The notes under the pieces are model-generated. The model was not told the DNA's origin, did not search any database, and saw only the letters and a list, made by a program, of their open reading frames with translations. A DNA stretch of 64,000 nt, from assembly GCF_005377625.1 (NCBI RefSeq), contig NZ_CP040098.1, positions 496,001 to 560,000 on the forward strand, read 5' to 3'. Origin of the DNA: Desulfoglaeba alkanexedens ALDC (GTDB lineage Bacteria; Desulfobacterota; Syntrophobacteria; Syntrophobacterales; DSM-9756). The first letter of the stretch is position 1. The number at the start of each line of letters is the position of its first letter. Below are positions 1 to 64,000 of the stretch, one piece after another. The translations under genes were made by a program, and so were the position numbers.

Positions 1-2
1 TG

Positions 3-1688
3 CTGGTCGTCGTCTTTTACCTTACCATGGTGGTCAGCAACTGGATCTATCTCGGTTGGAGTGACACGGTTTACTTCTTTTCCCAGCCGCGGATGTGGCA
101 GCGTTTCTGGCTCACGGTCTGGACCTCGAGTGTGTCAACATCCATTTCCCTGCTTTTCGGTATCCCCGCGGGCTATGCTTTGTCGCGCTTTTCCTTTCCG
201 TGTCGCAATCTCTTTGCCGCGGTTATCGATCTTCCCATCGTTGTCTCCCCGGCGGTGGTCGGTGCGTTCCTGTTCGGCATCACCACCCGCTTTCCCTTCG
301 ATCTTGTAAGCAGCCATTACGATATCTACATCGGTCGCAATGTCTACGGCGTCCTCCTGGTGCAGTTCACCGTTACCTGTGCCTTCTGTGCCCGGCTGAT
401 GAAAGCGACCTTCGATATGATTCCGCCGCGGTTCGAGACCGTATCGCGCTCGCTTGGGGCCTCCAACTTCCGCACCTTCTTCAAGGTGGTGCTGCCGCTG
501 GCCAAGAACGGCATCATGGCCAGTATGTTCGTCGTTTGGGCGCGGGCCGCGGCCGAGTGGGAAGGACTCATGCTTTTCGTCGGTGCCTCGGAAGGGAAAA
601 CCGATATCATGCCGTTCGCAATCTATCTGGATTGGAACGGCGGCATGATGGGCTGGGTGGTATCCATGACCATCGTCTGTATCCTCATGGCGGTTACCGC
701 CATGGCCGCCATGCGTCTGATCGGGGGAAAAGCCATGTCTGGTGATGTTTCGGCACCGGTAGCGACCGCATCGCGTTGTGGTGTCGGTGACCGTTTGCTC
801 TTCAAGGCCTTCTTCGGCAGCTTCGTCGGCTTTCTCTTTTGCTTTAGCGCCTGGCTGTTTCTCAGTAACATCGATCAGTTGTTCGTTACCGAGGCGGCGC
901 GCGAAACCCGGGAGCTGCTGGCCTGGGATGATAACCGTGAGATTATGAACCGCTTCGCCGGCGGTTTCTGGCGCGATCCCTATTTCTGGAAATCGCTCAA
1001 TCTTACCCTGATGATCACCGTCATTACCACCGCCATCGCCGCCGTTCTCGGCATTCCGGCGGCCTATGCCCTCAGCCGCTACCCCATTCGAGGGAAGTGG
1101 TTTATCGAGATCCTGTTCTCTTCCGTCATCGTCATTCCCGCCTCTTCGGTGGGCCTGTGTCTGATCGTCATGTTCAACTACGGTCCGCTGTGGAAACTTC
1201 AGCAGCACCTGGGCTTTCGCTTCGCCCACAGCATCTTTCCGGGGATGATCATCGCTTCCTTCGTGCTCTCCTTTGCCCTCGGGCTGAGCGCCTGGAAGGC
1301 GACCTTCGAAAGCATCAATCCGCGTTTCGAGCATGTCGCCCGCTCCCTGGGCAGCAGCCGCTGGCGCGCCTTCCGCACCGTCACCCTGCCGCTGGCAAAG
1401 AGCGGCCTGATTGCGGGTATCATACTTGCCTGGACGCGGGCGATGGCGGAGTTCGGTGCGGTGCTCTTCTTTTGTGGTACCTTTCGTGAACTACCCCCCG
1501 AGCGCTTCAGTGCCTTCGAACAGGCGCTGCATATCGACCGGGCCGACTGGCTGTCGGTGGCTGTCTGGGCACAGATCGAGTTCGGTAATGTCGAATATGG
1601 CTTCGCCCTGGCGTACATCTTGGTGCTTATCGGCGGGGTGTCGGTCTATGTTATGCACCGCATCGGCGCCAAGGGATATGTCTGGTAG
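3..1688 (+). CDS. Fused two-domain ABC transporter permease, 5' end outside window
   Basis: Inner-membrane permease with two tandem transport domains in one chain. Each half ends in a cytoplasmic coupling (EAA-type) loop: SRSLGASNFRTFFKVVLPLA around residue 145 and ARSLGSSRWRAFRTVTLPLA around residue 440 (counted from the ATG at 27). Many hydrophobic segments surround both loops. The frame is open and hydrophobic to the first base, so the ATG at 27 is probably internal and the gene starts upstream. The ATPase gene follows after 20 bp, so the two form one transporter; the solute-binding protein would lie upstream, outside the window. The fused layout occurs in oxyanion, thiamine and iron importers. 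A tungstate or molybdate substrate is inferred from the WtpC-like ATPase and the nearby tungsten-type oxidoreductase. Confidence 0.85.
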   Translation: MVVVFYLTMVVSNWIYLGWSDTVYFFSQPRMWQRFWLTVWTSSVSTSISLLFGIPAGYALSRFSFPCRNLFAAVIDLPIVVSPAVVGAFLFGITTRFPFDLVSSHYDIYIGRNVYGVLLVQFTVTCAFCARLMKATFDMIPPRFETVSRSLGASNFRTFFKVVLPLAKNGIMASMFVVWARAAAEWEGLMLFVGASEGKTDIMPFAIYLDWNGGMMGWVVSMTIVCILMAVTAMAAMRLIGGKAMSGDVSAPVATASRCGVGDRLLFKAFFGSFVGFLFCFSAWLFLSNIDQLFVTEAARETRELLAWDDNREIMNRFAGGFWRDPYFWKSLNLTLMITVITTAIAAVLGIPAAYALSRYPIRGKWFIEILFSSVIVIPASSVGLCLIVMFNYGPLWKLQQHLGFRFAHSIFPGMIIASFVLSFALGLSAWKATFESINPRFEHVARSLGSSRWRAFRTVTLPLAKSGLIAGIILAWTRAMAEFGAVLFFCGTFRELPPERFSAFEQALHIDRADWLSVAVWAQIEFGNVEYGFALAYILVLIGGVSVYVMHRIGAKGYVW

Positions 1689-1708
1689 CCGGCAGGAGGA
1701 CACCAGCG

Positions 1709-2758
1709 ATGATCGAGATCCGCAATTTATTCGGTACCCTGGGTGAATTCCGTCTGGAGAATATCAATCTCACCGTGAAGGATGGCGAATATTTCGTGCT
1801 CCTTGGTCCCACCGGCGCCGGCAAGACCGTACTGATCGAATACATCGTCGGGATGTACCGCCAGGAGCGCGGCGGCATCCTGCTGGATGGCGAAGACATC
1901 ACGCCGCTTTTCCCCGAGGAACGCAATATCGCTTATGTGCCGCAGGATTACGCCCTGTTTCCCAACCTGAACGTGGAGCGCAACATCGCCTACGGGCTGG
2001 AAGCGCGCCGACTGCCGGCCGCGGAGATAGCGGCAATCGTCGACCGGATTGTCGACCAGCTGCGAATCGGGGGTATTCGAAAGCGGCTCCCGCAGTTTCT
2101 CAGCGGCGGCGAGAAACAACGGGTGGCCCTGGGACGGGCGCTGGCCATCCGGCCGACGGTGGTGTTGCTAGACGAGCCGCTGTCGGCGTTGGATGAGAAT
2201 CTGCGCACCAATACGGCACGCGAGTTGCGCCGCCTGCAGCGGGAAACCGGGGCGACCTTTATGCATGTATGCCACAATTTTGAAGAGGCCGCCGATGTCG
2301 CCGACCGGATTGCCATCATGGAATCCGGCCGCGTGGTGCAGACGGGTACCATCGCCGAGATCGCCGCCAACCCGCGCGATGAATTCACCGCCCGTTTCAT
2401 GAAAACACGCAACCTGTATGAAGGCGTGGCCGACGGCATGCACGTTGTAGTTGGCGGGCTCAAATTGAAACTGCCCGGGCGTGGTGTGGGGCTCGGGGGA
2501 AAACTCGTGGTTGGTATCCGCCCGGAAAACGTCAAGCTGTGGCCTGCAGGTGCGTCTGCCGCCGGTGGCGGGGAGACGGAAAACTGTTATACCGGCGTCG
2601 TCCGCCAGGTCACCTGGCGGCCCCACGGCACCGAGGTGACGGTGGACATTGGAGTGCCGCTGGTCGCCTTCTGCGGCCGCGATGTGTTCTGTACCTGCGG
2701 CGATACCGTCGCCGTGTGCCTGCCTGCCGAATCTCTCATCGTGATATCCCGGGGGTGA
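1709..2758 (+). CDS. ABC transporter ATP-binding protein, WtpC/ModC-like
   Basis: Cytoplasmic ATPase of the transporter whose permease ends 20 bp upstream (349 aa). Walker A GPTGAGKT lies near residue 33, a Q-loop in YVPQDYALFP, the signature LSGGEKQR near 132, and Walker B VVLLDEPLSALDE near 151. A C-terminal region of about 110 residues with VVGIRPENVKLW resembles the TOBE/MOP regulatory domain of molybdate, tungstate and iron importers. The PTGAGKT and YVPQDYALFP variants resemble archaeal WtpC more than sulfate or maltose ATPases. Start ATG at 1709 follows an AGGAGG motif. Tungstate or molybdate import would supply the cofactor metal of the aldehyde oxidoreductase at 3.5 kb; sulfate, thiamine or iron remain possible. 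Confidence 0.85.
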   Translation: MIEIRNLFGTLGEFRLENINLTVKDGEYFVLLGPTGAGKTVLIEYIVGMYRQERGGILLDGEDITPLFPEERNIAYVPQDYALFPNLNVERNIAYGLEARRLPAAEIAAIVDRIVDQLRIGGIRKRLPQFLSGGEKQRVALGRALAIRPTVVLLDEPLSALDENLRTNTARELRRLQRETGATFMHVCHNFEEAADVADRIAIMESGRVVQTGTIAEIAANPRDEFTARFMKTRNLYEGVADGMHVVVGGLKLKLPGRGVGLGGKLVVGIRPENVKLWPAGASAAGGGETENCYTGVVRQVTWRPHGTEVTVDIGVPLVAFCGRDVFCTCGDTVAVCLPAESLIVISRG

Positions 2759-3190
2759 TGAAACCCCTGCTTGGCGCCGCTTCGGCCAGTGCTTTCTCCT
2801 TAAGGAACCTCAGTGCCCGGCTTTCTTTCATGATCTTGTTTTTGGACAAGCTCTAACATCCCCGCAGCCGTAAGGCGCCGATGCCTCATCCGAGAGGGCG
2901 GGCTTCAAACCCGCCCCCTCGATGGGCCATACCCTTAGGGAGGGTCCGACCGTGGGAATTCCTGTCTCCTTCAAGGTGCACGATCCAATGGGAGAACCTT
3001 CTGAGCGGGTTTCGCGAATCGGTAGGATGAGCGTCTTTCTTTTTCCGCGAGAAGGTTTTCGTTATGTCTATGCAGACACAATTTACAAACGCAGCAAAGT
3101 ATGATTTTGTGGCACTCATTCCAATATCGGTTCCGTAACTGTAAGAAGTACCGGAGTACTTTCGGGTCATTCTCGGTGGCAGGCCTATCG
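2759..3190. other. Intergenic region with dispersed-repeat pieces
   Basis: No convincing gene. 2801-2857 matches 16640-16694 and, inverted, 50771-50804: a piece with GGAACCTCAGTGC, TTCATGA and GGACAAGCTCTAAC. 2894-2919 forms a GC-rich hairpin (AGGGCGGG against CCCGCCC). The rest up to the glutaredoxin-like gene is AT-richer and may hold a promoter, but I cannot place hexamers with proper spacing. Confidence 0.6.
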
Positions 3191-3482
3191 ATGGATGAAC
3201 GGAACGGCAAAGAATCTTCCCGGGTTACGCTCTACGGACTGTTCGCCCATTTCCGCCGCCTGAAAGAATGGCTGGATCGGCGGGACATCCCCTACGAAAG
3301 CGTGAACGTGGACCTTCTCGTCGGCGAAGGACGCTTCAAGGTCCTAAAAAACCTTGTCGCGCCTGAACCCGGCTCAGAGCTTCCCGACGCTCGTGATGGG
3401 CGATCGCGTCATCGTGGGCTGCAAGCCGGAAGAAGCGGAAAGCACCTGGAAGGAACCTGAAGGACGAGGGCAAGGCGTTTAA
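3191..3482 (+). pseudogene. Glutaredoxin-like gene, frameshifted and lacking active-site cysteines
   Basis: The first 55 codons read as a glutaredoxin fold (RVTLYGLFAHFRRLKEWLDR, then PYESVNVDLLVGEGR). The second half is in the +1 frame (LNPAQSFPTLVMGDRVIVG, stop 3480-3482). Removing one A from the A6 run at 3346-3351 restores one continuous protein. The cis-proline strand SFPTLVMGDRVIVG matches the intact glutaredoxin at 9861-10112, but the CxxC position reads LFAHF, without cysteine. Redox chemistry of the usual type is therefore not possible. It sits 34 bp before the aldehyde oxidoreductase start and may once have been co-transcribed. A sequencing error in the homopolymer would explain the frameshift but not the missing cysteines. 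Confidence 0.7.
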
Positions 3483-3516
3483 ACCTGTGGCGGATTTAAC
3501 AAAAGGAGCGAGGAGC

Positions 3517-5253
3517 ATGGACAAGATACTGCGAATCGACATGAGCGCGGAAGGCGGCCCCGGTATTTCGGAGCAGCCGCTGGGCGAATACGCCGGACTC
3601 GGCGGCAGAGCGCTCACTTCGGCCATTGTGTCCAAGGAAGTCCCCCCCACCTGCCATCCACTGTCGGCGCAGAACAAGCTGGTGATCGCTCCGGGGCTTC
3701 TTAGCGGGACCACGGGAGCCATGACCGGGCGGATTTCGATGGGCTGCAAGAGCCCGCTGACGGGCGGCATCAAGGAAGCCAACGCCGGGGGCCAGGCATC
3801 GCAGGTGCTGGCGCGCCTGGGCTATGCGGCCATCGTTATCGAAGGCAAGCCGCAGGGCGACGACCTGTACAAGGTTCTGATCAACAAGGACGGCGTGAAG
3901 ATCGTCTCCGACAACGGGCTGAAAGGCCTTGGAAACTACAAGACCGTCGAAAAACTGCGAGAGGAGCACGGAGACAAGATCGCGGTGATTTCCATCGGGC
4001 CGGCCGGAGAGATGAAGCTTGCCGCGGCGACGGTGGCCTGCACCGACCCGGAACTCCGGCCGACACGCCATGCGGCCCGAGGCGGCGTGGGGGCCGTTAT
4101 GGGGGCTAAAAGGGTCAAGGTGATCGTTTTGGACGACACGGGTCTGAAGATGCGTTCGCCCAAGGACCCTGAAGCTTACAAGGAAGCCAACAAGCGCTTC
4201 GTCGAGGGCCTTCGCAAGCACCCCGTGACCGGCGAAGGGCTGCCCGCCTACGGCACGAACGTGCTCACCAACGTGATCAACGAAGCCGGGGCCTATCCGA
4301 CTTACAACTTCAAGGAAGGCCGCTTCGCCGGTGCGGCGAAGATCAGCGGCGAAACCCTGGCGGAGACGGAAAAGGCCCGGGGCGGGATTCCCACTCACGG
4401 GTGCCACCGGGGCTGCGTAATCCGCTGCTCGGGCGTCTACGTGGACAAGGACGGCCACTATCTGACCAAGCAGCCCGAATATGAAACGGTGTGGGCCCAC
4501 GGCGGAAACTGCGGCATCGATGACCTGGATGCCATCGCACAGATGGACTTCCTTGATGACGACATCGGAGTCGACACCATCGAGATGGGCGCCACCATCG
4601 GGGTGGCGATGGAAGCGGGGCTGGCCAAGTTCGGCGATGCCCAAGCCGCCATCGAGCTGGTGAAGGAAGTGGGCAAAGGCACGCCGCTCGGGCGGATCCT
4701 GGGAAGCGGGGCGGCCGTGACCGGGAAGGTATTCGGGATCGAACGGGTCCCCGTGGTGAAGGGCCAGGCCATGCCGGCCTACGATCCCCGGGCCGTTAAG
4801 GGGATGGGCGTCACGTTCGCCACCAGCACCATGGGGGCGGACCACACGGCGGGCTACGCTGTGGTGACCAACATCCTCAAGATCGGCGGCGACGTAGACC
4901 CTTTGAGTCCCCAGGGGCAGGTGGAGCTTTCCCGGAACCTGCAAATCGCCACCGCAGCCATCGATTCCACGGGGATGTGCCTTTTCATCGCCTTCGCCAT
5001 CCTGGACCAGCCCGACACCTTCCAGGCGCTCATCGACATGATCAACGCCTTCTACGGGCTCTCCATGACGGCCGACGACGTGACGGCCCTGGGCAAAAAG
5101 GTGTTGGAAATGGAACGGGACTTCAACCGTCGAGCGGGTTTCACGGCGCAGCAGGACCGGCTGCCGGACTTCATGAAGAAAGAACCCATCTCCCCGCACA
5201 ACGTCACCTTCGACATCCCGGACGAGGAACTGGACAAGGTCTTTTCTTGGTGA
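3517..5253 (+). CDS. Aldehyde:ferredoxin oxidoreductase family protein (tungsten/molybdenum bis-pterin)
   Basis: Cytoplasmic oxidoreductase of the AOR family; members oxidise aldehydes to carboxylates or run in reverse, passing electrons to ferredoxin. Length is 578 aa, slightly below the usual 600. The N-terminal domain has GGRALTS and the cofactor region GRISMGCKSPLTGG near residue 80. The cluster cysteines are in GCHRGCVIRC near residue 296 with a candidate fourth in DSTGMCLF near 490; this C-x3-C-x3-C spacing is that of the YdhV-like subgroup as I recall it. Start ATG 3517 is preferred over the ATG-like start at 3487 because AAAGGAGCGAGG lies just before it. No small Fe-S electron-transfer subunit is encoded beside it. 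The upstream oxyanion importer suggests tungsten supply. Confidence 0.88.
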   Translation: MDKILRIDMSAEGGPGISEQPLGEYAGLGGRALTSAIVSKEVPPTCHPLSAQNKLVIAPGLLSGTTGAMTGRISMGCKSPLTGGIKEANAGGQASQVLARLGYAAIVIEGKPQGDDLYKVLINKDGVKIVSDNGLKGLGNYKTVEKLREEHGDKIAVISIGPAGEMKLAAATVACTDPELRPTRHAARGGVGAVMGAKRVKVIVLDDTGLKMRSPKDPEAYKEANKRFVEGLRKHPVTGEGLPAYGTNVLTNVINEAGAYPTYNFKEGRFAGAAKISGETLAETEKARGGIPTHGCHRGCVIRCSGVYVDKDGHYLTKQPEYETVWAHGGNCGIDDLDAIAQMDFLDDDIGVDTIEMGATIGVAMEAGLAKFGDAQAAIELVKEVGKGTPLGRILGSGAAVTGKVFGIERVPVVKGQAMPAYDPRAVKGMGVTFATSTMGADHTAGYAVVTNILKIGGDVDPLSPQGQVELSRNLQIATAAIDSTGMCLFIAFAILDQPDTFQALIDMINAFYGLSMTADDVTALGKKVLEMERDFNRRAGFTAQQDRLPDFMKKEPISPHNVTFDIPDEELDKVFSW

Positions 5254-5326
5254 GGGCCTTTCCGAGGTCGTGGCATCCCTCTGAAACCAGCTCGAGTGCT
5301 CCGCCGTGACGGGTTCACTTCTCATT

Positions 5327-5467
5327 GGGTGCGGATCTTTTAGAACGGCATCCAGGGTGGACCCTCTGAGGTAGATCCAGATGGCCTTGAAGCAGCAAGC
5401 GCATCAGCTCCGTTTCCCCTCGTTCCCAAGCTGGAGCTTGGGAACAAGAAGCAAAAGATCTGCACCC
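5327..5467. mobile_element. Miniature inverted-repeat element, family 1, short form
   Basis: About 141 bp beginning GGGTGCGGATCTTTTAGAAC and ending AAAAGATCTGCACCC, so the 15-bp ends are near-perfect inverted repeats. The inside holds the palindrome TTCCCAAGCTGGAGCTTGGGAA. No coding capacity. Nearly identical to 45125-45264, and its two halves match the ends of the 317-bp copies at 24225 and 34867. No target duplication is visible around this copy. Confidence 0.8.
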
Positions 5468-5691
5468 ATGTCAGAAGGAAAGGCTACAGCGTCAAGGGAC
5501 TCAAGCGTTTGTTTCCCGTGAACACAGAGATCAACCTTGCGAAAGACAAACCCAAAGGCTGTGTACAGCAAATTAGCCTAATTAGATGAGTGGTAACTGC
5601 GAAATGCAAATCTTATTAAAAAGCTTTCTTTTAGGTCTTACAGAACTAACATTATTTTTATACTATATTTGCTCGAAAGGCGATAAAAGCT
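5468..5691. other. Intergenic remnant with a copy of a 53-bp dispersed repeat
   Basis: An open stretch on + (VKGLKRLFPVNTEINLAKDK, then KPKGCVQQIS) looks like the end of a lost gene or transposase. 5558-5610 (core GTACAGCAAATTAGCCTAAT) recurs at 42676-42727 and 45857-45909. AT-rich sequence follows and likely contains the thioesterase promoter. Confidence 0.5.
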
Positions 5692-6579
5692 ATGAAGAAT
5701 CATGGAGACAGAGATTTTCTTGGGGAGCTGATTCAGCTGCTCAAGCTTGAAAAAATCGAAGAGAACCTTTTTCGTGGCCAAAGTCAGGACCTGGGCTTCG
5801 CGGCCTTGTTCGGCGGCCAGGTACTCGGCCAGGCCCTGTCGGCGGCATCCCAGACCGTGCCCGACGAACGCCGAGTCCACAGCCTGCATGCCTATTTCAT
5901 GCTGCCCGGTGATGCCCGCCTTCCCATCGTGTACCAGGTGGACCGCATCCGTGACGGCACCAGCTTCACCACCCGCCACGTGGTGGCGATCCAGAAGGGC
6001 CGGGCGCTGTTTTCCATGTCGGCCTCCTTCCAGGTGGCCGAACCGGGATACGATCACCAGGATCGCATGCCGCCGGACCTGCCGCCACCAGAGGGGCTGG
6101 AGTCGGATCTGGAGATGGCGCGGCAGGTCTCCGAACGGATTCCGCCCCACATTCGCGACCGGATCCTTTGCCCCCGGCCCATCGAGATCCGCCAGGTGAA
6201 TCCGAACAATCCCTTTGCACCGGAGCGCCGGGAGCCGCGTCGCTTCGCCTGGTTTCGCGCCAAGGGAAGCGTGCCGGACGACCCGGCCCTCCATCGCTAT
6301 CTGCTGGCCTATGCTTCGGACTTCGGCCTGGTCGCCACCAGCCTCTACCCCCACGGCCGCAGCTACTGGCAACCCACGATGCAGGTGGCCAGCCTGGACC
6401 ATGCCATGTGGTTCCACCGTGATTTTCGCATCAATGATTGGCTCCTCTACGCCATGGAAAGTCCTACGGCGGCCGGAGCCAGGGGCCTGAGCTTCGGGCG
6501 CATTTTCACTCGCGACGGCTCCTTGGTGGCGGTGGTCGCTCAGGAAGGGTTGATCCGGGATCGGGCGGGACTGGGATAA
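5692..6579 (+). CDS. tesB: Acyl-CoA thioesterase II (TesB family)
   Basis: Cytoplasmic double-hotdog thioesterase that hydrolyses medium and long-chain acyl-CoA to free acid and CoA. Length 295 aa against about 286 for E. coli TesB. The N-terminal hotdog carries GGQVLGQALSAA near residue 42 and VHSLHAYFMLPGD near 64. In the C-terminal hotdog the catalytic aspartate is in AYASDFGL near 208, and the glutamine in VVAQEGLIR near 285. The middle active-site position, usually a threonine, reads as serine in QVASLDHAMWFH, the usual product-site motif. ATG 5692 opens the only long frame. Monocistronic: AT-rich intergenic DNA upstream and no partner gene. Confidence 0.92.
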   Translation: MKNHGDRDFLGELIQLLKLEKIEENLFRGQSQDLGFAALFGGQVLGQALSAASQTVPDERRVHSLHAYFMLPGDARLPIVYQVDRIRDGTSFTTRHVVAIQKGRALFSMSASFQVAEPGYDHQDRMPPDLPPPEGLESDLEMARQVSERIPPHIRDRILCPRPIEIRQVNPNNPFAPERREPRRFAWFRAKGSVPDDPALHRYLLAYASDFGLVATSLYPHGRSYWQPTMQVASLDHAMWFHRDFRINDWLLYAMESPTAAGARGLSFGRIFTRDGSLVAVVAQEGLIRDRAGLG

Positions 6580-6581
6580 TC

Positions 6582-6881
6582 TTAAAGCTCGGTTCTACCG
6601 GGGATTTCGCATCGGCTACGGCCGATCCTCCTGCCAGGAGGCCGGCAGCAGGCGCAGGGCGTGGGTTCGGGCATCCCGGCGTGCAGGGTCTTGTCCGCCG
6701 CGGTGTCGTAAGGGTAGGGAAAGCCGCGACAGACGAAGCGGTCGCGCTCAAGTTCCCAGAATACGTATTTGGCTTCCGGCGTGCCCCATCCTTGAGCCCG
6801 AGGCTGGAGCAGACCATCCTCGTGGAATCCTACGTCGACATGCTCGGCGGTGGCGGTGATATCCGGGCCGATCGGCTGCAT
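6582..6881 (-). CDS. Possible small protein of unknown function
   Basis: A 99-residue open frame on the minus strand between tesB and the HDOD gene. It has a plausible protein composition in the middle (KYVFWELERDRFVCRGFPYP), two neighbouring cysteines (CACC) near residue 77, and ends 3 bp from tesB. There is no clear ribosome-binding site and I recognise no family. A gene remnant or chance frame are both possible. Confidence 0.25.
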   Translation of the reverse strand: MQPIGPDITATAEHVDVGFHEDGLLQPRAQGWGTPEAKYVFWELERDRFVCRGFPYPYDTAADKTLHAGMPEPTPCACCRPPGRRIGRSRCEIPGRTEL

Positions 6882-6998
6882 CCTGAATGGCTCAGGAATT
6901 TTGGAAAGGAAGAAGGGAAAGAAGGGCTCAAGGGAAGCTGACGGCCCGGGAAGATCCGGTGAACGGCCGGTCCCTCCTCAAAACCGCAAAGACCGGAA

Positions 6999-7025
6999 CC
7001 CGGGTCTTCGGGCCCGGTTTTTTTT
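6999..7025 (+). terminator. Rho-independent terminator with UUCG loop
   Basis: Stem CCGGGTC/GGCCCGG around a TTCG tetraloop followed by eight T. Orientation is +, yet the nearest + strand gene (tesB) ends 420 bp upstream. The opposing HDOD gene stops inside the T tract (7024-7026). Confidence 0.75.
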
Positions 7026-8544
7026 ATGGCCCTCCCAGCGCGAACGCCAAAGCCACCTGGTAACAGAAAACCTTGAACTGCTCGAACGCCTCAGCGTCCA
7101 GGTCCCTTCCGCTGGGGCCTCTGTCGGCACCCATGAGGCCGTGCGCCACCCCTCTCGAAACGATAGGCATCAGGAAAAACGATGGGGTTTCAAACAGCGC
7201 CTTGGCTTCAGCTTCCAGCTCCATCGCTCCGCTTTCCACCATGTCGGGCCGCACCCACAAGCCGTGGGCCACGTCGAGAACCCGACCGAAAACATTCGGT
7301 TTTCCCTGAACCCCTATGATCATCCCGTCCGGCCGTCTTCCCCGCCACCCCGCCGACCGGGTGATCTCCAGAAACAGCCCGTCCGAAGAAAGTCTCGCAA
7401 AAAAGACCCGGTCCATCCCCACACCCTTCAGAACGGCTTCAAACGCAAGGTCGAGGACTTTCCGGCGGTCGGCGTCCCAGGTCAGGATCGCCCCAATCTC
7501 GTTCAGCAGGTTGATCTGCAGGTGAACACTCGGTTCGTTCACGTCCAATACCGGCGAAGTCTCCACGACGGTTTCACCGTGCCCCTCCACGGTCGGCGGC
7601 TCGGAAGCCTGCACCGCTTCCTCGGCCGGTGCCTTTTCACCGCCCGGAACGGGGATATCCGCCGCCCACGGCATGCCCGCATCCCGAGCCGCCCGCCGCG
7701 CATGCTCGGAAGCCCCCCGCACCAGCCGCAGCATGGATTCATGAGGGAGGTTCACGAATTCGGCAAGCTTTTCCAGCAGGCCAACCACCTGAGGGGACTC
7801 CCAGCCCAGCCTCAACACCGCCACCAGATTGGCTCCGGAAGTGATGCATTGTCCCCGCACGTCGGGGTGTTCCCAGGTTCTGAGCGTCCGCTGCAGCAAT
7901 TCCCCCAGGTTCCAGTCGATGGCCAGCTTCAAAGTGACTTCTTTCAAGGAGAAACCCAGGACGGCCTTTTCGGCCACATCCGGCGGGACCCCGGCCGCAC
8001 ACGCCGCTTCCATCTCGGCCAGCATGGAACCCCGGCAGGCGCACCAGAATCCGATCTGTCCCAACCGGCTGAGCAACGCCGCCGTGAAGACCTCTTCCGG
8101 ATATTCTTCGTACCGGCTTTCCGCCAATCGCTGAGCGAACACGGCCCCCAGAAAAGATCGGGCCGCCTCCCGCTCGATTTGCCGGCGCCGGAACCCTTCG
8201 CAAACCTGTTCCACCACCTCCGTTGCCCGGCACAACTGCCGCAGGGCGTCGAAGCCGATGACGGCCACAGCCCGGCTCAACACCCCCACGCTTCGGAGCC
8301 CCGGGTTGTAATAGGCGCTGTTGGCCATGCGGATCACCCGAGCAGTCATCACCGGGTCCATGCCGATCACCCGCGCCGCCTCACCAGAGGAACTCCAGAC
8401 CCGGGACGTAACGGCCGCGACCCGCCTCACCGTGGCGGCAAAAACCGGCATCTCTCGCCCGGCGATCACTCGGATCCAGTAATCGCACCCCATGAAACGG
8501 CGCGAACGATCATCGGCCCCTTTCGAAAACCTTTCATCGGCCAT
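7024..8544 (-). CDS. HDOD-domain signalling protein with C-terminal GAF-like domain
   Basis: Probable cytoplasmic regulator of 506 aa. Residues about 20-220 form an HDOD domain (metal-less relative of HD phosphodiesterases): MTARVIRMANSAYYNP and AVAVIGFDALRQLC are the usual helices. After an acidic, proline-rich linker near 300-340, residues about 345-500 look like a GAF sensor (RRKVLDLAFEAVLKGVGMDR; FLMPIVSRGVAHGLMGAD). HDOD-GAF proteins occur in signalling and motility control; the target here is unknown. Start ATG 8544 is preferred over 8646 because GGGGGA precedes it by about 10 bp and the longer N-terminus looks non-protein. Transcribed alone. Confidence 0.82.
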   Translation of the reverse strand: MADERFSKGADDRSRRFMGCDYWIRVIAGREMPVFAATVRRVAAVTSRVWSSSGEAARVIGMDPVMTARVIRMANSAYYNPGLRSVGVLSRAVAVIGFDALRQLCRATEVVEQVCEGFRRRQIEREAARSFLGAVFAQRLAESRYEEYPEEVFTAALLSRLGQIGFWCACRGSMLAEMEAACAAGVPPDVAEKAVLGFSLKEVTLKLAIDWNLGELLQRTLRTWEHPDVRGQCITSGANLVAVLRLGWESPQVVGLLEKLAEFVNLPHESMLRLVRGASEHARRAARDAGMPWAADIPVPGGEKAPAEEAVQASEPPTVEGHGETVVETSPVLDVNEPSVHLQINLLNEIGAILTWDADRRKVLDLAFEAVLKGVGMDRVFFARLSSDGLFLEITRSAGWRGRRPDGMIIGVQGKPNVFGRVLDVAHGLWVRPDMVESGAMELEAEAKALFETPSFFLMPIVSRGVAHGLMGADRGPSGRDLDAEAFEQFKVFCYQVALAFALGGP

Positions 8545-8608
8545 TGTGAGGCATTTCCCCCGGCGGTTTACAGCCACACATGAACACGGAGTCTTCAGCT
8601 GGGTCTTT

Positions 8609-9156
8609 TCATAACTTCCACATCCTCGCCCGCTTTTTGGATTCATTGTACACGACGAGTCCCACCAGCACGAGCGCGGAAACCACCTTCAGCGGATGTT
8701 CGGTGTCTTCCTCCCCTTCCGCCAAACGGAGAATCATCTCGAAACCGCCCAGTTCGTACACTCGGTTGACGGCCCATCCGAAAAACAGCGAGCACCCGGC
8801 GATGGCCGCCAGGTACACGGCCACCACTCGGGGCCCCATCAGCCGCCACAAGAGCACCCGGGTCGCCATGTTCGTCGTGGGGCCCGAAAGGAGAAGCGCC
8901 AGGGCGGCCCCCGGGGAAAGTCCCTTGAGGATAAACGCTCCAGCCAGCGGCGTCGATGCAGTGGCGCAGATGTAAAGGGGAATACCGGCCAGGAGCATGA
9001 GAACCTGTGAAATCGGCTCGCTCCCCGCCAGTCGATCGAAGAAATCCGCAGGAACTGCGGCCGAGATGAAACCCGCCAGGACGATCCCCAGAAAGAGCCA
9101 GCCGCCGATGTCTTCCACCAGGTCGCCCCCGGCATAGGCGATTCCCCGATTCAGTT
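8609..9156 (-). pseudogene. SO_0444/UPF0718-type metal-efflux permease, N-terminus lost
   Basis: The minus strand reads a hydrophobic permease C-terminal half: YAGGDLVEDIGGWLFLG, then GIPLYICATASTPLAGAFIL, then LLLSGPTTNMATRVLL. This matches the second half of the SO_0444/YraQ-like permeases (about 350 aa, metal or metalloid efflux). The cysteine-containing CATASTPLA segment is retained. The first half is missing. Upstream of about 9156 the frame stays open to 9352 only because it runs through miniature-element DNA (family 1 piece and family 2 left end). An N-terminally truncated, probably non-functional gene is the simplest reading. It lies just beyond the HDOD gene on the same strand. Confidence 0.75.
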
Positions 9157-9188
9157 TTGCACCTTGTTTCGAAGCTCCACCATCCACC

Positions 9189-9258
9189 TTGTTCCCAAGC
9201 TCCAGCTTCGATTCCCATGAGGCCGTTTCCAAGCTGGAACCTGGGAACGAGGGGAAAA
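9189..9258. repeat. Degenerate fragment of miniature element family 1
   Basis: Contains GTTCCCAAGCTCCAGCTT and a diverged AAGCTGGAACCTGGGAACGA, the internal palindromes of family 1 (5327, 24225, 34867, 45125), without its termini. Confidence 0.55.
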
Positions 9259-9366
9259 TTGTATTTCCCCTCCCCTTTTGGGAGGGGGGTAAGGGGAGGG
9301 GGGAGATGGAGATTTTTTGACCTTCGTTATCCTTTTTGCTTAGGGTCTCCACTTTAGAACGCTACC
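9259..9366. mobile_element. Truncated copy of miniature element family 2
   Basis: Reverse-complement reads GGTAGCGTTCTAAAGTGGAG, then AAGCAAAAAGGATAACGAAG and a GGGGAGGGGAAATA block, as in 15506-15713 and 43069-43276. The other terminus (ACGCTACC) is missing; the copy breaks off next to the family 1 fragment. Confidence 0.75.
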
Positions 9367-9531
9367 GGCCCCTTAATTATGTGGAGGTGTACTTAGCATA
9401 CCCAAAACGGCCAGAATCGGCATTCTCGGACAAGCTCCTGGCACCACTTCGCGGCCGCCGGCGGCCGCCTCGGATCTCTTCCAAGGGCGCGGGACTTCTC
9501 CCATGCCTCCGTTATCCTCCTTGCGACGCCG
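9367..9531. other. Short intergenic stretch, no gene seen
   Basis: Contains TCGGACAAGCTCCTGGCACC, weakly like the repeat at 2840 and 16680. Otherwise nothing recognisable before the end of the ferredoxin-thioredoxin reductase gene. Confidence 0.4.
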
Positions 9532-9864
9532 TCACAGAAGTTTTTCCGGCGGCCGCCTTTCGGGGACGTAGACGTGCGGGATCTTCCCCTCGTTCCATTC
9601 CTTGGAAACGTACAGCCCGCAGTAGCAGCTGCCGTATTCCTCCACGTCCGGCACCCGGTACACGCAGGGGCAGATGATGTCCCGGTCCTTCTCCCGGTCG
9701 CCGGAAGCCAGCCGACATGGGCACGCCATGTACCCGTAGCGCTCCTTGTTGACGATCAGGCCTTCCAGCAACTGGAAGGTCATATTCTCGTCCTTGTTGA
9801 AGAAGTATCCCTTCTGTTCCTGGATCGGCTTCAGTGTCTCGTAGAGTTTCTGGGGCGTCATCAT
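9532..9864 (-). CDS. ftrB: Ferredoxin-thioredoxin reductase catalytic beta subunit
   Basis: Fe-S disulfide reductase subunit of 110 aa. It receives electrons from ferredoxin at a [4Fe-4S] cluster beside a redox-active disulfide and reduces a thioredoxin or glutaredoxin-like partner. The cysteine set CPC (residue about 49), CPC (about 66) and CYC (about 82) is complete. The N-terminal helix TPQKLYETLKPIQEQKG is typical. Start ATG 9864 overlaps the glutaredoxin stop by 4 bp (ATGA), so both are translated together. No FTR variable (alpha) subunit is encoded nearby, as in non-phototrophic bacteria where FtrB works alone. Confidence 0.92.
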   Translation of the reverse strand: MMTPQKLYETLKPIQEQKGYFFNKDENMTFQLLEGLIVNKERYGYMACPCRLASGDREKDRDIICPCVYRVPDVEEYGSCYCGLYVSKEWNEGKIPHVYVPERRPPEKLL

Positions 9865-10112
9865 GATTTCAGAGCCTCCTCGATCTCCTCCCTTTGGAAA
9901 CCGACTATGACCCGTTCGCCGATGAGGATGGTGGGGAAGGTGCAATTGGCATTGTGCCTCTTGACTTCGTCGAGCATCTCCTTGCGTTCGTCCCCTTCCA
10001 GCTTGTCGACTTCGACACACTCGTAGGCGATGCCGCGCCGGTCTAGAAATTCCCTGGCATTGCGACAATGGACACAGGTACTCAGTGCATACACTTTCAC
10101 GTTTTTGGGCAT
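9861..10112 (-). CDS. Glutaredoxin family protein, partner of FtrB
   Basis: 83-residue thioredoxin-fold protein with CVHC near residue 12 and cis-proline strand TFPTILIGERVIVGF near 54. It is upstream of and coupled to ftrB by an ATGA overlap. The likely role is a small disulfide carrier reduced by FtrB from ferredoxin rather than by glutathione (inference from pairing). Start ATG 10112 follows AAAGGAGCG; the longer frame to 10166 lacks a ribosome-binding site. Confidence 0.9.
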   Translation of the reverse strand: MPKNVKVYALSTCVHCRNAREFLDRRGIAYECVEVDKLEGDERKEMLDEVKRHNANCTFPTILIGERVIVGFQREEIEEALKS

Positions 10113-10246
10113 GGATGCGCTCCTTTCAGGGTCACCCGTAGCGGCAAAACGGCCTCCGCTAAACATTCGATCTCAGTCTGTCGAAAGCTCCGATCAACAG
10201 CCCACGTCATGCTCCAGATCAAACTTATCGATGATTCAGGGTCTGT

Positions 10247-11125
10247 TCAAGTAGTTGTGTCAGATAGGACACGGGATAAGTGAGCAGGAGGTAAAGGAGC
10301 GCCAACGGCAGGTAGGCTTCGAAGGTGAGGTTCCAAAAGTTTCCGAAGGGCCGCTCCTTCGGTCATGGCGAATTTCGCCAGCGCAAAATCATAGCGCACG
10401 GGATCCTCGGGGCGGATGCCGCGAAAGCCACGGGTGACCTCCCGCGCCGCGCAGCCGTCCGCCTGATTTCGCCGCGTGAAGCCGAGGAACCGGCCGATGC
10501 GATACATGTGCGTGTCGAGCGGAACGGTGAGTTCGGCAGGCGAAAGCACCGTCCAGCCGCCGGGATCCACCTCGTCGCGCCGTACCATCCATCGAAGGAA
10601 CAGGTGAAGACGCTTGCAGGCGCTGCCTTTTTTCGGAGCAGCCAGCAGCATGCCGCAGCCGGCTCCGGAGGCCCCCAGGCCGGCGACGAAATCCTGGAGG
10701 GCCGAAACCGGTGACCCCGGGTGGCGCCGCATATGGAACGCGAAGCAGGATTCCAGTGAACCAAAATCCTCCATCACCCGCCGAGCCCCGCTCAGGAGCG
10801 AAGCCAGCTGGACTCCGGAACAGAAGCGGTGCACAAACCCGTCGAACCGCCTTTCCAACTCACGGCGTTCGCTTCCGCAAACCGTTTCCCAGGGCGAGGG
10901 CCCCAGGCGGTCCAAAGCCGCCTGAACGCTTGCGTGAATCTGGCGGACGCGCCCGAACGCCAGGCTCGACGCCACAAGCGCCACCAGTTCGCGGTCTCGG
11001 CGATCTTCGTACCGATGCACGAACTCCACGGGATCGGGAGCCACACACTCCCACCGATTGAACCGTTCGTAGATTGCGTCCAGAAGCTCCCGAAGCGTTG
11101 CCGAAACCGGCAGTACCTGTTCCAT
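10247..11125 (-). CDS. DUF2400 / TIGR02757 family protein
   Basis: Conserved 292-residue cytoplasmic protein of unknown role, built on a helix-rich fold related to HhH-GPD DNA glycosylases. Family blocks visible: YEDRRDRELVALVASSLAFG near residue 38, KRLHLFLRWMVRRDEVDPGG near 172, and VPLDTHMYRIGRFLGFT near 202. Start ATG 11125 has AAAGGGGAAAAGGA upstream. A role in nucleic-acid metabolism is only suggested by the fold. It lies between the glutaredoxin gene and an IS remnant, with no operon partner. Confidence 0.85.
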   Translation of the reverse strand: MEQVLPVSATLRELLDAIYERFNRWECVAPDPVEFVHRYEDRRDRELVALVASSLAFGRVRQIHASVQAALDRLGPSPWETVCGSERRELERRFDGFVHRFCSGVQLASLLSGARRVMEDFGSLESCFAFHMRRHPGSPVSALQDFVAGLGASGAGCGMLLAAPKKGSACKRLHLFLRWMVRRDEVDPGGWTVLSPAELTVPLDTHMYRIGRFLGFTRRNQADGCAAREVTRGFRGIRPEDPVRYDFALAKFAMTEGAALRKLLEPHLRSLPAVGAPLPPAHLSRVLSDTTT

Positions 11126-11241
11126 CGTAAGATCCTTTTCCCCTTTGTCAAACTCATCTTTGACAGTGGCAAAAAACTATATCAGTAATGTCAATGACAT
11201 ACGACACCATTGGAAGTTTTTGACACTGCGCTCCGTTCCGT

Positions 11242-12364
11242 CTAGGAGAGTACCCGGATGGTGGGAGGGATGGCAACTCCCACGGCCCTGAAGACGCTGC
11301 TGCACGTGCCCAGACATTGGGACCGCAGAGCGAAGCGCTTGCCGTTCTCCTCGATGACGATTTCCTGGAGGGCACTCAGATCTTGCTTGATATCAGACCA
11401 GTCAAAGGCGTGCCCCGCCTGGTCCAGACGCCGGTAGAGCTCCTTTCGAAGTACCAGCGCCAGGAAAGAGCAGAACACATGTCCCCGGACATCACGTTGA
11501 TGGAAAACGGGCCGCGTCTCAAAGGTCGATTTGAGGTCTCTGAAGGAATGCTCTACCTGCCAGAGTTCCTTGTACTTAAGGGCCACCCGATCCGAAGACC
11601 AGTTGGTGTTGGTGGTGAGGACCCACTTCCCGTCGAACCTCTCCTCCTCCTTGACCTTGTCGAGATCGATATGGATGCTGTCCTTGTCCACCTTGAGGAA
11701 CTTGGGATACCCCTCGTTGCCGACAAGCGCCTTGGGGCCTTTGCGGATCTGTTCCCTGAGCGACTCGATAATCGAGTCACGGTCGGCTTTGTCCTTCTCG
11801 GCCTGCTTGGGATTCAGACAAACGATGTAGCGCTTGTCCCGCACCATGACCTCCTTGACCTTGAGGGGAGAGCGCCCTTCACACTTGACCTCCTTGTAGC
11901 GGCCGGCTCGGGCGGGTACTTCGGCGGTGATCTCATTGACCTTCCGCATCCGGGTCCCAAGGATGTAAGCCATCTTCCTTTCTTCAAGTTCTCGGATCGT
12001 CTCCCTGCTGACCATGCCACGGTCGGCCACGATGCAGAACCTCCCCACCCCAAAACGCTTGCGAATGCGATCCGTCACGGGAACCAGAGTCTTGACGTCC
12101 GTGGAGTTGCCCGGCCACATCTCACAGCAAAGAGGCCTGCCGTTCTGGTCCAGGACGGCTCCCACCACCATTTGCTTGAGCTCGGGGTTTCTCGCTGAAA
12201 CGGGAAAGGGAGCGGATGAGGGTCTCGATCTCGCCTTTGGCACTCAGTTTGTCCATACGCCCAACGGTTGCAATCACGCGCTGGGTGACCTTGGAGTTAA
12301 CCCTCTGGTTTTCAACGATTTGCAGGTAGTCATACTTACCGGACTTCTTGATGCTAGCGAACAT
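11242..12364 (-). pseudogene. IS1634-family transposase, internally deleted and frameshifted
   Basis: The N-terminal part (12122-12364, starting MFASIKKSGKYDYLQIVENQ) and the C-terminal part (down to 11242) are in different frames joined near 12190. The C-terminal part keeps a catalytic aspartate in FCIVADRGMVS and the glutamate in WQVEHSFRDLKSTFETRPVF. Full IS1634 transposases have about 550 residues; here about 60 plus 310 remain, so roughly 150-200 residues including the first catalytic aspartate are gone. A dead IS4-superfamily copy. I could not identify its terminal repeats. Confidence 0.85.
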
Positions 12365-12510
12365 GCGAGCCTCCTCTTAGGACACTCGCAAATTAGCTCA
12401 TGCAGGAACACATTGCAAGGCTATAACCATCATTCTATGGCACCACAGAATGAGGCATTTTCCAGACATGCCCTAGCATCCATGCGGATTTGCGGGATGT
12501 GACCAGGTGG

Positions 12511-12675
12511 TCACTGTAAAACTTGAGCATGAGAAATCATCGGCCGCCCTGGAACTTCCTTTTCCAACCGTTCGCAGAGGTCCGTGTAGCCGTTGATCAG
12601 ATTGCCCACAAGGACCAGGCCCGAATGTTCGCTGTAGAAGGCTTTCGAAGATTGTTCAATTTCGATTCTCTTCAT
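12511..12675 (-). pseudogene. Transposase N-terminal fragment (IS1380-like)
   Basis: Fifty-four codons starting at ATG 12675: MKRIEIEQSSKAFYSEHSGL followed by VLVGNLINGYTDLCERLEKE. This resembles the first 50 residues of IS1380-type transposases; the remainder is absent. Assignment is from memory of the family start, so moderate confidence. Confidence 0.55.
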
Positions 12676-12802
12676 GGGTGCACCTGCCGGGTGAAAGTTT
12701 GACAGGAGACCCTACACCATAAAAGCGGATGACATTCAATAGGATATCTGCGATATGATAGCTTTATGTATAGACGCAATCTCACGGATTTAGGTTTAAA
12801 TC

Positions 12803-13243
12803 ATGAAGTCGAAACCCGGAACATATGCGTTAGTTCTTCGAAGCCTTAAAAGCACAAGCGCGCAAATCGGCCGCTGGGGTCAGCTCAGGATAGTTCCAGG
12901 ATACTATATCTACGTGGGCAGCGCATTTGGTCCGGGAGGCGTGCAGGCGCGTATCACAAGGCATTGCCGAAAGACAAAACCTAAACACTGGCATATCGAT
13001 TATCTCCGGGAACACGTGAATCCTCTTTTTGCATGGTACAGCAATGAACCGATAAAATTGGAGCATCGCTGGGCACAGGCATTATCGGAAATGGAGGGAA
13101 CATCACCGGTGAGAGGGTTTGGTTCCACTGATTGCAGGTGTTTATCTCATCTGTTTGTTATGAAGAAAAAACCGTCGTTGACCCAATTCGCGAGCGCCGT
13201 CGGCTCTCCAATAGAAACATGGGTCTTTCGACCGGACACCTGA
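12803..13243 (+). CDS. GIY-YIG nuclease family protein (DUF123)
   Basis: Small protein (146 aa) of the DUF123 branch of GIY-YIG nucleases, found alone or fused to endonuclease III; proposed DNA-repair nuclease, function unproven. Motifs: GTYALVLRS at the start, GYYIYVGSAFGPGGVQARI near residue 33 (the GIY-YIG strands and arginine), and HWHIDYLREHVNP near 62. Cysteines in STDCRCLSHLF near 110 are a conserved late motif. ATG 12803 is the first start in an AT-rich leader with no strong Shine-Dalgarno. It is bracketed by IS remnants and intergenic DNA. Confidence 0.85.
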   Translation: MKSKPGTYALVLRSLKSTSAQIGRWGQLRIVPGYYIYVGSAFGPGGVQARITRHCRKTKPKHWHIDYLREHVNPLFAWYSNEPIKLEHRWAQALSEMEGTSPVRGFGSTDCRCLSHLFVMKKKPSLTQFASAVGSPIETWVFRPDT

Positions 13244-13315
13244 CAGCCATTAATCCTCCATCCCCCTGGAATACTCGATTGTAGGTGGATTTAGACCATG
13301 CGACAACTATCCTGA

Positions 13316-13456
13316 CACAGGGGGAACCGCACGAGCACGATTCAAAAGGCCAACGCCCGCCTGGCGCGGATCCACCCGGAGATCCTCGTCCGCGGCGTCC
13401 TCCGACGGGACAATACCCTCTTAACCGATTTCCGCTGCACGGGCCAACCGGTTTGA
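13316..13456 (+). pseudogene. Open-frame remnant, C-terminal part of an unknown protein
   Basis: No start codon. The frame reads IQKANARLARIHPEILVRGV, then LRRDNTLLTDFRCTGQPV, and stops at 13454-13456, inside the palindrome 13453-13466. Composition looks coding, but no family is recognised. Confidence 0.3.
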
Positions 13457-13466
13457 CCCAAGTCAA
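13453..13466. promoter_or_regulatory. CRP/FNR-type operator TTGAC-N4-GTCAA, site 1
   Basis: Perfect palindrome TTGACCCAAGTCAA. A TATGTT box at 13489-13494 lies at the spacing of a class II CRP/FNR promoter (site centre at -41.5). The arms resemble the FNR site TTGAT-N4-ATCAA with T-to-C and A-to-G changes, as described for HcpR-like nitrosative-stress regulators. Confidence 0.55.
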
Positions 13467-13498
13467 TGAACCCGGAAAACACTCCGGCTATGTTGTAG

Positions 13499-13702
13499 TC
13501 CAAGACGGCAAGAAAATCTAAAACAGCCAAGGAACTTTCGGCGGTTTTTTCCGAAGGGCAGGTCGTGGAGACTGTAGATTGCCGTCTTCGACTATGGGTG
13601 GAACAGGCCGGGGGCGACCATCGATTTGCGGACGTCCTCAAACGCATCGGCTGGAACACGGTCCGCCCGAAAGAGACAGCATCCGGCCGGCATTTGACTT
13701 GA
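13499..13702 (+). pseudogene. Open-frame remnant without start codon between two operators
   Basis: The frame reads SKTAKELSAVFSEGQVVETV, then DCRLRLWVEQAGGDHRFADV, then LKRIGWNT, and ends at 13700-13702 inside operator 2. It looks like real protein. The first possible start is GTG 13565 without ribosome-binding site; an upstream start may have been lost. Family unknown. Confidence 0.35.
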
Positions 13703-13735
13703 GTCAATGCCGCGGGACGGCCGGTGCATTAAAAT
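13694..13735 (+). promoter_or_regulatory. CRP/FNR-type operator, site 2, with class II promoter
   Basis: TTGACTTGAGTCAA (13694-13707) is a perfect TTGAC-N4-GTCAA palindrome. TAAAAT at 13730-13735 is exactly where the -10 box falls if the site is centred at -41.5, giving a start near 13742, about 27 bp before the HD/zinc-ribbon gene. Regulation by an HcpR/FNR-like activator is inferred. Confidence 0.65.
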
Positions 13736-13768
13736 AAAAATCAAACACATCTGAAAGGAGGACAACCC

Positions 13769-14470
13769 ATGAAGTGTCCGGGACAAGACAGTCGATTCTG
13801 GCAGCCGGGAGCCATCTTTGAGGCGAAATGCCCCGAATGCGGGCAAATGGTTGAGTTTTTCAAAGACGAGAGCAAGCGGCGGTGCCGGGCGTGCGGTCAC
13901 ATGTTCGTGAACCCCAGGATGGATTTCGGGTGCGCGTCTTACTGCAAATTCGCCGAACAGTGCCTGGGCTATCTCCCGCCGGAAATCCTGGCTCAACGTG
14001 AAGCACTCCTCAAGGACCGCGTGGCCATCGAGATGAAGAAAGCGTTCAAGAAGGACTTCAGGCGGATCGCTCGTGCCATGAAAGTGGCGCGATACGCGGA
14101 AAAGATCACTTTGCAGGAAGGCGGCGATCCGGCGGTCGCCATTTCAGCAGCATACCTGCGAGATGTTGGGGCGGGCGCGGCCGATGGGGAAGAACGGGGA
14201 GCGACTCCGGCGAGAGAAATCCTCCAACGCCTCGGCGCCCGCGAAGAACTCATCGACGCCGTGTGCCGCATTGTCGGGCACCGGCATGATGCGGAAGCGG
14301 AAGCCGACACCAATACCAGGATCGTTCACGACGCGGAGCTTTTGGCGGACCTGGAAGAACACGGCAAGGAAGCGGCCGCGGATGCGGCCGCGATCCGCGA
14401 AGGAATCCGCCGGCGGCTTCTCACCGAAAGCGCCCGGGCGCTGCTCGACGATCTGCCGATGGAGGCGTGA
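13769..14470 (+). CDS. HD-domain protein with N-terminal zinc-ribbon
   Basis: A 233-residue cytoplasmic protein. Residues 20-60 hold paired cysteines (CPEC, then CRAC, then CASYCKFAEQC), a metal-binding ribbon with extra cysteines that could bind Zn or Fe-S. Residues about 100-190 resemble an HD domain but the usual first histidine is not obvious: KVARYAEKI, AISAAYLRDVGAG, and IVGHRHDAE near 170. Strong Shine-Dalgarno GAAAGGAGG precedes ATG 13769. It follows a CRP/FNR-like promoter and precedes an Fe-S protein gene after 55 bp; such pairs accompany hybrid-cluster protein (hcp) in other anaerobes, but hcp is not in the window. Substrate unknown. Confidence 0.8.
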   Translation: MKCPGQDSRFWQPGAIFEAKCPECGQMVEFFKDESKRRCRACGHMFVNPRMDFGCASYCKFAEQCLGYLPPEILAQREALLKDRVAIEMKKAFKKDFRRIARAMKVARYAEKITLQEGGDPAVAISAAYLRDVGAGAADGEERGATPAREILQRLGAREELIDAVCRIVGHRHDAEAEADTNTRIVHDAELLADLEEHGKEAAADAAAIREGIRRRLLTESARALLDDLPMEA

Positions 14471-14525
14471 TCGCGGCCGCGCCTCACGCCCCCACTACCA
14501 CAGAACCGAATGAGGAGAAATGTCC

Positions 14526-15272
14526 ATGAAGACGGTACGAAAGATCATCGAAATCGACGAAGAACGGTGCGACGGATGCGGCCAGTGCGTGATTTCCTGT
14601 GCCGAAGGCGCCCTTGAAATCATCGATGGGAAGGCCCGCCTGGTATCCGAAGTCTACTGCGACGGCCTTGGCGCCTGTCTTGGGGAATGCCCCCGGGGAG
14701 CCCTCCACGTGGTGGAGCGCAAAGCGGAAGCATTCGATCCGGAGGCCGTGGAAGCCTACCTGGAACAAAAAGAAGCGGCTGAAGAAAAGGTGCCTCCCAT
14801 GCAATGCCCGTCGGCCCGGATTCAGACGTTTCCGGTTTCCCGCGACATAACCCCGGCCCTTGCCGAAGGAGCCGCCGAAAGCGCCCTCGGGCACTGGCCC
14901 GTCCAGATCCGGTTGATCCCGCCGACGGCACCGTTTCTCAAGGGAGCGGATCTGCTGGTGGCCGCCGACTGTGTTCCGGTGGCTTACGCCCGGTTCCACG
15001 AGGATTTCCTCGCCGGGCGCGTGGTCCTCATAGGCTGCCCCAAGTTCGATAACGTGCAGGAATACCTGCAGAAGTTCGCCCAGATTTTCGAAAAGGCCGA
15101 ACCGCGGAGCGTCACCGTGCTCACCATGGAAGTGCCCTGCTGTTCGGGTCTTCCGATGATCGTCCGCAAAGCCATGGAAGCGGCGGGGAAAACCACCCGA
15201 GACATCCCCGTCGAAGAGGTGGTCATCGGCGCCCGAGGAAAGATCCTGGAACGGAATGCCTGGGCGGCTTGA
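14526..15272 (+). CDS. 4Fe-4S dicluster ferredoxin-domain protein of the hcp-associated type
   Basis: 248-residue Fe-S protein. The first 65 residues hold two ferredoxin motifs, CDGCGQCVISC and the looser CDGLGACLGECP. The C-terminal domain (about 110-248) carries LLVAADCVPVAYARFHEDFL and VVLIGCPKFDNVQEYL, then EVPCCSGLPMIV, cysteines that may ligate a further centre. This family often sits beside hybrid-cluster protein and HD/zinc-ribbon genes; a role as electron donor under nitrosative or redox stress is inferred. Start ATG 14526 is preferred over ATG 14520: GAGGAG is 8 bp from it and only 2 bp from the other. Likely co-transcribed with the HD gene. Confidence 0.82.
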   Translation: MKTVRKIIEIDEERCDGCGQCVISCAEGALEIIDGKARLVSEVYCDGLGACLGECPRGALHVVERKAEAFDPEAVEAYLEQKEAAEEKVPPMQCPSARIQTFPVSRDITPALAEGAAESALGHWPVQIRLIPPTAPFLKGADLLVAADCVPVAYARFHEDFLAGRVVLIGCPKFDNVQEYLQKFAQIFEKAEPRSVTVLTMEVPCCSGLPMIVRKAMEAAGKTTRDIPVEEVVIGARGKILERNAWAA

Positions 15273-15505
15273 GGACTCATGGAGCGGGACGGGGATTTTC
15301 ACGCCCACCGTTTCGATGAGCCGCTCTCCAACCTGGACAAGAATGGGAAAACCGCCCATGAACGCTCTTCGCGTCAGGGTGTGGAGCGCCGGCGACCGCT
15401 GATATGGAACCTGAAAAGGGGCACGTCTTCGACTCGAGGACCGGAAGGGCGGTATCCGGTCCCCGGGCCGTTCAGTCTTCCCCGAGGGGATCCAGATAAT
15501 TTCTT
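15273..15505. other. Intergenic, no gene recognised
   Basis: Short frames exist on both strands but none has a ribosome-binding site or recognisable motif. The stretch ends in AATTTCTT, the left half of the probable target duplication of the element at 15506. Confidence 0.4.
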
Positions 15506-15713
15506 GGTAGCGTTCTAAAGTGGAGACCTTAAGCAAAAAGGTTAACGAAGGTCAAAAAATCCCCCTCTCCCTTGATGGGAGAGGGTTGGGGTGACGGTGA
15601 GAAAATTAACGCATGTCAAGCAGTTACATTCCCCTCCCCTTAATCCCCTCCCACAAGGGGAGGGGAAATAGAATTTAGCATCAAATATTAGGTCTATTAT
15701 TTTCTACGCTACC
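15506..15713. mobile_element. Miniature inverted-repeat element, family 2, copy A
   Basis: 208 bp from GGTAGCGTTCTAAAGTGG to TCTACGCTACC; terminal inverted repeat GGTAGCGT/ACGCTACC. Flanks AATTTCTT and GATTTCTT form an 8-bp duplication with one mismatch. Inside are stacked poly-purine blocks (GGGAGAGGG; GGGGAGGGG). No coding capacity. It has about the same length and sequence as copy B at 43069. Confidence 0.85.
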
Positions 15714-15837
15714 GATTTCTTACGTTCACCGATGGATCACCACATCCGTAGTAGCGGAACGCCTCGATCCCGGCCTCCCGAATCACATCCTCTGCGAAGC
15801 GTCTCAATTCCTCCAAGCGGGCCTTCTCATCACTCAT
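15709..15837 (-). pseudogene. N-terminal fragment of an inositol-monophosphatase-like gene cut by the family 2 element
   Basis: From ATG 15837 the minus strand reads MSDEKARLEELRRFAEDVIR, then EAGIEAFRYYGCGDPSVNVR, and stops at TAG supplied by the element terminus. The helix pattern and the YYG-x-GDP motif resemble the first 40 residues of inositol monophosphatase family proteins of related bacteria (recalled, moderate). The ATG overlaps the lipoprotein stop, so it was a coupled downstream gene. The rest is not found beyond the element (left side 15273-15505). Confidence 0.55.
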
Positions 15838-16321
15838 GCAGCGCCTCCTGCTGGGGTTCGGATTGTCGAGGCTCAATCGCCGTTAGGAACTTGACGGCCT
15901 TGCCCCTGTAAAATATCGAGTAATTTCGGAGCGTCTGGTCGGTAAAGGCCCTTCGGACGGATTCGGATTCGCTGCTGTATCGTTCCGGAACGATATTTCC
16001 CTCCTCGGTGGGTAGAAATTCTTTGACCAGGCCGATGACGGCGTCGGCTCCCTTTTCGGCGGCGGATGCCTTGAGCCGTTTCATGGCCTCCGCTTCAGCC
16101 TGGGATTCAAGGCAGTAATCGTTTCGTTCGACCTTGGCGGTCACGGTCCCGAGGACCTTGAAGGGGCGCTGCGGCGGTTCGGTGTAGACCTGGATATGGG
16201 CATAAGGGTCCGGTTCTGGGGGCTTGCCTTCCAGAAGAGCGAGGCAGCTTCGGCCCGCACTGCAGCCCCAGGCCGAAATCACGAAAAAAACTCCCAAGAG
16301 CGAAGGAAAAACCTTCCTCAT
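15830..16321 (-). CDS. Lipoprotein with RcsF/YbjQ-like domain
   Basis: 163-residue predicted lipoprotein. The signal peptide MRKVFPSLLGVFFVISAWGC ends in a lipobox with cysteine 20. The mature part has PFKVLGTVTAKV near 55 and a helix with KASAAEKGADAVIGL near 85, the pattern of RcsF/YbjQ-type envelope proteins that form a small alpha/beta fold. Exact family uncertain; function unknown. Start ATG 16321 has GGAAGGAGTCG before it; the 274-aa longer frame runs through intergenic repeat DNA. Its stop overlaps the start of the truncated phosphatase-like gene. Confidence 0.75.
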   Translation of the reverse strand: MRKVFPSLLGVFFVISAWGCSAGRSCLALLEGKPPEPDPYAHIQVYTEPPQRPFKVLGTVTAKVERNDYCLESQAEAEAMKRLKASAAEKGADAVIGLVKEFLPTEEGNIVPERYSSESESVRRAFTDQTLRNYSIFYRGKAVKFLTAIEPRQSEPQQEALHE

Positions 16322-16530
16322 AAACGACTCCTTCCATGGCACGGATAAACAACGGGACCTGAGGTTGGCACCTCTCACGATGGAAGCCTCGATGCCGGGT
16401 AAAGTCCCGGCTCCCGGTCCGACCGTAAGACACTGTCTGAGAATATCCTTCACCCTTCTGAAGATTGGATGGCCGTTTTTTCGCGTAGGGGCGGATTCGC
16501 GAACGGCATTTAAGGAGCGACTTACACCTT

Positions 16531-16694
16531 GTAGGAGCCGGTTTGCCGACGACCGACATAGCTGTAGCCCACCCTCGGGCCGATGGGGTGGGGCGGGGCC
16601 TTGGGGTTTGTTCATCGCGGCCAAGGCCGCTCCTACAGGAACAAGAAACCTCATGGCCCGACTTTCATGAGCTTGTTTTTGGACAAGCTCTAAC
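16531..16694. repeat. REP-like inverted pair and dispersed repeat
   Basis: GTAGGAGCCGGTTTGCCGACG at the left and GCGGCCAAGGCCGCTCCTAC at the right form a diverged version of the inverted-pair unit amplified at 50806-51615. 16640-16694 matches 2801-2857 (ACTTTCATGAGCTTG, GGACAAGCTCTAAC). Non-coding. Confidence 0.65.
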
Positions 16695-16910
16695 GGCGAC
16701 CGGTTATGGGACCGGCGGCCGCTCTGGACCCATCGGGTCGATCCCCGGAAAAACCTCGACGCCTTTCTTCGACTTTAAGAGGTCGCTGCATTCAAGTCAA
16801 AACATAAACCGCAGGCGAAAGCCCGTGAGCCCGATGCCGGATTCCACACGTCTCAGAAGCTCCCGGCTGCTTTTCTTCTCCTCCATCCGATTGGCCTCTC
16901 GCACATCGTA

Positions 16911-16940
16911 TTTACAACGGTCGGCGGTTTATGCTATAGA
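16911..16940 (+). promoter_or_regulatory. Probable sigma70 promoter of rlmE
   Basis: TTTACA at 16911-16916 and TATAGA at 16935-16940, 18 bp apart, placing transcription start near 16947, 35 bp before the rlmE start. The rest of 16322-16910 shows no gene. Confidence 0.5.
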
Positions 16941-16981
16941 ACGGTACTTTGAAAATAGAAGCATTTTAAGGTGTTTAGTCG

Positions 16982-17584
16982 ATGCCTCACGCTTATCGCG
17001 ACCACTACTTTCACCGGGCCAAGAAAGAACACTTCCTGGCTCGGGCGGTGTACAAACTGGAGGAGATCCAGCAGAAATACCGTTTCATGAAACGAGGAGA
17101 CCGTGTGCTGGATCTGGGAGCTGCGCCCGGTTCGTGGATGCAGTTCACCGAGCGGGTGATCGGCCCCAGGGGACTCCTGGTAGGGATCGACATTCAGCCC
17201 ATCGATCACGATTTTCCCGATCACGTGGTGGCGCTGCAGCGGGACATTTTCGACCCAGGGACGGTGGTGGAACTCGCCGAACGTTACGCGCCCTTCGATG
17301 TGGTGTTGAGTGACATGGCCCCCAAGACGTCGGGCATCAAGGTCGCCGATGCGGCACGCTCCGAAGTGCTTTTCGAACAGGCGCTGGCCGCGGCCCTGGG
17401 GACCCTTCGGCCGGGGGGGCATTTTCTCGCAAAGATTTTCCAGGGACAAGACTTTCATCGTGTGTTGAAGCAGGTGAAGCAACATTTTGGTTGGGTCAAG
17501 GTCGTGAAGCCGGACGCATCCCGGAAGCAGAGCAAGGAAATCTACATCCTGGCCCTGCGCTTCAAGGGCGGTCGGCCCGTGTAA
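16982..17584 (+). CDS. rlmE: 23S rRNA (uridine-2'-O-)-methyltransferase RlmE/FtsJ
   Basis: SAM-dependent methyltransferase that modifies U2552 of 23S rRNA during late 50S assembly. 200 aa, normal length. The SAM site is [14 protein letters not shown] near residue 43. The K-D-K-E catalytic set is visible: K in [10 protein letters not shown]-like [10 protein letters not shown] (about 24), D in [12 protein letters not shown] (about 106), K in FLAKIFQG (about 147), and E in SKEIYIL (about 182). ATG 16982 follows a promoter-like sequence. First gene of the rlmE-yebC-ruvCAB block. Confidence 0.95.
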
Positions 17585-17613
17585 GCGGCCGGCAAGGGGG
17601 GGAGGACCACCGC

Positions 17614-18363
17614 ATGTCAGGACATTCCAAGTGGAGCACCATCCGCCACAAGAAGGCGGCTCAGGACGCCAGGCGTGGCAAGATTTTCACCAAACTGATC
17701 AAGGAAATCACGGTGGCCGCTCGTCTGGGCGGCGGCGACGCGGACGCCAATCCACGCCTCCGGGCCGCCGTCGCCGCGGCAAAGGTGGAAAACATGCCCA
17801 AGGAGAATATCGAGCGGGCCATCAAGAAGGGCACCGGGGAACTGGGGGGCGCCGCCTACGAGGAAGCCAACTACGAGGGCTACGGGCCCGGAGGCGTGGC
17901 CGTTCTGGTGCAGGTGATGACAGACAATCGGAACCGCGCCGCCAGCGAAATACGCTATATTTTCAGCAAACACGGTGGGAGCCTCGGGGAAGCCGGCTGC
18001 GTGGCCTGGATGTTCGACAAGCACGGCGTGATCGTCTTCGACAAGAACCAGGTTTCGGAAGAGGCCCTCATGGAAGTGGCGCTGGAGGCCGGAGCCGAAG
18101 ACGTTCGCGAACAAGAAGACCAATTCGAGGTCATCACCACGCCCGGCGATTTCGAAAAGGTGAAGGCGGCTTTCGAGGAGCGGGGCATGAATTATGAGAT
18201 GGCCGAGGTCACCATGGTGCCGCAGACCACCGTCCGGGTGGAAGACGAAAAGACGGCGCTGCAGCTTTTGAAGCTCATGGACGCCCTCGAAGAACAGGAC
18301 GACGTCCAGAACGCCTACGCCAACTTCGACATTCCCGACGAAATCCTGAGCGCGGTGGCCTGA
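17614..18363 (+). CDS. yebC: YebC/PmpR family protein
   Basis: 249-residue member of the TACO1/YebC family, known as DNA-binding regulators and more recently as translation factors that relieve ribosome stalling at proline runs. The diagnostic N-terminus [19 protein letters not shown] is intact, followed by [15 protein letters not shown] near 67 and [13 protein letters not shown] near 89. Start ATG 17614 with GGGGGGAGGACC upstream; the longer frame from 17491 overlaps rlmE. The yebC-ruvC-ruvA-ruvB order is conserved in many bacteria. Confidence 0.95.
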
Positions 18364-18394
18364 CGGTTCCAGGAAAGGAAACCGGTTTGCTTTC

Positions 18395-18898
18395 ATGATC
18401 CGAGTGCTCGGCATCGACCCCGGGTCCCGCCACACCGGCTACGGCGTGGTGGCCGCCGACGGCCAGCGCCTGATCGCCGTGGCGCACGGGTGCATCCAAC
18501 CGCCACCGGATCGCTCCTTCGCTCAACGACTGGCTCACATCCACGAAAAGGTCGCGGCGGTGATCGACGAAGCCGCGCCGGATGAAATGGCGGTGGAAGA
18601 CGTTTTTCTCGCTAGAAACGTGAAAAGCGCCCTGCGACTGGGCGAAGCCCGGGGGGCGGCCATTTTGGCGGGCGTTCGAATGGGGCTTTCGGTCCACCAG
18701 TACAGCGCGCTCCAGGTCAAGCAGGCCGTGGTGGGTTACGGCCGGGCGGGGAAAGACCAGGTGACCCAGATGATCCGCACGCTCCTCGCGCTCCGCACCT
18801 CTTTGAACACCCACGCGGCGGACGCGCTGGCCGTGGCTGTCTGCCACATCAACACGCGGACATCCCAAAGGCGCTGGAAGAGCTTGGAGTCACGATGA
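18395..18898 (+). CDS. ruvC: Crossover junction endodeoxyribonuclease RuvC
   Basis: Holliday-junction resolvase that cuts symmetrically after RuvAB branch migration. 167 aa. The catalytic acids are visible: D7 in VLGIDPGSRHTGYG, E in MAVEDVFLARN (about 68), and the late aspartate in HAADALAVAVCH (about 145). Its stop overlaps the ruvA start (ATGA at 18895-18898), giving translational coupling. The gene lies 31 bp after yebC. Confidence 0.95.
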   Translation: MIRVLGIDPGSRHTGYGVVAADGQRLIAVAHGCIQPPPDRSFAQRLAHIHEKVAAVIDEAAPDEMAVEDVFLARNVKSALRLGEARGAAILAGVRMGLSVHQYSALQVKQAVVGYGRAGKDQVTQMIRTLLALRTSLNTHAADALAVAVCHINTRTSQRRWKSLESR

Positions 18899-19494
18899 TC
18901 GGCTACCTGGAAGGCACCTTGAGGCACAAGGCACCGGACACCGTCATCATGGAGGTGCACGGCGTGGGCTACTGCGTCCACGTGCCGCTCAGCACCTTCT
19001 ACGATCTGCCCGGTGTCGGGGAAAGGGCCTGCCTCAACATCCACACCCACGTGAGGGAAGACGCGCTGCAGCTCTACGGCTTTCGAACGATCGCCGAAAA
19101 GGAAATGTTTCTGCATCTCATCGGGATCGGCGGGGTCGGCCCGCGGCTCGCCCTGGCCCTTCTTTCCGGCATCCACACCGACGAACTCCGCGAAGTGGTC
19201 CTCACGCAGAACCGAGCCCGGCTCCAGCGGATCCCTGGAATCGGCAAAAAGACCGCCGAACGCATCCTCTTGGAACTGAAAGACAAGTTGAAGCTCAAGG
19301 CCAGTGACGCCCCGGCGCCGCCTCTTGTGGAGGCGGAAGGATGCGACGGTTACGCGGATGCCTTTTCGGCGCTCCTCAACCTGGGCTACCGCCCCAACGA
19401 AGCGGAAAAGGCCCTCGAGCGGGCGAAGACCGCCTTGGGTGCGGATCCTTCCGTGGAAGAACTCCTGAAGGAAGCGCTCCGGGTGCTGGCGTGA
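18895..19494 (+). CDS. ruvA: Holliday junction branch migration protein RuvA
   Basis: 199-residue DNA-junction binding subunit that recruits RuvB. Domain I opens [20 protein letters not shown]. Two helix-hairpin-helix motifs follow ([17 protein letters not shown] near 76 and [13 protein letters not shown] near 112), then a short linker and domain III ([18 protein letters not shown] near 155) that contacts RuvB. Coupled to ruvC by a 4-bp overlap. Confidence 0.96.
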
Positions 19495-19543
19495 TCCGGG
19501 CCGGCGGCCCAAGCGCGGCCGAACTGCAGGGAAGGATGGCTCC

Positions 19544-20569
19544 ATGACGGACCGACTTGTGGAACCCACCCCCAAAGACGATGACCTCCCGGTGGAAACC
19601 GGTCTTCGCCCGCGGCGGCTCGGTGATTACATCGGTCAGCGGAAGGTGAAGGAAAACCTTCGGGTTTTCGTGGAAGCGGCGCTTCAGCGCGGAGAAACCC
19701 TGGACCACGTGCTCCTTCACGGACATCCGGGACTGGGAAAAACGACCCTTGCGACCATCATCGCCAACGAACTCAACGCCAACCTCCGCACCACCTCGGG
19801 GCCGGTCATCGAGCGCCCGGGCGACCTGGCGGCCATCCTCACGAACCTGGAACCCGGCTCCGTGCTCTTCATCGACGAAATCCACCGGCTGAACCACGTC
19901 GTAGAGGAAATCCTCTACCCCGCCATGGAAGATTTCCAGCTGGACATCATCATCGGCCAGGGTCCTTCGGCGCGGACCATCAAGCTGGATCTTCCGCCGT
20001 TTACACTGGTGGGAGCCACCACTCGAGCGGGGCTGCTTTCGCCGCCGCTGCGCGACCGGTTCGGCGTGGTCCTTCGGCTCGAATTCTACCATGTGGATGA
20101 CCTGCGCGTGATCGTCACCCGGTCGGCCCGGCTTTTGGGGATCGCCGTGGACGAAGACGGCGCGATGGAGATCGCCCGAAGATCCCGGGGGACGCCGCGG
20201 GTGGCCAACCGGCTGCTCCGGCGCGTCCGGGATTTCGCCGAAGTGCGGGCGGGGGGGACCATCACCCGGGAGGTGGCCGACCAGGCCTTGCAGATGCTCG
20301 ATGTGGACCACCGCGGATTCGACCGCATGGACCGAAAGATCCTCGCCACCATCATCGAAAAGTACGACGGCGGCCCCGTGGGGATCGAAACCCTTTCAGC
20401 CGCCGTATCCGAAGAAAAGGACACCCTGGAAGAAGTCTATGAACCTTTCCTCATTCAGGAAGGGTTTCTGAAAAAAACCCCCCGCGGGCGCGTGGCGACT
20501 CGCCTCGCCTTCGAACACCTGGGCGTGCCCTACCGCGCGTCCCGCCAACTGCACCTGTTTCAGTCGTGA
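19544..20569 (+). CDS. ruvB: Holliday junction ATP-dependent DNA helicase RuvB
   Basis: 341-residue AAA+ motor for branch migration. Walker [11 protein letters not shown] near residue 62, Walker [11 protein letters not shown] near 107, sensor 1 in [20 protein letters not shown] near 156, arginine finger in that last segment, and the C-terminal winged helix ([15 protein letters not shown]) near 312. The ruvA gene ends 49 bp upstream. Confidence 0.97.
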
Positions 20570-20607
20570 CGGTGCGTCATTTGAAGAAAATGACAGGAGG
20601 TATCCGG

Positions 20608-21597
20608 ATGGAGCGCATTCGCTTTGGTGAAACCGATTTGGAAGTATCGCGCGTGGTTTTGGGAACCTGGGTCACAGGCGGCTGGGCCTGGGGTGGCGCC
20701 GACGAAAGGGAAGCCGTCGGTGCGATCCTTCGCGCCCTGGAGCTGGGGATCAACTTCATCGATACGGCCCCCGTGTACGGATTCGGTAAATCCGAAGAGC
20801 TGGTGGGCCGCGCCCTGAAAGAATGGGGCGGCTCGAACGGGGTGGTCATCGCCACAAAATGCGGTTTGGAATGGGACGACGCGCAGCGCGTGATCCGGCG
20901 GAACGCGACGCCCGAACGCATCCGCTTCGAAGTGGACCAGAGCCTCCGGAGGCTCGGTGTGGACCGGATCGACCTCTATCAGATCCACTGGCCGGACCCC
21001 GAAACGCCTTTCGCGGATTCCATGGCGGCACTTGTGGATCTTCGGGAAGCCGGAAAAATCCGCTGGATCGGTTTGAGCAACTTCAGCCCGCCCCAGATCG
21101 ACGAGTGCCGGCGCCACGGCCCGGTTCACGGCCTCCAGCCGCCTTTCAACATCTTCGAACGCGACGCGGAAAAGGAAATCCTCCCCTATTGCGCCGAAAA
21201 CCGCATCGGCACCTTGGTTTACGGCGGGCTGTGCCGCGGACTCCTCACGGGAAAATTCACCGGCACCGAGACCTTTCCCAAAGGCGACCTGCGGCAGATG
21301 GACCCCAAGTTCAAACCCGATCGCTTTCGGCAGTACGTGAAGGCCGTGGACGCCATGAAGAAACTGGCGGCGGCTCACGGAAGGACCATGGCTCAGTTTG
21401 CGCTTCGTTGGGCGCTCCAGCAGCCGGGGGTCACAACGGTGATCGCCGGTGCCCGAACGGCCGCTCAGGCCGAAGAAAACGCCGGCATTTCCGGCTGGGC
21501 GCTCAGCCCCGACGATCTCGAAAAGGTGGACCAGATTCTCGCGACATACATCAAGAATCCCGTAGGCCCGGAATTCATGGCTCCCGGCCGGAGGTAA
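20608..21597 (+). CDS. Aldo/keto reductase family oxidoreductase
   Basis: 329-residue NADPH-type AKR of the Tas/YajO-like group. The tetrad is visible: D in FIDTAPVYGFGKSE, Y in the same motif (near 55), K in ATKCGLEWD (near 85) and H in QIHWPDPETP (near 128). Cofactor-binding elements VIAGARTAAQAEENAG occur near 280. Substrate unknown. Start ATG 20608 has ACAGGAGG at the right distance; the GTG at 20566 overlaps ruvB and is rejected. Spacing of 38 bp from ruvB allows read-through. Confidence 0.88.
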   Translation: MERIRFGETDLEVSRVVLGTWVTGGWAWGGADEREAVGAILRALELGINFIDTAPVYGFGKSEELVGRALKEWGGSNGVVIATKCGLEWDDAQRVIRRNATPERIRFEVDQSLRRLGVDRIDLYQIHWPDPETPFADSMAALVDLREAGKIRWIGLSNFSPPQIDECRRHGPVHGLQPPFNIFERDAEKEILPYCAENRIGTLVYGGLCRGLLTGKFTGTETFPKGDLRQMDPKFKPDRFRQYVKAVDAMKKLAAAHGRTMAQFALRWALQQPGVTTVIAGARTAAQAEENAGISGWALSPDDLEKVDQILATYIKNPVGPEFMAPGRR

Positions 21598-21655
21598 CCG
21601 GGGGGCGAAACAGAGGTTACCCGCATTTGGACTATTGGACCAAAGGAGACCGTTG

Positions 21656-22948
21656 ATGGCTGTTTCCTTCATGCCGGTCCGTTCCGGCCACAAGGAAATC
21701 GAAACCCTCCAACTCCAGGGACTCCAGTGGACCGTCGCCCACGCTTACAACCATTCGCCTTTCTACCGAAAGCGGCTGGAGGCGGCCGGCGTGACCCCGG
21801 ATACCATACGCTCTCTGAACGACCTCAGGCGGCTTCCTTTCACCTCCGCCGACGACCTGCAGATCGACTACCCGTTTCCGCTGCGGGCCGTTCCCTTCGA
21901 AAAGATCGTTCGGATCCACGCCTCTTCGGGCACCACGGGTAAGCGGAAGGTGCTCTCCTACACACAGAAAGACATCGACGATTGGGCCACCATGTTCGCA
22001 CGGTGCTACGAAATGGCGGGACTCACCCGAGAAGACCGGGTCCAGATCGCCGTGGGCTACGGGCTCTGGACCGCCGGGGTGGGCTTTCAGCTCGGTTGCG
22101 AGCGGTTCGGGGCCATGGCGGTTCCCGTAGGTCCGGCCAATACCGACATCCACTGCCAGATGCTGGTGGACCTGCAGTCCACGGTCTTTTGCTCCACCGC
22201 CTCCATGGCGCTGCTCATGGCGGAAGAAATCGAACGCCGCGGTCTCCGGGACCGAATCGCGCTTCGCACGATCATCTTCGGCGCCGAACGACACAGCCTG
22301 CGGATGCGCCGGCGGATCCAGGACATCACCGGCGTGGAACACATCTTCGACATCCCGGGGCTCACCGAACTCTACGGACCCGGAACCGGCCTCGAATGCA
22401 GGATTCACGAAGGCGTCCACTACTGGGCCGACTACTATATCCTGGAGGTCCTTAATCCCGACACGCTGGAACCGGTGGCGCCGGGAGAAGTGGGCGAGAT
22501 GGTGGTGACGACCCTCCGAAAGGAGGCGGCGCCCCTCATCCGCTATCGCACCCGGGACCTCACGCGGCTCCTTCCCGAACCCTGCCCCTGCGGCAACCCG
22601 CTCCCGCGCCATGACCACATCCTGGGCCGCTCCGACGACATGTTCACCTTTCGGGCCGTGAACATCTACCCGGGCCAAATCGATCATGTACTTTCGACCA
22701 TCGCGGGCGTGGGGAGCGAATACCAGGTGCACCTCTTTCACCGGGAAGACGGCCGCGACGTCATGCGCATCAAGGTGGAACGAGCTCTCGGGGCCGATGG
22801 CTCACAAGATGAACGGATCGCCGACGCGGTGGCATCCGAAATCCGGTGGAAGATCCTGGTGCGGGCTCAGGTGGAAGTGGTCGACTTCGGTACGCTTCCC
22901 CGAACGGACCGGAAGAGTCGGAGAGTCTTCGACCACCGGCGGCCGTGA
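21656..22948 (+). CDS. Phenylacetate-CoA ligase family AMP-forming ligase
   Basis: 430-residue adenylate-forming enzyme that activates phenylacetate or another aromatic acid with ATP and CoA. AMP-binding P-loop HASSGTTGKRKV near residue 91; FDIPGLTELYGPG near 232 is the A5-type motif; IRYRTRDLTRLL near 297 and ILGRSDDM near 322 are the late motifs, followed by the PaaK C-terminal domain. Start ATG 21656 is preceded by AAAGGAGA; the upstream TTG is not needed. The next gene is an amino-acid-type solute receptor, a common pairing in Desulfobacterota. The natural substrate is not provable from sequence. Confidence 0.9.
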   Translation: MAVSFMPVRSGHKEIETLQLQGLQWTVAHAYNHSPFYRKRLEAAGVTPDTIRSLNDLRRLPFTSADDLQIDYPFPLRAVPFEKIVRIHASSGTTGKRKVLSYTQKDIDDWATMFARCYEMAGLTREDRVQIAVGYGLWTAGVGFQLGCERFGAMAVPVGPANTDIHCQMLVDLQSTVFCSTASMALLMAEEIERRGLRDRIALRTIIFGAERHSLRMRRRIQDITGVEHIFDIPGLTELYGPGTGLECRIHEGVHYWADYYILEVLNPDTLEPVAPGEVGEMVVTTLRKEAAPLIRYRTRDLTRLLPEPCPCGNPLPRHDHILGRSDDMFTFRAVNIYPGQIDHVLSTIAGVGSEYQVHLFHREDGRDVMRIKVERALGADGSQDERIADAVASEIRWKILVRAQVEVVDFGTLPRTDRKSRRVFDHRRP

Positions 22949-23033
22949 CGGCGACGAGGCCACACGTTTGAGACCTTGGCATGACCGCGGGTACCGGGCG
23001 GCTCGCAACCACGAAAACCAAGAGGGACCGAAC

Positions 23034-24218
23034 ATGAACCAGCAGCGACACGGGCGTTGGTTACGATTTATGTGGGGGGCCCTCTTTCTGGCGGCTCTTT
23101 GGTGGGCGAGCTGGGCTTCGGCTGAGGAACCGATCAAGATCGGTGTTATCCTCGACCTTTCCGGCCCGGCGGCCACCATCGGCACCCCCAGCAAGCTGGT
23201 GGTCCAAATGGTGGTGGACAAAATCAACCAGGAAGGGGGCATCAACGGGCGCCCCCTGGAACTGGTGATCGGCGACACGGAAGGCGACCCCGCCAAGGCC
23301 CTCATGGTGGCCAAACGCCTGGTGGAAAAGGACCAGGTGGCGGCCCTCATCGGCCCTACCCGGACCGGTACCGGTATGGCGGTCAAGGGGTACATCGAAA
23401 AAGCGGAAATTCCCACCATCATGACGGTGGGGGGCGATCCGGTGATCGCGGGAGGACCATTCGGTCCGTTCCGCTGGACCTTCAAGACCCCGCAGCGAAC
23501 GTCCGTCGCCGTGAAAAAAGTCTACGCGTACCTCAAGGAAAAGTGCCTCACCCGGGTGGCCATCCTGACGGCGACCGACGAGTTCGGAAAGGACGGCCTC
23601 GACCGGCTCAAGCAGCTTGCCCCCGAATACGGCATTGAGATCGCGGCATCGGAAGCCTTCGACGTGGCCGATACTGATATGACCACGCAGCTCACCAAGA
23701 TCCGAGACACGGGCGCCCAGGCACTCATCTGTTGGACCATCGGCCCGGCGGGGGCCTGGGTCGCCAAGAACGTAAGACAACTGGCGCTGACCCTTCCGCT
23801 GATCCAGTGCCACGGCCAGCCGGATCCCAAGTACGTGGAACTGGCCGGCGTAGCGGCGGAGGGGAACCTCATGCCGTCGACCAAGCTCATGGTGGCCGAC
23901 CAACTCCCGGACACCGACCCTCAGAAGGCGGTCATCCAGGACTTCATCCACCTCTACAAGGACGTGTACCACTACGACCGCCAATACCCCATCAACACGC
24001 ATTGCGGTTACGCTTGGGACGCCATCATGATGCTCGCCAACGCCGTGCGGCAGGTGGGAACGGACCGCGAAGCGCTTCGATCGGCCATCGAAGAAACCAA
24101 AGGCTTCGTGGGAATCAGTGGCATTTACAACTTGACACCCGAAGACCACAATGGCTTAGGTACAGATTCGCTGGTCATGATCCAGGTGGTTGACGGCGGG
24201 GGGCAGCCGGCCCAATAA
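23034..24218 (+). CDS. ABC transporter substrate-binding protein, LivJ-like
   Basis: Exported periplasmic receptor of 394 aa. A 30-residue signal peptide ends ASWASA before EEPIKIGVILDLSGP. Type I periplasmic fold: INQEGGINGRPLELVIGD near residue 66, IGPTRTGTGMAVKG near 110. Receptors of this family bind branched-chain amino acids, amides or aromatic acids. Next to a phenylacetate-CoA ligase, an aromatic or short acid ligand is plausible. No permease or ATPase genes follow: a miniature element begins 7 bp after the stop, then glycan genes. It probably works with a transporter encoded elsewhere. Confidence 0.9.
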   Translation: MNQQRHGRWLRFMWGALFLAALWWASWASAEEPIKIGVILDLSGPAATIGTPSKLVVQMVVDKINQEGGINGRPLELVIGDTEGDPAKALMVAKRLVEKDQVAALIGPTRTGTGMAVKGYIEKAEIPTIMTVGGDPVIAGGPFGPFRWTFKTPQRTSVAVKKVYAYLKEKCLTRVAILTATDEFGKDGLDRLKQLAPEYGIEIAASEAFDVADTDMTTQLTKIRDTGAQALICWTIGPAGAWVAKNVRQLALTLPLIQCHGQPDPKYVELAGVAAEGNLMPSTKLMVADQLPDTDPQKAVIQDFIHLYKDVYHYDRQYPINTHCGYAWDAIMMLANAVRQVGTDREALRSAIEETKGFVGISGIYNLTPEDHNGLGTDSLVMIQVVDGGGQPAQ

Positions 24219-24224
24219 TGAATT

Positions 24225-24543
24225 GGGTGCAGATCTTTTGCTTCTTGTTCCCAAGCTCCAGCTTGGGAACACAACTGTGCAGAAGCTCCAGCTTCGGTGA
24301 CGCCGTTCCCAAGCCAAAGCTTGGGAACGAGGGGAAACACCACTTCGAGATCCTGGCGAGCTCCCTAGAAAGACAGCGCGTTTCAGCTGTAGCAGGAGGG
24401 AAGCTGGAGCTTCCCGGGCAGGGCGTTCCCAAGCTGGAGCTTGGGAACGAGAGGAAACGGAGCTGATGCGCTTGCTGCTGCAGGGCCATGTGCATCTACC
24501 TCAGAGGGATACCCTGGATGTCGTTCTAAAAGATCCGCACCCC
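24225..24543. mobile_element. Miniature inverted-repeat element, family 1, long form, copy A
   Basis: 319 bp from GGGTGCAGATCTTTTGC to GTTCTAAAAGATCCGCACCC. The ends are inverted repeats. Inside are several CCAAGCT..AGCTTGGGAAC palindromes and GGAAGCTGGAGCTTCC. Flanks AATGAATT and AATGAACT give an 8-bp duplication with one mismatch. The element fills nearly all the space between the solute-receptor stop and the deacetylase start, whose ATG lies in the right-hand duplicated 8 bp. Confidence 0.85.
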
Positions 24544-24544
24544 A

Positions 24545-25348
24545 ATGAACTCAAAACCGCGCGTTTCCATTCTCATGTACCATCAGGTTGGTTTTTTTCG
24601 TCGCCCGGCCGCCCACCGAGCGACTTTTTGCCATGTGCGGCGTTTTCGCCGCCAAATGGCGTGGCTCAAACGATCCGGCTATCATGTGATCCGTCTCACC
24701 GAGGCGGTAAGAGGACTCAAGGGGGAGATACCCCTGCCGAATCACAGCGTGGTACTAACCTTTGACGATGGATACCGCAACTTCTACGAAAATGCTTATC
24801 CCATGCTGCACGAGTACGGCTTTCCGGCAACCGTTTTTATGGTTGCTGGACATCTTGGATCCACGGCCCGATGGATTGAGGAGGAGGGTAGGTTCGGTGC
24901 CCCTCTAATGGAAAAGGACCACCTCTTGGAGATCCAGGCTGGCGGCATCGAGATCGGGTCCCATACCGTCACTCATCCAAGATTGAGCAAGATACCCTTA
25001 TCCAAAGCCCAGAGAGAAATAGCAGAGAGTAAGTCAATCCTAGAATCACTTTTGGGCGACAGAGTCATTCATTTCTGCTACCCATACGGGGATTTCAATC
25101 CGCAGATTGCCGATTTGGTTCAGGAGGCTGGCTACGAAAGTGCACTGACATGTATTCGTGGGGCGGCAACCGCGGAAGACAGCTTGTTTTGTCTTCCGAG
25201 AAAAGCCGTTTCCTACGGGGACAGCCTTATCGGCTACCTATGGAAACTTCATATAAAGAACAAGAAAAAGGCCCCGACCAGTGGTCCGAAGGCTCCATTC
25301 ACATCATCGGCAGCCGACAGTACGGCGGAGCGGACCGATTCTACGTGA
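24545..25348 (+). CDS. Polysaccharide deacetylase (CE4/NodB-type)
   Basis: 267-residue deacetylase; removes acetyl groups from N-acetylated sugars of surface glycans or precursors. Catalytic aspartate and metal ligand in TFDDGY (72-77), metal histidines in SHTVTH (139-144), and CYPYGDFNP near 178. No signal peptide, so it may act on a lipid-linked precursor at the inner membrane. ATG 24545 is 2 bp beyond the miniature element and has no Shine-Dalgarno of its own, so expression may depend on sequence within the element. The C-terminal end overlaps the next gene by about 109 bp. Confidence 0.9.
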   Translation: MNSKPRVSILMYHQVGFFRRPAAHRATFCHVRRFRRQMAWLKRSGYHVIRLTEAVRGLKGEIPLPNHSVVLTFDDGYRNFYENAYPMLHEYGFPATVFMVAGHLGSTARWIEEEGRFGAPLMEKDHLLEIQAGGIEIGSHTVTHPRLSKIPLSKAQREIAESKSILESLLGDRVIHFCYPYGDFNPQIADLVQEAGYESALTCIRGAATAEDSLFCLPRKAVSYGDSLIGYLWKLHIKNKKKAPTSGPKAPFTSSAADSTAERTDST

Positions 25349-26373
25349 GACTGGTCAGAGCTTTGGCGGCCCGAGGTCACCGCGTGCTGGCAGTGAACAG
25401 GCCGGGGGCTCCCGTGCACCAAGCACTGAAGAACCTCGTCCCGCAGAAGTTCGTCCCAATGATGAACGGATTTGACCTCTATTCGATGTGGCAAATCAGA
25501 CGTCTCGTAGGAACTTACCGGTTTCCCATCATTCAGACCTACATGGGAAGGGCGACGCGGCTGACCCGACTTCCGAAGCGCGTACCCGCCATACACATTG
25601 CAAGGTTGGGAGGCTTCTATAAGATTGACGGCTACTATCGCCATGCGGATGTCTGGGTCGGAAACACCAAAGGGGTATGCGACTACCTGGTGAGCGAAGG
25701 GTTTCCCGCATCCAGGGTCTTTCATATCGGCAACTTTGTGGATACACCTCGAAGGTTGAGTCAAGATGAACGGTTGCAATACAGAAAGCGGTGGCAGATA
25801 CCTCAAGACGCCTTCGTGATCGCAACCTTGGGGCGGTTCATTCCCCTAAAAGGTTTTCAGGATCTTCTCACGGCTATCTCCCTGGGTCCAACGCCATCCA
25901 AGGACCGGCCGGTGGTATGGATCATCGCCGGGGACGGCCCCATGGGACCCGAACTCCGAGAAAAGGCCAGAAAGCTGGAGATTGAAGCATACGTGCGCTT
26001 TCCGGGCTGGCAAGACGACCCTGCAGCAGTATACAGCCTGGCGGACCTGTTTGTCTGCCCGTCTCGCCATGAAACCCTGGGCAACGTCATTTTGGAAGCT
26101 TGGAGCTACGGGGTTCCGGTAGTGGCGACCAAGACTCCCGGCCCCCTCGAGCTCATTCAGCCAGACGAAAACGGCTTTCTCGTCGATGTGGGAGAACCCC
26201 GCCGGTTGGCGTCCCTCATTGATCGTGTGGTCAATTCCGAAGAAGGAGTTCTGCGTGAGATGGGGCGCAAAGGAATGAGGCTGGTGCAGGATCGGTACAG
26301 CGAGCAGTCCGTCGTGGAATCTTATGAATCCCTTTACCGAATCCTGCTGGCATCGGGGAGCTTTGTCCGTTGA
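25240..26373 (+). CDS. Glycosyltransferase family 4 protein
   Basis: 377-residue GT-B enzyme of lipopolysaccharide or related glycan assembly. The acceptor half begins IHIIGSRQYGGADRFYVRLV; the donor half has VIATLGRFIPLKGFQDLL near 186 and the E-x7-E element LFVCPSRHETLGNVILEAWS near 275. The start is uncertain: ATG 25240 inside the deacetylase gene gives a natural N-terminus, while the frame is open to 25150. The overlap of about 100 bp is unusual but both proteins look intact. The stop overlaps the next start. Confidence 0.85.
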   Translation: METSYKEQEKGPDQWSEGSIHIIGSRQYGGADRFYVRLVRALAARGHRVLAVNRPGAPVHQALKNLVPQKFVPMMNGFDLYSMWQIRRLVGTYRFPIIQTYMGRATRLTRLPKRVPAIHIARLGGFYKIDGYYRHADVWVGNTKGVCDYLVSEGFPASRVFHIGNFVDTPRRLSQDERLQYRKRWQIPQDAFVIATLGRFIPLKGFQDLLTAISLGPTPSKDRPVVWIIAGDGPMGPELREKARKLEIEAYVRFPGWQDDPAAVYSLADLFVCPSRHETLGNVILEAWSYGVPVVATKTPGPLELIQPDENGFLVDVGEPRRLASLIDRVVNSEEGVLREMGRKGMRLVQDRYSEQSVVESYESLYRILLASGSFVR

Positions 26374-27431
26374 GGATCCAATGCGGTCAGCCCGAGAGCA
26401 TCATCGTAATTCGCCCGAGCGCCATCGGCGACATTGTGATGGCCTCCCCGATGCTTCCCCGGCTTCGAGGGACCTTTCCGCAGGCGCGCATTTATTGGGT
26501 TGTGGAACCCGCTATGGCGGATCTCCTGAGTCATCATCCCGACCTGGACGGCGTTATTCTCTGGCCGAAACAGGAATGGAGCCGTTTGCTCAGGAAGGGA
26601 CGATTCGCAAATTTCGTCCGAATGGTGAGATCGTTTCGCGCAACCCTTGCCGAAAAGAGGCCGCAACTCGTGTTGGACGCCCAAGGATTGCTCCGAAGCC
26701 GCTTTCTTTCCCGGCTTTCCGGGGCTCCTTTGCGCGTGGGCTTCAACTCCAAGGAACCCCATCTGGGGCTCATGACTCACATCATCGACAGAGGGCCCTC
26801 CACGAAGCACCTAGGATCCGAGTACCACTACATGCTGGATGTGCTTGGCATTCAGCCGCAGCGACCGGAAGACGTCTTTCCCCTGGGCGAGGATGTCATT
26901 GAAAGGGCTCGAAGCCTTCTTCGAAGGGAGGGCGTCGGCGGGCCCTATGGTGTCCTGGCGCCTTTCACGACCCGACCCCAAAAGCACTGGCCGGAAGATC
27001 GATGGGCCCGAGTAGCGGATGTTTTACGAGACGATTTGGCGATTGAACCCATTTTTCTTGGTGGACCTCGGGACCAGTCATCGGCGAAACGAATCCGGAA
27101 CCTCTGCGGCGGACGGGTCCACGTCATGTGCGGTAAGAGCAACCTCCTAGAGAGCTTCGCCATTGTGAGCGGGGCTTCCCTCACAATCGGAGTGGATACG
27201 GGCCTGACGCACATGGCCATGGTTCAGCGTCGGCCGGCGATCGCCCTTTTCGGCGCAACCTGCCCCTATCTTTTCGCGGACGGAAACCAGCATCGAGTGC
27301 TTTATCACCCACTTCCATGTTCCCCGTGCAAGCGAAGTCCCGTTTGCGATTCCAACTACCCGTGCATGAAAGCCATCACGGTGGAGGAGGTCATCCAAAC
27401 CGCCAAAGTGCTTGTAGGAACAGATGGCTGA
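26370..27431 (+). CDS. Glycosyltransferase family 9 (heptosyltransferase-like)
   Basis: 353-residue GT9 enzyme, the ADP-heptose:lipopolysaccharide heptosyltransferase family. Features: IIVIRPSAIGDIVMASPMLP at the start, LVLDAQGLLRSRFLSRLSG near 104, PFTTRPQKHWPEDRWARV near 198, and TIGVDTGLTHMAMVQRRPAI near 272 that holds the sugar-nucleotide site. Start TTG 26370 overlaps the previous stop (TTGA). The cysteines near the end (CSPCKRSPVC) are characteristic of the family. Suggests an inner-core heptose step. Confidence 0.9.
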   Translation: MRIQCGQPESIIVIRPSAIGDIVMASPMLPRLRGTFPQARIYWVVEPAMADLLSHHPDLDGVILWPKQEWSRLLRKGRFANFVRMVRSFRATLAEKRPQLVLDAQGLLRSRFLSRLSGAPLRVGFNSKEPHLGLMTHIIDRGPSTKHLGSEYHYMLDVLGIQPQRPEDVFPLGEDVIERARSLLRREGVGGPYGVLAPFTTRPQKHWPEDRWARVADVLRDDLAIEPIFLGGPRDQSSAKRIRNLCGGRVHVMCGKSNLLESFAIVSGASLTIGVDTGLTHMAMVQRRPAIALFGATCPYLFADGNQHRVLYHPLPCSPCKRSPVCDSNYPCMKAITVEEVIQTAKVLVGTDG

Positions 27432-28518
27432 AGCGATGCGCATCCTTCACGTCGAAACGGGCCGCCATCTGTATGGAGGGGCATACCAGGTGCTCCAGCT
27501 CTTGAGGGGCCTGGCGGATCTTGGCATGGAAAACATTCTCGTGGCCCCCCATGACAGCGCCATCGTATCCGAAGCCGCCGGGTATGCCCAAATACACCCC
27601 GTTCGCATGAGAGGAGACCTGGATCCCCGACTGCCCCTCGAGATCCGGCGCGCGATCCGATCCAACAGGCCCCACTGGGTTCACGTACACAGTCGGCGAG
27701 GCGCCGACTGGTGGGGGGGAGCCATCGCCAACGCTCTCGGGATTCCCGCCGTGATCACCCGGCGCGTCGACAATCCGGAACGCGCCGCCGTCGCTCGTAT
27801 CAAGTACCGGTGGTACCGGAGGGTCGTGGCCATTTCCTCCGCCATAAAGGAAATCCTGAAGAAGGAAGGAATCCCTTCCCATAAACTGGTTCTCATTCCC
27901 AGTGCGGTCGATACGGAAGCATTCGGTTATCCATACCCTCGGGAAGACTTTTTACGCCGATTTCAATTGCAGCCGAACCATCTGGCCGTAGGGATGATCG
28001 CCCAGTTCATTCCCCGCAAAGGGCATCACCTGCTGCTTCAGGCGGCTCCCATGATCATGGAAGCTTTCCCAAACGCCCGGTTCCTGTTGTTCGGGAAGGG
28101 GCCGCTTCTACCCTCGGTGCGAAGGGAATGTGAAAACCGAGGACTTGATCCTTTTGTTCGATTTGTCGGTTACAGACAGGATCTTCCCCGGATCCTTCCG
28201 TGCCTGGACCTGGTCGTTCACCCGGCAAGCATGGAAGGTCTCGGGGTCTCCTTGATTCAGGCGGCTGCAGCGGGAAGGGCCATCGTGGCCTGCAGAGCAG
28301 GAGGCATTCCGGAAGTCGTGCGAGACCGTTTCAACGGTCTCCTTGTGGAACCGGGTGATGTGGGTGGACTGGCCGGAGCGGTCAACGCCCTCTTGGGGGA
28401 TCCGGGAGAACGCCGGCGAATGGGCGAAACGGGCCGGCGGTGGGTCCATGAGCATTTCAGTCCCGGATCCATGGTTTCCAAATACCTGACCCTTTACAAG
28501 GAGACGGTCTCCTCATGA
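27424..28518 (+). CDS. Glycosyltransferase family 4 protein
   Basis: 364-residue GT4. N-terminal domain opens RILHVETGRHLYGGAYQVLQ; donor domain VGMIAQFIPRKGHHLLLQAA near 186; E-x7-E in LVVHPASMEGLGVSLIQAAA near 265, then GIPEVVRDRFNGLLVEPGD. ATG 27424 overlaps the GT9 gene by 8 bp, so the two are coupled. The N-terminus H-x-ETGRHLYGGAYQV matches lipopolysaccharide core transferases of related bacteria. Sugar specificity unknown. Confidence 0.88.
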   Translation: MAEAMRILHVETGRHLYGGAYQVLQLLRGLADLGMENILVAPHDSAIVSEAAGYAQIHPVRMRGDLDPRLPLEIRRAIRSNRPHWVHVHSRRGADWWGGAIANALGIPAVITRRVDNPERAAVARIKYRWYRRVVAISSAIKEILKKEGIPSHKLVLIPSAVDTEAFGYPYPREDFLRRFQLQPNHLAVGMIAQFIPRKGHHLLLQAAPMIMEAFPNARFLLFGKGPLLPSVRRECENRGLDPFVRFVGYRQDLPRILPCLDLVVHPASMEGLGVSLIQAAAAGRAIVACRAGGIPEVVRDRFNGLLVEPGDVGGLAGAVNALLGDPGERRRMGETGRRWVHEHFSPGSMVSKYLTLYKETVSS

Positions 28519-28596
28519 GCGCGAAAAACTGGAAGGAAAGAACTCGGGTGCACCTTTTTTTCGCCTCAAATCCATGACACAGGGAAGATTTATCGC

Positions 28597-29754
28597 GTGT
28601 CAAAAACTCCTCAAGGCCGCAACATCGTGACCCGTTCGAAGGAAAAATCCGACCATCCTTACCGGCTGACCTATATTTCCCGAGCACGGCTGCATCGGGC
28701 TCGAGCCAACGTCATTCAGACGGTGAAAACCGTGGAAGGCCTCGCCCGAATCGGCGTTTCCGTAGACCTTCATGTACCCCCCTGGAAAGGCAACCGCAAT
28801 CTCCCGAACACCCTGAACGCACTGGGGGTGCAACGCACCTTTTCCATCCAGGCCCACAACGGACTTCGCTCCTTTTGGAGAGCCCTCGCTTTCGCCCCGT
28901 TCTTTTGGCGCTTCGGAAAGCCCCTTCGAGAGGCTCCGGCGGTCTACACGCGTTCGGCCGACCTCAGCATGGCGCTGATCCGACACCGCATTCCCCACAA
29001 CTTTGAAGTGCACGACATGGACACCCTTCGGCGTCAAGGGGTTTTGGATGTGCTTGTGGACGCATACGGCAAGGGCTTGATTCGACAGTTTTTTCCCATC
29101 AGCCGCGCAGCAGCCGTGGGACTTCTGGAAAAGGGCCTGGATCCCCACCGCGTGCACGTGGCCCCCTGTGGTGCGGATTTATCGCTTTATGCTGACATGG
29201 CTCCCTGGGACCCGTCCAGGTTACGGCATCCGCACATCATGTACGTGGGGCGGATCAGCAGGGACCGAGGTCTGGACGTCTTGGAAAGGCTGGCTCGCCT
29301 GGATTTCTGTCGGGTGACGGTCGTCGGGGTCTTAGACGATGCCCCGTCCACGAACCACATCCGGGTCGTCTCCTTTGTGCCGCACCGAGAGATCCCTAGG
29401 TATCTGGAACAGGCGGATATTCTGGTGATGCCTTATCAGAGAAATCTTCGTCATGCGGCATCCATCAGCCCCATGAAGCTCTTTGAAGCCATGGCGGCCG
29501 GCCGGCCCATCGTGGTCAGTGACCTGGAACCCATTCGAGAAATCGTTCAGGACGGGAAAACCGCCCTGTGTGTGAAGCCCGACGATGGAGAGGCTTGGGA
29601 AGCCGCGATCCGTTCCCTGCGGGATGATCCCGAAGCCGCTCAACGCATGGCTTGCCAAGCTCAAAAAGAAGCCGCCCGCTACAGCTGGGAAAATCGAGCC
29701 CGGATTCTACGGGACACCATCTTTGGAAAAGAACCGGAACACCTTCATGGCTAA
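28597..29754 (+). CDS. Glycosyltransferase family 4 protein
   Basis: 385-residue GT4-like enzyme. LTYISRARLHRARANVIQTV near residue 24, HIMYVGRISRDRGLDVLERL near 212, and LVMPYQRNLRHAASISPMKL near 272 in place of the standard E-x7-E, followed by FEAMAAGRPIVVSDL. Start GTG 28597 is tentative; there is a 78-bp gap from the previous gene, the largest in the operon, and no strong ribosome-binding site. Its stop codon overlaps the small frame at 29747. Confidence 0.85.
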   Translation: MSKTPQGRNIVTRSKEKSDHPYRLTYISRARLHRARANVIQTVKTVEGLARIGVSVDLHVPPWKGNRNLPNTLNALGVQRTFSIQAHNGLRSFWRALAFAPFFWRFGKPLREAPAVYTRSADLSMALIRHRIPHNFEVHDMDTLRRQGVLDVLVDAYGKGLIRQFFPISRAAAVGLLEKGLDPHRVHVAPCGADLSLYADMAPWDPSRLRHPHIMYVGRISRDRGLDVLERLARLDFCRVTVVGVLDDAPSTNHIRVVSFVPHREIPRYLEQADILVMPYQRNLRHAASISPMKLFEAMAAGRPIVVSDLEPIREIVQDGKTALCVKPDDGEAWEAAIRSLRDDPEAAQRMACQAQKEAARYSWENRARILRDTIFGKEPEHLHG

Positions 29755-29860
29755 GAAACCTTTCGGCATCGATCGCCACTTTCGCCTTCCGCACACCTGG
29801 TCCAATATGGAACTGAAATTTCCCAAACGCTGGGACAAGAAGCTGAAGGTTGGATCCTAA
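29747..29860 (+). CDS. Small translationally coupled frame, possible methyltransferase remnant
   Basis: Thirty-seven codons, MAKKPFGIDRHFRLPHTWSN followed by MELKFPKRWDKKLKVGS. ATG overlaps the preceding stop by 8 bp and the stop lies 4 bp before the O-antigen ligase ATG. The first 25 residues recall the start of a methyltransferase family seen in glycan clusters (from memory, weak). It may be a remnant kept as a coupling leader or a true small protein. Confidence 0.4.
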   Translation: MAKKPFGIDRHFRLPHTWSNMELKFPKRWDKKLKVGS

Positions 29861-29864
29861 AACC

Positions 29865-31190
29865 ATGAACCTTCGACGCGTGCAGATTTCGCCATGGCTG
29901 GACAAGACGGGTTTGACGGCCCTCTATACGTACGCGTTTACGATCCTCCTGAGCACCGCGGCCGCCACGGTGGCCCTATGGGTTCTGGTCGGACTTTACG
30001 GAATCAAGGCCCCGGAGACAGGCTTTCATCGAGCGCGCCGTCTTTTCTTACCTTGGGCGGTACTTTTAGCTTTTCTACTTTTAAGGACCTTGGCAGCCAT
30101 GATCCATCGCCCAGAATGGGCCGCTCAGCACGTGGACGGCTTGTGGAAATGGGCTCGGCTTCTTCTCTTTCCTGTGGTCGCTTGGTGGATCCAAGGGGAC
30201 GAAAAGAGGGTCCGATATCTGCTCGCGACGGCGCTTGCCGGTCTTCTTTTCGGTACAGTGCACATGATCGACCTGCACGCCCTGGAAAGCGCGTGGCAAG
30301 GGATGCGTACGGGCTTTCACCTACGCATTATCGCCTTTGGGTTGTATGCCGGCACCTTTGTGTGGGGCTTGGTCTGCTTTGCACCGGAGGTGTTTCATGC
30401 CCGCCGTTTCCGAGGCCTCTGGGTGACCATCTGGGCGGTCGTTTTGCTTTCTCTGGGCCAGTGCCTGTTCTTTACCCAATCGCGAGGGGTTTTCCTGGGT
30501 TTTGCGGTTACGTCCTTCCTGGTGAGCATCATTGTCTTCATGGCGGGAAGAACCCAAGGTTCTTTGGAACCTCTTTCGGCGTTGAAACGCGGCCTGATAG
30601 CGTTTTGGGCGCTCTTTATCGCCTTCACCGTCATCAACCGCCCTCTGGTGGAAAAGCGTTGGCTCGAAGAAAAAGAAACTCTGCTCCAACTGAAAACCTT
30701 TGATTTCAGCCAGCCGGCCCATGATTCCACGGGCTACCGCGCCCACCTCTATCGATTCGCCTGGGAAAGCATCTGTGAAGATCCTTTGTGGGGCGCCGGT
30801 CCGGCCACATCCAAGAGGTTCATCCAAGAAAGCGGCAGGGAAACCCTGAAAGCGCCCAACTGGAAAGGCCAGATGCAATGGTGGGATCACTTACACAGCA
30901 CTCACCTGGAAATTCTTTTCCATTTCGGAACGGTTGGAGCACTCCTGTGGCTGTGGCTCTATAGTTCCCTTATTTTCGGCATCCACCGAAGCTGGAAGCG
31001 CGGCACGCTTAGCACTTCACTGTGGCTGTTTTCCCTGGCATCGCTCATCTACCTTTTTTGGTGGGCCCTGTTTGATTTTCGAGCGCTCCATCCCGATTGG
31101 CGCTTTTTCTGGAACTTCTTGGCCGGAGTCCTTGCTTCGAAGCCCTTCTTTCAGGGCTCGGCCGTTGACAGGAAGGAAACTCGACCGTGA
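29865..31190 (+). CDS. O-antigen ligase / polymerase family membrane protein
   Basis: Polytopic inner-membrane protein of 441 aa with about 10 hydrophobic segments. The Wzy_C-type core is visible: CLFFTQSRGVFLGFAVTSFL near 200 before a large periplasmic loop, and HSTHLEILFHFGTVGALLWL near 345, containing the conserved H-N/H-x-x-L-E pattern. This family ligates polymer to lipid A-core or polymerises O units. The large glycosyltransferase set around it favours the ligase role. Start ATG 29865; TTG 29850 is an alternative. Confidence 0.85.
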   Translation: MNLRRVQISPWLDKTGLTALYTYAFTILLSTAAATVALWVLVGLYGIKAPETGFHRARRLFLPWAVLLAFLLLRTLAAMIHRPEWAAQHVDGLWKWARLLLFPVVAWWIQGDEKRVRYLLATALAGLLFGTVHMIDLHALESAWQGMRTGFHLRIIAFGLYAGTFVWGLVCFAPEVFHARRFRGLWVTIWAVVLLSLGQCLFFTQSRGVFLGFAVTSFLVSIIVFMAGRTQGSLEPLSALKRGLIAFWALFIAFTVINRPLVEKRWLEEKETLLQLKTFDFSQPAHDSTGYRAHLYRFAWESICEDPLWGAGPATSKRFIQESGRETLKAPNWKGQMQWWDHLHSTHLEILFHFGTVGALLWLWLYSSLIFGIHRSWKRGTLSTSLWLFSLASLIYLFWWALFDFRALHPDWRFFWNFLAGVLASKPFFQGSAVDRKETRP

Positions 31191-32374
31191 AAAAGAATTC
31201 GCACGATCCTGCGCCCCGAACGGGGATTGTCACCTTTTCCGCCGGAGACGGAGGGAACGACAAGATGCTGGTGCATTTGGCTCGAGGCTTGACCGAGCAG
31301 GGATGCAAGGTTGACTTTGTGACACGCACCAGGCGCGCACCCTATCTGGATATGCTGCCCCCTTCCGTGAACTGGATTCTTTTGGAAGCGACCTCATCAA
31401 AAGGTCGAGCCGCGGCCCTTGCCCGATATGTGGCCGAAGCACAGCCGGATGTTCTTCTTTCGGGAAAACGCAGCGACGAGGAAACCCTCAGCGCCGTTCA
31501 ACGCGCCCGGACGAACACCCGCGTTTTCTTTCGGGTCGGCACCACCCTTTCGGTGCGAAACGAAAACCGAGGGATTCTCAAGACATGGTGGCGCACGCGG
31601 CGGATGCGGCATCTTTTTCCAAAAGCCCACGGCGTTATCGCCGTATCCCAGGGGGTGGCTCGTGATGTGGTTCGCTTTCTCATGGTTCCAGCCGAAAAGA
31701 TCCATGTGGTTCCCAACCCCGTCGTCACCCCGGAAATGCAGGCGCAAAAACCTCCGGTTCCCTCCCACCCTTTTTACGCCATACCTCGGGATATCGCCGT
31801 CGTCGTAGGCATGGGCGGTTTCCGTAAACAGAAGGATTTTCCCACGCTGCTTCGAGCCTTCGCCATGGTGGTCCGAAGACGGCCGGCCCGGCTCATCCTA
31901 CTCGGCCAAGGCCATCTCGAAGAAAAACTCAAAGCGCTGAGTCGATCCCTAGGCATCGCCGGCGACGTCGCTTTTCCGGGCTTTGTGAAAGACCCATACG
32001 GGTATCTCGCCCATGCCGATCTCTTCGTTCTGTCGTCGTTGTGGGAAGGATCCCCCAACGTCCTGACGGAAGCTCTGGCCCTGGGAACGCCCGTGGTGGC
32101 CACGGACTGTCCGAGCGGTCCGAAGGAAATCCTTCAGGACGGCCGCTACGGAAGGCTTGTTCCGTGTTCCAATCCTGAAGCCATGGCGCAGGCGATGGAA
32201 GAAACCCTGGAGAACCCTCCCCCTCCCGATTTGTTGAAGCAGGCGGTTAACCGCTACACCCTGGCTTGCAGCGCTCGAGAATACCTCAGAGCCTTCGGGC
32301 TTTGCGGGAACGCCACTTCTGAAGAGCCTTCGAAAAAGGCTGGAGGAAACCCCAACGGAGAATCCACCCGATGA
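31187..32374 (+). CDS. Glycosyltransferase family 4, first of three tandem paralogues
   Basis: 395-residue GT4. The donor half carries VVVGMGGFRKQKDFPTLLRA near 204, LFVLSSLWEGSPNVLTEALA near 282, then LGTPVVATDCPSGPKEIL. These three blocks recur almost unchanged in the next two genes. N-terminal motif FSAGDGGNDKMLVHLARGL. Start GTG 31187 overlaps the ligase stop (GTGA). The paralogues probably add successive similar sugars, with the variable N-terminal acceptor halves dictating order (inference). Confidence 0.88.
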   Translation: MKKNSHDPAPRTGIVTFSAGDGGNDKMLVHLARGLTEQGCKVDFVTRTRRAPYLDMLPPSVNWILLEATSSKGRAAALARYVAEAQPDVLLSGKRSDEETLSAVQRARTNTRVFFRVGTTLSVRNENRGILKTWWRTRRMRHLFPKAHGVIAVSQGVARDVVRFLMVPAEKIHVVPNPVVTPEMQAQKPPVPSHPFYAIPRDIAVVVGMGGFRKQKDFPTLLRAFAMVVRRRPARLILLGQGHLEEKLKALSRSLGIAGDVAFPGFVKDPYGYLAHADLFVLSSLWEGSPNVLTEALALGTPVVATDCPSGPKEILQDGRYGRLVPCSNPEAMAQAMEETLENPPPPDLLKQAVNRYTLACSAREYLRAFGLCGNATSEEPSKKAGGNPNGESTR

Positions 32375-33564
32375 AGGAACCCCAACGCCGCTGGCGGCTG
32401 GCACTCTTTCTCGCCACATCCGGTCATAGCGGTGTGGATCGCATCATGAAGCATTTCATCGCCGAATTGGGAACGAGGCCCCTGGACGTGGATCTCCTTC
32501 AGGTGGAAGGGCACGGCCCGCACATGGCTTCGCTACCCCCAAACGTGCGGCGGGTGCCTTTGGGGACCCGACACGTCCAGTCGAGCGTCCTACGGCTCGC
32601 CCAGTATCTGCGGAAGGTCCGCCCGAACGCCCTTCTCTGTGATAAGGATCGAGTCAACCGAACGGCTGTGGTGTCCGCTGTCATGGCGGGATATCCGGGA
32701 CGGCTCGTCCTTCGCGTGGGAACCACCGTCTCCAAGAACCTGGAAAGCCGGGGGTTTTTCCACCGCAGCGTGCAGTACTGGAGCATCCGCCGTCTCTATG
32801 CTAAAGCCCAGACCGTGATCGTACCCTCTCAAGGGGCGGCTCGAGACCTGGAGGCCGTCGGTTCGTTCCCACCGGGATTCGTCCGGGTGCTTCCGTCTCC
32901 GGTGGTCTCCGACGCCCTTCACCGCCTGGCTCGGAAACCAATCGCCCATCCCTGGCTCCAAAAGGGAGAACCGCCGGTCATACTGGGGGCTGGGGAACTG
33001 TGCGAAAGAAAAGATTTTGGAACCCTTATCCGTGCTTTCGCCCAAGTGGTCAAAATCAGACCGTGCCGACTGGTGATTCTGGGAAAGGGGAAAAAGCGGG
33101 CGGCTTTGGAAGCCCTCGCACGAGACTTGAGCATTTCCGACAAGGTGTCTTTTCCGGGGTTCGTGGAAAATCCTTACGCGTATATGGCCGGATCCGCCGT
33201 TTTTGTCCTTTCCTCCACGTGCGAAGGTCTTCCCGTGGTCTTGACGGAAGCCATGGCTCTGGGCACCCCTGTGGTGTCCACGGACTGCCCCAGCGGTCCT
33301 CGGGAAATCTTGAAAGACGGACGATTCGGGCCGCTGGTTCCGATAAGAAACCCGCGGATGCTGGCTGAAGCCATAGCAACGGTCCTGGACACCCCACCTG
33401 ACGCCGACGCCCTGAAGGCCGCCGCATCCCGGTACCACGTGCGCCCGGCCACCGACGCCTACTTGCAGGTTTTGGGCTATGACGAAACTCCCGATCCCCG
33501 AGCGGGTTCATGGGATACTCCACCACGGCCCATGGATGGTGAAGCGGCGGGAGAAACGCCATGA
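32371..33564 (+). CDS. Glycosyltransferase family 4, second tandem paralogue
   Basis: 397-residue GT4. FLATSGHSGVDRIMKHFIAE near the start, VILGAGELCERKDFGTLIRA near 205, VFVLSSTCEGLPVVLTEAMA near 285, and LGTPVVSTDCPSGPREIL. ATG 32371 overlaps the previous stop (ATGA). Coupled translation with its neighbours on both sides. Compared with the third copy it shows more substitutions around the donor loop (CEGLPVV for WEGSPNA). Confidence 0.88.
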   Translation: MKEPQRRWRLALFLATSGHSGVDRIMKHFIAELGTRPLDVDLLQVEGHGPHMASLPPNVRRVPLGTRHVQSSVLRLAQYLRKVRPNALLCDKDRVNRTAVVSAVMAGYPGRLVLRVGTTVSKNLESRGFFHRSVQYWSIRRLYAKAQTVIVPSQGAARDLEAVGSFPPGFVRVLPSPVVSDALHRLARKPIAHPWLQKGEPPVILGAGELCERKDFGTLIRAFAQVVKIRPCRLVILGKGKKRAALEALARDLSISDKVSFPGFVENPYAYMAGSAVFVLSSTCEGLPVVLTEAMALGTPVVSTDCPSGPREILKDGRFGPLVPIRNPRMLAEAIATVLDTPPDADALKAAASRYHVRPATDAYLQVLGYDETPDPRAGSWDTPPRPMDGEAAGETP

Positions 33565-34724
33565 GATCACCCAGACCCATCAGTTTGTTTCTTTCCTTCT
33601 CCGGCCAGGGCGGCGTGGAACGCATGGTATTGAATCTGGCCGAGGGCCTCCAGCGGCTTTACGGCCCGGTGGAAATCGTCGCCGTCAAGACCCGAAGCCG
33701 GTATCTGCAAAATGGATCCCATTCGGTGCCGGTGCGATCTCTGGGCGTGGAACACACCCTGCAAAGCATCCCTCGGTTGGCCCTCTACTTGAGAAAAACA
33801 CGCCCAGCGGCCCTTCTGGCGGCCAAAGACCGAGCCAATCAGGCGGCGGTCCTTGCCCGGGCTCTGGCCAAAACGCCCACGCGGGTCGTCCTTCGACTGG
33901 GCACTACCATATCGGCCGCCATCGCTCACAAATCCCGGCTCCATAAGGCTCTATGGACCGTGCCCATCCGCATCTTATACCCGCGGGCCGACGCGGTAGT
34001 GGCCGTCTCCCAAGGTGTTGCGGAAGACCTGGAACGGCTTCTGGGCCGCTGCCCCCACACCACCGTGGTCATCCCCAACCCGGTAATCACGCCACAACTC
34101 TACGCACAGGCTCGAGAGCCGGTGGAACACCCATGGTTTCAGCTCCGCGGCTCACCTGTCCTTGTGGGAATGGGCCGTTTGACCACCCAGAAGGATTTTC
34201 CGACCATGCTGCGCGCTCTCCAGAAGGTGCGAAGGGCTGTTCCGTGTCGATTGGTCGTGCTCGGAGATGGACCCGACCGAAGCGCCCTGGAATCTCTGGC
34301 ACGAGGCCTCGATCTGGCAGAGTCTGTTTCCTTTACGGGTTTCGTCGCGAATCCATATCCGTATCTTCGAAACGCCTCTGTTTTTGTGCTCTCTTCCATC
34401 TGGGAAGGCTCCCCCAACGCCCTGACGGAAGCCCTGGCTTTGGGGACTCCCGTGGTGGCCACCGATTGCCCCAGCGGGCCTCGGGAAATCCTTCGCGGAG
34501 GGGACGTGGCCCCACTCGTTCCCATGCGGGACCCGGACGCCATGGCCCGGACCATCCTTGATGTACTGGACAACCCACCCGATACAGAGCGTTTGCGGCA
34601 AGCCGCGACACCCTATACGGTGGAACACAGCGCCCGGCGTTATCTCGATGTCTTGCTGGGAAGACCGCTCGGACAAGCCTCGGAAGGAATCCTCGACTCG
34701 GCACGCCCGCAAAGCTTGCCTTGA
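33561..34724 (+). CDS. Glycosyltransferase family 4, third tandem paralogue
   Basis: 387-residue GT4. FLSFSGQGGVERMVLNLAEG at the start, VLVGMGRLTTQKDFPTMLRA near 197, VFVLSSIWEGSPNALTEALA near 277, LGTPVVATDCPSGPREIL. ATG 33561 overlaps the previous stop (ATGA). Last gene of the glycan operon; a long family 1 element begins 143 bp downstream. Confidence 0.88.
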   Translation: MRSPRPISLFLSFSGQGGVERMVLNLAEGLQRLYGPVEIVAVKTRSRYLQNGSHSVPVRSLGVEHTLQSIPRLALYLRKTRPAALLAAKDRANQAAVLARALAKTPTRVVLRLGTTISAAIAHKSRLHKALWTVPIRILYPRADAVVAVSQGVAEDLERLLGRCPHTTVVIPNPVITPQLYAQAREPVEHPWFQLRGSPVLVGMGRLTTQKDFPTMLRALQKVRRAVPCRLVVLGDGPDRSALESLARGLDLAESVSFTGFVANPYPYLRNASVFVLSSIWEGSPNALTEALALGTPVVATDCPSGPREILRGGDVAPLVPMRDPDAMARTILDVLDNPPDTERLRQAATPYTVEHSARRYLDVLLGRPLGQASEGILDSARPQSLP

Positions 34725-34866
34725 CCTCAACTTTCCTTTCGATCGGCCGCAGATTAAAATGGCGGATCTGCTGATTCGAATCCCTCAACTCGCCTCGGCC
34801 ATACCCGATGAGGTAGATTCCAACCGAATTGTGTGGCCATAGGGGGTTAGAAACCTGAACTGAGAC

Positions 34867-35182
34867 GGGTGCGGATCTTTTAGAACCACATCCAGGGTGA
34901 CCCTCTGAGGTAAATCCAGACGGCCTTGAAGCAGCAAGCGCATCAGCTCCGTTTCCCTCGTTCCCAAGCTGGAGCTTGGGAACGCCCTGCCCGGGAAGCT
35001 CCAGCTTCCCTCCTGCTACAGCTGAAACGCGCTGTCTTTCTAGGGAGCTCGCCACGATCTCGAAGTGGTCTTACCCCTCGTTTCCCGGCTCTGGCTTGGG
35101 AACGGCCTCACCGAAGCTGGAGCTTCTGCACAGTTGCGTCCCCAAGCTGGACCTTGGGAATAAGAAGCAAAAGATCTGCACC
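34867..35182. mobile_element. Miniature inverted-repeat element, family 1, long form, copy B
   Basis: About 316 bp from GGGTGCGGATCTTTTAG to AAAAGATCTGCACC, opposite in orientation to copy A at 24225 and matching it along the length, including the CTAGGGAGCTCGCC segment. No target duplication seen. Copies A and B bracket the complete glycan operon (24545-34724). 34725-34866 and 35183-35291 hold no gene. Confidence 0.85.
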
Positions 35183-35291
35183 AGCAATTTCCGGAGCCCC
35201 TGTAAAGCCTTGAAAACCGGGCATTGAAGGATTTGGTTTTCGCGAACCCAGGGGGTGATTTCGGGCTCCGAAGGGGGTTTCGGAGGTGAAT

Positions 35292-36927
35292 TTTTTCGAC
35301 TATTTTGCTGTTTCATGCTGGACAGCCGCCCGCGTCTCTGGTAGGCTATTTTGCCATGAAGCCCAGCAAAGACGCTCCTTCCTCCAAGATCCGACTTCGC
35401 AAGCATCTGAATGCAGATGCCATGGTGAGGGCGGTGCGCCGTGAGTTCGAAAAGATCCCCGATCCCCGCAAAGGCACGCCGCAGATCTCCTTTGCGGATG
35501 CGGCCATGAGCGCCTTCGCCATGTTTTCTTTGAAGGATCCCTCTCTTCCGGCCTTTGAGAAACGCTGGTCGGCTCGGGATCACAACCTGCACGCGCTCTA
35601 CCACATCGAGAAGGTCGCTTCCGACAGCACCATGCGGGAGATTCTCGATGAGGTTTCGCCCTATGTGTTCCGACCCGCCTTCGGCGAGATCTTCTCACGG
35701 CTTCAGCGCGGCAAGGCGCTGGATCAGATGACCGTGCTGGACGGCCGCTACATCCTGGCCCTGGACGGCACGGGCTATTTTTCGTCGGAAAAGGTCTTTT
35801 CCGACGCCTGCCTTCGAAAAACCTCTGCCACCGGCAAGACCACCTATTCCCTCCAAATGATGGGAGCCGCCCTCGTCCACCCGGACCACAAGGCCGTGAT
35901 CCCCTTTCCCCCCGAAGTGATCCGAAGAGAAGACGGTGACACCAAAAACGACTGCGAACGCAACGCCGCCGGCCGTTGTATCGAGAACCTGAGAACTGAC
36001 CACCCCCACATCAAGCTCATCGTGACCGAAGATGCCCTCAGTCCCAACGCTCCCCACATTGAAACCCTCAAGCGCTTCGACTGCCGCTTCGTGCTTGGGG
36101 TTAAACCCGGCGATCACGCCTTCCTCTTCGAAAAGGCCGACGAGGCCATCGCCGAGGGCAGGGCTGTGGAGTTCTGGCACGCAGCGGAAGACAACCCCGA
36201 AACCCTCCATTACTTCCGCTTCATCAACGATCTTCCCCTCAACAAGTCCCATCCCGACCTACGAGTGAACCTCCTCGAGTACTGGCAGGTGACTCCCAAG
36301 GGGCTGCTGCGGTTTTCCTGGGTCACCGATATCCTCATCCGCCGGGAAAACGCCGTTACCTTGATGCGGATCGGCCGGGCACGCTGGCGCATCGAAAACG
36401 AAACCTTCAACACTTTGAAAAACCAGGGCTACCACCTCGAACACAACTACGGCCTGGGCCGAAAACACCTTAGCGCCGTCCTCGTCACCCTCATGATGTT
36501 GGCCTTCTGCGTGGACCAGAGCCTCCAACTGTGTTGCCCGCTGTTTCAGGCCGTATGGCGAAAGCTCCAAACCAAACGGGACCTCTGGGAGAGGATCCGG
36601 GCCATGTTCTGGGACTTCCGCCTGGAGTCCATCCGGATGCTCTACGAGGCCCTTCTTTACGGATACAAAAGGCTGACCCCGATCATCGCCTATAACACCT
36701 CGTAGGGCGGAGAAAGGAATTACCGCATGCAGAACCTGAGTTTCACCCGAAAAACCGACGCGGAGGTGCGCCTTCAAACCGGGCATCTGAGCCCCTCACG
36801 CTCCGGGTGGCATCCCTCAACGGGACGTTCGGACCCTCGATCACCCCAAACGGCCCGCTGAACACTCGAAGACTCTCCTTTCACGCCCGCTTTTCACCCA
36901 AGGACCATGCGCTCCGGGAATTGCTGA
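35292..36927 (+). mobile_element. Insertion sequence, IS4-superfamily DDE type
   Basis: Limits are set by shared sequence with the deleted copy at 42201-42659: both contain the transposase start region and the block from about 36710 to TTGCTGA. One intact transposase gene inside. I could not define terminal inverted repeats or a target duplication. Its right end cuts into the frame at 36929-37186. Confidence 0.75.
35356..36705 (+). CDS. DDE transposase, IS4-superfamily
   Basis: 449-residue transposase. Candidate catalytic residues: D in YILALDGTGYF (near 138), D in KLIVTEDALSPNA (near 222), E in RWRIENETFNTLKNQGYHLE (near 345). The C-terminal HLSAVLVTLMMLAF helix is typical of this group. 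ATG 35356 (MKPSKDAPSSKIRLRKHLNA) is preferred because the deleted copy retains the same start; the frame is open to 35305. Frame is unbroken, so the copy may be active. Confidence 0.85.
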   Translation: MKPSKDAPSSKIRLRKHLNADAMVRAVRREFEKIPDPRKGTPQISFADAAMSAFAMFSLKDPSLPAFEKRWSARDHNLHALYHIEKVASDSTMREILDEVSPYVFRPAFGEIFSRLQRGKALDQMTVLDGRYILALDGTGYFSSEKVFSDACLRKTSATGKTTYSLQMMGAALVHPDHKAVIPFPPEVIRREDGDTKNDCERNAAGRCIENLRTDHPHIKLIVTEDALSPNAPHIETLKRFDCRFVLGVKPGDHAFLFEKADEAIAEGRAVEFWHAAEDNPETLHYFRFINDLPLNKSHPDLRVNLLEYWQVTPKGLLRFSWVTDILIRRENAVTLMRIGRARWRIENETFNTLKNQGYHLEHNYGLGRKHLSAVLVTLMMLAFCVDQSLQLCCPLFQAVWRKLQTKRDLWERIRAMFWDFRLESIRMLYEALLYGYKRLTPIIAYNTS

Positions 36928-36928
36928 C

Positions 36929-37186
36929 AGAAGTGTAGTTAGTCAAGCAAAGCTAGTTCTTAATGTAAACAACAAATCTCAAGCATCATCTGCCCATTCT
37001 ACATTGCTTAACGCATCAGAGGCATTAAGCATAAAAATCGCTGGCGCGAAGTTACCTCAATCTGTCAAAGACGCAATTTCTGGCGGCAAATCAATGGAAA
37101 CAAAAATCGGGCAAACGGCTGTTGAAGTGAAACGAGACAACTGGCCTACCGGCAAAGGTTACGAAATTCATGTGATTTTCAAATGA
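36929..37186 (+). pseudogene. C-terminal fragment of an unknown protein, cut by the insertion sequence
   Basis: The frame VVSQAKLVLNVNNKSQASSA continues through LPQSVKDAISGGKSMETKIG and ends NWPTGKGYEIHVIFK. Its upstream part runs into the IS end, so the N-terminus is gone. Base use is visibly AT-richer than the core genes. No family recognised. A TTG at 37004 is the only in-frame start. Confidence 0.45.
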
Positions 37187-37516
37187 GATCAGTGGCTAAC
37201 ACTGCGGTGCCGTTTCCGCAGAGATTCGGTATAGCCAAGAAGTTTCCGCTCGAGTTCTCCCTTGGCCCGTTTCATAAACTCCACCTGCTTATACAGAATC
37301 TCCATAACGTCAATACACTAATGTTATAGTCATTGGCAACCTGCCGGTCGTCAAGGGTCTTTTCCTTGGATTTCTTTGACAAGGAACAGCGGGAAGCGCT
37401 AACCTTAGATTTAAGTACACCGACTGAGTAGCAACCGTAACGGAAAAACGGAGATTGGATAGAATAACGAGTTAGCCAGCCTTTAGAATCGCGTGGCAAC
37501 AGATTCTACCTGACCA
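37187..37516. other. Intergenic leader of the HEPN-like gene
   Basis: No supported gene. CTGCGG/CCGCAG near 37205-37225 forms a small hairpin just after the sequence GGCTAAC, which could be a worn attC end. A 38-codon minus-strand frame (37189-37305, MEILYKQVEFMKRAKGELER) is charged and helical but unsupported. Confidence 0.35.
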
Positions 37517-38821
37517 ATGGATACTATAACATTTATAAGCGAACTAAAAGAAACTCTATTGAGCATCGAGTCTACTGGGGGTAATCCCTCGTTGCACGTG
37601 ATACCAAATCACGCGCTTTTGGGAGAACTCAAACGTTTTGTCTTTGAGACCGCAACCCAAAAAGGTATTCGGTTCAGTGGCAGGGATGATCCGCACGGCC
37701 ACGATTGGCGATATTCCTCATTCGTAGGGGACGTTCTTGATAGAGAACGTTTTGAAAGGCGGGTACGTTACTGCATCATCAAACTGAGAGAGTTTGGCAT
37801 TCCAGAAACAGACTATTTTGCGTACGTTTCAAAGGCTTTAGACATTACGCTTGCCCAACTTGAGAAAAATCCTCGTGAGAGAACTCCACGGCATCAGCCA
37901 AGCAGGGCTTCTATACAGAACTTGGTCGTTGAAGAAATCGCCAAATGTTTTGAGACGTGGTACTATCCTTCCGATGTCTCTTACTATGAATTTGCCACAG
38001 AACATCAATTGGCGACCTACGACATCACGAGTCGAAGATGGCGACTATCTGGCATTGGGCAGTATGTGTTGCAGCTATCGGCCTTTGAGTTGATCGTCTT
38101 TCTGTGCGCTTTGGAAGTTACCTTTGCGCGCAAGAGCACGAGTAGTCGTTATCTTAACAAACAGACCCTCGACACATTGAGCAAAGCACAGCCTATAGAT
38201 GATCTGCGGTTCAATCGCCGCGAGCGACTCCCGATGTCGCTTCGCTGGTATGGAATCGTTGATACAACAACTGAAGAACCGCTTATCACAGATTTTGGCA
38301 GAAGGATACTGGTAAAAACATCTGCGAATCTTGACGTTCTGAGAGACGTTATTATGCTGTTAACTGAATCAGAAGTCGGCGGATTCGAATTTCTGGGTGG
38401 CACAGATTTAATCGAGCAAGTTAAGGAACGCACAAGAACATCCCGAAGCCTCATTCAAGATCAAAGAGTATCGGTTGAGATAGCAGTAAACCTCTTTATG
38501 ACAGGGCATTATCTTGATAGTTTACGCATCTTCTACTCAAACATAGAAGCAGTCCTGAATCTCGCCTTGATGAAGATAGGATTGCGTCCAGAAGATTTCG
38601 GAGGTATGAAACCCAAACTTGAGAAATTGGAGAAAGAAAAAGTACTCTCCTCGAAATTGAGCAGTTGGCTGGAAGTAGTAACCAGCCGTAATAAAGTTCT
38701 TCACGGCAACATCGTGGAAGATGACGCAGCGTTAGTGAAACCCCTTTTCTTTTTCATTGGAGCGTTCTGGAATCGCTTGGTTGAAGAAGTAGATTTTTAC
38801 TTTGAGAAAACGGCTGGCTAA
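37517..38821 (+). CDS. Unrecognised 434-residue protein with HEPN-like C-terminal domain
   Basis: I do not recognise the full protein. The C-terminal about 110 residues are helical: IFYSNIEAVLNLALMKIGLR, then a lysine-rich helix, then SRNKVLHGN with R391-x4-H396, the R-x4-6-H signature of HEPN ribonucleases and substrate-binding HEPN domains. Residues about 170-270 (YEFATEHQLATYDITSRRWR; PLITDFGRRIL) look like a winged-helix or DNA-binding module. Soluble, no signal or membrane segment. Its TAA lies inside an attC-like site (38816-38885), as in integron cassettes, and a toxin-antitoxin pair follows. HEPN proteins in such settings are often defence or toxin RNases; that role is inferred. Confidence 0.75.
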   Translation: MDTITFISELKETLLSIESTGGNPSLHVIPNHALLGELKRFVFETATQKGIRFSGRDDPHGHDWRYSSFVGDVLDRERFERRVRYCIIKLREFGIPETDYFAYVSKALDITLAQLEKNPRERTPRHQPSRASIQNLVVEEIAKCFETWYYPSDVSYYEFATEHQLATYDITSRRWRLSGIGQYVLQLSAFELIVFLCALEVTFARKSTSSRYLNKQTLDTLSKAQPIDDLRFNRRERLPMSLRWYGIVDTTTEEPLITDFGRRILVKTSANLDVLRDVIMLLTESEVGGFEFLGGTDLIEQVKERTRTSRSLIQDQRVSVEIAVNLFMTGHYLDSLRIFYSNIEAVLNLALMKIGLRPEDFGGMKPKLEKLEKEKVLSSKLSSWLEVVTSRNKVLHGNIVEDDAALVKPLFFFIGAFWNRLVEEVDFYFEKTAG

Positions 38822-38885
38822 CAACGGGTTGCAGGCGACGTTGCTCCGCTACGCTCCACAACGCGCCTGAACCCGACCGTTAGAT
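38816..38885 (+). repeat. attC-like recombination site 1
   Basis: Imperfect palindrome of 70 bp. Left arm TAACAACGGGTTGCAGGCG faces right arm CGCCTGAACCCGACCGTTA, followed by GTTAGAT, which fits the integron core GTTRRRY. The upstream gene ends with the TAA of the left core. The central spacer TTGCTCCGCTACGCTCCACAA is itself near-palindromic, as in many attC sites. Confidence 0.6.
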
Positions 38886-38917
38886 GCAAAATGAAAGAAA
38901 TAGGGAGGATTTGAGCT

Positions 38918-39139
38918 ATGAAGAAGAAATTAACTGCAACTGATACTCTTGGTTTATCAATCCCAGAGAGAATCCAATTGGCAGAAGACATTTGGGATAC
39001 GGTAGCCGCAGAAGCTGAGTCGGTCGAATTAACTGAAGGAGAGAAGAAGATAATTGATGAAAGATTGGAGGCATATCACCAGAATCCTGATTTGGGTTCT
39101 CCTTGGGAAGATGTTTATAAGAGAACAGTAAGCAAATGA
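38918..39139 (+). CDS. Addiction-module antitoxin (TIGR02574-type)
   Basis: 73-residue acidic antitoxin. LGLSIPERIQLAEDIWDTVA near residue 11 and LTEGEKKIIDERLEAYHQNP near 38 are the family's two blocks; the C-terminus SPWEDV is also typical. It should bind and neutralise the adjacent ParE/RelE-type toxin and repress the operon. Start ATG 38918 has AGGGAGGATTTGAG before it. Overlaps the toxin start by 4 bp (ATGA at 39136). Low-GC relative to neighbours outside the island. Confidence 0.85.
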   Translation: MKKKLTATDTLGLSIPERIQLAEDIWDTVAAEAESVELTEGEKKIIDERLEAYHQNPDLGSPWEDVYKRTVSK

Positions 39140-39441
39140 ACTATAGAGTTATTGTCAGACCGGAAGCTGAAAATGACTTAAAGGAAGCTTTCTCCTGGTA
39201 TGAAGATAAAAGGCAGGGGTTAGGATATGATTTTCTTTTACAGATTGAGGCGGGGCTGAAATTCATAGAAAGAAACCCGGAGATTTGTCCGCCTGAGCAT
39301 AAAGGAACGAGAAAGCATCTCATCAAAAGGTTTCCTTAGAAAATACTCTATCTGATTGAAAAAGAGAAAATAATTGTTCTCGCCGTAATTCATGGCAAGA
39401 GAAGTTCAAATTTAATAAGAAAGAGAATAGACAGCATTTAA
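39136..39441 (+). pseudogene. RelE/ParE-family toxin with internal amber codon
   Basis: Reads NYRVIVRPEAENDLKEAFSW through HKGTRKHLIKRFP, then TAG at 39337-39339, then in the same frame KILYLIEKEKIIVLAVIHGK to TAA at 39439-39441. The two parts together make a normal 101-residue ParE toxin. The TAG replaces what is normally a tyrosine codon (RFPY-K), a single C-to-G change, so the toxin's last beta strands are lost unless the stop is suppressed. The final TAA lies in the attC-like site 2. Confidence 0.75.
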
Positions 39442-39498
39442 CAAATCGTTGCAGCGGACGGCGGGCAAACCCGCCGCCGCTGAACTCTATCGTTCTCG
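39437..39498 (+). repeat. attC-like site 2, partly degenerate
   Basis: TTTAACAAATCGTTGCAGCGG opposes CCGCTGAACTCTATCGTT, with a GC-rich stem GGCGGG/CCCGCC between. The left core contains the toxin-frame TAA as at site 1. The right core reads GTTCTCG rather than GTTRRRY, so the site is worn or truncated. Confidence 0.45.
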
Positions 39499-39546
39499 GC
39501 GGCTGGGCCGCCGAGAATCGCGGTGCTGACTTCGTCAGCACCGCGA
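39493..39546. repeat. Two consecutive perfect hairpins
   Basis: TTCTCGGCGGC/GCCGCCGAGAA (39493-39517) and TCGCGGTGCTGAC/GTCAGCACCGCGA (39518-39546) directly abut. No T-tract follows, so terminator function is uncertain. Together with attC-like site 2 they form about 110 bp of continuous palindromes. Confidence 0.6.
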
Positions 39547-39591
39547 TTAGGCGCTATTATTGCCATCCTTCATATTGTTCGAGACGGAACG

Positions 39592-41206
39592 TGTCAATGA
39601 AAATGAGACACGGGGGTGGAAAAATTACGCTTGCATATTTTGTGTCGCAGGCGGGTTAATCCAGACCGCCTCCGGTAGCTTAGCAGGAGCCGGGATCTTG
39701 TGCTTGAACCGACGCGGATTTTTCTCGAAGGCTGCAGCCAGGACCACTTCACGGCGACCTATCACTTTGTTGGCCAACCCATAGTGCACCTGTTCGGGGG
39801 TCAGCAGTGCGATGCCACTGTGGTGATGCTCCGTGTTATACCAGGAGAAGAAAGCCTGGCAAAAGCAACGGCTATCCTGGAGGGAGCCGAACTTTTCCGG
39901 GAACTGCGGACAGTACTTCAGGGTTTTGAACTGGGCTTCAGAATACGGGTTGTCATTGCTGACATGCGGCTGGCTGTGAGTTTTAGTGATCCCCAAGTCC
40001 GCAAACAACTGCGCGACGACTTTCGATCTCATGCTCGATCCGCGGTCGGCGTGTACGGTCAGTTGGCCCGGCGCAATCTGCTGCTTGTGGCAGCTCTCCT
40101 CGATCAGGCGTTTGGCCAGTGCCTTACTTTCACAGTGGGCGACCATCCAGCCTGTGACGTAGCGGCTGAAGATATCGATGATGACGTACAGATGGAAGTA
40201 GGTCCACTTGGCCGGCCCCTTGAGCTTGGTGATGTCCCAGGACCAAACCTGGTTGGGAGCAGTGGCCAGCAGTTCGGGTTTGCTGTAATGCGCTTGCGGG
40301 ACGTGCCGGCGCCGTTCTTTGACCTGCTCGTGTTCGGCGGTCAGGATGCGATACATCGTCCGAGGCGAGCACAGGTATTGCCCGTCGTCGAGCAAGGTAG
40401 CATAGACTTGCAAAGGCGCCTTGTCTTGGAAACGCTCGCTGTGAAGCACCTCCACGACGGCCTGCCTTTCCGGTGCTGTCAGCGCCAATGGCGGCCTTGG
40501 CCGATCGGCCTGCGTCTGGGGTACCGGAGCTTGGACCGCCGGTAAAAGGTCGCCCTGGAGACTTCCAACGCCTCACAGGCGGCCTTTTTACCGACGTCGT
40601 GACCCAGTGTGTCAGCGGCTTGAATCATTTGCTCTCTTCGATCTCTTGCAGGTTCTGTTCGATGCCCAGGATCTCGGAAATTTTTTTTGAGCCTCGATGA
40701 TAATATGGGCTTGTTTGAGTTTGTTTTGCAGGCGCTGATTTTCGGGCTCCAATTCGGCCACACGGGTATCGAGAGGATTTCGAGGTCTTGCCTTGCGGCC
40801 TCGTTTTGCCGGCGTCAGGCCCTGGAGGATGCCCTGCTCGCGCTGCTTTCGCCAGTTGGTCAGCTGAGAGGAATACAACCCCTCTCGTCGCAGCAGTGCA
40901 CCGATCTGGCCTGGCCTCGCTGCACTGGTCGGCCTGATCGATCACGCGCAGCTTGTAGGCCGCCGTGAAACGTCGCCGAGGTTTTGCCTCCGTGACTTCA
41001 GGATCGGGGGGCGAGATGTCCAGATCACGCCGGTCGCCGGCCGTGGCGCCAACTCCAGTCGCCCCTTGGGCTCCTTCCGTTGGCGCCACGCCTGAGCCGG
41101 GCTGCCTCGCCTCAAGCGGGTTGGGATTCAGTGGCATTTTCATAGCTTATCTCCTATCCGCCCTACACTAATTTACTAAGGGGTCCGTGTCTCACCTACA
41201 TTGGCA
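39592..41206 (-). mobile_element. IS3-family insertion sequence, decayed
   Basis: 1615 bp with about 26-bp imperfect inverted ends: TGTCAATGAAAATGAGACAC on the left and, read inward, TGCCAATGTAGGTGAGACAC on the right. No direct duplication of flanks is visible. The transposase genes inside are broken. Confidence 0.8.
39625..41143 (-). pseudogene. IS3 OrfA/OrfB transposase with several frameshifts
   Basis: OrfB catalytic domain at 39625-40488 is long: PNQVWSWDITKLKGPAKWTY gives the first D, LTVHADRGSSMRS the second, and NDNPYSEAQFKTLKYCP the E. Its N-terminal piece (ACEALEVSRATFYRR) is in another frame around 40510-40620, and OrfA (RRRFTAAYKLRVIDQADQCS, then QLTNWRKQREQGILQGLTPA) is split between two frames near 40880-41000. 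At least three frame changes beyond the normal OrfA/OrfB slip indicate a dead element. Confidence 0.82.
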
Positions 41207-41499
41207 CAGAGGGGGACGAGCCCGGCTGAGCCGGGAGGTCACATTATATAGAAAAGAGCTTTCTCGATCTGGACGGTCAGGATCAGACCGCGGGGCGACA
41301 GGCAGGCGAAATCGGCTTCCGCCATGTCCTTTGAATGGGTTGTGGGACTGTATCATGCTCTTTCATGGTGATTTTCGGCATACTCAGGGCGCAGCAGTCC
41401 CTTTACGGCGGTAACGGGTTTTTGTTTTCGGAAGCGGCATCCAGTTTACATATGCCTTTTCTCCGGCTCGTTTTTTGAACATAACAGGAAAGTCCTGAA
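41207..41499. other. Intergenic, nothing recognised
   Basis: Mixed-composition spacer between the IS3 end and the PIN-domain gene. No repeat or gene seen; TTTTTTGAACATAACAGGAAAG upstream of 41500 contains the likely ribosome-binding site AGGAAAG. Confidence 0.4.
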
Positions 41500-41940
41500 A
41501 TGAGAGTTTATCTTGATTGTTGTAGCCTTCAGCGTCCGTTTGATGATAGATCCCAACCAAGGATAGCCGTTGAAGCTGAAGCAGTCCTTGTCATCCTTGC
41601 ATTGTGTGAGTCACATCACATGCGACTCGTATCCTCAGAGTCTCTAGTCTTCGAGATCGGCCGCGTCCCGGACCAGACACGCAGGGAGGACGCTTTGGCA
41701 ATTCTCAAATTGGCCAATGAAAATGTTGCGTTGACAACAGAAGTTGAAGCACTGGCCAGGAAACTGATGGCATCAGGTTTGAAACCATTGGATGCTTTGC
41801 ATCTGGCATCTGCGTCAACTGCAAAAGCTGATTACTTTTGCACTTGTGACGATAAGTTTCTAAGAAAAGCCAAAACCTTAAATGGATTGGATACCAAGGT
41901 GGTATCGCCCACCGAACTGGTGATGGAGCTAGACATATGA
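41500..41940 (+). CDS. PIN-domain protein, VapC-like toxin
   Basis: 146-residue PIN-fold nuclease. Acidic metal ligands: D6 in RVYLDCCSLQRPF, E near 47 in SSESLVFEIGR, D in LKPLDALHLASA near 98, and D near 115 in CTCDDKFLRKA. Such proteins cleave tRNA or mRNA when freed from an antitoxin. The stop overlaps the next start (ATGA). AGGAAAG precedes ATG 41500. The toxin-first order differs from classic vapBC. Confidence 0.8.
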   Translation: MRVYLDCCSLQRPFDDRSQPRIAVEAEAVLVILALCESHHMRLVSSESLVFEIGRVPDQTRREDALAILKLANENVALTTEVEALARKLMASGLKPLDALHLASASTAKADYFCTCDDKFLRKAKTLNGLDTKVVSPTELVMELDI

Positions 41941-42146
41941 ACATGCAAGTCAGACCCGTATCTGAAATTAGCCGTCGAGCCACTCACATCCTCTTTAAAG
42001 AGATGGGTATTGTTGACACCATTCGTTTTTTCAATCAGTTCTCGATAGGCCAAGGAAACTACACAAAGGAGCGAGAGAAGTGGCTGGGTGACATATCTTT
42101 AGACGAGGCCATCTCTCAAATTAAGTCCCACAGAGAAAATGCCTAA
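41937..42146 (+). CDS. Small partner of the PIN-domain protein, likely antitoxin
   Basis: 69-residue protein coupled to the PIN gene by a 4-bp overlap. RATHILFKEMGIVDTIRFFN and QGNYTKEREKWLGDISLDEA are blocks I recall in small proteins next to PIN toxins. Charged, helical, no DNA-binding motif identified. An antitoxin role is inferred from position. The stop is followed by C (CCTAAC), reminiscent of an attC left core, but the right part is replaced by the deleted IS copy. Confidence 0.65.
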   Translation: MNMQVRPVSEISRRATHILFKEMGIVDTIRFFNQFSIGQGNYTKEREKWLGDISLDEAISQIKSHRENA

Positions 42147-42200
42147 CATGGCCATGCACATGCACACGAAACCACGCGGGGTAGTCTTTTCGGTGCTATT

Positions 42201-42659
42201 TCAGCGATTCCCGGAGCGGATGGTCCTTGGGTGAAAAGCGGGCGTGAAAGGAGAGTCTTCGAGTGTTCAGCGGGCCGTTTGGGGTGATCGAGGGTCCGAA
42301 CGTCCCGTTGAGCGATGCCACCTGGAGCGTGAGGGGCTCAGATCCCCGGTTTGAAGGCGCACCTCCGCGTCGGTTTTTCGAGTGAAAGGCTCAGGTTCTG
42401 GATGGGAGTAATTCCTTCATAGAAAACATGGCGAAGGCCCTCCTGGCCGCATCTGCAAAGCAGATCTGCGGCCTGCCTTTGCGGGGATCGGGGATCTTTT
42501 CGAACTCACAGCGCACCGCCCTCACCAGGGCATCTGCATTCAGATGCTTGCGAAGTCGGATCTTGGAGGAAGGAGTGTCTTTGCCGGGCTTCATGGCAAA
42601 ATAGCCTACCAGAAATGCGGGCTGCTCTCCAGCGCGAAAAACCAAAACGGTCGAAAAAG
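42201..42659 (-). mobile_element. Internally deleted copy of the IS at 35292
   Basis: Retains the first about 75 codons of the transposase (MKPGKDTPSSKIRLRKHLNA to AMFSMKEL; ATG at 42594) and the terminal non-coding block, but lacks about 1.17 kb. The junction reads ATGAAGGAATTACTCC. The full IS has AAGGA at both deletion borders, so deletion by 5-bp microhomology fits. It could be mobilised only in trans. Confidence 0.82.
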
Positions 42660-42675
42660 TTAACCTCTTAACCCC

Positions 42676-42727
42676 CCGTGCACGGCAAATTAGCCCAATT
42701 AGATGCGTGGTAACTCCGAAATGTAAG
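42676..42727. repeat. 53-bp dispersed repeat, copy 2
   Basis: CCGTGCACGGCAAATTAGCC followed by AATTAGATGCGTGGTAAC and CGAAATGTAAG. Matches 5558-5610 and 45857-45909 with few changes. It may be a terminal piece of a transposon. Confidence 0.6.
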
Positions 42728-42773
42728 TTTTAGGGATCTTTCCGGGTTTTTGCACTGAAATCCGGCGATCTGT

Positions 42774-43001
42774 TCACTTCCGCTGCCACCAGGCCAGACC
42801 CAAGGCACACAGGACAAGCAACAGGGCCAGCGGCCAGAAAACCAGCCCCAGCTTCACAGCCCCCTGCAGGGCCCACTCACCGGCCAAAGCGTAGTTCTTT
42901 GTCCGCTGGAAGGTAACGAAAAACTGGTACGCCCCTCCGGCCAGCAAAAGAACTATTACGGTGATCCCGCCCCACAAAAGGCCCTTTGTGTACCACGGCA
43001 C
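42774..43001 (-). CDS. Small inner-membrane protein with two transmembrane segments
   Basis: 75 residues with hydrophobic stretches at about 7-29 (GLLWGGITVIVLLLAGGAYQ) and 50-71 (KLGLVFWPLALLLVLCALGL). No family recognised. Start GTG 43001 has GGAGGG 8 bp upstream. It is divergent in style from the core genes and lies 305 bp beyond the phosphoesterase on the same strand, now separated from it by the family 2 element; they may once have been one operon. Confidence 0.6.
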   Translation of the reverse strand: MPWYTKGLLWGGITVIVLLLAGGAYQFFVTFQRTKNYALAGEWALQGAVKLGLVFWPLALLLVLCALGLAWWQRK

Positions 43002-43068
43002 TTCTCATTCCCTCCTTAACAAAACAATTGCCGGCCGCCGGGGCGAAGAGGCGGCCGGTTAAAAACCT

Positions 43069-43276
43069 GGTAGCGTTCTAAGGTGGAGACCTTAAGCAAA
43101 AAGGTTAACGAAGGTCAAAAGATCCCCCTTTCCCTTGATGGGAGAGGGTTGGGGTGAGGGTGAGAACATTAACGTATGTCAACCAGTTACATTCCCCTCC
43201 CCTTAATCCCCTCCCACAAGGGGAGGGGAAATAGAATTTGGCATCAAATATTAGCTCTATTATTTTCTACGCTACC
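43069..43276. mobile_element. Miniature inverted-repeat element, family 2, copy B
   Basis: 208 bp from GGTAGCGTTCTAAGGTGG to TCTACGCTACC. It is flanked by perfect 8-bp direct repeats AAAAACCT (43061-43068 and 43277-43284), proof of transposition. Same internal layout as copy A at 15506 with about a dozen substitutions. Confidence 0.92.
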
Positions 43277-43306
43277 AAAAACCTAAGTTCAATGGATTTT
43301 GGAAGT

Positions 43307-44848
43307 TTACTCCTGCTGGCGCTTGACATCCTCGGGCACGTCGTAGTTGCCCATTTTGGTGACAAGGAGGTCCCGCACCCCATAGATGAAAGCCTTCCGG
43401 CGCTGTTCTTCCCGGGCTTCGGCCAGCGCATCGTAACGGCCCAGGATCACCTTTATCTTCCCGGCCTCAGCCGCCGGGGCGAGGGTGGCGCCGTCGTACG
43501 CCTGGGCCTTTTCGTACAGGTCGACAGCCCGGGCGGAGTCCAGGGTCACCGCTAGTTCGTACTGCGCCGAGCGGTGCAGCGCGCCGTTAAAGTAGGCGAT
43601 GCTGCGGTCGCCGATGTCGCCAAAGGCGTACCATGTGTAGATGGCGCTGCCCAACGATTTTAAGATTACCCTCTCGCGGGACATTTCGGCCAGGTCCAGG
43701 CGGCTGACCTTGTAAGAATTGTACTCGAAACCTTCTTCGTAAACCCGCACAATCCCGTAACCGCAGGGAAACTGGACGGTGGCGGGAAGCTCCACGTAGG
43801 GCAGTTCTCTGGTCATCAGCCGGTTGGTGGTCACCTTGTTGCGGTGCATGTGCCCGTTGAACACGGCCTGCACGCCTGGGAAGTCGTTGATCAGGTTTTT
43901 GAAGGAGAGAAAGTTGTCGATCCCGAACCACACATCCGGGCCGTTGCAGGGATGGTGGAAAAATAAGTAGGAAGGCCGGCCGCCGCCCTTGCGCAGGGTT
44001 TCCCGCAGCCACTCCAGCTGCTCACCGTCAATGGTTCCCCAATCGTTGTCTTTTTTGCTCGAGTCGAGGAGGATAAACTGGTGGTCTTGATACATAAAGC
44101 TCCCATAGGGTTTTTCGTGGCTGCAGATGTACTCGAGGTATCCGGGCTCCCCAAGGCCGCCGTTGGACTTCTCCATGTATTCGTCGTGATTGCCTATGCA
44201 GGTGTCGTACGGCATTGCGCCGAATTCCGGTAATATTTCCTCTTTTAGCAAGAGGTACTGTTCGAGGTAGGAACTATCGGTCAGATCCCCTGTAATCACG
44301 GCCAGGTCGCTCTCCCGCTGTTTGCTGTCCCGGATGCACTGGACCAGCAAATCCTTGGAATACTCCGTGAGTTTGCCGAAATAGATTTCGTTCATGTCGC
44401 CCATGCTGTCCCCGCTGGCAATGTGTGTATCGCTGAAAAGAGCGAGACTGAACAAATACCTGCCTTCCGGCGCGGGCAGGGTTTTAAAGGAATTAAGGGA
44501 ACCCCTGGCGCCGTTGCTCTCCACCTGATACCAGTAACGGGTGGCAGGCTGCAGATTTCTTACCTCCGCCCAGTGAAACTCTTTATCTTGCTCCACGGTA
44601 AGCTTCTTCAGGCTACTCTTGTACGAGCCCACCCACAGGGATGTGTCTGTGTTCTGCTCCGGAGTGACCCAGGTGATTACCGCGTGGTTGCTGCCGGCGG
44701 TGCATAGCTCCTCCTTCTCGATCACCGTTCCGGCCGCCAGGAGAGTGGCCAGCGCCGACCCGGACAAGCCGTTCAGCAGTAAAGCACCGGCAGTGCCGCC
44801 GCTCAGCTGCAGAAACTGTCTTCTATTGATTGAACGGTTTAAAATCAT
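43307..44848 (-). CDS. Tat-exported calcineurin-like metallophosphoesterase
   Basis: 513-residue exported phosphoesterase. The twin-arginine signal NRRQFLQLSGGTAGALLLNG is near the start. An N-terminal fibronectin-like domain (HAVITWVTPEQNTDTSLWVG) as in purple acid phosphatases precedes the catalytic domain with metal motifs LFSDTHIASG, VITGDLTDSS, CIGNHDEYM, FFHHPCNG and FNGHMHRNK. Start ATG 44848 has GGAAAGGAGG upstream; the longer frame adds a non-signal extension before the Tat motif. Substrate unknown. Codon style and the surrounding mobile DNA suggest acquisition from another lineage. Confidence 0.88.
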   Translation of the reverse strand: MILNRSINRRQFLQLSGGTAGALLLNGLSGSALATLLAAGTVIEKEELCTAGSNHAVITWVTPEQNTDTSLWVGSYKSSLKKLTVEQDKEFHWAEVRNLQPATRYWYQVESNGARGSLNSFKTLPAPEGRYLFSLALFSDTHIASGDSMGDMNEIYFGKLTEYSKDLLVQCIRDSKQRESDLAVITGDLTDSSYLEQYLLLKEEILPEFGAMPYDTCIGNHDEYMEKSNGGLGEPGYLEYICSHEKPYGSFMYQDHQFILLDSSKKDNDWGTIDGEQLEWLRETLRKGGGRPSYLFFHHPCNGPDVWFGIDNFLSFKNLINDFPGVQAVFNGHMHRNKVTTNRLMTRELPYVELPATVQFPCGYGIVRVYEEGFEYNSYKVSRLDLAEMSRERVILKSLGSAIYTWYAFGDIGDRSIAYFNGALHRSAQYELAVTLDSARAVDLYEKAQAYDGATLAPAAEAGKIKVILGRYDALAEAREEQRRKAFIYGVRDLLVTKMGNYDVPEDVKRQQE

Positions 44849-45124
44849 TTTAACTTTTCCTCCTTTCCTTTCTATGTTATTTTCCTGGTGTTTCTTTAAA
44901 GCTCTCCACTTACCCGACAGAGCCACGGCTGATACTTAGCTTTATCTATCCCGTGAATTTCTTGTCGCTGAGCTCCTTACTCATATTAACGGTACTTATC
45001 AGCTTCTCCATCAGTTGGAATCTTATTTTTATTACCAACTATTTCCCTAAAAGTAATTGACTTGCATCACTCAATAAGTATGCTAAACATTCAATGTTAC
45101 AGCTTTATGATGATTATGTGAAAA
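44849..45124. other. Intergenic, AT-rich
   Basis: Upstream region of the phosphoesterase gene. TTGACTTGCATCACTCAATA around 45058 is AT-rich, but no promoter can be assigned on the minus strand with confidence. No gene. Confidence 0.35.
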
Positions 45125-45264
45125 GGGTGCGGATCTTTTAGAACGACATCCAGGGTGGCCCTCTGAGGTAGATCCAGATGGCCTTGAAGAAGCAAGCGCA
45201 TCAGCTCCGTTTCGCCTCGTTCCCAAGCTGAAGCTTGGGAACAAGAAGCAAAAGATCTGCACCC
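45125..45264. mobile_element. Miniature inverted-repeat element, family 1, short form, copy 2
   Basis: 140 bp from GGGTGCGGATCTTTTAGAAC to AAAAGATCTGCACCC; same arrangement as 5327-5467. Its right end abuts the transposase remnant at 45265, interrupting that gene after HEKYLLA. No clear target duplication. Confidence 0.82.
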
Positions 45265-45790
45265 GAGCCAGAAGGTACTTCTCATGGACCGGTGAAAGGC
45301 GGCCGTTGAGAGTTCTCTCGTATCGAATCTTTATGATGCGAATATGCTCGAACTTTGTTGTCATCATGAAGGTGGTTGGCCGTTGGGTGGGTTTGTTGTC
45401 CCGGTCGGGGATCGTCGTCTGATGTTTTTCCAGATGAGCGCGCATGTTGAATTCTACGAGGCGCCAGAGCAGGAGGACGATCACCAGGATGAGTCCGAGG
45501 GCTTCGATGCGTTCCGGTTTTTTAAAGAAGACGGAGTTGACGACTACGGGATCTTTGAGGAAACTGAAGTTGTGTTCGATACCGTTCTGATCCTTGTAAG
45601 GCTGTAGGATCCTTTTACCGTCGTGAGGGATGTCGCTATCGGGCGGCCCCTCGACCGGGACATCGGTGATCAGGACAAAACATCCCGCCTGTTCGCGTAG
45701 GGTGTCGACGGCCTCAGGCTTTTACGTATAGGAAGGTGGTAAACGTCATAGAATTCGATTTCCATGGGATCGATCATCCTGTCTCCTTTG
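45265..45790 (-). pseudogene. IS1634-family transposase remnant truncated by the family 1 element
   Basis: Minus strand reads AVDTLREQAGCFVLITDVPV, then PYKDQNGIEHNFSFLKDPVV (catalytic E region), then IEALGLILVIVLLLWRLVEF, then RPTTFMMTTKFEHIRIIKIR and ends HEKYLLA at the element border. A short N-terminal-like piece MEIEFYDVYHLPI occurs at about 45720-45765 in another frame, so the middle of the gene is deleted. The last residues are replaced by miniature-element DNA. Confidence 0.75.
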
Positions 45791-45856
45791 CGATTGAACC
45801 GTCGCCTTCAGACTTCCCATCGCATTCATAGAGGATCGTGCTGGTAATGTTCAGAG

Positions 45857-45909
45857 GCTGTGCACGGCAAATCAGCCCAAACAGATGCTTGGTAACTAAG
45901 AAATGTAAG
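45857..45909. repeat. 53-bp dispersed repeat, copy 3
   Basis: GCTGTGCACGGCAAATCAGC then CCAAACAGATGCTTGGTAAC and AGAAATGTAAG. Compare 5558-5610 and 42676-42727. It lies at the outer end of the IS1634-type remnant. Confidence 0.6.
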
Positions 45910-46004
45910 GTTCATGACCGCAGGATGGCACAAGACGGCCGTGGCCGTTGAGACGATGCTCACACGTCGCCCCTTTTGACGGCGACTCAGAAAGGATGAC
46001 ATCG

Positions 46005-46664
46005 ATGTTGCTTTCGCCCCGATACAAGTTTCTCTTCGTGCATATCCCCAAAACGGGGGGAACCAGCGTTCGGGTGGCTTTGAGGGGCGTCAAATGGAAG
46101 GATCCCTGGCGGATTCCTCTGTACCTTTGCAGCCGCATGAGCGCCCTCTTCGGGCATCGCCTCGCGTGCAAACTTCCCCGGCATGCCAAGGTAATCGCAG
46201 CCAAGGAGATGCTGCCGCGCGACTTTTTCGAAAACCTTTTCAAGTTCGCCTTCGTCCGCAACCCCTGGGATTTGCAGGTCAGCTCCTTCCACCACATCCG
46301 CCGCGAACGCCCTCACCTGATGCGAGGGCTGGAGACTTTTGACGCTTTTCTCAAATACAAGCTGGATCCGAAACGGCCCTACGTCTTTCACTTCGACGTG
46401 TCCATCGAGCGCCAGTCGGACTACCTGGTGGATCTGGACGGAAGCCTGCTTGTGGACTTTGTGGGACGCTACGAAAGGCTGGAAGAAGATTTCGCCGAAG
46501 CCTGCCGGCGGATCGGCATCCGCCCTCCGGCGCTGCCCCACAAGAGGAAGGCCACAGACCGAAGGGACTACAGGACCTATTACACGGACGAGACGGCCGA
46601 ACTGGTGGCCCGTCATTTCCGTCGGGACATCGAGCTCTTCGGCTACCGATTCGACGACGTTTGA
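46005..46664 (+). CDS. Sulfotransferase family 2 protein
   Basis: 219-residue cytoplasmic or membrane-associated sulfotransferase using PAPS. 5'-phosphosulfate loop FVHIPKTGGTSVRV near residue 11, 3'-phosphate site FAFVRNPWDLQVSSF near 83. This family sulfates carbohydrates; in this genome a surface glycan is the likely acceptor (inference from the glycan operon 12 kb away). ATG 46005 is 9 bp after AGAAAGG; ATG 45996 overlaps that motif. Stands alone. Confidence 0.88.
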   Translation: MLLSPRYKFLFVHIPKTGGTSVRVALRGVKWKDPWRIPLYLCSRMSALFGHRLACKLPRHAKVIAAKEMLPRDFFENLFKFAFVRNPWDLQVSSFHHIRRERPHLMRGLETFDAFLKYKLDPKRPYVFHFDVSIERQSDYLVDLDGSLLVDFVGRYERLEEDFAEACRRIGIRPPALPHKRKATDRRDYRTYYTDETAELVARHFRRDIELFGYRFDDV

Positions 46665-46860
46665 CGGATCCAGGCATCAAGGTGTCGCCCAAAGAGATGA
46701 AATTCGTCCAGCCGTTTCCGCAAGATGGCGAAGGCGATCTCCGGGACGACCTTTTCGTATGGGTGAACCAGCAGATTGCAAAAAGAGGCCATATCCTCAA
46801 AACGGGCCAGATCGGACACCGGCCGGAGAGGCTCCTGCAGGCGGCTTCCTTCAGGCGTGC
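46643..46860 (-). pseudogene. HepT/DUF86-like C-terminal remnant
   Basis: The minus strand encodes RFEDMASFCNLLVHPYEKVV then PEIAFAILRKRLDEFHLFGR, resembling the last 50 residues of HepT toxins (HEPN fold). The catalytic R-x4-H block reads C-NLLV-H, so the arginine is lost. No start codon or N-terminal half is present and the end overlaps the sulfotransferase gene by 22 bp. Residual toxin gene. Confidence 0.5.
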
Positions 46861-46956
46861 GACAGTGGCGAAACAGCGGCCCGTGTTGAGCCGCCCGTCC
46901 TCCCGGTCTTGGGGAGCAGACCGGAAGGCGGGGCGGCAAGGATCGCAGAGACACCC

Positions 46957-48105
46957 CTACTTGGTCATGGCCTCCATCGCCTGCCAGACAGCATCGGCCA
47001 GACCGATGGAATGGGTGGCTTCGAAAAGGCGCACGGCTTCCTCGTAGGCGTGAGCTGAGATTCGTTCCTTGCAGTACGCGGGGACGGCATGCAGCTTGGC
47101 CGCAAAGGCCATGTTCGCGTTCTTGATGTTTCCACCCGTGTTTCCCGTCTCCACGGCCCACGCCCACATTTCGTTCCACAGTTCGTCGGGGACGCCCCGG
47201 TAGGGACGCTTCACGTAGCCCTTGTCTTCGGTGGTGATGGCGTTTCCATTGGAATTCATGGCAAGTCCGAAGGAGATGTTCTGCCAGAAGGTTCCCACGT
47301 TTCCCTTGCGGATGCCGTAGTGGATAAACGAGGTGATCTTTTCCAGCGACGTCCCGGTGATGCCGTGCTGGGCGATGTCCACGCCCCACGGCTGGATGAC
47401 GTTCCAGATGTCACGGGTGAGATCCAGCTGGATGCCTTCGTGGGACGTTCCGAAGTAGGTCCCGTGGATGGACCCGTTGTTGATGGCCAGAAGGTCGGGA
47501 TGGATGCCTTTCTTCACCAGTTCTCCGATGAACCACTCGGCCTCCTCGGGCTGCGTGAAGCCTTCGGCGCTCCCGCTTTTCGCGCCGATTTCACCGAGTT
47601 CCACTTCCAGGCTCAACCCCGCCTCGATCACCGGCCGTGCCAGTTCCAGCGTGGCCGCCAGGTTCTTTTCATTTTCCATATGAGACGCATCGATGGCGAA
47701 GGACGTGAAGCCGGCTTCCATTTCCTCGGCGATGAGCGCCCGAACGCTCGGCACATCCTCCATCTTTTTCACCGTGAGGTGATCCGCATGGATGGCGAAG
47801 GGTACCTCCGTGTTTCCCAGCCGCTCATTTTCTCGAACGATGAATTCCACAAAGGACGCCGGGGTGAAGTCCGTGTAGCCCAGCTCGGATTTGGCGATTT
47901 CGTACATGACCGGCGCCCCGGTCCCTATGGATGCCCGAACGATCCCTTCCACCGGAAGGCGGCACCGGATATTGGTGGCCATGATCATGGCATTGTGCTT
48001 TTTCGCTGCTGCCAGCAGCGCCTTGCCGTTCACCAGCGGCGCCACACTTCTGGGAAACCGCTTCTTCACATGTTCGGGACGAAGATCTGCTTGGGCAATG
48101 TTCAT
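46957..48105 (-). CDS. Class II fructose-bisphosphate aldolase family protein
   Basis: 382-residue zinc-dependent aldolase-fold enzyme of glycolysis or gluconeogenesis (fructose-1,6-bisphosphate to two triose phosphates). Features: VNGKALLAAAKKHNAMIMAT near 26, VPFAIHADHLTV near 104 (zinc histidine and catalytic D), SFAIDASHMENEKN near 136, ELGEIGAKSGSAEGF near 167, LLAINNGSIHGTYFG near 208 and GTSLEKITSFIHYGIRKGNV near 255. It is longer than E. coli FbaA and may act on a related sugar. Start ATG 48105 has GAGGAGG at the correct spacing; ATG 48156 does not. Confidence 0.85.
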   Translation of the reverse strand: MNIAQADLRPEHVKKRFPRSVAPLVNGKALLAAAKKHNAMIMATNIRCRLPVEGIVRASIGTGAPVMYEIAKSELGYTDFTPASFVEFIVRENERLGNTEVPFAIHADHLTVKKMEDVPSVRALIAEEMEAGFTSFAIDASHMENEKNLAATLELARPVIEAGLSLEVELGEIGAKSGSAEGFTQPEEAEWFIGELVKKGIHPDLLAINNGSIHGTYFGTSHEGIQLDLTRDIWNVIQPWGVDIAQHGITGTSLEKITSFIHYGIRKGNVGTFWQNISFGLAMNSNGNAITTEDKGYVKRPYRGVPDELWNEMWAWAVETGNTGGNIKNANMAFAAKLHAVPAYCKERISAHAYEEAVRLFEATHSIGLADAVWQAMEAMTK

Positions 48106-48280
48106 GGGGCTTGCCTCCTCGGAAGAGTTTCGGGGATCCGTCACGGTCTCCGCCACGGAGACAAGAGACCGGCTTCAAAAACGGTGGACAATGAGGAAAC
48201 TTTTCTGATCTATAGAAAATTCCACGGCAAAGTTCAAGGGCGGCCGCAAATCGAACCGAAGGCGGCAGGGAGAAAACACG

Positions 48281-48976
48281 GTGCCCCCTTTGACGAAAGA
48301 AGCGCTCAGACAGGAAATCCTTTCCCGGAAACAAGCAGGGGACCTTCCCGACGCGGGACGGACCGCCGAGCGCCTCCGGAAACTCACCCCTTACCGAAAA
48401 GCTCTCTGCGTCCTGTGTTCTCCGGCCCGGGAACTCCAGCAGGTCCGCCTGAACACCCTCGCCGACGGCAAGAAACTGCTTCTTCCTACGCCTTTTCTCC
48501 AGAAAGGATTCCTTTTCCTTGACCCCCGCGGCATTTCGCCGTCCAAGCGTCTGAAGGCCGTACAGCCTCACCCCGGAAATCCCTTTGCCGCCAGGCCGCC
48601 CTACCAAAAGCCACTCGCGCCCCCGGTGGACCTCATCGTATCCGACGCGGTCGCCGCGGCACGCGACGGAAGCCTGCTGGGCGACGGCCGGGGGCACCTG
48701 GACCTCCAGGTAGCCGCCCTCAGGGAGCTCCGCTGGCTGCATCCCGCAGTACAGATCGTCGTCGTTCTGGATGACGATTCCGTCCTGGAAGCCCTCCCCG
48801 TCGAGGCGTACGACGTGCGCGCCCACTGGATCGTCACGCCGTCGGCCGCCGTGCGAACCTCCTGCATCGAGCCTCCGGGCGCGACCATCCTGTGGGAGCG
48901 GCTGGACCGAAAAACGGTTCGCCGAAACGACGTTCTTTTCCATCTCCGTGGAAGATCCATTGACAAAAGAACGTGA
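48281..48976 (+). CDS. 5-formyltetrahydrofolate cyclo-ligase family protein
   Basis: 231-residue protein of the MTHFS-like family, which uses ATP to convert 5-formyl-THF to methenyl-THF. Visible blocks: LCVLCSPARELQQVRLNTLA near residue 42, DGKKLLLPTPFLQKGFLFLD near 62, and VDLIVSDAVAAARDGSLLGD near 115. The usual GGG-x-YD region reads GDGRGHLD, so it belongs to the divergent (MTHFSD-like) branch and may have another substrate. Start GTG 48281 follows AGGGAG. Divergent from the aldolase gene with 175 bp between. Confidence 0.75.
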   Translation: MPPLTKEALRQEILSRKQAGDLPDAGRTAERLRKLTPYRKALCVLCSPARELQQVRLNTLADGKKLLLPTPFLQKGFLFLDPRGISPSKRLKAVQPHPGNPFAARPPYQKPLAPPVDLIVSDAVAAARDGSLLGDGRGHLDLQVAALRELRWLHPAVQIVVVLDDDSVLEALPVEAYDVRAHWIVTPSAAVRTSCIEPPGATILWERLDRKTVRRNDVLFHLRGRSIDKRT

Positions 48977-49060
48977 TTCTGGTTTTTGTTTGCGGCCGCG
49001 GAAAGGCGACTCGGTTCGCTTTGCCGGGGCTTCGCTCGGCACCGGGAAATGGAAATCCGG

Positions 49061-50143
49061 ATGAAGAAAGAGATGGCAAGACGGTTCGCGCGGAATCGAA
49101 CCCCTGAAAAGGACCGGCCTTCTGAGACTGGCGCAAAGGTGGTGAAAATAGAAACCGTTCCCGCCTCCCGCAACCGGCTTCGATTCCTGCTGCTGCTGCT
49201 CGCGGCGGCCGTCGCCGCGGCATGCCTCGCAGCCCAACCGACCCGGCCAGCGGCCGCCGCGGACGGACACTACTACACGTCCTACATACAGCGCTATCCC
49301 TACGACCTGGAAGACAATACCGTGGTGGGTTCCGCCCGCTGGCACCAGGTTCAGCCCGGCGAGACGCTCCTCGATATCGCGCGCCGCTACGGCATGGGCT
49401 ACAACGAAGTGACCCTGGTGTACCCCCGCCTGGACCCCTGGATGCCTCCCAAAGAAAAGCGCCTTCTCATCCCGGCCCTTTGGGTGCTCCCGCCCACCCG
49501 GCATGAGCAGATCGTGATCAACGTGGCGGAACTGCGCCTCTTTTACTTCGACAAGAAGGAACGCACGGTGCAGACCTATCCCCTCGGTATCGGCGACGAA
49601 GGCTGGGAAACCCCTCTCGGCACCTGCACCATTTCCGAAAAACGGGCCAACCCCACCTGGTACATTCCCAAGTCCCTACAGGAGAAATACGGCCGATCCA
49701 CCATGCCGCCCGGACCCGAGAACCCGCTGGGCGAATTTTTCATGAAGCTCTCCATCGGGCCTTACGGTATCCACGGCACCCACATGCCCTGGGGCGTGGG
49801 ACGCCTGGTCAGCCACGGCTGCATCCGCCTCTACCCGGAACACATCCGCCTGCTCTTTCCCCAGGTTCCCTTGGGCACCCGCCTTGAAATCATTTATGAA
49901 CCCGTGAAGATCGGGCGGTCCAATGGGCAAATCTACGTCGAAGCTCATCCCGACGTCTACAAGCGGTTCGCCGATTACGAAGCCCACGCCCGCAGCCTCC
50001 TGGAAGCCAGCCCGTGGCGGGACCAGGTGGACATGGACCGCTACCTCCTGGCCGTCCGGCTCCAAAACGGCGTTCCGACCAATGTCACGCGCCTGGATCA
50101 AAAAGCGGAAGGTACTCCCCTGAACATCTTCCTTCAGCAGTGA
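49061..50143 (+). CDS. L,D-transpeptidase (YkuD) with LysM domain
   Basis: About 360 residues. A membrane anchor or signal (LRFLLLLLAAAVAAACLAAQ) lies near residue 40 after a basic tail, followed by a LysM motif (HQVQPGETLLDIARRYGMGY) near 93 and the YkuD domain: IVINVAELRLFYFDKKE near 150, GIHGTHMPWGVGRLVSHGCI near 245 with catalytic His and Cys in SHGCIRL. It makes 3-3 cross-links or attaches lipoprotein to peptidoglycan. The next gene is an Lpp-like lipoprotein, the likely partner of an attaching enzyme. The start is ambiguous (ATG 49049, 49061 or 49073). Confidence 0.87.
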   Translation: MKKEMARRFARNRTPEKDRPSETGAKVVKIETVPASRNRLRFLLLLLAAAVAAACLAAQPTRPAAAADGHYYTSYIQRYPYDLEDNTVVGSARWHQVQPGETLLDIARRYGMGYNEVTLVYPRLDPWMPPKEKRLLIPALWVLPPTRHEQIVINVAELRLFYFDKKERTVQTYPLGIGDEGWETPLGTCTISEKRANPTWYIPKSLQEKYGRSTMPPGPENPLGEFFMKLSIGPYGIHGTHMPWGVGRLVSHGCIRLYPEHIRLLFPQVPLGTRLEIIYEPVKIGRSNGQIYVEAHPDVYKRFADYEAHARSLLEASPWRDQVDMDRYLLAVRLQNGVPTNVTRLDQKAEGTPLNIFLQQ

Positions 50144-50391
50144 AGCGGTCAGCCGCGGCGGCCCGCCCCGATGAATTTGCTTGCTTTCGGAAAACCGTTT
50201 GCCTAGAATTTCTAGCCGAAGAACTGGAAGGGGCTTAGGAACATAATTGAAGTACACGGGGTTTGAGATGAGGAGGTGAGAGAAAGGTCATAATTGCAGG
50301 AAGATCGTGTCGTCAATGGATCGGGGTGTTTGTTGTGTAACGGGTGTACAAGGTTGAGAATTGCAAAACCGTTTAAAGAGGAGAAAGAGTT

Positions 50392-50652
50392 ATGAAAAGA
50401 ATGCTTGCTCTGTTGTTCGTGGTGGCGTTGTCGTTCACGGTCATTTCCGGTTGCGCCAGCCAGAGTGCAGTCAAGCAGCTCCAGGCGGATCGAGATGCGA
50501 TGATGCAGCGGATGGATGCCTTGGAGCAAAAGCAGATCGACACCGCCAAGGACTGTGAGGACGCCGCCCGCAGAGCGGAAGCCGCCGCCGACCGCGCCGA
50601 AGCGATGGCCGACAAGTGCGAGTCCATTTTCATGAAACAGATGAAGAAGTAG
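50392..50652 (+). CDS. Lpp-like alanine-zipper lipoprotein
   Basis: 86-residue outer-membrane lipoprotein. The signal peptide ends with lipobox VISGC (cysteine near 21); the mature part is a heptad coiled coil rich in alanine (ARRAEAAADRAEAMADKCES), as in Lpp/OprI. The C-terminus is FMKQMKK, ending in lysine as in peptidoglycan-attached Lpp; the L,D-transpeptidase 250 bp upstream could attach it (inference). An additional cysteine pair (DCED, KCES) in the coil is unusual. Strong AAAGAGGAGAAAGAG before ATG 50392, then a terminator at 50688. Confidence 0.88.
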   Translation: MKRMLALLFVVALSFTVISGCASQSAVKQLQADRDAMMQRMDALEQKQIDTAKDCEDAARRAEAAADRAEAMADKCESIFMKQMKK

Positions 50653-50687
50653 GCTTTTTTCGTCGAATCGATGGCTGAGGGAACCTC

Positions 50688-50722
50688 GAAAGGCCGGCGG
50701 TGATCCGCCGGCCTTTCCTTTT
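50688..50722 (+). terminator. Rho-independent terminator of the lipoprotein gene
   Basis: GAAAGGCCGGCGG/CCGCCGGCCTTTC perfect stem around TGAT, followed by CTTTTT. Confidence 0.92.
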
Positions 50723-50770
50723 TCGGCTTCCCTCTGAGTACTTGGGGCGGCGGAACCGTTCTGGCCCTTC

Positions 50771-50805
50771 TCATGAAAGTCGAGCACTGAGGTTCCTTGT
50801 TCCTG
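50771..50805. repeat. Dispersed repeat piece next to the array
   Basis: TCATGAAAGTCGAGCACTGAGG, then TTCCTTGTTCCTG: reverse complement matches 2801-2835 and 16643-16670. In all three places it touches or lies near REP-type sequence. Confidence 0.6.
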
Positions 50806-51615
50806 TAGGAGCGGGCTTGCCCGCGACCCGTAAAACCGGCCTTGCCTCGTTGACCCTGATCGCCGGCAAGCCGGCTCCTACAGGGGATCGGCCCGGTATT
50901 CCGTCAAGGGGATCGGCCCGGTGTTGCGTTATCGGTAGGAGCGGGCTTGCCCGCGACCCGTAAAACCGGCCTTGCCTCGTTGACCCTGATCGCCGGCAAG
51001 CCGGCTCCTACAGGGGATCGGCCCGGTATTCCGTCAAGGGGATCGGCCCGGTGTTGCGTTATCGGTAGGAGCGGGCTTGCCCGCGACCCGTAAAACCGGC
51101 CTTGCCTCGTTGACCCTGATCGCCGGCAAGCCGGCTCCTACAGGGGATCGGCCCGGTATTCCGTCAAGGGGATCGGCCCGGTGTTGCGTTATCGGTAGGA
51201 GCGGGCTTGCCCGCGACCCGTAAAACCGGCCTTGCCTCGTTGACCCTGATCGCCGGCAAGCCGGCTCCTACAGGGGATCGGCCCGGTGTTGCGTTATCGG
51301 TAGGAGCGGGCTTGCCCGCGACCCGTAAAACCGGCCTTGCCTCGTTGACCCTGATCGCCGGCAAGCCGGCTCCTACAGGGGATCGGCCCGGTGTTGCGTT
51401 ATCGGTAGGAGCGGGCTTGCCCGCGACCCGTAAAACCGGCCTTGCCTCGTTGACCCTGATCGCCGGCAAGCCGGCTCCTACAGGGGATCGGCCCGGTATT
51501 CCGTCAAGGGGATCGGCCCGGTGTTGCGTTATCGGTAGGAGCGGGCTTGCCCGCGACCCGTAAAACCGGCCTTGCCTCGTTGACCCTGATCGCCGGCAAG
51601 CCGGCTCCTACAGGG
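50806..51615. repeat. Seven-copy tandem array of inverted REP pairs (BIME-like)
   Basis: Units start at 50806, 50936, 51066, 51196, 51301, 51406 and 51536, with lengths 130,130,130,105,105,130 and a terminal part. Each unit pairs TAGGAGCGGGCTTGCCCGCG with CGCCGGCAAGCCGGCTCCTA in opposite orientation, so each can form a cruciform. The 105-bp units lack one 25-bp segment (TATTCCGTCAAGGGGATCGG region). Copies are essentially identical, indicating very recent amplification. It lies between convergent genes (Lpp-like on +, mlaD on -). No tyrosine-transposase (RAYT) gene is in the window. Confidence 0.92.
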
Positions 51616-51715
51616 CATGAGTCACTCCCTAAGCGCCGTTCCCGAACCGCCCCTGCACCAAAAAAAACGGACACTACATTCCTGGAAGGGGTAAAGGGTG
51701 TTCTCAGACAGCTTC

Positions 51716-52162
51716 TTATTCTTTGAGCGTACCGAAGACGAACTTGCCGAGAAGCTCTTCGATGTCGAGAGGCGGCACGGTGTCCATGATCCTCCCACCC
51801 GGCTCGATGTAGCGGTCGGATCCTCCCGGGGTGATGGAAATGTACTTGTCGCCGATAATCCCCATGGTCTTGACGCTGGCGATGACGTCCTCTTCGAGCC
51901 TCACGCCTTCCTGAATCCGAAGCGTCACCACGGCTTCGCCCTGTTCGAGACGGATCTTGTCCACCTCGCCGATGTTCACTCCAGCCATGGTGACGCCGGC
52001 CTTTTCCTTCAGTCCCGAAACGCTGGCGAAGCGGGCGGTGACCGTGTAGCCCCACCCCCCGAACAGCTGCACATCGCCGAGATTCAGCGACAGGTAGGCA
52101 AGGCAGACCAGTCCGAACAGCACGAAGACTCCGACGCCCAGTTCGAGTCCTTTCCTTTCCAT
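51716..52162 (-). CDS. mlaD: MlaD-family MCE-domain protein
   Basis: 148-residue inner-membrane-anchored MCE protein of the Mla phospholipid transporter. A single N-terminal membrane segment (LGVGVFVLFGLVCLAYLSLN) precedes the MCE domain (YTVTARFASVSGLKEKAGVT near 40; YISITPGGSDRYIEPGG near 107). It forms the hexameric lipid channel on the periplasmic side. 142 bp separate it from mlaE, which is more than expected in mla operons. Last gene of the transcript; no mlaC follows. Confidence 0.92.
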   Translation of the reverse strand: MERKGLELGVGVFVLFGLVCLAYLSLNLGDVQLFGGWGYTVTARFASVSGLKEKAGVTMAGVNIGEVDKIRLEQGEAVVTLRIQEGVRLEEDVIASVKTMGIIGDKYISITPGGSDRYIEPGGRIMDTVPPLDIEELLGKFVFGTLKE

Positions 52163-52304
52163 CTTCCGCCTTTCTTTCCGTGTGAACGGTCTCCGGCTAC
52201 GATCGCCTGCTCCTGCACCCTGCGATCGGATAACTCACGCCGAAGGCTGAATCCGCTGCGAGCTTCGGCCGTCCGCCGCCTGGAAGTCGCCGCGATCCAC
52301 CCTT

Positions 52305-53090
52305 TCAAAGCAGCAGGGACGTCGCAACGTAGTCGCTCACCAGGATAGCCACCGACGATACCACCACCGCGTCGGTCGTGGCCCGGCTCACGTCTTCCGG
52401 ACCGAAAACTCCCCGGTCGACCCCCGCGTAATAGCCCTTGTAGGTACAGATCCAGATCAGGAGTGCCGCGAAAACCAGCGACTTGACGATCCCCATATAA
52501 ACATCGAACCATTCCACACTGGTCTGCATACTGTCGAGATAGGCTCCCGGGTTGACGCCCAGCAACTCCACCCCCACCAGATAGCCGCCGAAGATTCCCA
52601 CTACGTCGAAGACGGCGGTCAGAAGCGGAACGGCGATGAGGGAAGCCACAAGCCGGGGGGCGATGAGGTAGCTGTGAGGATCGATGGCCATGCATTCCAG
52701 GGCGTCGATCTGTTCCTCGATCCTCATAATGCCGATTTCCGCGCAAATCGCCGAACCCGCCCGGCCGGTGACCATGAGCGCCGAAAGCACCGGTCCCAGC
52801 TCCCGGATGAGGCTCAGGGCCACGGCCGCCCCGAGAACCCCTTCGGAGCCGACTCTCGAGAGCGAGTAATAGCCTTGCAGCCCAAGGACCATGCCGGAAA
52901 AAGCGGCGGTAAAGCCGATCACGAAAAGCGACTTAGTGCCGATGAAATAGACGTCTTTGACCACGAACCGCCACTTCCCCGGCGGCCGGAACACGCCCTC
53001 GACGGTGTTGACCAGAAACAGGAACGCCCGTCCCAATCCGGAGATCTGGTTCAAGGTGGTCCGTCCGAGCGCCTGAATCCATCCGGTCAT
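52305..53090 (-). CDS. mlaE: MlaE-family lipid ABC transporter permease
   Basis: 261-residue inner-membrane permease of the Mla/Ttg2B family. Several membrane segments; the family motif LIRELGPVLSALMVTGRAGS near 94 and EIGIMRIEEQIDALECMAID near 117. ATG 53090 overlaps the mlaF stop by 4 bp. Works with MlaF, MlaD and the STAS protein to move phospholipids between the membranes. Confidence 0.94.
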   Translation of the reverse strand: MTGWIQALGRTTLNQISGLGRAFLFLVNTVEGVFRPPGKWRFVVKDVYFIGTKSLFVIGFTAAFSGMVLGLQGYYSLSRVGSEGVLGAAVALSLIRELGPVLSALMVTGRAGSAICAEIGIMRIEEQIDALECMAIDPHSYLIAPRLVASLIAVPLLTAVFDVVGIFGGYLVGVELLGVNPGAYLDSMQTSVEWFDVYMGIVKSLVFAALLIWICTYKGYYAGVDRGVFGPEDVSRATTDAVVVSSVAILVSDYVATSLLL

Positions 53091-53932
53091 CGCCTGCCAC
53101 CTTTACCGCCTCGCCTATCGCCCACGAGGCGGTTCACGTAGTTTTGCATGTCTTCTTCCTGAGGATCGGCCCGGCGCGAAAGGAACTGCGCCACCCGTTC
53201 GTCCGGGCACGACCGGATTTCCTCAGGCTTTCCCGCCGCAACCAAGCGCCCCCGATCCAGCACGATCAACTGGTCGGCAATCCGGAAGGCGCTCTCCAGT
53301 TCATGGGTCACCACGATGATGGTCATTCTCAGGGTCTCACGGAGTTCCAGGATAAGATCGTCCAGGCCGGCGCTGGTGATGGGATCCAACCCCGAGGAAA
53401 GTTCGTCCACGAAGAGGATGGCCGGATCCATGGCGAGAGCCCGGGCCAGGCCGGCCCGCTTCCGCATGCCGCCACTCAACTGGGACGGCATGTAGTCGGC
53501 AAAATCCATGAGCCCCACCTGGTGGAGCTTGATCTGGGCGATGATCCGGATGGTCTCGTCGGCGAGGCGCGTGTGGGCGCGAAGCGGAACGGCGATGTTT
53601 TCCGCCACGGAAAGAGAATTGAACAGCGCCCCCGACTGGAACAAGACGCCCGTCTGGCGGCGGTAACGGTAGAGTTCCTCTTCGTTGAACTCGGCGAGGC
53701 TTTTCCCGTCCACCAGTATTCGGCCGTGGGGCGTGGGCTTGAGAGCCACCAGGTGGCGAAGCAGCGTGCTCTTTCCGCAGCCGCTCACTCCCATGATCAC
53801 AGTCACCCGGTGCCGCGGAATCGTGAAGGAAATGTCCTGGAGAACCCGGCGCGAACCGTACTGACTCTGGAGGCCGACCACTTCGATGGCTGGGTCGTCG
53901 CCGGTAGCATGTACGCACTCCGTCTTTTCCAT
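53087..53932 (-). CDS. mlaF: MlaF-family ATP-binding protein
   Basis: 281-residue ATPase. Walker A IMGVSGCGKST near 47, Q-loop GVLFQSGALFNSL near 90, signature PSQLSGGMRKRAGLARAL near 145, Walker B ILFVDELSSGLDPITS near 168. ELSSGLDP in place of EPTAGLDP-like is usual for this group. Start ATG 53932 is preferred; TTG 53941 overlaps the STAS stop but is too close to the GAGG motif. The C-terminal 35 residues are basic. Confidence 0.94.
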   Translation of the reverse strand: MEKTECVHATGDDPAIEVVGLQSQYGSRRVLQDISFTIPRHRVTVIMGVSGCGKSTLLRHLVALKPTPHGRILVDGKSLAEFNEEELYRYRRQTGVLFQSGALFNSLSVAENIAVPLRAHTRLADETIRIIAQIKLHQVGLMDFADYMPSQLSGGMRKRAGLARALAMDPAILFVDELSSGLDPITSAGLDDLILELRETLRMTIIVVTHELESAFRIADQLIVLDRGRLVAAGKPEEIRSCPDERVAQFLSRRADPQEEDMQNYVNRLVGDRRGGKGGRR

Positions 53933-53937
53933 GGGGT

Positions 53938-54255
53938 TCAAGCCTCTTCAGCGACTTCCAGCACCTGGTCGAGCCGGGCCAGCTGGATCATGCGGCGTGC
54001 GCCTTCGTTTAATCCGCGAAGGCGCACTTTACCACCCTTTCGAAGGGCGTTTCGGTGAAGTTCAACCAACAGGGCCACGCCCGCCGTATCCATTCGTTCC
54101 AACCGGGAAAGATCCACATCCAGGGATCCGGCGGGGTTCCGCTTGAGGGCCTTCAGGACCCGCCGTCGCGCTTCCGGCACCGTTTCCTTGTCGAGTCTCC
54201 CCTCAAAGGCAACCACGGGGCCTCGTTCCTTGATCCATTTCATGGACACGCTCAA
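53938..54255 (-). CDS. STAS-domain protein, MlaB-like
   Basis: 105-residue STAS domain. VVAFEGRLDKETVPEARRRV near 15 and LDVDLSRLERMDTAGVALLV near 45 with the conserved D-T/S-x-G loop (MDTAGV). First gene of the mla transcript and coupled to mlaF, so it probably acts as the MlaB subunit that stabilises MlaF. Start TTG 54255 has AGGGAGA 6 bp upstream; ATG 54243 is the alternative. Confidence 0.85.
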   Translation of the reverse strand: MSVSMKWIKERGPVVAFEGRLDKETVPEARRRVLKALKRNPAGSLDVDLSRLERMDTAGVALLVELHRNALRKGGKVRLRGLNEGARRMIQLARLDQVLEVAEEA

Positions 54256-54376
54256 CGCGATTCTCCCTGCCGCAGTCGCTTCTGTTCCGCCCGGCCCGCA
54301 GGCTCAATACCCGCACCCGCCGAGTTCCTTATGTGCCACACAATCGACCGTCTGTCAAAAGGTAGCTCTCCATTGC

Positions 54377-54406
54377 TTGACCCCCGGGACGGCAAAAGAA
54401 TATACT
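54377..54406 (+). promoter_or_regulatory. Sigma70-type promoter of the nitroreductase gene
   Basis: TTGACC at 54377-54382 and TATACT at 54401-54406, spacing 18. Transcription would start near 54413, 55 bp before the nitroreductase start. The divergent mla promoter must lie in 54256-54376. Confidence 0.65.
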
Positions 54407-54467
54407 CGCCTCTCACGTAGTCGCAAAGGAATATCCTTTTCACCAAGACCTACGGCAAGGAGACCCC

Positions 54468-54992
54468 ATGGACCATAGCCGGCCTGAACCGACCGTTTTG
54501 CAAGCCATTCGCGAGCGCCGAAGCGTCCGCCATTTTCTGGATGCTCCCGTCGATCGCGACCTCATCCGGGAAGTGCTTCAGGCCGCCTGCTGGGCCCCGT
54601 CGGGCCTGAACAACCAGCCCTGGCGGTTCGCCGTGGTACGGGACCCGGAACTCAAGGAAAAGATCGCCGGGCTGACTCGATATTCGGAAACGATGCGACA
54701 GGCGGCCGTGCTGATTCCCGTTTTCCTGGACCACGAGACGTCTTACGACTACGTGAAGGACTGTCAGGCCGTGGGAGCCGCCATTCAGAACATGCTGCTC
54801 GCCATCCATGCCCGGGGTCTGGGAGCCGTCTGGATCGGCGAGATTTTGAAGAACAAGGACAAGGTGCGGGATGCACTGGAACTTCCCGAACGACTCGAAC
54901 TGATGGCAGTGGTGGCGGTCGGCCATCCCGCCCACCGCAAGCAGTCGTCTCACCGCCGGCCCTTGGAAGAGGTCGTGGTGCTGGAACGCTGA
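54468..54992 (+). CDS. Nitroreductase family protein
   Basis: 174-residue FMN-dependent oxidoreductase, homodimeric in this family. FMN-binding RERRSVRHFLDAPVDRDLIR near 15, APSGLNNQPWRFAVV near 43, and GAVWIGEILKN near 124. Small type similar to anaerobe nitroreductases of unknown substrate. Start ATG 54468 has AAGGAGACC just upstream. Likely first gene of a run of same-strand genes to 60.9 kb. Confidence 0.88.
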   Translation: MDHSRPEPTVLQAIRERRSVRHFLDAPVDRDLIREVLQAACWAPSGLNNQPWRFAVVRDPELKEKIAGLTRYSETMRQAAVLIPVFLDHETSYDYVKDCQAVGAAIQNMLLAIHARGLGAVWIGEILKNKDKVRDALELPERLELMAVVAVGHPAHRKQSSHRRPLEEVVVLER

Positions 54993-55048
54993 AGGTCGGC
55001 CTCACGCTGAAATTCAAAACCTTGCGCTGCTATCGGGGGATCTCCGTG

Positions 55049-55678
55049 ATCGTTGAACGACTCGTCGTAGGAATGCTTCAAACCAATTGCTACATCGTGG
55101 GCGACCCCGAAACCCGGCAGGCCGCGATCATCGACCCCGGGGGGGATGCGGACCGCATACTCGCACGCGTTCAGACCCTGAAGCTGGAACCTGTGGCCGT
55201 GCTTCTCACCCACGGGCACTTCGACCATGTCCTGGACGCTTGGACCATAAAGGAACGCACGGGAAGCCGAGTGTTCCTGAACCGGAAGGACGAACCGCTC
55301 CTCACGGACAGCAAGCTGGGACTGGGCACCCTCTTCGGTTCCTTGATCCGAACCCCCAAGGGGGAAGTGGATCATTTCCTGGAAGAGGGCGACCGGATCA
55401 CTTTCGGCTCCATTGTCCTCGAAGTGCTTGAAACCCCCGGGCACACCCCAGGGCACGTTTCCTTCCTCGCAGCGGACGCAAACATCGTTTTTGTGGGCGA
55501 CACGCTTTTCGCCGGATCCATCGGCCGCACCGATTTCCCCGGAGGCTCTTATCCGCAGCTGATCCGGTCGGTAGAGGAAAAGATTTTCCCGCTTCCCGGT
55601 CAAACCCTGGTTTGTCCTGGCCACGGCCCGGAAACCACTGTGGAACAGGAGCGACGGACGAATCCGTTTTTCAGATAG
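55049..55678 (+). CDS. Metallo-beta-lactamase fold hydrolase (glyoxalase II-like)
   Basis: 209-residue zinc hydrolase. THGHFDH near residue 54 is the H-x-H-x-D-H motif; TPGHTPGHVSF near 136, VFVGDTLFAGSIGRTDF near 154 and CPGHGPETTV near 194 supply the other ligands. Such short proteins hydrolyse thioesters such as S-lactoylglutathione or related acyl thiols. GTG 55049 with GGGGGA upstream gives a natural start; the TTG at 55022 lacks support. Confidence 0.87.
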   Translation: MVERLVVGMLQTNCYIVGDPETRQAAIIDPGGDADRILARVQTLKLEPVAVLLTHGHFDHVLDAWTIKERTGSRVFLNRKDEPLLTDSKLGLGTLFGSLIRTPKGEVDHFLEEGDRITFGSIVLEVLETPGHTPGHVSFLAADANIVFVGDTLFAGSIGRTDFPGGSYPQLIRSVEEKIFPLPGQTLVCPGHGPETTVEQERRTNPFFR

Positions 55679-55733
55679 ATGCCCGGCGCATTCACCGGCC
55701 TTTGCGAAAACACGCGAATTAAGGAGTCGACCG

Positions 55734-56198
55734 ATGGGAAAGGGCTTGTACACAGGATGGAAGACCTCGATCGCCGTGGTGTTGATCGCCGCCCTGCTTT
55801 CGTCCTGCGCCGGCTGGTGGTTCGGAGGCGGCTCGGCGGGCGAAGCTTCCGGCACAGGGGCGTCGAAATCGCAGGTCAGCCCCAGGTTTTACGATTTTGC
55901 GGACATTCCGGTACCCCAGGAGCTTTCCCTGGTGCCGAAGATGTCCCAAGTCTTTCAAAGCGGGCATCTGAAAGCGGGCCTGCTGGTGCTCAAAGGTCGC
56001 GTGGATCCTTCCTCGGTGGTCAACTTCTTTACCGTGGCCATGAATCGGGAAAACTGGAAGCTCAAGGGAAGCTCCCGGTATCGGAAGCCCATCCTTATCT
56101 TCGAAAAGCCCGAAAAGACCTGCGTGATCAGCGTCTACGAGAAGCGCTGGCATACCTACGTGGAAATTTACGTGGTTCCGACCTCGGGAACCCTTTGA
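55734..56198 (+). CDS. Conserved lipoprotein of unknown function
   Basis: 154-residue predicted lipoprotein. Basic start, hydrophobic segment, and lipobox LLSSC (cysteine 25), then a low-complexity Gly/Ser stretch. The mature domain RFYDFADIPVPQELSLVPKM then FFTVAMNRENWKLKG appears in lipoproteins beside coaBC in related bacteria (recalled). AAGGAG lies about 9 bp before ATG 55734. Function unknown; outer-membrane location is likely since residue +2 is alanine. Confidence 0.75.
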   Translation: MGKGLYTGWKTSIAVVLIAALLSSCAGWWFGGGSAGEASGTGASKSQVSPRFYDFADIPVPQELSLVPKMSQVFQSGHLKAGLLVLKGRVDPSSVVNFFTVAMNRENWKLKGSSRYRKPILIFEKPEKTCVISVYEKRWHTYVEIYVVPTSGTL

Positions 56199-56281
56199 GA
56201 GGTCCCGATGAAGAAGCGGGCGCCGACCCCTCGCGGCGCGCCGCCGGAACCTTCGATTCAAAGGTGGAGAAAGATCTCTCG

Positions 56282-57571
56282 ATGCTATCCGGAAAAACGA
56301 TCCTCATGGGGGTGAGCGGCGGGATCGCCGCTTACAAGGCCGCCGAACTGGTGCGCTTGTTGATCCTTGAAGGCGCTTCGGTCCAGGTGGTAATGACGGC
56401 CAACGCGCAGCGCTTCGTCACGGCCTTGACGTTCCAGGCTCTTTCCGGACAACTCGTGTGCACGGACCTGTTCGACCTGGGCGCCGAATCGGAAATCGGC
56501 CACATCCAGGTCGCGCGCAGAACGCATCTGGCCCTGGTAGCTCCCGCCACAGCCAACGTGATCGCCAAAATGGCCGCCGGGATCGCCGACGACTACCTCA
56601 CCACGGTGCTGCTTGCCGTAACGGCCCCCGTCGCGGTCTGCCCCGCCATGAACACCAAGATGTACGAACATCCCGCCACGCAGCGGAACCTGGCGATCCT
56701 TCGGGACCGCGGCGTCCACGTGGTGGATCCCGGGGTGGGATCCCTCGCGTGCGGCGAGGAAGGTGCGGGGCGCCTGGCGGACCTGGAGATCATTGTGGAG
56801 GCCGCAAGGAGGCTCGTCACCCCTCAGAGTCTTTCGGGCCGAAAGATCCTGGTGAGTGCCGGGCCCACGTGGGAACCCTTCGACCCGGTGCGCTTCATCA
56901 CGAACCCTTCTTCCGGCAAAATGGGCTATGCCTTGGCTGCGGAAGCGTCCCGGCGGGGCGCGGAAACGCACCTGGTTTCCGGCCCTTCGGTGCTGTGCCC
57001 GCCTTCGGGGGTTCGGTTCCACGGAGTCGTAACGGCGGAAGAGATGAACCGCGTGGTTTCCGACCTGGCCCCGGCGATGGACGCGGTGATCATGGCCGCC
57101 GCGGTGAGCGATTTCCGGCCGGAGAAAGCGGCCCCCCAGAAGACCAAGAAGGACTCCAACGACCTCACCGTAAGACTCGTCCGCACCCCGGACATCCTGG
57201 ATGGGCTGGGTTCCAGGAAACCCGCCGGCCAGGTCTTGGTGGGCTTTGCGGCGGAAACGGAAAACCTTCTGGAAAACGCGGCCGAAAAGCTCGTCCGGAA
57301 GAACCTCGACATCATCGTCGCCAACGACCTTACTCAGCCGGACTCCGGCTTCCGCTGCGACACCAACCAGGTGAAGATTCTGTTCCGCGACGGCTCCATC
57401 GAGGATCTTCCCTGCATGACGAAACAGGATGTGGCCCGGCGCGTCCTCGATCGCATCGAATCGCTTTTCGCTGCCAGGGAGCGCTCTTCCGAACCTGAAG
57501 CCGCCGCCGGGGGGCTCGCATCGCCCGGACCGGCTTCCTCGCCCCGAGCCCGAACAGGCTGCGAATCATGA
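56282..57571 (+). CDS. coaBC: Bifunctional phosphopantothenoylcysteine decarboxylase / synthetase CoaBC
   Basis: 429-residue fusion for two steps of coenzyme A synthesis. The CoaC half has [20 protein letters not shown] at the start, the catalytic histidine in [20 protein letters not shown] near 77, and [19 protein letters not shown] near 120. The CoaB half begins near 185 with [20 protein letters not shown] and includes [10 protein letters not shown] near 275 and [12 protein letters not shown] near 340. Start ATG 56282; the frame runs further upstream but has no SD. Stop overlaps the UDG start (ATGA). Confidence 0.95.
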
Positions 57572-58374
57572 CGCCGGCGGAAAAATTGACCGAGGCATCG
57601 GCGGGCGGGCGGGACGGGCCGGAGTGCCGCGACTGGACGGAGGTCAAGAAGTCGCTCCGGTGGCTTCTGGTCGGGCTCCGCATGAGCGGCGTTCGGGAGT
57701 GGCTTCGATTGCCGGAAGCGATCGCACGGCCCGCTCAGGGTTCCAGCGAACCGGCAGAAGTTGAAGGCTCGCCCCCGGTTCCCCGGATCGACAAGGCGGA
57801 GAAGCTCCGGGACATCAGGGAAGTGATCGGCGAATGCACACGTTGCCGGCTGCATCAGAGCCGGACCCACATCGTGTACGGGGAAGGGTCCCCGGATGCG
57901 TCCCTCGTGTTCGTCGGTGAAGGGCCCGGGGCCGAAGAAGACCGCCGGGCCAAGCCCTTCGTCGGAAGGGCCGGAAAGCTTCTGGACAAGATGATCCACG
58001 CCATCGGACTGGAGCGAAGCGGCATCTACATCGCCAATGTGGTCAAATGCCGCCCGCCTGGGAATCGGACGCCGCTCGCCGACGAAATCGCCGCCTGTTC
58101 CCCGTTTCTTTTTCAACAGCTGGAAACCATCCGCCCGGTGGTCATCTGTGCGCTGGGGCTCTGCGCCGCCCAGACGCTCCTCGGGAGCACACAACCCATG
58201 GGAGCGTTGAGGGGTCGGTTGCATTTCTGGCGAGGCATCCCGCTCATCGCCACCTACCACCCCGCTTACCTCCTGAGAAACCCGGCCCAGAAGGCCAACG
58301 TGTGGAAAGATTTACTGGAAGTTAAAAATATTCTGGGTTCTGATGTAGGGAAAGAAGGAAAAGGCCGTTCATGA
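57568..58374 (+). CDS. Uracil-DNA glycosylase, family 4 (Fe-S)
   Basis: 268-residue DNA repair enzyme. An N-terminal extension of about 80 residues of low conservation precedes the catalytic domain: CTRCRLHQSR near 90 and CSPFLFQQ near 175 provide Fe-S cysteines; GEGPGAEEDRRAKPFVGRAG near 115 and TYHPAYLLR near 229 are motifs A and B. Coupled to coaBC by ATGA overlap and to the NfeD gene by another. Confidence 0.9.
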   Translation: MTPAEKLTEASAGGRDGPECRDWTEVKKSLRWLLVGLRMSGVREWLRLPEAIARPAQGSSEPAEVEGSPPVPRIDKAEKLRDIREVIGECTRCRLHQSRTHIVYGEGSPDASLVFVGEGPGAEEDRRAKPFVGRAGKLLDKMIHAIGLERSGIYIANVVKCRPPGNRTPLADEIAACSPFLFQQLETIRPVVICALGLCAAQTLLGSTQPMGALRGRLHFWRGIPLIATYHPAYLLRNPAQKANVWKDLLEVKNILGSDVGKEGKGRS

Positions 58375-59702
58375 ACCCCTACCGTTCGATTCCGCGGCAC
58401 TGTCTCCTCTTCGCCTGCCTTGTCGCGGGCACCGCCTTTTGGATGACCGTCCAAGGGGTTCGGACGCCTTTGCAGGCCGCCACCCGCCACATCAACATCA
58501 TCGAAATCCACGACACCATCAACCCCGGGGTCCAAGATTACCTGGAACACGTGATCGAACGCTCCGAAGAGGGCGGGGCGGAATTTCTGCTGGTGCTCCT
58601 GGACACGCCCGGCGGCCTCATGACCGCCATGCGCGGCATGGTGAAAGCCATCATGAACGCGGAAATCCCGGTGGTGGTTTACGTCTATCCCAGCGGCGCC
58701 CAGGCGGCTTCGGCGGGCGTGCTCATCACCGCGGCGGCGGACATCGCCGCCATGGCGCCGGGAACGAACATCGGGGCCGCCCACCCGGTGACGGCCTCCG
58801 GCGGCGACGTTCCCGAAACCATGAGCAACAAGGTCGTCAACGACATGGCGGCTTTCGCCCGGAGCATCGCCGAAGAGCGGGGGCGCAACGCCGAATGGCT
58901 CGAAAAGGCGATCCGCGAGAGTGTGGCCATCACGGCCGAAGAGGCCTTCGCCAAGAACGTCATCGATCTGGTGGCGCGCGACGTCCCCGATCTCCTGGTT
59001 CAACTGGACGGATGGCAGGTACGCCGGAAAGGCTATACACGGACGCTGTACACTGAAGGCCTGGAACAGCGAACCATCGAACCCGGCTGGCGCCATCGGG
59101 TGCTCAGGGCCATCGGAAACCCCAACATCGCCTATATTCTCCTGATGATCGGGCTCGCGGGGCTTTATTTCGAACTGTCCCAGCCGGGGACGGTGCTTCC
59201 CGGCGTGGTGGGAGCCATCTGCCTGGTGCTCGCCTTTTACGCCATGCAGACACTGCCGGTCAACTATGCGGGATTCCTGTTCATCGTGCTTTCGGTGGTC
59301 TTTTTCATCCTCGAAATCAAGGTCACATCCTATGGCATGTTGAGCATCGCGGGAGTGCTGTCTCTCGCCCTCGGCTCCATCATGTTGTTTCAATCGCCGG
59401 GACAGACCACCCGCGTGGCTCTGCCCGTCCTCATCCCCACGCTTGTCACCATTTCGGTCTTCTTCGTGGCGGTGGCGACCCTGGCGTTCCGAGCTCAGGT
59501 GAGGAAACCTCAGACCGGCCAAGAAGCCCTGATCGGACTTGCAGGCGAGGCCGCCACGGACCTGGCGCCGGAGGGAAAGGTATGGGTGGCCGGTGAATTG
59601 TGGAACGCCGAAGCCCCTGAACCCATCCCGCGGGGAACGTCCGTTCAGGTCGTTTCCATGCACAATTTGAAGTTGCAAGTGCGCAGAATGGATGATAAAT
59701 AG
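58371..59702 (+). CDS. NfeD-family membrane serine protease (ClpP-class)
   Basis: 443 residues. A signal or membrane segment at the start, a ClpP/SppA-type protease domain with the nucleophile in YPSGAQAASAGVLI near 105 and lysine in EAFAKNVIDLV near 195, then four membrane segments (IAYILLMIGLAGLYFELSQP near 258 on) and a C-terminal OB-like NfeD domain (LIGLAGEAATDLAPEGKVWV near 385). The following slipin gene is the classic partner: NfeD cleaves stomatin-like proteins in archaeal homologues. ATG overlaps udg stop. Confidence 0.93.
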   Translation: MNPYRSIPRHCLLFACLVAGTAFWMTVQGVRTPLQAATRHINIIEIHDTINPGVQDYLEHVIERSEEGGAEFLLVLLDTPGGLMTAMRGMVKAIMNAEIPVVVYVYPSGAQAASAGVLITAAADIAAMAPGTNIGAAHPVTASGGDVPETMSNKVVNDMAAFARSIAEERGRNAEWLEKAIRESVAITAEEAFAKNVIDLVARDVPDLLVQLDGWQVRRKGYTRTLYTEGLEQRTIEPGWRHRVLRAIGNPNIAYILLMIGLAGLYFELSQPGTVLPGVVGAICLVLAFYAMQTLPVNYAGFLFIVLSVVFFILEIKVTSYGMLSIAGVLSLALGSIMLFQSPGQTTRVALPVLIPTLVTISVFFVAVATLAFRAQVRKPQTGQEALIGLAGEAATDLAPEGKVWVAGELWNAEAPEPIPRGTSVQVVSMHNLKLQVRRMDDK

Positions 59703-59771
59703 GCTCAGCTTCCGCCGGGACCCGCACACGTGCGAGCCCGGCAGCCACACAGCATCGAACGGGAGGTCGCG

Positions 59772-60548
59772 ATGTCCTTTTACGGGCTGATCACCATTGT
59801 CGTATTGACCGTTCTCTTTTTTGCGAGCGCTATACGCATTCTCAACGAATACGAACGGGGCGTGGTCTTTCGCCTGGGCCGTGTGATCGGAGCCAAGGGG
59901 CCGGGCATCATCATCCTCATCCCCCTTGTGGACAAGATGCAGAAGGTGAGCCTCCGCACGGTGGCCGCCGACGTTCCGCCCCAGGACGTGATCACGCGCG
60001 ACAACGTTTCGGTGAAGGTCAACGCCGTGATATACTTTCGCGTGATCGAACCGGTCAAGTCCATCATTTCAGTGGAAAACTACCTGTTCGCCACGAGTCA
60101 GCTGGCCCAGACGACCCTTCGAAGCGTCTGCGGCCAGGCCGATCTTGACGAACTCCTATCGGACCGCGAGAAAATCAACGCGACGCTTCAGGAAATCCTG
60201 GACCGGCACACCGACCCTTGGGGCATCAAAGTCGCGGTGGTGGAGCTGAAACACATCGACCTGCCCCAGGAAATGCAGCGGGCCATGGCGCGCCAAGCCG
60301 AAGCGGAAAGAGAACGAAGGGCGAAGGTCATCCACGCCGAAGGCGAATTCCAGGCGGCGGACCGGCTGCGGGAAGCAGCTGAAATCATTCAGCAAAACCC
60401 CATGGCCATGCAGCTCCGCTATCTCCAGACCCTTCGCGAAATCGCGGCCGAAAACAACTCGACGACCATTTTCCCGGTCCCCATCGACCTCATACGACCG
60501 TTCCTGGCCGGCACGGAAGAAACCCGCACCGTCACTAAGAAGGAGTGA
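59772..60548 (+). CDS. Slipin / stomatin-like SPFH protein
   Basis: 258-residue membrane-anchored SPFH protein. An N-terminal hydrophobic hairpin ([20 protein letters not shown]), then the SPFH core [20 protein letters not shown] near 30 and [20 protein letters not shown] near 115, then a long coiled coil ([20 protein letters not shown]) for oligomerisation. Partner of the upstream NfeD protein in membrane quality control or microdomain formation. Start ATG 59772 has GGGAGG; GTG 59730 is rejected. Confidence 0.93.
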
Positions 60549-60552
60549 TTTC

Positions 60553-60882
60553 ATGGGCAAGAAAAAGGAAAAGGAAAAGAAGGAAAAGCCCCTGGAAAAG
60601 ATGACCGCCAAGGAACTGCGCGAAATCGCCCTCACCCTGGAAGGGGTCGTGGGCGTCCATGCTATGAACAAGAATGAACTGATCGCCGTGATCAAAGAAG
60701 CACGCGGGATCGTCGATCAGGGTGCCAAGAAGAAGACCGCGGACGTGCGCGCCATCAAGAAAAAGATCGGCGAGCTTCGCGAAAAGCGGGAAGCGGCAAA
60801 GGCCGCGGGAAATTCGAGACTGGCGGACGCCCTGAGGCGCCGGATCAGCAACCTGAAGAAGAAGACGCGTCGCGCGGCGTAA
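60553..60882 (+). CDS. Small basic protein with Rho N-terminal (SAP-like) domain
   Basis: 109 residues, very lysine-rich. A helix-extended-loop-helix block (MTAKELREIALTLEGVVGVH then AMNKNELIAVIKEARGI) resembles the Rho_N domain; the rest is a basic coil ending SNLKKKTRRAA. Probably nucleic-acid binding; no motor domain. Starts 4 bp after the slipin stop, so probably co-translated. Confidence 0.75.
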   Translation: MGKKKEKEKKEKPLEKMTAKELREIALTLEGVVGVHAMNKNELIAVIKEARGIVDQGAKKKTADVRAIKKKIGELREKREAAKAAGNSRLADALRRRISNLKKKTRRAA

Positions 60883-61051
60883 CAGGCCTGCCGGGCCGAT
60901 GGTTGCCATGCTTGTCTTTGAGGGCGGTGCCCGTCTTTTACGGAGCGCCGCCTGTGTCTTTCGTTAAAGGGCTTGCAGGCAGCCGCGAACCGCAGCGATA
61001 CCGAACGCCGCCGAATCCGCGAAAACCCTCGGCAAACGAGGATCTTCCATC

Positions 61052-61606
61052 ATGACCCGCGAACAAGCCCTGGAACTGCTGGAACAGCACGTTCAAGCGG
61101 ACAACCTCAGAAAACACTGCCTGGCGACTGAGGCCGTCATGCGCGAGTTGGCCGCGAGGCTCGGCCGTGATGTAGATCTTTGGGGACTGGCGGGGCTGCT
61201 TCACGATCTGGATTTCGAAGAGACCCGGGAAGCGCCCGAATCCCACGGACTGATCACCGCGAATTGGCTGGAAGCTCGCGGGCTTCCCGAGGAATTGATC
61301 GAAGCGGTGAAACGCCACAACGCAGAGGCGCTCGGTTTGCAACGCGAAACCGTTCTCGACTTCGCCCTCACCGCCGCCGAAACCATCACGGGCTTGATCG
61401 TCGCGGCGGCTCTGGTGCATCCGGACCGAAAGATCGGCAGCCTGAAGGTGAAGTCCGTCCTCAAACGCATGAAAAGCAAGGATTTCGCTCGGAACGTCAA
61501 CCGGGACCATATCGCCCTTTGCGAGCGCATTCCTATGCCGCTGGCCGACTTCGTGGCGCTCAGCATCGATGCCATGGCCGCCGTCGGCGACGAACTGGGG
61601 CTTTGA
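61052..61606 (+). CDS. HD/HDIG-domain protein
   Basis: 184-residue metal-dependent phosphohydrolase-like protein. H in RKHCLATEAVM near 21, HD in GLLHDLDFEE near 51, and AVKRHNAEALG near 87; a basic block near 145 (KVKSVLKRMKSKDFARN). Family members hydrolyse nucleotides or act in signalling; the substrate is not evident. The gene is preceded by 170 bp without a gene and followed by the carboxyltransferase pair. Confidence 0.82.
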   Translation: MTREQALELLEQHVQADNLRKHCLATEAVMRELAARLGRDVDLWGLAGLLHDLDFEETREAPESHGLITANWLEARGLPEELIEAVKRHNAEALGLQRETVLDFALTAAETITGLIVAAALVHPDRKIGSLKVKSVLKRMKSKDFARNVNRDHIALCERIPMPLADFVALSIDAMAAVGDELGL

Positions 61607-61687
61607 CCCGGCAGACGGCGCCGACGCGACCCGAGGAACGCGACCACAGGCATGAACCACGAATCCTCAACCTCCTGGAGGCTCGAC

Positions 61688-61894
61688 ATGAACGTGAATC
61701 CCAAGGTGGTTGCCGCCGTCACGGCAGCCGTCGACATGTATCTGCAGTCGGAAGGCCGACCCGCGGCTCTTGAGATGGAAGCGAAGCGACCCGAACCCGC
61801 CGCGCCGGCCGTCACCTTCAGCCCATGGGCTCATTCCGGCAGGCAGTCCATGATGGAGTTGAGGCGGCTGATCCAGCTCCGCTTGGTGCATTGA
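61688..61894 (+). CDS. Small accessory protein of a biotin-dependent carboxyltransferase
   Basis: 68-residue protein, NVNPKVVAAVTAAVDMYLQS at the start, then a Pro-rich linker and WAHSGRQSMMELRRLIQLRL at the end. This two-helix, linker layout is typical of small proteins next to acyl-CoA or oxaloacetate decarboxylase subunits. CTGGAGG precedes ATG 61688. It lies 88 bp before the carboxyltransferase gene, suggesting an assembly or anchoring subunit (inference). Confidence 0.65.
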   Translation: MNVNPKVVAAVTAAVDMYLQSEGRPAALEMEAKRPEPAAPAVTFSPWAHSGRQSMMELRRLIQLRLVH

Positions 61895-61982
61895 TCGGGC
61901 TCGCGCTCACGGTACCTGAATCGAACATAGATTGTGCCGCGACGGAAATCCCCCTAGAGATGGATAGAAAAGGAGACGAGGC

Positions 61983-64000
61983 ATGGTAAAGGAACAGCAC
62001 GGCACGTTGGTAGCGGGGCTCTACGAAGAACCGGTGGAAGTGACCCATCCCGTGAAGGTTCAGGATCTCACCTTTCGCGACGGTCATCAGTCGCTTTTTG
62101 CCACCCGCGGTCGAACGGAAGATTTCATCCCCATCGCCGAAGACATGGACAAGGTGGGTTTCTATTCCATGGAGGTCTGGGGCGGAGCCACGTTCGACAC
62201 CATGCACCGCTTCCTGGCGGAAGATCCCTGGGAACGGATCCGCACGCTCAAGAAATACATCAAGAAGACTCCCTTCTCCATGCTGCTCCGAGGCCAGAAC
62301 CTGGTAGGCTACCGGAACTACGCCGACGACGTGGCGGAAGCGTTCGTGGAACGTTGCTGTGCAAACGGAATCGACATCTTCCGGGTTTTCGATGCGTTGA
62401 ACGACTTCCGGAACTTCGAAACGGTCGTCAAGGTCATCAAGAAGAACAACAAGCATTTTCAGGGCACCATCTGCTACTCGCTCACCCTGCCCCGGCTGGG
62501 CGGTGAAGTCTACAACCTGGATTATTACCTCCAGAAGGCCAGAGAGCTGGTTGACATGGGCGCTGACACCGTCTGCGTGAAGGACATGGCGGGACTCATC
62601 GCGCCCTACGACGCCTATCTTCTGGTGAAGATGCTCAAGGAAAACATCCGGGTGCCCATCCATCTCCACAGCCACTTCACGTCGGGCATGGCCGATATGT
62701 CTCTTCTTAAGGCCATCGAAGCCGGCGTCGACATCGTGGACACGTGCCTCAGCCCCTGGGCCTTCCGCACCTCGCACCCCGCCATCGAACCGCTGGTGGT
62801 GACACTCCAGGCGACCAACCGGGACACGGGCTTCGACCTGAAGCTTCTCGCCAAGTGCAGCAAATACCTGGAGAAGATCTCGCCCAAATACCGCCACCTC
62901 CTGGACGACCACATGTCCATCATCGACATCAACGTGCTGCTTCACCAAACCCCGGGCGGCATGCTTTCCAACCTGGTGAACCAGCTGCGTGAGATGAATG
63001 CCCTCGACAAACTCGACGAAGTCTTCCGGCAGCTCCCCATCGTCCGAAAGGAGCTGGGCCAGGTGCCTCTGGTCACCCCCACCAGCCAGATCGTGGGAAT
63101 CCAGACCGTAAACAACGTGCTCTTCGACACCCCTGAGGAACGCTACAAGATGACCACAGCCCAGGTCAAAGACCTGTGCTACGGACTCTACGGCAAGACT
63201 CCGGTTCCTATCGACCCCGAAGTTCAGAAAAAGGCCCTCAAAGGATACCCACGCGGGGAAACTCCCATCACCGGCCGTCCGGCGGACGTACTCGAACCCG
63301 AACTGGAAAAGGCCAAGAAAGAGGTGCAGGGCCTGGCCAAGGATCTGGACGACATCTTGATCTACGCACTCTATCCCACCACAGGAAAGCGGTTCCTGCG
63401 CTGGAAGTACGGCCTCGAAGAAGTCCCGGCCGAAGTCAAACCGAAGACCCTCGAAGACGTGAAGAAGGAACAGGAACTTATCAACAAGGCCAAGCAAGGA
63501 TTCCTGGTCGAAAAGGCGGTCAAGGAAGCGCCACCCAAGGGGCCGGGTGTGCGCACCTTCAACGTTTTCGTGGACGGCGAGTACTTCGAGGTGGAAGTGG
63601 AACAGGTGGGCGGCATGCCGGTGGTGAGCCAGATCGCGCCCATGCCGCAGCCGTCGGCTCCGGCACCTCAGCCCGCTCAGCCGCAGCCGGCTCCGGCACC
63701 TCAGCCCGCTCAGCCGCAGCCGGCTCCGGCGGCTCCTACCGTCCCGCCGCCGCCTCCAAGACCTGCCACCGCGCCCGCTGCAGCGAAACCCGCCCCGCCG
63801 CCCCCAGCTCCCGTCAAGGCCGCCCCCGCCGAAGGCACGCCGGTGGAAGCGCCCATGCCGGGCATGATCATCCGCTACGAAGTGAAAGAAGGTAATTCCG
63901 TGAACGAAGGGGACGTGCTGCTGATCCTGGAAGCCATGAAGATGGAAAATTCCATCACCAGCCCCATCGCCGGCACGGTGAAGAAGATCCATTTCAAGGA
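61983..64000 (+). CDS. Pyruvate/oxaloacetate carboxyltransferase with biotin domain, 3' end outside window
   Basis: At least 672 residues. The TIM-barrel carboxyltransferase domain has VQDLTFRDGHQSLFATR near 26 (metal-binding D), GADTVCVKDMAGLIAPYDA near 193 (the catalytic, carbamylated lysine of this fold), and HLHSHFTSGM near 222. A PYC_OADA domain follows (ALYPTTGKRFLRWKYG near 464), then an Ala/Pro linker with two full 33-bp repeats (63656-63721), and a biotinyl domain with EAMKMEN near 650. It serves as pyruvate carboxylase subunit B or an oxaloacetate/methylmalonyl decarboxylase alpha subunit. No biotin carboxylase gene is in the window. ATG 61983 has AAAAGGAGACGAGG upstream. Confidence 0.93.
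   Translation, partial: MVKEQHGTLVAGLYEEPVEVTHPVKVQDLTFRDGHQSLFATRGRTEDFIPIAEDMDKVGFYSMEVWGGATFDTMHRFLAEDPWERIRTLKKYIKKTPFSMLLRGQNLVGYRNYADDVAEAFVERCCANGIDIFRVFDALNDFRNFETVVKVIKKNNKHFQGTICYSLTLPRLGGEVYNLDYYLQKARELVDMGADTVCVKDMAGLIAPYDAYLLVKMLKENIRVPIHLHSHFTSGMADMSLLKAIEAGVDIVDTCLSPWAFRTSHPAIEPLVVTLQATNRDTGFDLKLLAKCSKYLEKISPKYRHLLDDHMSIIDINVLLHQTPGGMLSNLVNQLREMNALDKLDEVFRQLPIVRKELGQVPLVTPTSQIVGIQTVNNVLFDTPEERYKMTTAQVKDLCYGLYGKTPVPIDPEVQKKALKGYPRGETPITGRPADVLEPELEKAKKEVQGLAKDLDDILIYALYPTTGKRFLRWKYGLEEVPAEVKPKTLEDVKKEQELINKAKQGFLVEKAVKEAPPKGPGVRTFNVFVDGEYFEVEVEQVGGMPVVSQIAPMPQPSAPAPQPAQPQPAPAPQPAQPQPAPAAPTVPPPPPRPATAPAAAKPAPPPPAPVKAAPAEGTPVEAPMPGMIIRYEVKEGNSVNEGDVLLILEAMKMENSITSPIAGTVKKIHFK
63656..63721 (+). 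repeat. Two perfect 33-bp repeats in the biotin-domain linker
   Basis: Two perfect direct repeats of 33 bp (start GGCTCCGGCACCTCAGCC) followed by a partial third. They encode APAPQPAQPQP and lengthen the swinging arm. In frame, so the gene stays intact. Confidence 0.85.

Follow-up and report, generated by a model that had tools for sequence, protein, structure and literature searches.

Most integron gene cassettes encode proteins of unknown function. What such a cassette might do for its host is the question raised by an open reading frame of Desulfoglaeba alkanexedens ALDC, which we analysed within a 64,000-nucleotide stretch of the genome (NZ_CP040098.1, positions 496,001 to 560,000), referred to here as the window; coordinates are those of the window unless stated otherwise. 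The initial annotation had placed here a 434-residue protein of no recognised family, lying in a cassette and ending in a putative HEPN domain, and had considered an RNase toxin or phage-defence role plausible. A notable share of the integron cassettes tested so far protect against phages (PMC12409362).

The gene is a plus-strand frame of 434 codons at 37517–38821, which begins with ATG, contains no internal stop and has exactly the extent first described. Its position in a cassette also proved to be strictly true, in the sense of an integron cassette with attC anatomy. The unit extends from the left GTTAGCC to the next GTTAGAT (37471–38878, right end at about 38879; 1,408 bp, plus strand), has a G+C content of 0.457, that is 46% as against 59% for the window, and ends in an attC site at 38816–38885 (plus strand) that was located by a box scan and is supported by folding. 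The scan required R'', L'' with one extrahelical base, L' and R', which are represented here by GGCTAAC, GGGTTgCAGGC (with an extrahelical G), GCCTGAACCC and GTTAGAT, respectively. For the bottom strand of the site, the predicted folding energy is -21.3 kcal/mol (z -5.3), and unpaired bases break its L stem, as in attC sites. This was the only site found in the window, looser settings adding one more at 39436–39498, and shuffled 64-kb sequences gave about 0–1 matches each. DNA identity with a second copy of the cassette, found in a distant genome (locus L002, described below), is confined to 37507–38841 (7990–9325 in L002), with nothing in common outside the cassette, and both copies start with GTTAGCCAGCC (GTTAGCC). 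The stretch 37471–38878 is a bona fide mobile integron gene cassette. No clear promoter was seen for its gene, and Rfam gave no match over threshold.

On the left side of the cassette, which no attC precedes, lies a unit of about 270 bp (37208–37474, plus strand), delimited by repeat copies elsewhere in the genome: a 93% copy at genome positions 805500–805766 and a partial one at 1596948–1597135, which matches its right-hand part at 70%. All three end at the junction GTT and each is followed by different DNA and genes. The simplest reading of these repeats is that the unit may be an attI-like site, with the gene captured in first position. The minus strand of the window unit carries the beginning of a truncated ORF; the start of this divergent ORF (MEILYKQVEFMKRAKGELERK...), of no known family, is present in two copies of the unit. 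Because the truncated ORF inside the unit matches no family, the attI assignment is kept tentative. An ORF beside the attI-like unit (L025) has some likeness by eye to an integrase N-terminus, which we do not claim, Pfam and PHROGs giving nothing for it. No integron integrase remains at the window locus, and the cassette gene is probably the first of its array, beside the attI-like site of an integron remnant that has lost its integrase. An insertion sequence with an IS4-like transposase (35182–36932) adjoins this remnant and also breaks, as a 97% copy, an integron at 1.81 Mb of the same genome. The latter (about 1.814–1.823 Mb; L024) is a chromosomal integron remnant in which we counted six attC-like sites. 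The C-terminus of an intI-like integrase survives there in two IS-linked copies (RHTDVRTTMIYTH...), and the remnant further encodes PIN-domain proteins and, in a cassette ORF, a 656-aa product that matches HEPN_SAV_6107 very weakly (E 0.94).

A second cassette follows on the plus strand. It encodes an antitoxin-type addiction module component (38918–39139; TIGR02574/PF09720, 68.4 bits, cut-off 31.9) and a ParE-like toxin frame (39136–39339), and it has its own attC at 39436–39498 (bottom-strand folding z -5.6). Of the adjacent toxin-antitoxin genes reported initially, the antitoxin thus stands, and the toxin frame runs for 67 codons before an in-frame TAG breaks it, and falls just under the cut-off of Pfam ParE_toxin. 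The cassette of interest encodes no antitoxin-like partner of its own, and between 36930 and 39500 no ORF of the MNT type, the HepT antitoxin, was seen, the neighbours being IS transposases and the TIGR02574/ParE pair. Further along the window, a PIN-domain gene overlapped by a small ORF (41500–42146) is flanked by an IS3 element and by a truncated IS4-like copy, in DNA whose low G+C resembles that of cassettes and in which no attC was found. The window also contains a long array of imperfect direct repeats (50805–51618; copies shifted by about 100–130 bp, 87–99% identical) and dispersed repeats of 120–320 bp on both strands that are 90–95% identical (5322–5478, 24221–24548, 34861–35189 and 45119–45275).

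The sole full-length relative that we found is encoded at L002, on contig JACQWQ010000261.1 of a Chloroflexi groundwater metagenome-assembled genome (MAG), and is 95% identical. Plasmids, phages and viral contigs held no relatives of the protein, and 60 relatives and 395 genomes drawn from its own phylum returned only the gene itself. The window genome and the relative fall in phylum-wide genome samples that do not overlap (G000–G433 and G434–G833), whereas samples from one group do overlap, and therefore a cassette of 95% identity crosses a phylum boundary. The two genes differ at 61 of 1,302 bases, distributed over the three codon positions as 13, 8 and 40, with a dN/dS of about 0.15–0.24; these differences support coding and show purifying selection. 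Five of the 20 amino-acid differences lie in the last 144 residues and none in the heptapeptide RNKVLHG. The cassette gene is thus real, mobile and under selection.

At the relative's locus, an integron integrase is encoded upstream of the cassette (TIGR02249, 462.6 bits, cut-off 265), attC sites flank the cassette on both sides, and more of them follow downstream on L003, a contig end of the same MAG that overlaps the relative's locus by 141 identical bp. Judging from this overlap, the cassette would adjoin the L003 genes across the contig ends. Encoded on L003 are a restriction endonuclease of the TdeIII type (268.6 bits), a DNA methylase and a HicB-like protein, which makes the relative's array rich in defence and toxin-antitoxin genes. 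The methylase (N6/N4) and TdeIII form a Type II restriction-modification pair located between two attC sites (L003, 910–3127). A truncated relative is found in a third genome, also of the Chloroflexi (G552; L014, 1507–1929, minus strand), where a fragment of 140 aa corresponds to the N-terminal domain alone, with 51% identity over residues 2–156 followed by a stop. This fragment adjoins a PIN-like gene and has a palindromic repeat just upstream. Weak profile matches in other Chloroflexi genomes (L015, L029–L041) were, in those examined, unrelated proteins or random frames.

The protein can be divided into three parts: an N-terminal domain (residues 1 to about 150), tentatively delimited from the extent of the truncated relative, a middle region (about 150–300) and a predicted C-terminal HEPN-fold domain (about 309–432). 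As stated at the outset, it matches no family, here in Pfam, NCBIfam, PADLOC, PHROGs and PDB sequences at E values up to 10, and pieces of the protein and its relatives gave only sub-threshold noise against Pfam, PADLOC and PDB sequences. A winged helix had been suggested initially for the middle region; no HTH family matched, and an AlphaFold2 model of the full-length protein, middle region included, reached a pLDDT of only 34, too low to read a fold from. The SRNKVLHGN sequence noted previously is present, with R391 and H396, and its core RNKVLHG (codons 391–397; 38687–38707, plus strand) would be the putative RNase active-site motif R-x4-H under the published HEPN rule (PMC3710099). A bare R-x4-H is uninformative, as 49% of shuffles of this very protein contain one, whereas the fuller form R-N-x3-H-G occurs in 0.09% of them. 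The DNA pattern for RNK[VIM]LHGN was present at 13 loci in viral contigs, none of which had a recognisable HEPN ORF (frames of 19–153 residues), and the motif by itself is therefore weak evidence.

Does the fold agree with the motif? The proposed structure prediction and fold search returned, with moderate confidence, a helical bundle of HEPN type. Residues 305–434 (38429–38818, plus strand) were modelled with AlphaFold2 from two near-identical input sequences, giving a bundle with a pLDDT of 65.2 and a pTM of 0.56 and with helices at residues 309–328, 332–353, 358–373, 379–395 and 404–432. In a Foldseek search against the PDB, the HEPN protein 2hsb ranked first (probability 1.00, TM 0.68/0.70, with an E value of only 0.05), and HEPN chains took 23 of the best 26 ranks, the remaining three being designed bundles. 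This count includes entries not titled as HEPN, such as 1ylm, 3c18 and 5yep, which we assign to HEPN from PMC3710099 or general background. The integron protein 3jrt was absent among the fold matches listed, and viral models searched with Foldseek gave nothing convincing. VIA-align placed HepT, Csm6 (5fsh, Z 9.0), AbiV and the sacsin HEPN domain at Z 7–9; this score alone is not decisive, because designed and vinculin-type bundles align equally at Z 7–9. For helical bundles, a Z under 13 may reflect a common arrangement.

HEPN domains are defined as four-helix bundles with an Rx4-6H motif at the end of helix 3 or the start of the following loop and a polar residue after the arginine, often with helix 2 separated from helix 3 by an insert (PMC3710099). 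In the model, R391 lies near the end of helix 3 (379–395), N392 is the polar residue and H396 is the first residue of the loop, where the pLDDT drops below 50; the order of the helices and the additional helix that separates the second from the third likewise fit the definition. E344 in helix 2 is a possible additional acidic residue, outside the E-x3-[KR] form since position 348 is N. Pfam and PADLOC HEPN models did not match the protein. In hhalign, the C-terminal domain scored 25.1 against a home-made HEPN set, with 12.3 ± 2.1 (maximum 17.7) for shuffles and 10.9–25.0 for HEPN sets against one another, which is no better than the domain itself. With RNKVLHG masked, the score in the same register dropped to the background level of 13.4, and one of 138 other ORFs, an unrelated one, scored higher (29.9). 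HEPN_Apea and RiboL-PSP HEPN sets were tried as kin and rejected, the similarity being limited to the motif. The sequence-profile support for HEPN is thus motif-driven, and sequence alone gives no proof; the predicted model supports a C-terminal domain of HEPN fold with the motif in the HEPN position.

Because this fold has an intact R-x4-H and the relative's array contains restriction-modification and toxin-antitoxin cassettes, we infer by analogy that the protein may be an RNase toxin or phage-defence protein; its RNase activity, its trigger and its part in phage defence are all read from that analogy. The protein is probably RNA-cutting and phage-defence-like, and of a type listed in no database. 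The explanation that we lean towards for the locus as a whole is that the cassette cargo is a three-part, defence-like protein with an autoinhibited C-terminal HEPN RNase. In the proposed mechanism, the new N-terminal domain and the middle region would sense or bind something, and the C-terminal domain would cut RNA as a dimer, independently of metal, with R391 and H396 contributed by both subunits, as in HEPN RNases. The N-terminal part would keep the nuclease inactive in resting cells until infection or stress freed it, so that translation stops. A sensing part that restrains a HEPN nuclease has been proposed for AbiJ and for CARF-HEPN proteins (PMC3710099).

A different possibility, which we think unlikely while taking it seriously, is that the HEPN fold is real and non-catalytic, so that the protein would be a DNA- or RNA-binding regulator rather than a toxin, its middle region binding DNA and its C-terminal bundle dimerising or binding a nucleotide. 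HEPN families that have lost catalysis do exist (PMC3710099), the cassette has no antitoxin, and two G-x3-L-type stretches of the middle region (RWRLSGIGQYVL and LITDFGRRIL) have the look, by eye, of winged-helix endings. Catalysis-less families usually lose the R or the H, however, whereas R391, N392 and H396 are all kept here and the 95% relative carries the motif unchanged; nor did any HTH family match the protein at E values up to 10.

We give less credence to an unrelated helical domain in which R-x4-H occurs by chance. The frequency of the bare motif in shuffles, the motif-driven profile match and the Z values of designed and vinculin-type bundles would all be expected under this reading, against which stand the dominance of HEPN chains among the best 26 Foldseek ranks, where only designed proteins intervene, the exact placement of the motif at the end of helix 3 of the predicted fold and the rarity of RNx3HG in shuffles. 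Least probable of all is the reading of a cassette in decay, without function, within what remains of an integron. The broken ParE-like frame next door, the missing integrase, the IS elements around the site, the truncation of L014 and the lack of a clear Shine-Dalgarno sequence just 5' of the ATG might suggest it; against it, the frame is fully open and under purifying selection relative to L002.

The cassette is a concrete case from environmental bacteria of two phyla, at 95% identity on either side of the boundary between them, and combines a structural hint at a HEPN RNase effector with a sensor-like part for which no known match was found. Going by the model, we regard it as a probable HEPN effector with a novel putative sensor part. 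If the defence role is true, it would extend defence cassettes well past Vibrio and clinical integrons. A bolder and more tentative proposal is that it might represent a new integron-borne anti-phage family, in which a novel N-terminal sensor controls a HEPN RNase and which moved between phyla in a cassette of one gene; the N-terminal domain, which occurs by itself in the third genome, would then be a reusable module for sensing phage or stress.

How does the cassette protein compare with known systems? A close precedent is the gammaproteobacterial integron-cassette HEPN family of PDB 3jrt, a proposed dormancy-inducing RNase (Anantharaman et al. 2013, PMC3710099). Both are HEPN-fold proteins with an Rx4H-type motif on an integron cassette; here, in contrast, about 300 residues of new sequence precede the HEPN domain, and the search of PDB sequences detected no chain with credible similarity to the protein. 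The nearest predicted folds in our model are those of the HepT toxins and AF0298 (2hsb), but HepT is a stand-alone protein encoded beside an MNT antitoxin gene, whereas the present domain follows a long N-terminal part in one polypeptide, and its gene has no visible MNT neighbour. In its order of domains, a variable sensor-like N-terminal part followed by a C-terminal HEPN, the protein resembles AbiJ-type proteins, in which AbiJ-NTD1-5 take the N-terminal position, although residues 1–156 and L014 had no credible match in Pfam or PADLOC (AbiJ models included, if present in these libraries); a strongly diverged AbiJ-type domain might escape such searches. Csm6/Csx1 (CARF-HEPN) proteins likewise have a C-terminal HEPN behind a sensor-like part, and Csm6 is among the fold matches; unlike these, the present protein has no CARF domain detectable by sequence, and its gene stands alone on an integron cassette. 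Finally, anti-phage integron cassettes have been described by Darracq 2025, Kieffer 2025 and Getz 2025 (reviewed in PMC12409362); at least 16 of 179 Vibrio cholerae cassettes (~10%) and 9 of 57 tested Vibrio parahaemolyticus cassettes were active (PMC12409362). The cassette described here is similar to these in carrying a gene of unknown family and in the restriction-modification and toxin-antitoxin genes of its relative's array; those cassettes, which were assayed, originate in Vibrio and in mobile integrons, whereas this one is known from the sequences of environmental bacteria belonging to two other groups.
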